Positions 1 to 23,869 of a DNA stretch of 23,869 bases are shown in pieces. The stretch's first letter is position 1; each line of letters opens with the position of its first letter. A program made the translations under genes and the position numbers. Source of the stretch: an uncultured Actinomycetes bacterium (GTDB lineage Bacteria; Actinomycetota; Thermoleophilia; Solirubrobacterales; 70-9); contig CAMLQY010000027.1 of the NCBI GenBank assembly GCA_946482365.1, positions 1 through 23,869 on the forward strand, written 5' to 3'. The notes under the pieces were generated by a model, which saw nothing but the letters and a program-made list of their open reading frames with translations, was not told the DNA's origin and searched no databases.

Positions 1-3000
1 TCGGAGTCGCACCACTCGCGCTCGCTGCCACCCGGCAGCAGCTCGCCGCGGACCAGGGTGCCGGCCCGCTCGAGCTCGCGCAGCGCCGGAGTCGGGTCGA
101 CCCCGTAACGGGTCGCCAGCTGGGCGGTCGGGAAGGGGCCGTGCGTGCGTGCGTATCGGCGCACCAGGGCGAGGAGTGGGTCGGGGTGCTCGGCGAGGAA
201 GCTGTCCGGCAGCCCGGCGGGCGGCGGCACCCCCAGCGCGTCGCGGTACATGCCGGCGTGCTCGGCGGCGATGTAGCGCTCCTCCCCGTTGACCCGCACG
301 AGGGCGGCGCGGCGCTCGGCGACGAGCTTCTCCAGCATCGAGGCGGCGGAGTAGCCCTCGGCGACGCGCTCGGCGCACTCCTCCGCCGTGAGGTCGCCGA
401 GGTTTCGCAGCACCTGCTGCAGGGCGTCGCGGTCGCCGGCGCGACCGGCCTCGGTGCGGTGCTGGAGCTGGGCCTCGACCTCCTCGAGCGCCTCGGGGTC
501 GATCAGCTCGCGCAGCTCCTCCTGGCCGAGTAGCTCGCGCAGCAGGTCGCGGTCGAGGGCCAGCGCCGCGGCGCGGCGCTCCGCGTTCGGCGTGTCCCCC
601 TCGTACATGTAGGTGGCGACGTAGTCGAAGAGCAGCGAGGAGGCGAAGGGCGAGGCGGTGGGGGTCTCGACCTCGACCAGGCTGAGCTTGCGCGAGTGCA
701 GGTCCGCCAGCAGCTGCTTCAGGGCCGGCAGGTCGAAGACGTCGCGCAGGCACTCGCGGTAGGTCTCGAGCACGACCGGGAAGCGGGGGAAGTCCCGCGC
801 CACCTCGAGCAGGCTCTGCGCCTTGAGGCGCTGCTGCCAGAGCGGCGTGCGCTTGCCCGGGTAGGCGCGGGGGAGGAGCAGCGAGCGGGCCGCGTTCTCG
901 CGAAAGTGCGAGCCGAAGAGGGCGGAGCCCGAGAGCTCGCCTACGACCAGGTCCTCCAGCTCGTCGGGCTCGACCAGGACCAGGTCGGCCGGCGGCGGCA
1001 CGTCGGCGTCGGGGAGGTGGACGACGATGCCGTCGTCGGACCAGATCGCGTCGGCCTCGAGCTCGCGCTCGGCGCGGATCTTGGCCGCCAGCGCCAGGCC
1101 CCAGGCGGAGTGGACGCGACCGCCGTAGGGCGAGAGCACGCAGAGCCGCCAGTCGCCGATCTCGTCGCGGAAGCGCTCGACCACGATCGTCTCGTCGGAG
1201 GGGACGACGCGCGTCGCCGCCTGCTGCTCGCGCAGGTAGGCGACCAGGTTCTCGGCGGCGCGGCGGTCGAGGTCGTACTCGGAGGCCAGCTCCCGGGGCT
1301 CGCGCGAGACCGCCTCGCGGGCGAAGGCGCCGATCGCCCGGCCCAGCTCCGCCGGCCGGCCGATCCCGTCGCCCTTCCAGAAGGGGACGGCGCCGGGCAC
1401 GCCCGGGGCGGGCGTGACGATGACGCGGTCGCGGGTGATCTCCTCGATCCGCCAGGTGGTCGCGCCGAGCAGGAAGGTCTGGCCGGGGCGGGCCTCGTAG
1501 ACCATCTCCTCGTCGAGCTCGCCGACGCGGCGGCCGTCGGGCAGGTGGACGCCGTAGAGGCCGCGGTCGGGGATCGTGCCGGCATTGGTGACGACCAGCG
1601 AACGGGCGCCTTTGCGACCGTGCATCGTGCCGGCGGCCCGGTCCCAGACGATCCGCGGGCGAAGCTCGGCGAAGCGGTCGGAGGGATAGCGCCCGTCGAG
1701 CATGTCGAGCACGTTCTCGAGCTGTTCGCGGGAGAGCTCGTGGAACGGCTCGCTCGCGGTGACGAGCCGCTCGACCTCGTCGACCTCCCACTCGTCGAGC
1801 GCCGCCATCGCGACCAGCTGCTGAGCGAGCACGTCGAGCGGGTTTTGCGGGATCACCGTCTCCTCGATTGCCCCCTCCCGCATCCGCTTGGCGACGACCG
1901 CACACTCCAGTAGGTCTGCCCGGAACTTCGGAAAGATTCGTCCCCGCGAGACCTCTCCAAGCGAGTGCCCGGCGCGGCCGACCCGCTGCAGGCCACGACT
2001 TACCGACTTCGGCGACTCGACCTGGATCACGAGATCCACCGCCCCCATGTCGATCCCCAGCTCCAGGGACGACGTCGCGACGAGGCAGGGAAGCTGGCCC
2101 GACTTGAGCATCTCCTCGACCACGGTCCGCTCCTCGTGACTCAGAGAGCCGTGGTGGGCGCGGGCTATCTCGGGGGGGCCGGGGTCGGGTCCGTCGGGCC
2201 CGCTATCGCGGGGAGTTCCCGCCGGACCCGACCCCGGCCCCCCTAGTTGCTCGGTCGCCGGAAGCTCCTGAGGAGGTTCGTCGGCGTTGAGCTCGTTCAA
2301 ACGCTTGGCGAGGCGCTCAGCTGCTCTGCGGTTGTTGACGAAGACGATGGTCGACGTGTGCTCTCTGACGAGCTTGAGGAGCTCGGGGTAGATCGCGGGC
2401 CAGATCGAGCGGACGTGGGCCAGGGGCTCTCCGTCGGCGGGATTGCCGTCGCCGTTTGGGAAAGCTGGGGCTCCCGGTTCCGCCATGTCCTCCACCGGCA
2501 CGACGATCTCGAGGTCTAGCTGCTTGGCGACGCCGGCGTCGACGATCTTGCACTCCCGCTTCGGCCCGACCAAAAATCGAGCTATCCGCTCGAGCGGGCG
2601 CTGAGTCGCGGACAGCCCAATCCGCTGCAGGGCCTCGGGGGAGGGGTCGCCGGAGCCTCCCCGCTGTTGCTCCGCCGACCCCTCCCCCGAGGCCCCCAAC
2701 ACCAAATGCTCCAACCGCTCGAGACTCAGCGCCAGATGAGAGCCCCGCTTGCTTTGCGCCACCGCGTGGATCTCGTCGACGATCACGGCCTCGGTCGTCG
2801 CGAGGATCTCGCGCACCCCCGAGGAGAGCATCAGGTAGAGCGACTCGGGGGTGGTGATGAGGATGTCGGGCGGGGTTTTGCGCATCGCCCGGCGTTCGGC
2901 CTGGGAGGTGTCGCCGGTGCGCAGGCCGACCGAGATCTCGGCCCCGATCCCCCGCAGCGGCGCCCGCAGGTTGCGCTCGATGTCGTAGGAGAGCGCCTTC

Positions 3001-3266
3001 AGCGGCGAGACGTAGACGAGGCGGACGCCCTGGCCCCGCTCCGGCAGGCGCGAGAGGCGGTCGATCCCCCAGAGGAAGCTGGCCAGCGTCTTCCCCGACC
3101 CGGTCGGGGCGCAGATCAGCGCGTTGGCGCCGCCGGAGATCGCCTTCCAGCCCCCTGCCTGCGCCGGCGTCGGGCCCTCGAAGGAGGCTTCGAACCAGCG
3201 CCTGACGGGATCGCTGAACGGCGCCAGCGGATCGGATTCCGCACCTGCTTTCGGCTTGGTGGCCAA
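1..3266 (-). CDS. lhr: Lhr-family ATP-dependent DNA helicase, C-terminal end beyond the window
   Basis: Superfamily 2 DNA helicase of the Lhr type, an ATP-driven translocase linked to DNA repair. About 1,088 residues are visible and the stop lies beyond base 1; Lhr proteins usually run about 1,400-1,500. Seen in order: Walker A CAPTGSGKT (res 52-60), DEIH box (164-167), motif III SAT (219-221), then in the second RecA domain HHGSLS, SSLELGID and the arginine-finger region QRVGRAGH. A winged-helix and Lhr-core region follows. The start is TTG at 3264-3266: no in-frame ATG or GTG lies upstream, and a TAAGAT box sits 7 bases before it, so the mRNA is probably leaderless. Two palindromes inside the gene (2173-2243 and 2630-2695) add Gly/Pro/Ser-rich stretches at res 342-365 and 191-213, where I recall family members being short. 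The frame stays open through both, so the gene looks intact. Confidence 0.93.
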   Translation of the reverse strand, partial: MATKPKAGAESDPLAPFSDPVRRWFEASFEGPTPAQAGGWKAISGGANALICAPTGSGKTLASFLWGIDRLSRLPERGQGVRLVYVSPLKALSYDIERNLRAPLRGIGAEISVGLRTGDTSQAERRAMRKTPPDILITTPESLYLMLSSGVREILATTEAVIVDEIHAVAQSKRGSHLALSLERLEHLVLGASGEGSAEQQRGGSGDPSPEALQRIGLSATQRPLERIARFLVGPKRECKIVDAGVAKQLDLEIVVPVEDMAEPGAPAFPNGDGNPADGEPLAHVRSIWPAIYPELLKLVREHTSTIVFVNNRRAAERLAKRLNELNADEPPQELPATEQLGGPGSGPAGTPRDSGPDGPDPGPPEIARAHHGSLSHEERTVVEEMLKSGQLPCLVATSSLELGIDMGAVDLVIQVESPKSVSRGLQRVGRAGHSLGEVSRGRIFPKFRADLLECAVVAKRMREGAIEETVIPQNPLDVLAQQLVAMAALDEWEVDEVERLVTASEPFHELSREQLENVLDMLDGRYPSDRFAELRPRIVWDRAAGTMHGRKGARSLVVTNAGTIPDRGLYGVHLPDGRRVGELDEEMVYEARPGQTFLLGATTWRIEEITRDRVIVTPAPGVPGAVPFWKGDGIGRPAELGRAIGAFAREAVSREPRELASEYDLDRRAAENLVAYLREQQAATRVVPSDETIVVERFRDEIGDWRLCVLSPYGGRVHSAWGLALAAKIRAERELEADAIWSDDGIVVHLPDADVPPPADLVLVEPDELEDLVVGELSGSALFGSHFRENAARSLLLPRAYPGKRTPLWQQRLKAQSLLEVARDFPRFPVVLETYRECLRDVFDLPALKQLLADLHSRKLSLVEVETPTASPFASSLLFDYVATYMYEGDTPNAERRAAALALDRDLLRELLGQEELRELIDPEALEEVEAQLQHRTEAGRAGDRDALQQVLRNLGDLTAEECAERVAEGYSAASMLEKLVAERRAALVRVNGEERYIAAEHAGMYRDALGVPPPAGLPDSFLAEHPDPLLALVRRYARTHGPFPTAQLATRYGVDPTPALRELERAGTLVRGELLPGGSEREWCDS
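2173..2243. repeat. Long GC-rich palindrome inside lhr, in frame
   Basis: Arms 2173-2198 and 2218-2243 are inverted repeats matching at 25 of 26 positions (mismatch at 2194/2222), with a 19-base loop. The loop holds its own small stem, CCCGC then TATC then GCGGG. On the minus strand it encodes a Gly/Pro/Asp-rich insert (res 342-365) just before the conserved ARAHHGSLS motif of the helicase. The reading frame is kept. It resembles protein-coding palindromic elements known from other bacteria, but I do not recognise the family. Confidence 0.85.
2630..2695. repeat. Second GC-rich palindrome inside lhr, in frame
   Basis: Arms 2630-2654 and 2671-2695 are inverted repeats matching at 24 of 25 positions (mismatch at 2650/2675), with a 16-base loop. 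It encodes a Gly/Ser/Glu-rich insert (res 191-213) between the DEIH box and the SAT motif, directly before QRIGLSAT. Both palindromes share a TCGGGGG start and a GGGGTCG core in their left arms and a CCCGCT string in or beside the loop. This hints at one family but is too little to prove it. Confidence 0.85.
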
Positions 3267-3273
3267 CCCACCG

Positions 3274-3279
3274 ATCTTA
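3274..3279 (-). promoter_or_regulatory. -10 box for lhr, leaderless
   Basis: Minus-strand TAAGAT ends 7 bases before the TTG start of lhr. Transcription starting about 7 bases after the box would begin at the start codon. No clear -35 is visible. It faces the ABC-transporter promoter 18 bases away. Confidence 0.6.
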
Positions 3280-3297
3280 CGCCCCGCGAACCGGCGA

Positions 3298-3303
3298 TAG
3301 GTT
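3298..3303 (+). promoter_or_regulatory. -10 box for the ABC transporter operon, leaderless
   Basis: TAGGTT ends 6 bases before the GTG start at 3310, within a 43-base divergent intergenic region shared with lhr. There is no Shine-Dalgarno room, so the transcript is probably leaderless. Confidence 0.5.
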
Positions 3304-3309
3304 TGGGCG

Positions 3310-4986
3310 GTGCAAACCTGGCGCACCTTCTCGCGGCTGATCGACGGCTCCGGGCAGATGGCCGCATGGGGGCTCGGCCTCTCGGTCGCCCAGGCCCTGT
3401 CCCTGGTGCCGATCGCGCTCCTCGTCCGCTCCGCCTTCGACGACGCGATCCCCTCGGGCGACAGCGGCCAGCTGGTCGCGCTCGGCGCCGGGATTCTCGG
3501 GCTCTACCTGCTCAGCCTGGCACTCGGCCTCGGCGGCCGCTACGCCGTCCTGCGAGTGACCAAGCCCGCCGTCGCCCGGATCCGGTCCGAGCTGATCGGC
3601 CACGTCGTCTGGCTGCCCAGCTCCTTCTACGACTCCACCGACAGCGGCCGCCTGCACTCGCTGATCGTGCAGGACACCGAGCGCCTCGACACGATGGCGA
3701 AACACCTGCTGGCGGTGGTCATCCCGTCCCTCGGCACGGCGGCGATCCTGCTCGTCTCGCTGGTCGCGATCGAGCCGCTGCTCCTCGTCGTGCTGCTGGT
3801 CGCGATCCCGCTGCTGCTCGGTCTCAGCCGGCTTCTGCGAAAGACGATGCGCCATCGCCTGCGCGCCTGGCAGGAGGCCGCGGACGGATTCAGCGCCAGC
3901 GCCCTCGCCACCCTGCGCTCCGCTTCCCTGATCAAGGTGAGGACGGCGGAGGAGCAGGCGATCGCGGAGGGCGCGGCGCGCTCGGCGGAGCTGGCCGAAG
4001 CCGGCAAGCGGGTCGCCTGGGTCCAGCAGGCATACGCGCTGATCCAGGTGGCGCTGGGAGGCGTCGCCGGGGTGATCGTGCTGATCGGCGGCGGCCTGGC
4101 CGTCCTGCACGACTCGATGTCGATCGGCGACCTGATCGCCTTCATGGCCGTGCTCGCGCTGGCCCGCGGTCAGCTCAACTGGGTGGTCGCGACCCTTCCC
4201 GACATCCTCAACGGCCTGGCGGCGATCGAACGGATCGACGAGGTGCTGGCGAGGACCGAGACCGAGCCCTACTCGGGTGGACGGCCGCTCGACGTGCGCG
4301 GCGGCCTCGCCTGGGAGGGGGTCACGTTCGGCTACGCCGCGGACGAGCCGCCCGTGCTCGAGCAGGTCTCGCTCGAGGTCGAGCCCGGCGAAACCCTGGC
4401 GATCCTCGGCCCCACCGGCGCCGGCAAGACGACGCTGGTGGCGCTGCTGCTCGGCCTCTACCGGCCCTGGTCGGGAACGATCCGGGTGGACGGGGTGCCG
4501 CTCGAGGAGATCGACGTGCGAGCGCTGCGCCGGCAGGCCGGCGCGCTGCTGCAGGAGGGGACGGCGATGCGCGGGACCGTCGCCGCCAACATCGGCTTCG
4601 GCCGGCCGGAGGCATCTAGGGAGGAGGTGGAGAGGGCGGCGACGCTTGCCGTTGCAAGCGACTTCATCGCCCGGCTCCCCGACGCCTACGAGACCGAGAT
4701 CGGCGACGACGGCGTGCGGCTCTCGGCCGGGCAGCGGCAGCGAATCGCCCTCGCGAGGGCGCTGCTGGGCTCGCCGCCGCTGCTGATGCTGGACGAGCCG
4801 ACCAGCCACCTCGACCCCGACACCGCCGAGGCCGTGCTCGACAACCTAGCCGCGATCGAGACGCGCCCGACCCTGCTGCTGGTCACCCATGACCCCCTGG
4901 TCGCGCAGCGAGCGGACCGGCTGGTCGAAGTCCGCGGCGGACGGGTCGAGAGCCCGTCGCCCAGCCTGCTGGACGGCAAGCGGTGA
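3310..4986 (+). CDS. ABC exporter, fused permease and ATPase
   Basis: A 558-residue half-transporter of the MsbA/MDR exporter type, expected to work as a dimer in the cytoplasmic membrane and pump a lipid, peptide or drug-like substrate outward. The N-terminal ~310 residues form the membrane domain, with hydrophobic stretches near res 20-40, 55-80, 135-170 and 240-290. The nucleotide-binding domain follows: Walker A GPTGAGKT (367-374), Q-loop Gln415, signature LSAGQ (471-475), Walker B LLMLDE (491-496) and H-loop His527. All catalytic residues are present. The GTG start at 3310 is set by the divergent lhr gene and the -10 box just before it. Its stop overlaps the next start (GTGA, 4 bases), so the two genes are coupled. 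No peptidase C39 domain is present. Substrate unknown; the partner nucleotidyltransferase recalls exporters of modified-peptide clusters. Confidence 0.9.
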   Translation: MQTWRTFSRLIDGSGQMAAWGLGLSVAQALSLVPIALLVRSAFDDAIPSGDSGQLVALGAGILGLYLLSLALGLGGRYAVLRVTKPAVARIRSELIGHVVWLPSSFYDSTDSGRLHSLIVQDTERLDTMAKHLLAVVIPSLGTAAILLVSLVAIEPLLLVVLLVAIPLLLGLSRLLRKTMRHRLRAWQEAADGFSASALATLRSASLIKVRTAEEQAIAEGAARSAELAEAGKRVAWVQQAYALIQVALGGVAGVIVLIGGGLAVLHDSMSIGDLIAFMAVLALARGQLNWVVATLPDILNGLAAIERIDEVLARTETEPYSGGRPLDVRGGLAWEGVTFGYAADEPPVLEQVSLEVEPGETLAILGPTGAGKTTLVALLLGLYRPWSGTIRVDGVPLEEIDVRALRRQAGALLQEGTAMRGTVAANIGFGRPEASREEVERAATLAVASDFIARLPDAYETEIGDDGVRLSAGQRQRIALARALLGSPPLLMLDEPTSHLDPDTAEAVLDNLAAIETRPTLLLVTHDPLVAQRADRLVEVRGGRVESPSPSLLDGKR

Positions 4987-6098
4987 GCCGCCGCCGGGCG
5001 GCGTGGCTCCCATCGCCGGACCAGGCCCTGTTGCTGCGAGCGTGCCTGTGGCCGGGGGAGCGGGGACTGGCCGCCTGGCGGGAATGGCGCCGCGGCGGGC
5101 CCGATCTCGGCGCCGTGGAGGCCGGCTCCCGGCGACTGCTCCCCCTGCTCTACCGCAACCTCGGGCCCGAGCTGGCCGGAGACCCAGACGCGGAGCGGCT
5201 GAAGGACGCGTACCGCTGCAGCTGGACGGCCAACCAGATCGGGCTCAGAGCCGGCGGCCGGGCGATCGAGGCCCTGCGCGGGGCCGGCACCGAGGTGCTG
5301 GCGCTGAAGGGCGCGGCGCTGATCGGCTCCGCCTATCGCGACGCCGGCGCCCGGCCGCTCGGCGACGTCGACCTGGCGGTCGAGCCGGCGCGGCTGGTGG
5401 ATTCGGTGCGGGCGCTGGCGCTGGCCGGCTTCGGCGCGAGCGAGGCCGACCCCGAGCGGGTGCTGGCGGTGCGCCACTCCCTCGCCTTCCGCGATTCCGG
5501 CAGCCGGGAGGTGGACCTGCACCGGGGCCTGCTCTGGCGCGCGGGGCTCGACGAGGAGCTCTGGCGCGGCTCGGTCGAGGGCGCCGTGGGCGAATTCCCC
5601 GTCCGCATCCTCAACCCGGCCGACCAGCTGCTGCACGTCTGCGCGCACGGTGCGGCCTGGAATCCCGTCCACCCGGTCCGCTGGGCCGCGGACGCCTTCA
5701 AGACGATCGAGGTCGCCGGCGAGGGCCTCGACTGGGAGAGGCTGGTGGGCATGGCGCGGGGAAGCGGGTTCGCCCTGCCGCTCGCCGCCGCGCTCGCCTG
5801 CCTCGCTGAGGAGCTCGAGGCACCGGTGCCGATCCCGGTCCGCCGCGAGCTGGCGGCCGCGCCCACCTCCGCCGGCCAGCGGCGGGCCCACGACGCGCTC
5901 GCCCAGCCGCCCTCCCCCCGCCGCTCCCTGCTGATGCTCTCGTGGTTCTGGGAGCGCCATCGCGCGCAGGCCGAGGCGGAGGGCAGGCGAGCCCGGCCGG
6001 TCGGCCTGCTCCGCTACATGCAGGACTTCTGGGGCCTGGCGAAGCCGCTCCAGGTGCCGGCCCATGCAGCGCGCAGGCTGCTGCGGCGCAGGGCCTGA
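4983..6098 (+). CDS. NTP_transf_5-type nucleotidyltransferase family protein
   Basis: A 371-residue protein of the uncharacterised nucleotidyltransferase family (Pfam NTP_transf_5 as I recall it), predicted to belong to the DNA polymerase beta nucleotidyltransferase fold. Diagnostic motifs are LKGAAL (res 108-113), RPLGDVDLAV (124-133, metal-binding Asp128 and Asp130) and VDLH (177-180, possible third Asp178). The substrate is not known for the family. Members occur in lasso-peptide and other modified-peptide clusters and in exopolysaccharide loci. The GTG start overlaps the ABC-transporter stop by 4 bases, so co-translation is likely and the pair probably act on the same molecule. No precursor peptide, asparagine-synthetase-like cyclase, PqqD-like or transglutaminase-like protein lies nearby. 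The C-terminus is Arg-rich (AARRLLRRRA). Confidence 0.8.
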   Translation: MSRRRAAWLPSPDQALLLRACLWPGERGLAAWREWRRGGPDLGAVEAGSRRLLPLLYRNLGPELAGDPDAERLKDAYRCSWTANQIGLRAGGRAIEALRGAGTEVLALKGAALIGSAYRDAGARPLGDVDLAVEPARLVDSVRALALAGFGASEADPERVLAVRHSLAFRDSGSREVDLHRGLLWRAGLDEELWRGSVEGAVGEFPVRILNPADQLLHVCAHGAAWNPVHPVRWAADAFKTIEVAGEGLDWERLVGMARGSGFALPLAAALACLAEELEAPVPIPVRRELAAAPTSAGQRRAHDALAQPPSPRRSLLMLSWFWERHRAQAEAEGRRARPVGLLRYMQDFWGLAKPLQVPAHAARRLLRRRA

Positions 6099-6115
6099 GC
6101 CGCTGGAGTGGCAGG

Positions 6116-6121
6116 TAGTCT
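6116..6121 (+). promoter_or_regulatory. -10 box for the membrane protein at 6131
   Basis: TAGTCT ends 9 bases before the GTG start. The stretch GTAGTCTGCC is also found before the paralogous gene at 18178, so the promoter seems to have been copied with the gene. No Shine-Dalgarno sequence is seen, so it is probably leaderless. No clear -35. Confidence 0.6.
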
Positions 6122-6130
6122 GCCGCGACC

Positions 6131-7804
6131 GTGCCCGACTCTCCCCGCTCCGAACAGCAGATCGCCTGGGTCATCCTGGGCGCGGCGATGGCCGTCGCGG
6201 TCGCCTTCCTCTTCTGGATCCAGCGGGACCTCGCCTTCGCCGACGACTCCTTCAACTGGATCACGCTGGCCGGTCTGGGCCCAACCAAGGCCGTGATCGA
6301 GCCGTACGGGGGCCACCTGATCCTCACCCCGATGCTGATCTACAAGGGGACCCTGGCTGCATTCGGCAGCAGCTACACAGCGCTGGGAGTCATCCAGGTC
6401 GCGCTGCTGCTCGTCCTCAGCGGCCTCATCTACGAGTACGGGCGTCGCCGCCTCGGCCCGCTGCTGGCGCTTCCCGCCGCGATCGCGATCCTCTTCCTCG
6501 GCTCCTCCTCGAACGTCCTGATGCAGCCGATGCTCGGCATCCAGTTCCTCTGCGCCCTGGTTCCCGGGCTGGCGGGCCTGCTCGCGCTCGAACGCGGCGA
6601 CCGCCGCGGCGACGTCGCCGCCTGCGTCTTCTTCTCGCTGGCCGCGGTCGGCTTCGAGATGGGCCTCGCCTTCGCGTTCGGCGGGGCGGTGGGGATCGCC
6701 CTTCGCGAGGACCGCCGGCGCCGGGCCTGGATCGTCGCGATCCCCTTCGCCATCTACGGCATCTGGCGGATCTGGGCCTCGCAGTACGGCGAGTCGGGGG
6801 TGGAGCTCTCCAACCTGCCCTGGATACCCGCCTACGCGGTCGACAACCTCGGGGTCGTCGGGGCGTCCCTCTTCGGCCTCTTCTTCTGGGTCGGCCACGG
6901 CCAGCTCACCTACCTGAAGCTCGTCGGGTTCGACCTCAGCCACCTCGGCGAGGGCCTGGTCCTGCTCACCGCGGAGCTGTTCGCGGTGGTGCTGGTGATC
7001 CGCAGGATGCTCCAGCGCGGACCGATCCCCCCCACCTTCTGGGTCGCCGTTGCCGTCCTGGTCGCGATCTGGATCGAGCAGGGCCTCGCGCTCGCCCCGA
7101 ACCGCACCCCTGGAGAGGTCCGCTACGTCTTCCCGGACACGGTCGTCTTCCTCCTCGTCGCGCTCGAGTGCGCCCGGGGCATCCGCGCCACGCGGCTGGC
7201 CCTGATCGGAGCCGCGGCGCTGACCATAGCCGCGGTGATCGGCAACATGCCGCGATTCAAGGAAGGCAGGGACATCCTGGTCGAATACACGACCAGCGCC
7301 CGCGCCGCGATGGCGGTGATGGAACTGGACGGCACCAACATGCGACCGGACTTCAATCCCCCCACGGAAGCGGCGGAAGCGTTCACGCCCGGGCGCGAGA
7401 CCTATATCGGCCCGGCCTCGCTGGCGGCGATCACCGCGAAGTACGGGCGCTACGGATATACGCTGCCGGAGCTGCGCTCGCGGCCGGAGGAGGAGCGCCG
7501 CACCGCCGACATCGTCGCCGCCCGCGGCATGGGGCTGGCCCCGGTCAGCGCGCGCGGCGGCGACTCCGACTGCAGGACGAGCGGGCCGGACGCCACGGTC
7601 AGGCTGCCCCGCGGCGGAGCGCTGCTGAGCGCGGAGAGCCCGTCCCCCCTCCTGCTGCGCCGGTTCGCCGACAACTACGCGGCCGAGATCGGGCAGTTGC
7701 GGCCGGGGGTCGCGGTCGCGGTCAGGATCCCGCGCGACGCCTCCCGGATTGCCTGGCACGCATACGCGCCGAGCGGCGGCCGGCTGACCGCCTGCCGGCT
7801 CTGA
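6131..7804 (+). CDS. Multi-spanning membrane protein, GT-C glycosyltransferase-like (paralogue 1)
   Basis: A 557-residue integral membrane protein with about 10-11 hydrophobic segments (first at res 11-30, last near 357-371) and a soluble C-terminal domain of about 180 residues. I do not recognise a named family. Three things suggest a GT-C glycosyltransferase using a polyprenyl-phosphate sugar: an acidic pair just after the first membrane segment (Asp38-Asp39 in FADDSFNW), a conserved EPYGGHLI loop (57-64), and a late PGEVRY motif (327-332) like the RY motif of Pmt/ArnT relatives. The C-terminal domain is bracketed by Cys481 and Cys555, which could form a disulfide outside the membrane. The protein is clearly paralogous to the one at 18178, with the same cysteine spacing. 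GTG is chosen as start because TAGTCT lies 9 bases upstream. The neighbouring DPM1-like GT2 could supply its donor. Confidence 0.75.
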   Translation: MPDSPRSEQQIAWVILGAAMAVAVAFLFWIQRDLAFADDSFNWITLAGLGPTKAVIEPYGGHLILTPMLIYKGTLAAFGSSYTALGVIQVALLLVLSGLIYEYGRRRLGPLLALPAAIAILFLGSSSNVLMQPMLGIQFLCALVPGLAGLLALERGDRRGDVAACVFFSLAAVGFEMGLAFAFGGAVGIALREDRRRRAWIVAIPFAIYGIWRIWASQYGESGVELSNLPWIPAYAVDNLGVVGASLFGLFFWVGHGQLTYLKLVGFDLSHLGEGLVLLTAELFAVVLVIRRMLQRGPIPPTFWVAVAVLVAIWIEQGLALAPNRTPGEVRYVFPDTVVFLLVALECARGIRATRLALIGAAALTIAAVIGNMPRFKEGRDILVEYTTSARAAMAVMELDGTNMRPDFNPPTEAAEAFTPGRETYIGPASLAAITAKYGRYGYTLPELRSRPEEERRTADIVAARGMGLAPVSARGGDSDCRTSGPDATVRLPRGGALLSAESPSPLLLRRFADNYAAEIGQLRPGVAVAVRIPRDASRIAWHAYAPSGGRLTACRL

Positions 7805-7839
7805 GCGGGCCCCGCCGGCCCCCGTCGACCGCCTCTCTC

Positions 7840-7845
7840 TAGACT
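7840..7845 (+). promoter_or_regulatory. -10 box for the DPM1-like glycosyltransferase
   Basis: TAGACT ends 9 bases before the ATG at 7855, in the 50-base gap after the membrane protein gene. Spacing and sequence match the other leaderless boxes of this window. The gene may therefore be transcribed both alone and by read-through. Confidence 0.55.
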
Positions 7846-7854
7846 GTCCGGCCG

Positions 7855-8646
7855 ATGAGCGGGCAAGCGCCGGTGAAGGACGTCGAGGAAACGGGGGGCG
7901 GCGAGCGGCCGCAGGGCAAGGTGATCGTCGTGATGCCGGCGATGAACGCCTCCAAGACACTCGAAGACACCTACCGCTCGATCCCGATGGACTGGGTCGA
8001 CGAGGTGATCCTGGTCGACGACGCATCGGGCGACGACACGGTCGAGCTCGCCAAGCGCCTTCCCCTCCACGTCGTCTGGCATCCCCACAACGTCGGCTAC
8101 GGCGCCAACCAGAAGACCTGCTACCTGGAGGCGCTGCAGCGCGAAGCGGACGTCGTCGTGATGCTCCACCCGGACGGCCAGTACCCGCCCGAGCTGATTC
8201 CCGACATGGTGGCCCCGATCCTCGCCGGCGAAGCCGACCTGGTGCTGGGCTCGCGCCTGGCGAGGCCCGGGATGGCGCTGGAAAACGGCATGCCCCGCTG
8301 GAAGTACGCCGCGAACCGGTTCCTGACGACGATCGAGAACGGCGTCATGGGGACCGAGCTGACCGAGGCCCACACCGGCTACCGGGCCTACTCGCGCAAG
8401 ATGCTCCTGACCGTCCCGTTCCTGCGCAACGCGTCCGACTTCAGCTTCGACTCCGAGGTCCTGATGCAGGCCGCCTACTTCAAGATGAGGATCAAGGAAG
8501 TCCCGGCGCCCGGGAAGTACTTCGAAGACGCCTCATCCGTGGACTTCTCGACCGGCGTCGTCTACGGGCTGAAGACGCTCTGGGCCGGCGTCCGCCTCAC
8601 CCTTCACCGGACCGGAATCGTCCGCTCGAAGAAGTTCCGCGCCTGA
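7855..8646 (+). CDS. Family 2 glycosyltransferase, dolichyl-phosphate-mannose synthase-like
   Basis: A 263-residue cytosolic GT-A enzyme of the DPM1/polyprenyl-phosphate glycosyltransferase branch, which moves a hexose from a nucleotide sugar to a polyprenyl phosphate at the inner face of the membrane. Visible motifs: the nucleotide-binding strand VIVVMPAMNAS (res 23-33), VDDASGDDT (54-62), the metal-site region HPDGQYPPE (105-113) in place of the usual DADLQHPPE, and LGSRL (131-135) with a following THTGYR-like segment. There is no C-terminal membrane anchor, unlike GtrB-type enzymes. The ATG is preceded by a TAGACT box. The gene follows the GT-C-like membrane protein in the same direction and converges on a secreted glycosidase gene. 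Which sugar is transferred cannot be read from sequence. Confidence 0.88.
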   Translation: MSGQAPVKDVEETGGGERPQGKVIVVMPAMNASKTLEDTYRSIPMDWVDEVILVDDASGDDTVELAKRLPLHVVWHPHNVGYGANQKTCYLEALQREADVVVMLHPDGQYPPELIPDMVAPILAGEADLVLGSRLARPGMALENGMPRWKYAANRFLTTIENGVMGTELTEAHTGYRAYSRKMLLTVPFLRNASDFSFDSEVLMQAAYFKMRIKEVPAPGKYFEDASSVDFSTGVVYGLKTLWAGVRLTLHRTGIVRSKKFRA

Positions 8647-8682
8647 CCCGGGCCCGGGCGGGCCGCAGATCTCAGCCCGGGT
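8646..8682. terminator. GC-rich hairpin between convergent genes
   Basis: Inverted repeat ACCCGGGC (8646-8653) and GCCCGGGT (8675-8682) with a 21-base loop, spanning the stop codons of both convergent genes and the whole 25-base gap. It contains a perfect 12-base palindrome at 8647-8658. There is no T-tract, so function as a bidirectional terminator is only suggested. Confidence 0.4.
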
Positions 8683-9808
8683 TGCCGCCGGTGAACTTGA
8701 CGAGCGCCCGCCAGGAGGCCTTGGGCACGAAGCCCGGGCCGAACAGGCCGCTGCCCCCGCAGAAGTTGCAGGAGGCCTTGGAGCCGTCTTCGAGCGAGAA
8801 CCAGTAGATCCCGCGGATCCGCCACTGCGCCTTCTTGCTGCGCAGGAGGGACATCGCCCCCTTTAGCTGCGTGACCTGGCCCTTGGGGCCTTTTGAGAAG
8901 GAGTCGTTCGGGACGGGCTTGTCGGAGCTCCATCCCAGCTCGGTGATCCAGAGCTGCTTGCCGGCGTCGTGGTTGGCCTCCAGCACTTCGCGGAAGTCTT
9001 CGATGTAGGGGGTCAGCCGTTTGAAGTTGGAGGTGTAGGGGTGCAGCGCCACGCCCTGGAACTTCGACTTGATCCCGGGCGTGCTCGCGTACATCCCGGC
9101 GAGGAAGTCTGCCGCGAAGTACGCCTGCGGCGGGCGCAGCTTTCTGGTCGCCTCGTTGGGGCGGGAGAACATGCCCCCGAGCACGATCTTGGCGCCCGGG
9201 TCGGCGGCTTTGAGCGCGGTGTAGGAGATCTTGACCAGCTTGCCGTACTCGGCGGGGTTCGGCCTGGCGACGAAGTACATGAAGTTCTCCTCGTTCCAGA
9301 CCTGCCAGGTGCGGATGGGGCGCTTCGGCACGGCCGGGTTCTCCGCCCAGAAGCTGCCCTGGGGCCCGTAGCGCAGGACCGCCTGGGTGAGGAAGGCCTG
9401 CCAGTAGGCACGCTGGCTGCCCGTCCTGACCGGCAGGTTCTTGGGGCTGCCCCAGCGCGGGTCGGCCGGCACCGCCCAGCTCGGAGCCCCCGAGAGGAAG
9501 GGAAGCACTTGGATCCCCGCCATGGAGGCGTTGGCGACGATCGGGTCGACGCTCGCCCAGTCGAACGGAGCCCCCGGCGAGGGCTGGACCAACGCCCAGG
9601 AGACCGGCACGCGGATGCTGCCGACCCTCCCCGCTTTCAGTCGCTGCAGCTGTTCGGTGGTGGGCAGGCCCTGCGGGACCACTCCCCAGAAGGTGGCCGG
9701 GAGCGCGGATGCGCTCGAAGCCGAGGCAGCCGAGCCGAGCGCCGCGATCGCGGCGACGGCAATCCAGATGTGCAGGCGCCTCATCGGGCGCTTCCCCATC
9801 TCGAGCAT
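8672..9808 (-). CDS. Secreted clan GH-A glycoside hydrolase (GH5/GH39-like)
   Basis: A 378-residue exported (beta/alpha)8-barrel glycosidase. An Arg-rich start and hydrophobic segment (res 9-36, ending SASA) form a signal peptide. The acid/base is Glu173 in the WNEEN motif and the nucleophile is Glu290 in ITELGW, the standard clan GH-A pair about 117 residues apart. Other barrel signatures are IRVPVSWALVQP (65-76) and ALHPYTS (254-260). A C-terminal Cys347-Cys350 pair (CNFC) may form a disulfide. It probably cuts an extracellular polysaccharide, perhaps the product of this locus, as PslG does in its own cluster. The ATG at 9808 gives 4 bases to the upstream stop; the ATG at 9784 (MRRLHIW) is an equally good signal-peptide start. 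It is the second gene of a two-gene operon. Confidence 0.85.
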   Translation of the reverse strand: MLEMGKRPMRRLHIWIAVAAIAALGSAASASSASALPATFWGVVPQGLPTTEQLQRLKAGRVGSIRVPVSWALVQPSPGAPFDWASVDPIVANASMAGIQVLPFLSGAPSWAVPADPRWGSPKNLPVRTGSQRAYWQAFLTQAVLRYGPQGSFWAENPAVPKRPIRTWQVWNEENFMYFVARPNPAEYGKLVKISYTALKAADPGAKIVLGGMFSRPNEATRKLRPPQAYFAADFLAGMYASTPGIKSKFQGVALHPYTSNFKRLTPYIEDFREVLEANHDAGKQLWITELGWSSDKPVPNDSFSKGPKGQVTQLKGAMSLLRSKKAQWRIRGIYWFSLEDGSKASCNFCGGSGLFGPGFVPKASWRALVKFTGGNPG

Positions 9809-9812
9809 CGGC

Positions 9813-10400
9813 TCAGCTCGCCTTCGGCGAGACGCTGCTGCCCAGTGCGCTCCGCTGCCGGCGCTGCCTCAGCACCATCGCCCCGAAGGAGATCGCGGCG
9901 AGAACGACGATCACGGCCAGGATCGGGATCAAGGGCGAGGAGCCGCCCTCGTCGCTCGTCGCGGAGGCCTGCTTTCCGCTCGCCTGGCCCTGATCCTGCA
10001 CGCCCTGGCCGGAGCCGCCGGAAGCGTCCTTGCCTCCGGTACCCTGCGAGCCAGTGCCGCCATCATCGTTCGAGCCCGTGGAGCCGGACGGCGCCGCGTC
10101 CGACTTCGACGATGTACTACTCGCCGAAGAATCGTCTCCGGAGGAGTGAGAGTCCTTGGAATCGGATGTGTTAGAGGGAGCTGAGGCACCCCCGTTCGGC
10201 GACTTGGAAGACTTCGCCGGAGATCCGGGTTGAACCGGCTCCTTGCCGGTTGCCGTCGGCGGGGCGTCCGAGTACTGGATGCCACTGGAGTCCGCCGCGG
10301 CCAGCACGGGAAAGCACGCCAATGCGAGTAGAGCCAACACTGACAACGGGAAGAGAACGTGGGCCGAGACCCCGGCCCCACGGCGGCGCGCTCCAATCAT
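9813..10400 (-). CDS. Ser/Gly-rich surface protein with signal peptide and C-terminal membrane anchor
   Basis: A 195-residue protein of no recognised family. An N-terminal signal peptide (positive res 4-7, hydrophobic 15-33, probable cleavage near AAA at 34-36) is followed by a short mature start containing IQYSDAPP, then a low-complexity linker of about 100 residues rich in Ser, Gly, Asp, Lys and Gln. One transmembrane helix (about 156-177) and a basic cytoplasmic tail (RQRRQR) end it. The layout is that of a type I membrane-anchored stalk at the cell surface, without LPXTG. The linker uses codons rare in this genome (TCT, AGT, ACA). The ATG at 10400 has a TAACCT box 8 bases upstream. The glycosidase gene follows after 4 bases, so the two are probably made together. 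Role unknown. Confidence 0.75.
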   Translation of the reverse strand: MIGARRRGAGVSAHVLFPLSVLALLALACFPVLAAADSSGIQYSDAPPTATGKEPVQPGSPAKSSKSPNGGASAPSNTSDSKDSHSSGDDSSASSTSSKSDAAPSGSTGSNDDGGTGSQGTGGKDASGGSGQGVQDQGQASGKQASATSDEGGSSPLIPILAVIVVLAAISFGAMVLRQRRQRSALGSSVSPKAS

Positions 10401-12331
10401 CGCCGGGAAGGTTAGACCAAATCGCGGCGGTAGCCCCAATAGCGCTGATCGTCGGCCTCGCCCTTGCCGGAGGCGGCTTCGAGGTGGGTCCCCGGCACAT
10501 CGCGGCCCTTGCGGTCTGGCTGGTCGTGGTTGCCCTGCTCGTGTTCGGGGACACCTCGGCGACGCAGCTGAGACGCCCGTTCTACCTCGCCGCCGGCTCG
10601 GTCCTGGGTCTGTCGCTCTTGTCCGCACTTTCGTCCTTTTGGTCGGGCTCAGTCGAGCTGAGCGTTATCGAGGCAGACAGGGTGCTCGTCTACCTCGGCG
10701 TCTTCCTTGCCGCCTTCCTCCTCGCCCAAACCGGCGAAAGGCGCCAACGTTTCGCTGAAGGCCTCGCCGTTTCGCTGGCGGTCGTCGCCCTGCTGGGGCT
10801 GGCCAGCCGGCTGATCCCGCACGTCCTGGAGGTTTCCGGCTCGCTGGGGACCGGGCCCAGGCTGCGCTACCCCCTCGGCTACTGGAACGCCAACGGGGCG
10901 GTCTTCGGCATCGGCGTCGCCCTGCTGCTCTGGTCGAGCCGGCAGGCGACCACGGCGGTCATGCGCTGGCTCTCGGCGGCGGCGATCCCGGCGCTGCTGC
11001 TGGCCCTCTACTTCACCTACTCGCGCGGCGGCCTGCTGGCCCTGCTCGTCGGAGCTGGATGCCTGATCGCCCTCTCCCGCGACCGCCTCTGGCTCGGCCT
11101 GACGCTCGCCATCGGCGCGATCGGGGCGCTTCCCGCGGTGCTCGCCGTACAGGACCGCCGGGACCTCGCCGACAACCTCCCCACCCAGGCGGCAGTCGAC
11201 CAGGGCGTCACCGTGCTGCTGATCCTGCTCGCCGGCACCGCCCTCGCGGTCCTCCTCTTCGCGGGGCTGCGGAGGTGGGAGCGGCAGGAGGGGCTGCTGG
11301 CCGGCAGGGCGCTGGAGCTCTCCCGCCACCCCGCCTTCCTGAAGGGGGTCGCCGCGTTCCTCGCGATCGCAGCGATCGCGCTGACGGCGGCGGTCGGCGG
11401 GCGGGCCTGGGACCAGTTCTCCAGCTCCGACATCCAGTTCCCCGACCAGCCCGAGAAGCACTTCTCCCAGCTCAACGGCGCCGGCAGGCACGACTTCTGG
11501 CGGGTCGCGACCGACACCTTCGGCGAGGAGCCGCTCCTCGGCACCGGCGCGGGCACCTACGAGTTCGCCTGGGAGGAAAAGCGCTCGATCGAACTTCCGG
11601 TGCACGACGCCCACTCCCTCTACCTCGAGGCCTTCGCCGAGCTGGGAGTCCCGGGCGGCATCCTCGTGCTCGTGCTGGTGGGCTCTTTGCTCGCCGCCGG
11701 CTTCGCCGCCTGGCGGTACTCCCCGTACCCGCAGCGCGAGCGCTACGCGGCGCTCTTCGCGGCGATGCTCGCCTTCGCGGTCTGCGCCGCCTTCGACTGG
11801 TTCTGGGAGCTGGCCCTGATCGGCGCCGTCTTCTTCCTCGCCGGCGGCGTCGTGGTCGCCGCCCGCTGCGCCCAGCTGAGCGCGATCGCGAGGGCCAGCA
11901 ACGGGCACGCGGAGAACCGCCGCTACGGGCTCGCCGTGGCCGGCATCGCCGTCGCCTGGGTGGCCGCGGTCGCCCTCGTCGGGCCCCTGCTCGTGGACCG
12001 GGAAATAGACGCCAGCCGCGACTCCGCCGCCGAGGGGGACATCGCCGGCGCGATCGACCACGCCAAGCGCGCCCGCTCGATCGAGCCCTGGGCCGCGTCC
12101 CCCTACGTCCAGCTGGGGCTGCTGGCCGAGCTGCAGGGCGAATACGAGACGGCCGCGATCGAATTCAGCCACGCGATCAACCGCGAGAACCACAACTGGC
12201 AGTGGTTCTACCTGCGGTCCAAAGTCGAGCACGCGGCCGGCGACGAGGCGGCGGCCGCCGCGGACATGCGGCAGGCCAGGAAGCTCAACCCGCGCGCCGA
12301 GTGCCTGCGCGCAGGATGGAATTGCGGGTGA
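10322..12331 (+). CDS. O-antigen polymerase/ligase family membrane protein with C-terminal TPRs
   Basis: Wzy/WaaL-type integral membrane protein, about 669 residues from the ATG at 10322, which polymerises or ligates lipid-linked glycans outside the cytoplasmic membrane. It has about 12 hydrophobic segments. The Wzy_C region lies roughly at res 385-465: RHDFWRVATDTF, PLLGTGAGTYEF and VHDAHSLYLEAFAELG, with the family's conserved Arg and His. After the last membrane segment (near res 540-555) come two or three TPR-like helices (about 575-660; AIDHAKRARSIEP and YETAAIEFSHAI). The start is uncertain: 10322 overlaps the divergent surface-protein gene by 79 bases, GTG at 10484 would lose the first membrane segment, and TTG at 10250 overlaps further. 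No ATG, GTG or TTG lies in frame from the first hydrophobic segment to 10484. The stop overlaps the next GTG (GTGA). Confidence 0.85.
   Translation: MRVEPTLTTGRERGPRPRPHGGALQSSPGRLDQIAAVAPIALIVGLALAGGGFEVGPRHIAALAVWLVVVALLVFGDTSATQLRRPFYLAAGSVLGLSLLSALSSFWSGSVELSVIEADRVLVYLGVFLAAFLLAQTGERRQRFAEGLAVSLAVVALLGLASRLIPHVLEVSGSLGTGPRLRYPLGYWNANGAVFGIGVALLLWSSRQATTAVMRWLSAAAIPALLLALYFTYSRGGLLALLVGAGCLIALSRDRLWLGLTLAIGAIGALPAVLAVQDRRDLADNLPTQAAVDQGVTVLLILLAGTALAVLLFAGLRRWERQEGLLAGRALELSRHPAFLKGVAAFLAIAAIALTAAVGGRAWDQFSSSDIQFPDQPEKHFSQLNGAGRHDFWRVATDTFGEEPLLGTGAGTYEFAWEEKRSIELPVHDAHSLYLEAFAELGVPGGILVLVLVGSLLAAGFAAWRYSPYPQRERYAALFAAMLAFAVCAAFDWFWELALIGAVFFLAGGVVVAARCAQLSAIARASNGHAENRRYGLAVAGIAVAWVAAVALVGPLLVDREIDASRDSAAEGDIAGAIDHAKRARSIEPWAASPYVQLGLLAELQGEYETAAIEFSHAINRENHNWQWFYLRSKVEHAAGDEAAAAADMRQARKLNPRAECLRAGWNCG
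10409..10414 (-). promoter_or_regulatory. -10 box for the surface protein-glycosidase operon
   Basis: Minus-strand TAACCT ends 8 bases before the ATG at 10400. It lies in an A/T-richer patch and fits the leaderless pattern. If the divergent polymerase gene starts at 10322, this promoter sits inside its coding region. Confidence 0.55.
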
Positions 12332-13830
12332 GCGACATGCCCCCACAGGCCCAAGGCACCGCAGATCGCAGCCCGGCGACGCAGGCCGGAGTGCCCCCCC
12401 GCCGTCCCGAGCAGACCGAGATCGCCACCAGGCTCGGCCTCACCGGAGCGGGCGCCTCGCGGCGGCGCGGGCCGCTGTTGCGCCGCATGCTGGCGATGGG
12501 GGACTGGGCGGCGGTGATCGGAGCGCTCTGCCTGGCGACCGCCCTGACCTCGACCACAGACGTCGCCGTGCTCTTCTGGGCCACCCTCTTCAGCCCGGTC
12601 TGGATCCTGATCCTGAAGCTGCACGGCCTCTACGACAACGACCACCGCCGCATCCGGCACAGCACCTTCGACGAGCTGCCCTCGCTGCTCTCGGCCAGCG
12701 CCCTGTCCACGCTCACCCTCGACGGCCTGCTCGCCCTCAGCCCGGTCGGGCCGCTCTCGCCGGAGAGCGCGATCCTGGTCGGCGTCGGCGGCCTGGCCGG
12801 GTGCTTCATGGCGCGAGCCGTGCTGCGCTTCTTCTGGCATCACCTGACCGGCAGTGCGATCGGCGTCGTAGTCGGCCCGGCTGCGATGGCGGACGTCGTC
12901 GCACGTCGCGTCGCGACGCACCCCGAGGCGCGCCTGCGGCTTGCCGGATACCTCGCCCCCCCCGGCGAAGAGCCCGCCTCCGAGCTCCCTCGCCTGGGCT
13001 CGCTCGCCGACCTCGCGGCGGTTGCGCCGGCCTACTCGCTGGAGCGCGTGGTCGTGACCGGCCAGGAGATGAGCGAGCACGCGGCCGAGAAGCTGATCGA
13101 GGAGTGCAAGGCGGCTGGGCTGGGGCTCACCTTCCTGCCCCAGCACTACGGGTTGCTCGGCCCGGGGATCGAGCTCAACCGGCTTGCCGAGCTGCCGGTG
13201 CTCGACTTCCGCTTCTCCGACCCGCCGCGCTCGACGATCGCGATGAAGCGCGCCCTGGACGTCCTCGTCTCGGGGACGATGCTGGCGCTGCTCTCGCCGA
13301 TCCTGGCCGCGATCGCGGTCCTGATCGCGATCGACTCGGGATCGCCGGTCTTCTTCCGCCAGAGGCGGGCGGGCAAGGACGGGGTGCCGTTCACGGTGCT
13401 GAAGTTCCGCACCATGGTCGCCGACGCCGAGGAGCGCCTGGGCGAGCTAGTCGACCTCGAGAAGCTCGACGAGCCCGCCTTCAAGATCCCCGACGACCCG
13501 CGCGTCACCCGTGCCGGCCGTTTCCTGCGCCGCACCAGCCTCGACGAGCTGCCCCAGCTGATCAACGTCCTCAAGGGCGACATGTCCCTGGTCGGCCCCC
13601 GCCCCGAGGAGGAGGCCGTCGTCGCGCTCTACGACGAGCGCCAGCGCATCCGCCTCGCCGTCAAGCCGGGCCTGACCGGGCCGATGCAGGTCTACGGCCG
13701 CGGCGACCTAACCTTCGAGGAGCGCCTAGCGATGGAGCGCGACTACCTCGACAACCTCTCGATCACCGGCGACCTCGCCATCCTCCTGCGCACCCCGCGG
13801 GCGATCATCCGCGGCGACGGCGCCTACTGA
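12328..13830 (+). CDS. Polyprenyl-phosphate sugar-1-phosphate transferase (WbaP/CpsE type)
   Basis: A 500-residue initiating enzyme of surface polysaccharide synthesis: it transfers a hexose-1-phosphate from a nucleotide sugar to undecaprenyl phosphate at the cytoplasmic face. A Pro/Arg-rich N-terminal tail (1-50) is followed by about four membrane segments (56-170), a Rossmann-like CoA-binding-type domain (175-295) and the bacterial sugar transferase domain (305-500). The last opens with a membrane hairpin (312-336) and carries KFRTM (359-363), SLDELPQ with the catalytic Asp-Glu (406-407) and VGPRP (422-426). All expected residues are present and the length fits the family. The GTG start overlaps the polymerase stop by 4 bases; ATG at 12337 is an alternative. 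Whether Glc-1-P, Gal-1-P or another sugar is used cannot be told. Confidence 0.93.
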   Translation: MSDMPPQAQGTADRSPATQAGVPPRRPEQTEIATRLGLTGAGASRRRGPLLRRMLAMGDWAAVIGALCLATALTSTTDVAVLFWATLFSPVWILILKLHGLYDNDHRRIRHSTFDELPSLLSASALSTLTLDGLLALSPVGPLSPESAILVGVGGLAGCFMARAVLRFFWHHLTGSAIGVVVGPAAMADVVARRVATHPEARLRLAGYLAPPGEEPASELPRLGSLADLAAVAPAYSLERVVVTGQEMSEHAAEKLIEECKAAGLGLTFLPQHYGLLGPGIELNRLAELPVLDFRFSDPPRSTIAMKRALDVLVSGTMLALLSPILAAIAVLIAIDSGSPVFFRQRRAGKDGVPFTVLKFRTMVADAEERLGELVDLEKLDEPAFKIPDDPRVTRAGRFLRRTSLDELPQLINVLKGDMSLVGPRPEEEAVVALYDERQRIRLAVKPGLTGPMQVYGRGDLTFEERLAMERDYLDNLSITGDLAILLRTPRAIIRGDGAY

Positions 13831-13840
13831 GAGGCCAGCC

Positions 13841-14728
13841 ATGCCGGGCCAGCTCGACCTCGAGGTCGTCATCGTCAGCCACGGCGCCGAGGAGCTGCTG
13901 CGGCGCTGCCTGCGCTCGCTCGAGCGGCACCCGGCGAGCGTGGCGACGCGGGTGACCGTGGTCGACAGCGGCAGCACCGACTCCACCCCCGACATGGTCG
14001 AGCGCGAGTTCCCGGGGGTGCGGCTGGTGCGGCGGGAGAACATCGGCTTCTCCGCCGCCAACAACGTCGTCCTGCGCGAGGACGAGGCGGCCGCGGTGCT
14101 GCTGCTCAACCCCGACACCGAGGTCTACGCCGGCACGCTCGACGCGGCGCTGGCGCGGCTGCGCTCCGACGAGCGCATCGGCATGGTCGGCTGCAAGCTG
14201 GTGACCGAGTCCGGCGAGCTCGACCATGCCTGCAAGCGCTCCTTCCCGACGCCGCTCAGCGCCCTTGCCCACTTCACCGGGGTCGGCCGGGCCGGCGGCG
14301 CCTCCGCAGCGCTCAGCCAGTACCGGGCCACGCACCTCGGCGACGACGAGGCGGGCGAGGTCGACGCCGTCAACGGCGCCTTCATGCTCTGCCGCGCCGA
14401 GGCCGTGCGCGAGGTCGGCCTGCTCGACGAGGGCTACTGGCTCTACATGGAGGACCTCGACTGGTGCCGCCGCTTCTGGCAGGCGGGGTGGAAGGTCTTC
14501 TACGAGCCCGCCGGCGTGGCCCTGCACGTGAAGGGCGGCTCCAGCGGCAAGCGGCGGCGGCCCAGGCAGGAGATCGCCTTCCACCGCGGCATGGGCCGCT
14601 TCTACAGGCGCTTCGACGCGCCCGAGCACAACCCGCTCGTCAACGCCGCGGTCTACGCCGGGATCGGGGCGAAGCTCGCCGTCAGCCTCTCGCTCACCGG
14701 GGCGGCCCGGTTGCGCGGCTCAGGCTGA
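13841..14728 (+). CDS. Family 2 glycosyltransferase, rhamnosyltransferase-like
   Basis: A 295-residue inverting GT-A glycosyltransferase of the WbbL/RfbF type, which often adds rhamnose from dTDP-rhamnose to a lipid-linked glycan. Motifs: the nucleotide-binding VDSGSTDST (res 41-49), NIGFSAANN (67-75), the metal-binding NPDTEV (90-95), NGAFMLCR, and the acceptor-side MEDLDWCRRFWQAGW followed by YEPAGVALHVKGGSS. This late ED-DW pattern is typical of rhamnosyltransferases. The ATG at 13841 has GAGAGG 6 bases upstream and lies 10 bases after the sugar transferase stop, so it is the third gene of the operon. Its 3' end overlaps the convergent epimerase gene by 9 bases. The rhamnose assignment is supported by the complete rml set in this window but not proven. 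Confidence 0.88.
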   Translation: MPGQLDLEVVIVSHGAEELLRRCLRSLERHPASVATRVTVVDSGSTDSTPDMVEREFPGVRLVRRENIGFSAANNVVLREDEAAAVLLLNPDTEVYAGTLDAALARLRSDERIGMVGCKLVTESGELDHACKRSFPTPLSALAHFTGVGRAGGASAALSQYRATHLGDDEAGEVDAVNGAFMLCRAEAVREVGLLDEGYWLYMEDLDWCRRFWQAGWKVFYEPAGVALHVKGGSSGKRRRPRQEIAFHRGMGRFYRRFDAPEHNPLVNAAVYAGIGAKLAVSLSLTGAARLRGSG

Positions 14729-15808
14729 GGCGACCAGCTTCTCCTCCGGGTCGGAGGCGACGAGGGCGTCGACGATCGTGCGGCTGGAGCTGCCGTCGCC
14801 GAAGGGCTGCTCCCAGTCGACCCGCTCGACCGCGAGCATCGTCTCGGCGGCGGCGAGGATCCCCGCCTGCTCGACGCCGCCGAGCAGGCCGGCGCCGACG
14901 TCGACCGTCTCCGGGCGGTCGGTGTGGGTGCGCAGGACGACGCACGGCGAGCCGAGCACGCAGGCCTCCTCCTGCACGCCGCCCGAGTCGGTCATCACCA
15001 GCCGCGCCCCCGCCTGCAGAGCGAGGAGCTCGCGGAAGGACTTCAGCGGCGCGAGCTCGATCTGTGGCGGCAACTCGATGCCGAAGCGCTGCATCCGCTC
15101 CCGGGTCCGCGGGTGAGCCGGGAAGAGGGCCTCGATGCCGAGGTCCGAGGCGAGGAGGGCGACCGCGGAGAGGATCGAGCGAAGCGTCTGCTCGCTGTCG
15201 ACGTTCTCGGGCCGGTGCAGCGTGAGCAGGATCAACGGGTCGCGGTCGGCGATCGGCACGGCCCGGCGCGGCGCGTAGCGCAGGACCGCGTCGACGACCG
15301 TGTTCCCGCTCGGGTCGTGGACACGGCCCGGGACGGACTCGCCGGTCAGCACCGCGTGGGCGGTCGGCGTCGGCGGGAAGAGGTCGTCGGAGATGTGGTC
15401 GATCAGGCGCCTGTTGAGCTCCTCGGGCATGCGCATGTCGTAGCTGCGCAGGCCGGCCTCGACGTGGGCGACCCGGCGCAGCATCTTGGCCGCGGCGAGG
15501 GCTCCGGCGAGGCCCGAGTTGGTGTCGCCCTGGACGACGACGTGGGTGAGGCCCTCCCCCTCGATCGCGGCCTCGATCGCAGCGAGCATCTTCGCGGTCT
15601 GCTCGCCGTGCGCTCCGGAGCCGACGTCGAGGTTGAGGTCGGGCGGGGGGAGCTCCATCTCCTCGAAGAACTGGGCGTCCAGCTCCCAGTCGTAGTGCTG
15701 GTTGGTGTGGATCAGGTAGCGGTCCAGGGAGCGCGAGTCGACCTCCTCGATCACCGTCGCCAGCTTGATGATCTCGGGACGCGTCCCGAGCACGATCCCG
15801 ACCTTCAC
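14720..15808 (-). CDS. wecB: UDP-N-acetylglucosamine 2-epimerase, non-hydrolysing
   Basis: Interconverts UDP-GlcNAc and UDP-ManNAc in the cytosol, giving ManNAc for surface polymers. 362 residues, near the usual 370. The start VKVGIVLGTRPE matches the family N-terminus, putting Arg10 in GTRPE, Asp95 in QGDT and Glu117 in HVEAGLR at the same numbers as in E. coli WecB. MPEELNR (127-133) supplies the next acidic residue, THRPEN-like TLHRPEN gives His198, and TDSGGVQEEA and RPETVDVG complete the UDP site. The GTG start overlaps the upstream GT4 stop by 4 bases. The longer open frame running to 16840 is a shadow of that GT4 gene. No UDP-ManNAc dehydrogenase (WecC) is present, so ManNAc may be used directly. 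Confidence 0.95.
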   Translation of the reverse strand: MKVGIVLGTRPEIIKLATVIEEVDSRSLDRYLIHTNQHYDWELDAQFFEEMELPPPDLNLDVGSGAHGEQTAKMLAAIEAAIEGEGLTHVVVQGDTNSGLAGALAAAKMLRRVAHVEAGLRSYDMRMPEELNRRLIDHISDDLFPPTPTAHAVLTGESVPGRVHDPSGNTVVDAVLRYAPRRAVPIADRDPLILLTLHRPENVDSEQTLRSILSAVALLASDLGIEALFPAHPRTRERMQRFGIELPPQIELAPLKSFRELLALQAGARLVMTDSGGVQEEACVLGSPCVVLRTHTDRPETVDVGAGLLGGVEQAGILAAAETMLAVERVDWEQPFGDGSSSRTIVDALVASDPEEKLVASA

Positions 15809-16920
15809 GCCGCCACCGACCCGGCCGAGAGTGCGCGCTCCATGCTCGCGAAGCGCTCCCGCCAGTCCTCCTCGTCGGCCACGCGCTTGCGCAGCGCCTC
15901 CGCATCGAAGCTCCAGGCGCCGCTCTCGAGGTCCGCCAGGGCCCCGATCCAGCCCTCGGCGGTCGACTCGAGCCGCACCGCGGGCGCGAAGCGCTCGCCC
16001 TGGTGAAGGGCGGTCGCCAGCACCGGGCGCCCCGCGATCAGCGCCTCGTAGAGCTTCAGGGGGTCGGTGGCTTCGGTCAGCGGTCCGGGCCGGAACGGGA
16101 TCATGCACAGCTGCGCGGCGGCGATCTCCTGCGGCACCTGCTCGGCGGCGACCGGGCCGGGGATGGAGACGTTCGGCATCTGCCTGAGGCGCGGCAGCGG
16201 CCTGCGCACCGGGCCGACGATCCGCAGCTCGAGGTCCGGCCTCGCGGCCGCAACGGCGACGAGCAGGTCTTCGTCGAGCCACTCGTAGATCGCGCCCACG
16301 TAGAGGATCCTGCGCAGCTTGCCGGGCGCCTCGGCCCGGTCGCCGAAGCGGGCGCCGTCGACCCCGTTGGCGACGTAGTGGACGTCGCCGCCGCGGACCT
16401 TCCGCGCCTTCTCCACCAGCGCCTCGGCGGTGGCGAAGACCACGTCCGCCGAGCGCAGCAGCTCGGACTCTCCGTCCCGCAGGGCCGGGTGGACGTCCAT
16501 GTCGTCGATGTCGTCGCAGAGGTCGAAGACCACCCGCCCCCAGCGGCGTGAACGCAGGACGGCGAGGATCGCCGGGTGCGGCAGGTAGACCCAGGCGGTG
16601 CTCGTCGCCGTGTCGACGCCCAGCCCGTCCAGCTGCCTTTCCAGCAGGCGCCGGTTGAGGCGGTAGAACGGGGCGCCGAAGAGGGGCACGAAGCGGGGCT
16701 TCAGGACCTCCACCCCCGGCAGCAGCGTCCCTGGGTCCTGTCCCGCCCGCTCGCCGCCCAGCCGGCGCAGGTCGCCGGGGCGGGGGTTGCGGGACCCCAG
16801 CGTGTCGACCCAGATCGACCTGCCGAGCCCCGCCCGCCACCGGGCCACGTAGTGATGGCGCTGGACCAGGTGGTCAGCGCGCACGTTGCTGAAGATGATC
16901 GTGGTCTCGCCGTCGGGCAC
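15805..16920 (-). CDS. GT4-type glycosyltransferase (GT-B fold)
   Basis: About 371 residues from GTG at 16920. A retaining GT-B enzyme that adds a sugar to the lipid-linked glycan at the cytoplasmic face. The N-terminal domain holds the acidic FDLCDDIDD motif (res 132-140) seen in TuaH/EpsF-like relatives and ADVVFATAEAL. The C-terminal donor domain starts at LYVGAI (206-211) and has DPLKLYEALIAGRPV (286-300), the Glu-containing nucleotide-sugar loop. The GTG at 16920 is preferred because GGGAG lies 9 bases upstream and the protein then begins at the first beta strand (TTIIFSNVR). ATG at 16965 would add 15 residues but overlaps the TACAAT box. It is coupled to wecB by a 4-base overlap. The sugar is unknown. 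Confidence 0.85.
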   Translation of the reverse strand: MPDGETTIIFSNVRADHLVQRHHYVARWRAGLGRSIWVDTLGSRNPRPGDLRRLGGERAGQDPGTLLPGVEVLKPRFVPLFGAPFYRLNRRLLERQLDGLGVDTATSTAWVYLPHPAILAVLRSRRWGRVVFDLCDDIDDMDVHPALRDGESELLRSADVVFATAEALVEKARKVRGGDVHYVANGVDGARFGDRAEAPGKLRRILYVGAIYEWLDEDLLVAVAAARPDLELRIVGPVRRPLPRLRQMPNVSIPGPVAAEQVPQEIAAAQLCMIPFRPGPLTEATDPLKLYEALIAGRPVLATALHQGERFAPAVRLESTAEGWIGALADLESGAWSFDAEALRKRVADEEDWRERFASMERALSAGSVAA

Positions 16921-16963
16921 TTGGTCCGCTCCCGGCTGCGCATGGTCCGCAGCGCGGAGCGGC

Positions 16964-16969
16964 ATTGTA
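16964..16969 (-). promoter_or_regulatory. -10 box for the GT4-wecB operon
   Basis: Minus-strand TACAAT, 43 bases before the GTG at 16920. In contrast to the leaderless promoters elsewhere here, it would give a leader of about 35 bases with a GGGAG Shine-Dalgarno. No convincing -35. Read-through from the acyltransferase gene, which ends 32 bases upstream, is also possible. Confidence 0.4.
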
Positions 16970-17001
16970 GTGAGGGCGCCGAACGCGACCGCGACGGCGG
17001 A

Positions 17002-18147
17002 CTAGCTCGGAGCGCTCTCGGGCAGCGGCCTCGTGGGGGCCTCGAGGCGCCGCCGCGGCCGCTCGCGAGGCCCGTTGAGGATCCTCCCGATCGCGGTGTA
17101 GCGGACGAGCACGGGATAGGTGAGCAGCGAGAAGGCCAGCGACCCCGCGGTGAGCAGCAAGAACTGGGGGCCGGTGCCGAGGGCGGTCACGCTGATCAGC
17201 CCGAGGAGCAGGACCATCGCCGGCATGTGCGAGAGGTAGATCCAGTAGGAGGAGTCGGCCATGTAGCGCAGAGCGGGGCGCGGGCGGCCGAGGTAGCGGT
17301 GCGCGAGGCCCACCAGCGCGATCAGGCTGGTCCAGGTCGCGACCGCGTAGATCAGCAGGCCGGAGCCGTGCACGAGCGGCTGCGAGCCGTGAACGGAGTT
17401 GTGGAAGGTGAAGAGGAGCGCCGCCGGCAGCGTCGCGGCAAGCGCGCAGGCCGTCCAGCGCCAGGCGTTCCTGCCGGCATCGACGACGAGCCCCCCGTGG
17501 GCACGGAGGGTCGCCCCGAGGGCGAAGAAGAGGGCATAGTAGGCGAGCACGGGCGGGTTGGGGACGAAGGTGTCGGCTTCCGGCGTAGCCATCCAGATCT
17601 CCGCCGGCCAGATCATCAAAGCCGTCGGCACGGCGAGGAGGGCGATCCCGCCCAGCGGGCTGGCGATCAGTCCGCGGAAGCGCTCTCCCCCTGCGCGCAG
17701 GAGCCGGGGCGCGAACAGGTAGAGCGCCACCGCCGCCCCGTCGAGGATCAGCAGGTACCAGAGGAACCAGAGGAAGCTCGGCTTGAAGGCGAAGGGGCTG
17801 CCCTCGGGGACGCCGGACTCGGCGGCCAGCACGATTCCCGTCTCCTGGGCCGCCAGCACCGTGAGCGGCACCAGCGTGACCAGCCCGAGCAGCAGGGGGA
17901 CGACGATGCGCACGGTGCGGTTGCGCACGGTTTCGCTCAATCCCTTGCGGCCGAGAAGGAGGACGAGGAAGAAACCCGACATCGCGAAGAAGAGCGGAAG
18001 GCGGAAGACGTGGACCACCCAGAAGATCACCGTCGCCCAGGCGCCGGGGTGACCGTTGACGGCCATCAGGCCGGCGGCGTGAACGGGGACCAGCAGCAGC
18101 ATCGTCGACGCACGCAGCGCGTCCATCGAGTGGATCCGCTCGGTCAC
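17002..18147 (-). CDS. Acyltransferase-3 family membrane protein
   Basis: A 381-residue integral membrane acyltransferase (Pfam Acyl_transf_3, OpgC/OafA-like without SGNH domain), which adds acetyl or succinyl groups to sugars during or after export. It has about ten hydrophobic segments across its length. Family marks: RIHSMDALRA at res 4-13, catalytic-type His23 in VPVHAAG, HVFRLPLFFAMSGFF (46-60), and the Arg pair in RNRTVRIVVP (77-80 region). The GTG at 18147 is chosen because TACCCT lies 7 bases before it and the divergent gene begins at 18178; a longer frame to 18366 would run through that gene. It leads a same-strand run with the GT4 and wecB genes. The likely target is the polysaccharide made by this locus. 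Confidence 0.9.
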   Translation of the reverse strand: MTERIHSMDALRASTMLLLVPVHAAGLMAVNGHPGAWATVIFWVVHVFRLPLFFAMSGFFLVLLLGRKGLSETVRNRTVRIVVPLLLGLVTLVPLTVLAAQETGIVLAAESGVPEGSPFAFKPSFLWFLWYLLILDGAAVALYLFAPRLLRAGGERFRGLIASPLGGIALLAVPTALMIWPAEIWMATPEADTFVPNPPVLAYYALFFALGATLRAHGGLVVDAGRNAWRWTACALAATLPAALLFTFHNSVHGSQPLVHGSGLLIYAVATWTSLIALVGLAHRYLGRPRPALRYMADSSYWIYLSHMPAMVLLLGLISVTALGTGPQFLLLTAGSLAFSLLTYPVLVRYTAIGRILNGPRERPRRRLEAPTRPLPESAPS

Positions 18148-18154
18148 GCGCCCA

Positions 18155-18160
18155 AGGGTA
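18155..18160 (-). promoter_or_regulatory. -10 box for the acyltransferase, leaderless
   Basis: Minus-strand TACCCT ends 7 bases before the GTG at 18147. It lies only two bases from the opposing -10 box of the gene at 18178, so the two promoters cannot both be occupied. Confidence 0.55.
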
Positions 18161-18162
18161 TG

Positions 18163-18168
18163 TAGTCT
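18163..18168 (+). promoter_or_regulatory. -10 box for the membrane protein at 18178, leaderless
   Basis: TAGTCT ends 9 bases before the TTG start. It shares GTAGTCTGCC with the promoter of the paralogous gene at 6131. The whole intergenic region is 30 bases. Confidence 0.6.
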
Positions 18169-18177
18169 GCCCGCGGT

Positions 18178-19890
18178 TTGACTGGGCGCCTCCGCAATCC
18201 CGACGCCGCGGGCTGGTTGCTGATGGCCGCAGCCGTCGCCGTCGCCGCCGGCCTCGTCTTCTGGCTCGAGCGCGGCCTCACCTACGGCTGGGACGAATTC
18301 GTCTGGCTCGAGCACGCCGGCCTGGTCGACGACCTGACCCTCTTCTTCCGTCCCTACGGCGGGCACCTGATCGCCTCCCCCTACTTCCTCTGGCGGGGGA
18401 TGTTGGAGCTGTTCGGCGCCAGCTTCACCGCCTTCGCCGTCGTCCAGGTCGCCGGGCTCAGCCTCCTCGCCACCCTCCTCTACGTTTACGCGAAGCGACG
18501 CGTCGGCCCGATCCTGGCGCTCGCGCCTGCGATCGTGATGCTCTTCCTGGGCTCCGCCTGGGCGGTCCTCCTCGAGCCGATGATGGGCATCCAGTTCCTC
18601 GCCGCGCTGGTCCCCGGGCTGGCGGCGATGCTGATGCTGGAACGGCGCGACCGGCTGGGGGACGCGGCCGCCTGCTGCCTGCTCTGCATCGCCCTCCTGG
18701 GCTTCAGCCAGGCCCTGCCCTTCCTCGTCGGCGCAATCGTCCTCGTCGCCCTGGACCCGGACTGGAAGCGGCGCCTATGGGTCGTCGCCGTCCCCCTCGC
18801 CGCGTACGGGGCCTGGCGGGTGTGGGCCTCCCAGTTCGGATCGACCGGCATCATCGCCTCCAACCTCCCCTTCCTGCCCGCGTACTTCGCCGACGCGCTG
18901 GCCGTCTTCAGCAGTGCCGTCTTCGGCCTCGCCACCCTGATCGCGGGGGGGCCCTGGACGATGCTCCGCCTGCAGTCGTTCTCGATCGGCTACCTGTCGG
19001 CGGGCATCGTCTTCACGGTGATCGAGGTGCTCGCGATCGGGGTGGCCTTCTGGCTGCTGCGCCGCCGCGGACCGATCCCGAAGACGCTGTGGCCGCCCCT
19101 CGCGATCCTGGTCGCCTTCTGGATGGAGCTGGGGGTCGTCCTCATACCGGGCCGCACCGCGGGGGAGTCGCGGTACCTCTACGCGGGGGTTCTCGTCCTG
19201 CTGCTGGTGGTCGTCGAGATGCTCCGGGGCGTGAGGACGACGCGCCTCACGGTGGCGATCGCCCTGGCGCTGACCGTTGCCGCGGTCGCCGGCAACCTGG
19301 CCCGGTTCCACGAAGGCCGCCAGGTCCTCTACGGGGTGCAGGAAGAAGCCGGGGCCTACACGGCCGTGATGCAGCTCGCCGGGAAGCACGGCGACCAGGC
19401 GTTCACGCCAAACGTCGATGCCCCGTACCTCGCTTCGAACGCGCTGCAGATGAACACGGGCCCCTGGCTGGAAGTGGTGGACCGCTACGGCTCCTCCGCC
19501 GACTCGATACCGCAGCTCCAGCGCCAGAGCGAGGAAATCCGCGAGAAGGCGGACGCGATCGCGGTCAAGACCCTCCGGCTCCGGCTCGTCCGCGCGGCTG
19601 CGGAGCCGGCGCGGCGATGCCGGCGAATCGGCGGCGGCGGCGCACCCACCCAGGTGGCCCTTCCCTCGGGGGGAGCCGTGCTGAGGCCCGCCCGCGACTC
19701 CGAGGTCGCCCTGCGGCGATGGGCGGATGACTTCGCCGCCGGGCTGGGCGACGCGCGAGGGGGGCGAGCGGTGGTCCTGCGCATCCCGGGCGACCCCAGC
19801 AACGTCCCCTGGCGGCTCAGCTTCGCCGCCGGCGGACCGGTCGAGGTCTGCTCGCTCCGAGGGGACGGCGCTGCCTCAGAAAGGCGTTAG
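18178..19890 (+). CDS. Multi-spanning membrane protein, GT-C glycosyltransferase-like (paralogue 2)
   Basis: A 570-residue paralogue of the protein at 6131, alike along its full length. Shared features: an acidic pair after the first membrane segment (Asp39-Glu40 in GWDEFVW), the PYGGHLI loop (59-65), MGIQFLAALVPGLA, ASQFG, RRRGPIP, the RY motif in AGESRYLYAG, and a C-terminal soluble domain bracketed by Cys481 and Cys558. That domain carries LPSGGAVL and LRRWADDFAA, matching LPRGGALL and LRRFADNYAA in paralogue 1. I infer a GT-C membrane glycosyltransferase fold; the family is not one I can name. TTG is taken as start because of the TAGTCT box 9 bases upstream and because it aligns with the other protein. 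It is divergent from the acyltransferase, and its last 15 bases overlap the convergent vapC. Confidence 0.75.
   Translation: MTGRLRNPDAAGWLLMAAAVAVAAGLVFWLERGLTYGWDEFVWLEHAGLVDDLTLFFRPYGGHLIASPYFLWRGMLELFGASFTAFAVVQVAGLSLLATLLYVYAKRRVGPILALAPAIVMLFLGSAWAVLLEPMMGIQFLAALVPGLAAMLMLERRDRLGDAAACCLLCIALLGFSQALPFLVGAIVLVALDPDWKRRLWVVAVPLAAYGAWRVWASQFGSTGIIASNLPFLPAYFADALAVFSSAVFGLATLIAGGPWTMLRLQSFSIGYLSAGIVFTVIEVLAIGVAFWLLRRRGPIPKTLWPPLAILVAFWMELGVVLIPGRTAGESRYLYAGVLVLLLVVVEMLRGVRTTRLTVAIALALTVAAVAGNLARFHEGRQVLYGVQEEAGAYTAVMQLAGKHGDQAFTPNVDAPYLASNALQMNTGPWLEVVDRYGSSADSIPQLQRQSEEIREKADAIAVKTLRLRLVRAAAEPARRCRRIGGGGAPTQVALPSGGAVLRPARDSEVALRRWADDFAAGLGDARGGRAVVLRIPGDPSNVPWRLSFAAGGPVEVCSLRGDGAASERR
19873..19885. 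repeat. 13-base direct repeat, copy 1, at the end of vapC
   Basis: GCCTCAGAAAGGC, identical to 20652-20664. It covers the vapC stop codon and the end of the convergent gene. The repeat is itself a short imperfect palindrome (GCCT and AGGC arms). Confidence 0.7.
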
Positions 19891-20274
19891 GACCTCGACG
19901 GCCGCGGCCGAGTCGGCAGCCCGCGCGAGGCGTGCGTCGAGCGTCAGCAGAGAAGTGCCCAGGCCCTCCGCCAGCGCGACGTAGAGGGCGTCGTAGAAGC
20001 TGAAGTTGTGGCGCAGCTGCCAGGCCCGGTCGAGCAGGCCGGTGTGGGCGATGCGGCGCAGCGGCAGGTCGGCAAACCTGCCCAACGCCCCCGAAGCGCG
20101 GTCGTCGTGCTTGCCCGCCACGCGGCGCAGAGACTGCCCGACCTCGGCGTCGATCAGATATGGCGCCCAGAGCGAACGGTCGCCACCGGTCCGAGAGAGC
20201 TGCTCTTCCGCCCAACCGGCACCCTCCCCACGGATGAGAACGGTGACGACGACCGATGCGTCGACGACGGGCAT
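19876..20274 (-). CDS. vapC: PIN-domain ribonuclease toxin, VapC family
   Basis: A 132-residue PIN-domain endoribonuclease, toxin of a type II toxin-antitoxin pair that cuts specific RNAs when freed from its antitoxin. The four acidic metal-binding residues are all visible: Asp5 (VVDASV), Glu44 (IDAEVG), Asp95 (FYDALYVALAE) and Asp113 (LTLDARLA). Length is normal for the family. The ATG at 20274 lies 6 bases after the antitoxin stop, so the genes are co-transcribed and translationally linked. The last 15 bases overlap the convergent membrane protein gene. It appears intact and active. Confidence 0.92.
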   Translation of the reverse strand: MPVVDASVVVTVLIRGEGAGWAEEQLSRTGGDRSLWAPYLIDAEVGQSLRRVAGKHDDRASGALGRFADLPLRRIAHTGLLDRAWQLRHNFSFYDALYVALAEGLGTSLLTLDARLARAADSAAAVEVLTPF

Positions 20275-20280
20275 GGCCGC

Positions 20281-20511
20281 CTACTCGCCGCGGGACGCGC
20301 GGATGTCGGCCACGATTTCCTCGGCGGTGATCCCGGAATCGCCCCAGGCACGAGAGCTGGCGAAGACGTCCTCGAGCGTTGCCTGCCTGGCGAGCTCTTC
20401 GAGGTCCCGCTTGATGTAGTCGGAGAGGGAGAGCCCCTCGGCCGCGGCCCGGACCTTGAGGGTCCTGTGGACCTCGTCGGGGACGTTTCGGATCTGGATC
20501 ATCTTGGACAT
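20281..20511 (-). CDS. vapB: Ribbon-helix-helix antitoxin, VapB/FitA-like
   Basis: A 76-residue antitoxin. The N-terminal ribbon-helix-helix DNA-binding domain (IQIRNVPDEVHRTLK, then AEGLSLSDYIKRDLEEL) would dimerise and bind its own promoter. The C-terminal tail (about res 45-76) would wrap and block VapC. The start ATG at 20511 (MSKMIQIRN) is preferred over longer upstream frames because TAATGT lies 7 bases before it; ATG at 20502 is also possible. Repression of the TAATGT promoter by the VapBC complex is expected from the family. It is the first gene of the pair. Confidence 0.9.
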   Translation of the reverse strand: MSKMIQIRNVPDEVHRTLKVRAAAEGLSLSDYIKRDLEELARQATLEDVFASSRAWGDSGITAEEIVADIRASRGE

Positions 20512-20518
20512 GTGGATC

Positions 20519-20524
20519 ACATTA
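20519..20524 (-). promoter_or_regulatory. -10 box for vapBC, leaderless
   Basis: Minus-strand TAATGT ends 7 bases before the vapB ATG. Upstream to 20635 there is no further gene. A leaderless antitoxin mRNA fits autoregulation at the start site. Confidence 0.55.
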
Positions 20525-20635
20525 GGCCATGCGACGGACATGTCGGGGAGGGTTTGGGTTCTCATGGACGGGATCCTGCAGGAGGCGAACCGACGCGTGG
20601 TGCGCAGAGAGCGCCGCCGGTGGCACGAAAGCGTC

Positions 20636-20655
20636 AAGAAAGGCGCGGCGCGCCT
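20636..20655 (-). terminator. Intrinsic terminator of the rml operon
   Basis: On the minus strand, AGGCGC, loop GCC, GCGCCT (20641-20655) is followed by TTCTT. A perfect 6-base GC-rich stem with a T-rich tail starts at the last base of the rmlC stop codon. This is the best intrinsic terminator in the window. Confidence 0.65.
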
Positions 20656-20664
20656 CAGAAAGGC
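20652..20664. repeat. 13-base direct repeat, copy 2, at the end of rmlC
   Basis: GCCTCAGAAAGGC, identical to 19873-19885 and in the same orientation. It covers the rmlC stop in the same frame as the vapC copy (both proteins end Pro-Phe). The vapBC pair lies between the copies. Confidence 0.7.
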
Positions 20665-21203
20665 AGGGTCTCGGCGATCTCGGCGAGCGTCGGCGCGCTC
20701 TTGTCCCGCTCGGAGAGGAGCGGCTCGGCGACGGGCCACTCGACCCCCACCCCTGGGTCGTCCCAGGCGATGCCGGACTCGGTCGCGGGGTCGTAGACGC
20801 TGGAGCAGAGGTAGCTCACGTCGGCGACCTCGCTGAGGACGACGAAGCCGTGGGCGAAGCCGACCGGCACGAAGAGCTGGCGGTGGGACTCCTCGTCGAG
20901 GACGTACCCGGCCCAGCGACCGAAGGTCGCAGAGGCGCGGCGGAGGTCGACGGCGACGTCGAAGATCCGGCCGCGGCCGCAGCGCACGAGCTTCGCCTGA
21001 CCGGGCTCGGTCTGGAAATGCAGGCCGCGCAGGGTCCCCTTCGAGGAGCGGGAGTGGTTGTGCTGGACGAAATCGGCGACGACGCCGTGCTCGGCCCAGA
21101 GGTCGCTGCGGTAGGTCTCGAGGAAGAAGCCGCGACCGTCGCCGTGGACCGCCGGCTCGAGCAGCACCAGGCCGTCGAGCTCTGTCGGCAGCACCTCCGG
21201 CAT
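20655..21203 (-). CDS. rmlC: dTDP-4-dehydrorhamnose 3,5-epimerase
   Basis: Third enzyme of dTDP-L-rhamnose synthesis, epimerising C3 and C5 of dTDP-4-keto-6-deoxyglucose. 182 residues, standard length, cupin fold. Seen: DGRGFFLETYRSD (res 22-34), QHNHSRSSKGTLRGLHFQ (47-64) with catalytic His62, the FVPVGFAHGF strand (111-120), Tyr131 and SERDKSAPTL (164-173). The ATG at 21203 shares one base with the rmlB stop (TGATG), showing tight coupling. It is the last gene of the operon; a terminator hairpin begins at its stop codon. Confidence 0.96.
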   Translation of the reverse strand: MPEVLPTELDGLVLLEPAVHGDGRGFFLETYRSDLWAEHGVVADFVQHNHSRSSKGTLRGLHFQTEPGQAKLVRCGRGRIFDVAVDLRRASATFGRWAGYVLDEESHRQLFVPVGFAHGFVVLSEVADVSYLCSSVYDPATESGIAWDDPGVGVEWPVAEPLLSERDKSAPTLAEIAETLPF

Positions 21204-22186
21204 CAGCCGAGCGCCCTGCCGTACTGCTTTTCGTAGTACTCGCGGTACTCGCCGGAGCGGATCGGGCCCCACCACTCCTCGTTGTCGCGGTACCACCGCA
21301 CGGTCTTCTCCAGCCCGTCGGCGAAGCGCACCTGCGCCTCCCAGCCGAGCTGCTCGCGGATCTTGTCGCTGCCGAGCGAGTAGCGGCGGTCGTGGCCGGG
21401 ACGGTCGGCGACGTACTCGATCAGGCCCACCTCGCCGCCGGTCAGCTCGATCACGCGCCTGACCACGTCGATGTTCTCGCACTCGTCGGGCCCGCCGACG
21501 TTGTACGCCTCGCCGGGCCTGCCCTTCTCCAGGACCGTGTGGATGCCGCGGCAGAAGTCCTCGACGTAGAGCCAGTTGCGAACCTGGCGGCCGTCGCCGT
21601 AGACGGGCAGCGAGTCGCCGTGCAGGGCGTTCAGCACCATCAGCGGGATCAGCTTCTCCGGGTACTGGCGCGGGCCGTAGTTGTTGGAGCCGCGGCAGAT
21701 CACCGCCTCCAGCCCGTAGGTGTGGAAGTGGGCGGCGACGAGGAGGTCCCCCGCCGCCTTGGTCGCCGAGTAGGGCGAGGACGGGTCGAGCGGCGAGCTC
21801 TCGGTGAAGGAGCCCGACTCGATCGAGCCGTAGACCTCGTCGGTGGAGACCTGCAGGAAGCGGCCGACGCCCAGCTCCCGGGCGGCGTCGAGCAGGGTGC
21901 CGGTGCCGATCACGTGGGTGCGGGCGAAGGCGTCCTGGTCGTCGATCGAGCGGTCGACGTGGGACTCGGCGGCGAAGTTGACGACCGCGTCGCACCCCTC
22001 CATCGCCTCGCGCACGACCGCGGGGTCCTCGATCGCGCCGACCACCAGCTCGGTCCCCTCGGGCAGGTTCTCGCGCCGGCCGGCGTAGGTGAGCTTGTCG
22101 AGCACCCGCACCTCGTGCTCGCCAGAGACGAGGCGCACGTAGGTGGAGCCGATGAAGCCGGCGGCACCGGTGACGAGCAGCCTCAT
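21203..22186 (-). CDS. rmlB: dTDP-glucose 4,6-dehydratase
   Basis: Second enzyme of dTDP-L-rhamnose synthesis, an NAD-dependent extended short-chain dehydrogenase giving dTDP-4-keto-6-deoxyglucose. 327 residues. Seen: the NAD-binding GAAGFIGS (res 7-14), FAAESHVDRSI (71-81), TDEVYG with the catalytic Asp-Glu (115-120), YSATK with Tyr139 and Lys143, and RGSNNYGPRQYPEKLIP further on. All catalytic residues are present. The ATG at 22186 overlaps the rmlD stop by 4 bases and has AGGAGG 7 bases upstream. A longer frame to 22351 only repeats part of rmlD in another frame. Confidence 0.97.
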   Translation of the reverse strand: MRLLVTGAAGFIGSTYVRLVSGEHEVRVLDKLTYAGRRENLPEGTELVVGAIEDPAVVREAMEGCDAVVNFAAESHVDRSIDDQDAFARTHVIGTGTLLDAARELGVGRFLQVSTDEVYGSIESGSFTESSPLDPSSPYSATKAAGDLLVAAHFHTYGLEAVICRGSNNYGPRQYPEKLIPLMVLNALHGDSLPVYGDGRQVRNWLYVEDFCRGIHTVLEKGRPGEAYNVGGPDECENIDVVRRVIELTGGEVGLIEYVADRPGHDRRYSLGSDKIREQLGWEAQVRFADGLEKTVRWYRDNEEWWGPIRSGEYREYYEKQYGRALG

Positions 22187-23037
22187 GCGGCCGCCTCCTG
22201 CTCGGCGGAGCGCTGCGCGAGGTAGGCGGCGAGGCCGTCCTGCCAGGGAGGCAGCTCGATCGCGTGCTCGCGCTGGCTGGCGAGGGCGGAGAAGGGCGGG
22301 CGCGGTGCCGGCCGTCCCAGCATCTCGGTGGTGCCCGAGAGCACCAGGCACTCGACCTTGGCCTGGTCGAAGATCTCGCGGGCGAAGTCGTACCAGGAGC
22401 AGGCGCCGGCGGCGGCCATGTGGTGGATGCCGAACTCGATTCCCTCGATCAGGCGGACGATCCCATAGGCGAGGTGCCAGGTGTAGGTGGGCGAGCCGAC
22501 CTGGTCGCGGACCACCAGCACCTCGTTCTGGGTGGAGGCGAGCCGCAGCATCGTCTCGACGAAGTTGGAGCCGCCGATGCCGAAGAGCCAGGACGAGCGA
22601 ACGACGAAATGGCGCTTGTTCGCCGCCGCGGTCGCCTCCTCGCCGGCCAGCTTGGTGCGGCCGTAGGCGGAGAGGGGCGCCGGCTGGTCGGTCTCCGCGT
22701 AGGGGGCGCCCTTGGCGCCGTCGAAGACGTAGTCGCTGGAGACGTAGACGACCGAGGCGTCGACGGAGGCCGCGGCGGCCGCGACGTGCCCGGCCCCCTT
22801 GCCGTTGACGGCCATCGCCGCCTGCTCGGCGTCCTCGGCGCCGTCGACGTCGGTCCAGGCGGCGCAGTTGATCACCACGTCGGGGCGCTCCAGCTCGAGC
22901 TTCGAGCTGACGGTCGCCTCGTCGGCGACGTCGAGCTCGGTATGGCCGAAGCCGACGACGTCGTGGCCGGCGTTGCCCGCCGCGAGCACCACGTCGCGGC
23001 CCAGCATCCCGCCCGCTCCCGCCACCAGGACCTTCAT
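22183..23037 (-). CDS. rmlD: dTDP-4-dehydrorhamnose reductase
   Basis: Final enzyme of dTDP-L-rhamnose synthesis, reducing dTDP-4-keto-L-rhamnose with NAD(P)H. 284 residues, normal for the family. Seen: GAGGMLG (res 7-13) for the cofactor, INCAAWTDVDGAE (56-68), SSDYVFDG (100-107) and the catalytic YGRTK with Tyr125 and Lys129, then RSSWLFG. The ATG at 23037 lies 13 bases after the rmlA stop. The gene order rmlA-rmlD-rmlB-rmlC differs from the common enterobacterial rmlBDAC order. Confidence 0.96.
   Translation of the reverse strand: MKVLVAGAGGMLGRDVVLAAGNAGHDVVGFGHTELDVADEATVSSKLELERPDVVINCAAWTDVDGAEDAEQAAMAVNGKGAGHVAAAAASVDASVVYVSSDYVFDGAKGAPYAETDQPAPLSAYGRTKLAGEEATAAANKRHFVVRSSWLFGIGGSNFVETMLRLASTQNEVLVVRDQVGSPTYTWHLAYGIVRLIEGIEFGIHHMAAAGACSWYDFAREIFDQAKVECLVLSGTTEMLGRPAPRPPFSALASQREHAIELPPWQDGLAAYLAQRSAEQEAAA
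22194..22199 (-). promoter_or_regulatory. Shine-Dalgarno of rmlB
   Basis: Minus-strand AGGAGG, 7 bases before the rmlB ATG and inside the end of rmlD. It is the strongest ribosome site in the window and confirms the rmlB start. Confidence 0.7.
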
Positions 23038-23050
23038 CGCCGGCCGCCCA

Positions 23051-23869
23051 TCAGATGATCTTGATCTCGGACTTGTCGCCGACCAGCATCCGCAGCGTCC
23101 TCGGCAGGCCGTCGCTGCGCGTGAGCTTCACTTCGCGACCCAAGAGGCTGGCCTCCATGCGAGTGCCGAGGTCTTCGACGACCGAATCGGCGAGCACGAT
23201 CGAGTGCTCGATTTCCGAGCGGCAGATGCTCACGCCCTCGCCGATCGAGGTGTAGGGACCGACGTAGGCGTTCTCGATTCGCGCACCGGCCCCGATCACC
23301 GCCGGGCCGCGCACGACCGAGCCGTTCAGCACCGCGCCCTTCTCCACCACGACCCGGCCCTCGACCCGCGAGGCCTCGTCGACCTCGCCCTCGATCCTGG
23401 TCTCGATCTCCTCCAGCACCAGGCGGTTGGCCTCGAGCATGTCCGCCAGCTGGCCGGTGTCCTTCCACCAGCCGCTGACCACCTCCGAGCGGACCGTCCG
23501 CCCCGCCTCGATCAGGCCCTGGATCGCCTCGGTGATCTCGAGCTCGCCGCGCCAGGACGGCTCCAGGGCGCGGGCGGCGTCGAAGATCGCCGGGGAGAAG
23601 AGGTAGACACCGACGAGGGCGAGGTTCGAGGGCGGGTCCTTGGGCTTCTCGACGAGGCGCACGATCCGCTCCCCGTCCAGCTCGGCGATCCCGTAGGACC
23701 GGGGGTCGTCGACGGGGGTGAGCAGGATCAGGGCCTCCGGCTCCTCGGCGCGGAAGCTGGCGACCAGCCCGCTCAGGCCGTCGGCGAGCAGGTTGTCGCC
23801 CAGGTACATGACGAAGGGCGAGCCCGCGATGAACTCCTCCGCGGTGAGGACCGCGTGGGCGAGCCCGGC
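23051..23869 (-). CDS. rmlA: Glucose-1-phosphate thymidylyltransferase, long form, N-terminus outside the window
   Basis: First enzyme of dTDP-L-rhamnose synthesis, making dTDP-glucose from dTTP and glucose-1-phosphate. 272 C-terminal residues are visible; about 80-90 with the nucleotide-binding GTRL loop lie beyond the right edge. Seen: FVMYLGDNLL with the metal-binding Asp, PRSYGIAELDGERIVRLVEKP, LVGVYLF, RGELEITEAIQ and GWWKDTG, all standard sugar-binding motifs. After these comes about 100 residues of left-handed beta-helix-type sequence (VEGRVVVEKGAVLNGSVVRG, then IGAGARIENAYVGPYTSIG). This marks the roughly 355-residue form seen in actinobacteria and archaea rather than the 290-residue E. 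coli type. It heads the visible operon. Confidence 0.95.
   Translation of the reverse strand, partial: AGLAHAVLTAEEFIAGSPFVMYLGDNLLADGLSGLVASFRAEEPEALILLTPVDDPRSYGIAELDGERIVRLVEKPKDPPSNLALVGVYLFSPAIFDAARALEPSWRGELEITEAIQGLIEAGRTVRSEVVSGWWKDTGQLADMLEANRLVLEEIETRIEGEVDEASRVEGRVVVEKGAVLNGSVVRGPAVIGAGARIENAYVGPYTSIGEGVSICRSEIEHSIVLADSVVEDLGTRMEASLLGREVKLTRSDGLPRTLRMLVGDKSEIKII

Follow-up and report, generated by a model that had tools for sequence, protein, structure and literature searches.

Small hairpins that lie in many copies near the 3' ends of genes include REP/BIME elements with RAYT transposases, MITEs and SPRITE-like terminators. MITEs are recognized by a target-site duplication and by ends in common with an autonomous transposon, intrinsic (SPRITE-like) terminators by a hairpin that is followed by a T-run and located just after genes. 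Palindromes in frame within protein genes are best known from Rickettsia. As outlined in PMC10969869, RPEs are dispersed palindromic repeats of about 150 bp that form several families and occur both in intergenic regions and in frame in unrelated genes, where they are translated; in the account given by PMC6649704 their repeat identity is lost over time. The same account describes near-perfect coding palindromes in the mitochondria of Nematomorpha, with a dynamic pattern of gain and loss and with arms whose identity is apparently maintained by conversion, for which template switching has been suggested (PMC6649704). The footprint of a template switch, matched changes in the two halves of a stem together with an inversion of the loop, is outlined for rRNA and microRNA genes, with loop inversions reported there as rare in rRNA (PMC8794818). 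REP elements are extragenic palindromes for which a size of 20-40 bp is given in PMC3733652. In a literature search at the level of titles and the beginnings of abstracts we found no description of repeats such as the ones reported below for Solirubrobacter or Thermoleophilia, nor of in-frame palindromic insertions for actinobacteria.

The window analyzed here, a stretch of 23,869 nucleotides, carries two such palindromes within a single gene for an lhr-type helicase on the minus strand (1-3269, in a frame open to 3503) that runs off its left edge. The best NCBIfam match of the product is NF007284, with 1101.6 bits against a curated cut-off of 1496 for a protein that is cut by the window edge, and the closest solved chain is 7lhl_A, an ATP-dependent DNA helicase. 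Judged by Lhr, the closest relatives with a name are metagenome-assembled genomes titled Solirubrobacterales, Thermoleophilia or Actinomycetota, the best with 86% identity. Hairpin 2 (2630-2695) consists of two 27-nt arms with 26 of 27 positions (96%) complementary, the 5' arm in the reading direction of the gene at 2669-2695 and the 3' arm, a variable arm of the family introduced below, at 2630-2656. The 12-nt loop between them (2657-2668, minus strand) reads AACAGCGGGGAG and codes for part of the peptide EQQRGGS. It is the conserved core of the repeat family that we term family A, and the exact core CAACAGCGGGGAGG lies at 2656-2669 on the minus strand. The inverted repeat of 24 out of 25 bases with a 16-base loop in the initial annotation is this same hairpin, measured slightly shorter, and its placement in frame between the DEIH box and the SAT motif was correct, as the insert corresponds to about residues 192-214 of protein P0001, between DEIH and LSAT.

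Hairpin 2 is real and beyond chance. With hairpin scores of 24 and 23, hairpins 2 and 1 stand apart from the rest of the window, where no other hairpin exceeds 12, and the best hairpin in each of eight codon-shuffled windows reached at most 14. As RNA, hairpin 2 folds at -69.2 kcal/mol, compared to -40.6 +/- 3.7 kcal/mol for 200 dinucleotide shuffles (z -7.8). An Rfam search of positions 2000-3000 returned sub-threshold matches, mostly to microRNA models, and none at gathering score. The initial annotation had placed both inserts in surface loops. For site 2, the position of hairpin 2, this agrees with a gap in the alignment to 7lhl_A, while at site 1 a linker is present in the solved chain itself. 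A structure model places both inserts between a helix and a strand and backs the loop position weakly, at a mean pLDDT of 53, with both inserts below 50 and other long stretches (245-293 and 391-480) likewise below 50.

The suggestion that the palindromes represent a repeat family was borne out by the dispersal of the core across the genomes of relatives, sampled as one genome per species. Family A has the loop AACAGCGGGGAG, present in 51 of 79 copies, enclosed by the inner stem CGGCGGARC...GYTCCGGCG. Searching with the pattern CAACAGCN{0,4}GGAGGYTC, and with the same pattern read backwards as a control, we obtained 35 matches in six of ten relatives' genomes and none for the control. Among 61 genomes around G004, a set that overlaps the ten, the core was found in ten, and the control pattern gave four stray matches. 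In total, 79 copies of 55-76 bp were collected, retained at a hairpin score of at least 11. When this filter was omitted, 60 of 63 distinct copies with the exact core still had at least 14 of the 17 outer positions paired in the best of three registers; the exceptions were L206, a copy from a genome, and L224 and L225, which are viral contigs. Spread of the family by viruses was considered and rejected, as both exact-core matches in viral contigs were without a hairpin. The unfiltered recount also contained five occurrences of the exact core that were truncated at an edge, and in four cases (G011 contigs C21, C109 and C235, G008 contig C251) the core lies less than 10 nt from a contig end, as if the assembly had broken there.

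The stretches of G004 and G008 that were inspected (L111-L150, 722 kb) hold 127 hairpins of all kinds. Among them are further palindromic families with more constant arms, such as GTTGATGGGCCGAAAAC, CCCGGGCGCCTCATGGGGGTC, GGCCGTCTCGGCCACG and CGGTGTTCCTTACTTG. A longer type of 113-119 nt has private, matched arms of 20-21 bp around a middle of 71-77 nt that is seemingly related between copies (L118 at 3578-3691, 11625-11743, 11886-12004 and 18070-18186; L137 at 7446-7558). In L110, L136, L140, L142, L183 and L191, family A copies form oppositely oriented pairs separated by about 15-470 bp, an arrangement that recalls paired REP elements.

The arms of family A are private to each copy and nevertheless matched. 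No two of the 79 left arms are identical over 17 nt, a stretch in which 54 of the copies pair perfectly. At arm positions 9-24 the paired fraction is 0.964; reassigning right arms among copies lowers it to 0.482, with 0.527 as the highest value of 500 trials. Beyond the eleventh arm position most positions show all four Watson-Crick pair types, and a loose consensus among copies is found at the inner ones. Counted outward from the loop, pairing amounts to 92-99% from position 10 to 27, drops to 72% and 46% at positions 28 and 29, and the family A unit thus ends sharply at some 27-28 nt from the loop. Copies outside genes are the more perfect ones, with a mean of 0.26 mismatches in 17 positions versus 0.85 for genic copies. 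Cores are of two types, B with its stem continuous and A' with the stem interrupted by an internal loop. When assigned by an approximate rule on three bases, with orthologous copies counted separately, type B is more frequent in genes (16 of 28 versus 10 of 51; Fisher p 0.001).

Family A resides in frame in at least seven gene families. By a threshold on codon-position composition at both sides, rather than by annotation, 26 of the 79 copies are in frame in ORFs, with the core in the sense of the gene in 18 cases and against it in eight. The hosts are lhr (eight copies, mostly fetched as lhr was the query), cysS (six), prmA (four), MMPL (three) and cofGH (two), with single copies in an AlkZ-like gene, a gene for a biotin-protein ligase and the ORF of L113, which matched no family. 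Profiles name representatives of each of the other host families, and further members of cysS (L208, L209, L210, L214, L217) and MMPL (L142, L183) were assigned by similarity of their flanks to L135 and L121, respectively. The six cysS copies and the six DNA copies at lhr site 2 all carry the core in the sense of the gene and in one frame. Outside genes, 31 of 53 copies start no more than 40 nt behind the stop codon of a gene that shares the orientation of the core, compared to 15 of 576 random points, and 13 of 53 face a stop codon from the other side (8 of 576 random points), an orientation bias of 31 to 13. None of these 53 copies is followed by a T-run, taken as at least four T within 8 nt.

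Hairpin 1 (plus strand, 2173-2243) comprises 26-nt arms at 2173-2198 and 2218-2243 that are 96% paired around a 19-nt loop at 2199-2217 (fold z -8.0). Its centre, read on the plus strand and hence inverted with respect to the gene, matches the family A core in 14 of 16 aligned columns. Measured by shuffling against three core consensus forms, the match has p values of 0.003, 0.0095 and 0.0625; the form that most resembles hairpin 2 gave the highest of these, and none is corrected for the six comparisons made. Site-1 orthologues in L004 and L028 contain family A copies in the same inverted orientation, and the peptide type of hairpin 1 recurs in 38 of 121 Lhr proteins, as defined by a regular expression and with rough state classes at this site. 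The hairpin's own core had no match in 61 relatives of G001. Hairpin 1 is probably a diverged, inverted relative of family A. Of the initial claim that the two palindromes form one repeat family, the dispersed core in relatives carries the part that stands, and their similarity beyond G+C bias is likewise probable. The heptamers TCGGGGG and GGGGTCG that had been cited in its favour are misleading, as the arms are the variable part, and the argument instead rests on the similarity of the cores.

The lhr inserts are not ancestral, as short sites occur in many relatives, and among the close ones there are some with nothing there or with a different insert. In 35 of 57 more distant rows (L022-L079) the spacing between DEIH and LSAT is at its shortest, 38 residues over the matched stretch. 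Short sites exist among relatives, as do empty ones, which the initial annotation had proposed to look for: a short site 2 has about 8-9 residues after LERL, where carriers of the element have 27-37. Among 121 Lhr proteins, regular expressions assigned 77 to family A at site 2, 22 to a different insert, 10 to an empty site and 12 to other states, a narrower expression giving 58 rather than 77 for family A. On a FastTree phylogeny of the 121 proteins that left out the insert columns, at least 33 state changes are required for site 2 and at least 55 for site 1, part of which could be explained by exchange of lhr from strain to strain. In the lhr gene of G011 (L174) the element is missing from site 2 and the frame shifts there, which may reflect loss with a frameshift or an assembly fault.

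Two proteins among the rows nearest to the window protein, P0009 and P0021, have the other insert, here family 2, at both sites. The core of family 2 gave 28 matches in six of 61 genomes and none for the control, and 13 of the 28 copies are in frame in ORFs by codon-position composition. Eleven of these 13 genic copies are read in one frame, as PAGPVxAGDPPxxPVAKASSG (for example in L233, L243 and L248). Native arm pairs of family 2 fold at a mean of -56 kcal/mol versus -45 kcal/mol for exchanged ones, with 27 of 28 native copies below the exchanged mean.

Copies at the same site in different genomes allow the fate of the arms to be followed. Of 51 rows, two were neighbour pairs within one locus, leaving 49 cross-genome pairs that share members and are not independent. 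Arm identity is at least 0.78 in ten of them and at most 0.72 in 39, and these 39 fall within the 95% range of unrelated family A copies (mean 0.59, sd 0.09), so that these copies may have been re-inserted repeatedly with new arms. At lhr site 2 pairing is retained at an arm identity of 0.56-0.78 between genomes, compared to 0.62-0.77 for fourfold-degenerate sites of the same gene. Note that the arm values are the best of seven registers and hence inflated, as are those of the unrelated copies scored likewise, and that with their closeness to the level of unrelated copies they indicate arms near saturation, so that no rate is claimed. Four of the 49 pairs show an inversion of the core. For prmA, the copies of G004 and G008, opposite in core orientation, have an arm identity of 0.94, and the peptides read ISGETRR-NNSGE-VPASLPR and ISGETRR-NLPAV-VPASLPR; in cofGH of G002 and G008 the core is inverted at an arm identity of 0.78. 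Matched change in both arms between same-site copies is also observed, with re-insertion as the alternative account. Together, matched change and loop inversion fit the prediction for template switching as it is set out in PMC8794818, and from the sequences compared here the arms are probably kept matched by this process. Selection on the structure, or re-landing with new arms, could contribute as well. That the core is conserved beside drifted arms may point to selection acting on it or to copies of recent origin.

No target-site duplication was detected at the 79 copies, where direct repeats at the edges averaged 1.85 nt versus 1.82 nt (p 0.39). The search for a mobilizer or partner element covered PF01797, the Y1/RAYT transposase family, which was found in none of the ten carrier genomes, with the reservation that the assemblies may be incomplete, and in one of 20 genomes searched (G025), itself without the family A core.

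Taken together, we consider it likely that hairpin 2 is an RPE-like, dispersed and non-autonomous palindromic repeat whose arms drift and are re-matched by template switching, and which occupies a tolerated loop of Lhr. In the mechanism that we propose, a machinery acting in trans would have spread family A through a clade of Solirubrobacterales-like bacteria, with copies landing mostly directly behind stop codons and, for a third of those sampled, in frame where extra residues may be tolerated. After landing, the arms would drift, and during replication short template switches inside the hairpin would restore the match between them and from time to time also flip the core. The lhr insert would be a tolerated loop without function in the helicase. 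An account that we regard as unlikely has the arms written anew at every insertion: core and inner stem would be all that moves, and upon landing one arm would be templated on the other by fold-back, giving each new copy private and perfectly matched arms. It is in keeping with arms that differ in all 79 copies around a nearly invariant core, whose conservation would be explained if the copies were young, with the 39 same-site pairs at background similarity and with the very frequent state changes at lhr. It is difficult to reconcile with the ten pairs whose arms are recognizably similar, with the common sense and frame of the copies at lhr site 2 and in cysS, which would not be expected under repeated landing, and with the loose consensus at the inner arm positions.

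Quite improbable, in our judgement, is a selected functional structure of RNA or DNA that acts in 3'-end processing, in termination or as a protein-binding hairpin, with complementarity maintained by selection and the genic copies being misplaced. Pairing is kept in genic copies as well, presence is patchy even in close relatives, and no Rfam family reached gathering score in the window segment searched, and this has to be weighed against the clustering of non-genic copies behind stop codons with its orientation bias, their more perfect pairing and the conserved core. The narrower reading as an intrinsic terminator was rejected, as the T-run is absent throughout. Mobilization by a RAYT transposase (Y1/IS200-like), as for a REP-type element, was likewise rejected and retains little likelihood: small palindromes near gene 3' ends, several of them in inverted pairs, are what it would predict, but none of the ten carriers has a Y1 transposase, even if their assemblies may be incomplete, and the size of family A and its residence within genes are unlike REPs. 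That the palindrome is a chance product of a G+C-rich region or an artefact of assembly, for which the contigs ending inside a copy might be quoted, has next to no probability in view of the shuffle controls, of the same core at unrelated loci in ten genomes and of the same peptides in proteins from contigs of more than 1 Mb (P0003, P0016).

In a wider and more tentative view, which we regard as possible and rather doubtful, the hairpins would represent a type of mobile DNA in bacteria that has yet to be described: inheritance would extend to the short core alone, fold-back copying would supply or renew the long arms and leave every copy with a private, perfectly matched pair, and several families would compete for tolerant loops of housekeeping proteins and outpace the proteins themselves. 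At least two families occupy the same helicase loops here, and with at least 33 and at least 55 state changes on the tree of 121 proteins, insertion, loss and replacement become traceable in closely related lineages. Private yet matched arms would serve as a natural record of correction by template switching in bacteria and would make the origin of additional loops in proteins accessible to study.

Among known systems, family A has in common with REP/BIME elements, MITEs and SPRITE-like terminators that it consists of small hairpins, many of them near gene 3' ends. It differs from REPs in its length of 55-76 bp, in the 26 of 79 copies that are genic and in that no Y1 transposase was found in ten carriers, and from MITEs in the lack of a target-site duplication; with SPRITE-like terminators it shares the position after genes (31 of 53) and not the T-run (0 of 53). 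The likeness to RPEs, one of description and not of sequence, is that families A and 2 also occur both in frame in genes and outside them. Unlike RPEs, family A is only 55-76 bp long, is found in another phylum and has the core alone in common between copies, each of which has private matched arms, and its pairing stands at about 96%, whereas RPEs are described as losing their repeat identity (PMC6649704). Nematomorpha palindromes resemble the present ones as near-perfect inverted repeats in coding sequence with gain and loss and matched arms; in the account of PMC6649704 the arms code for conserved parts of proteins, whereas the hairpins described here are inserts with a common dispersed core. 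Template-switched hairpins are the product of a mutation process rather than an element, and with these the copies of family A share matched change in both arms and an inverted loop, observed here between copies at the same site.
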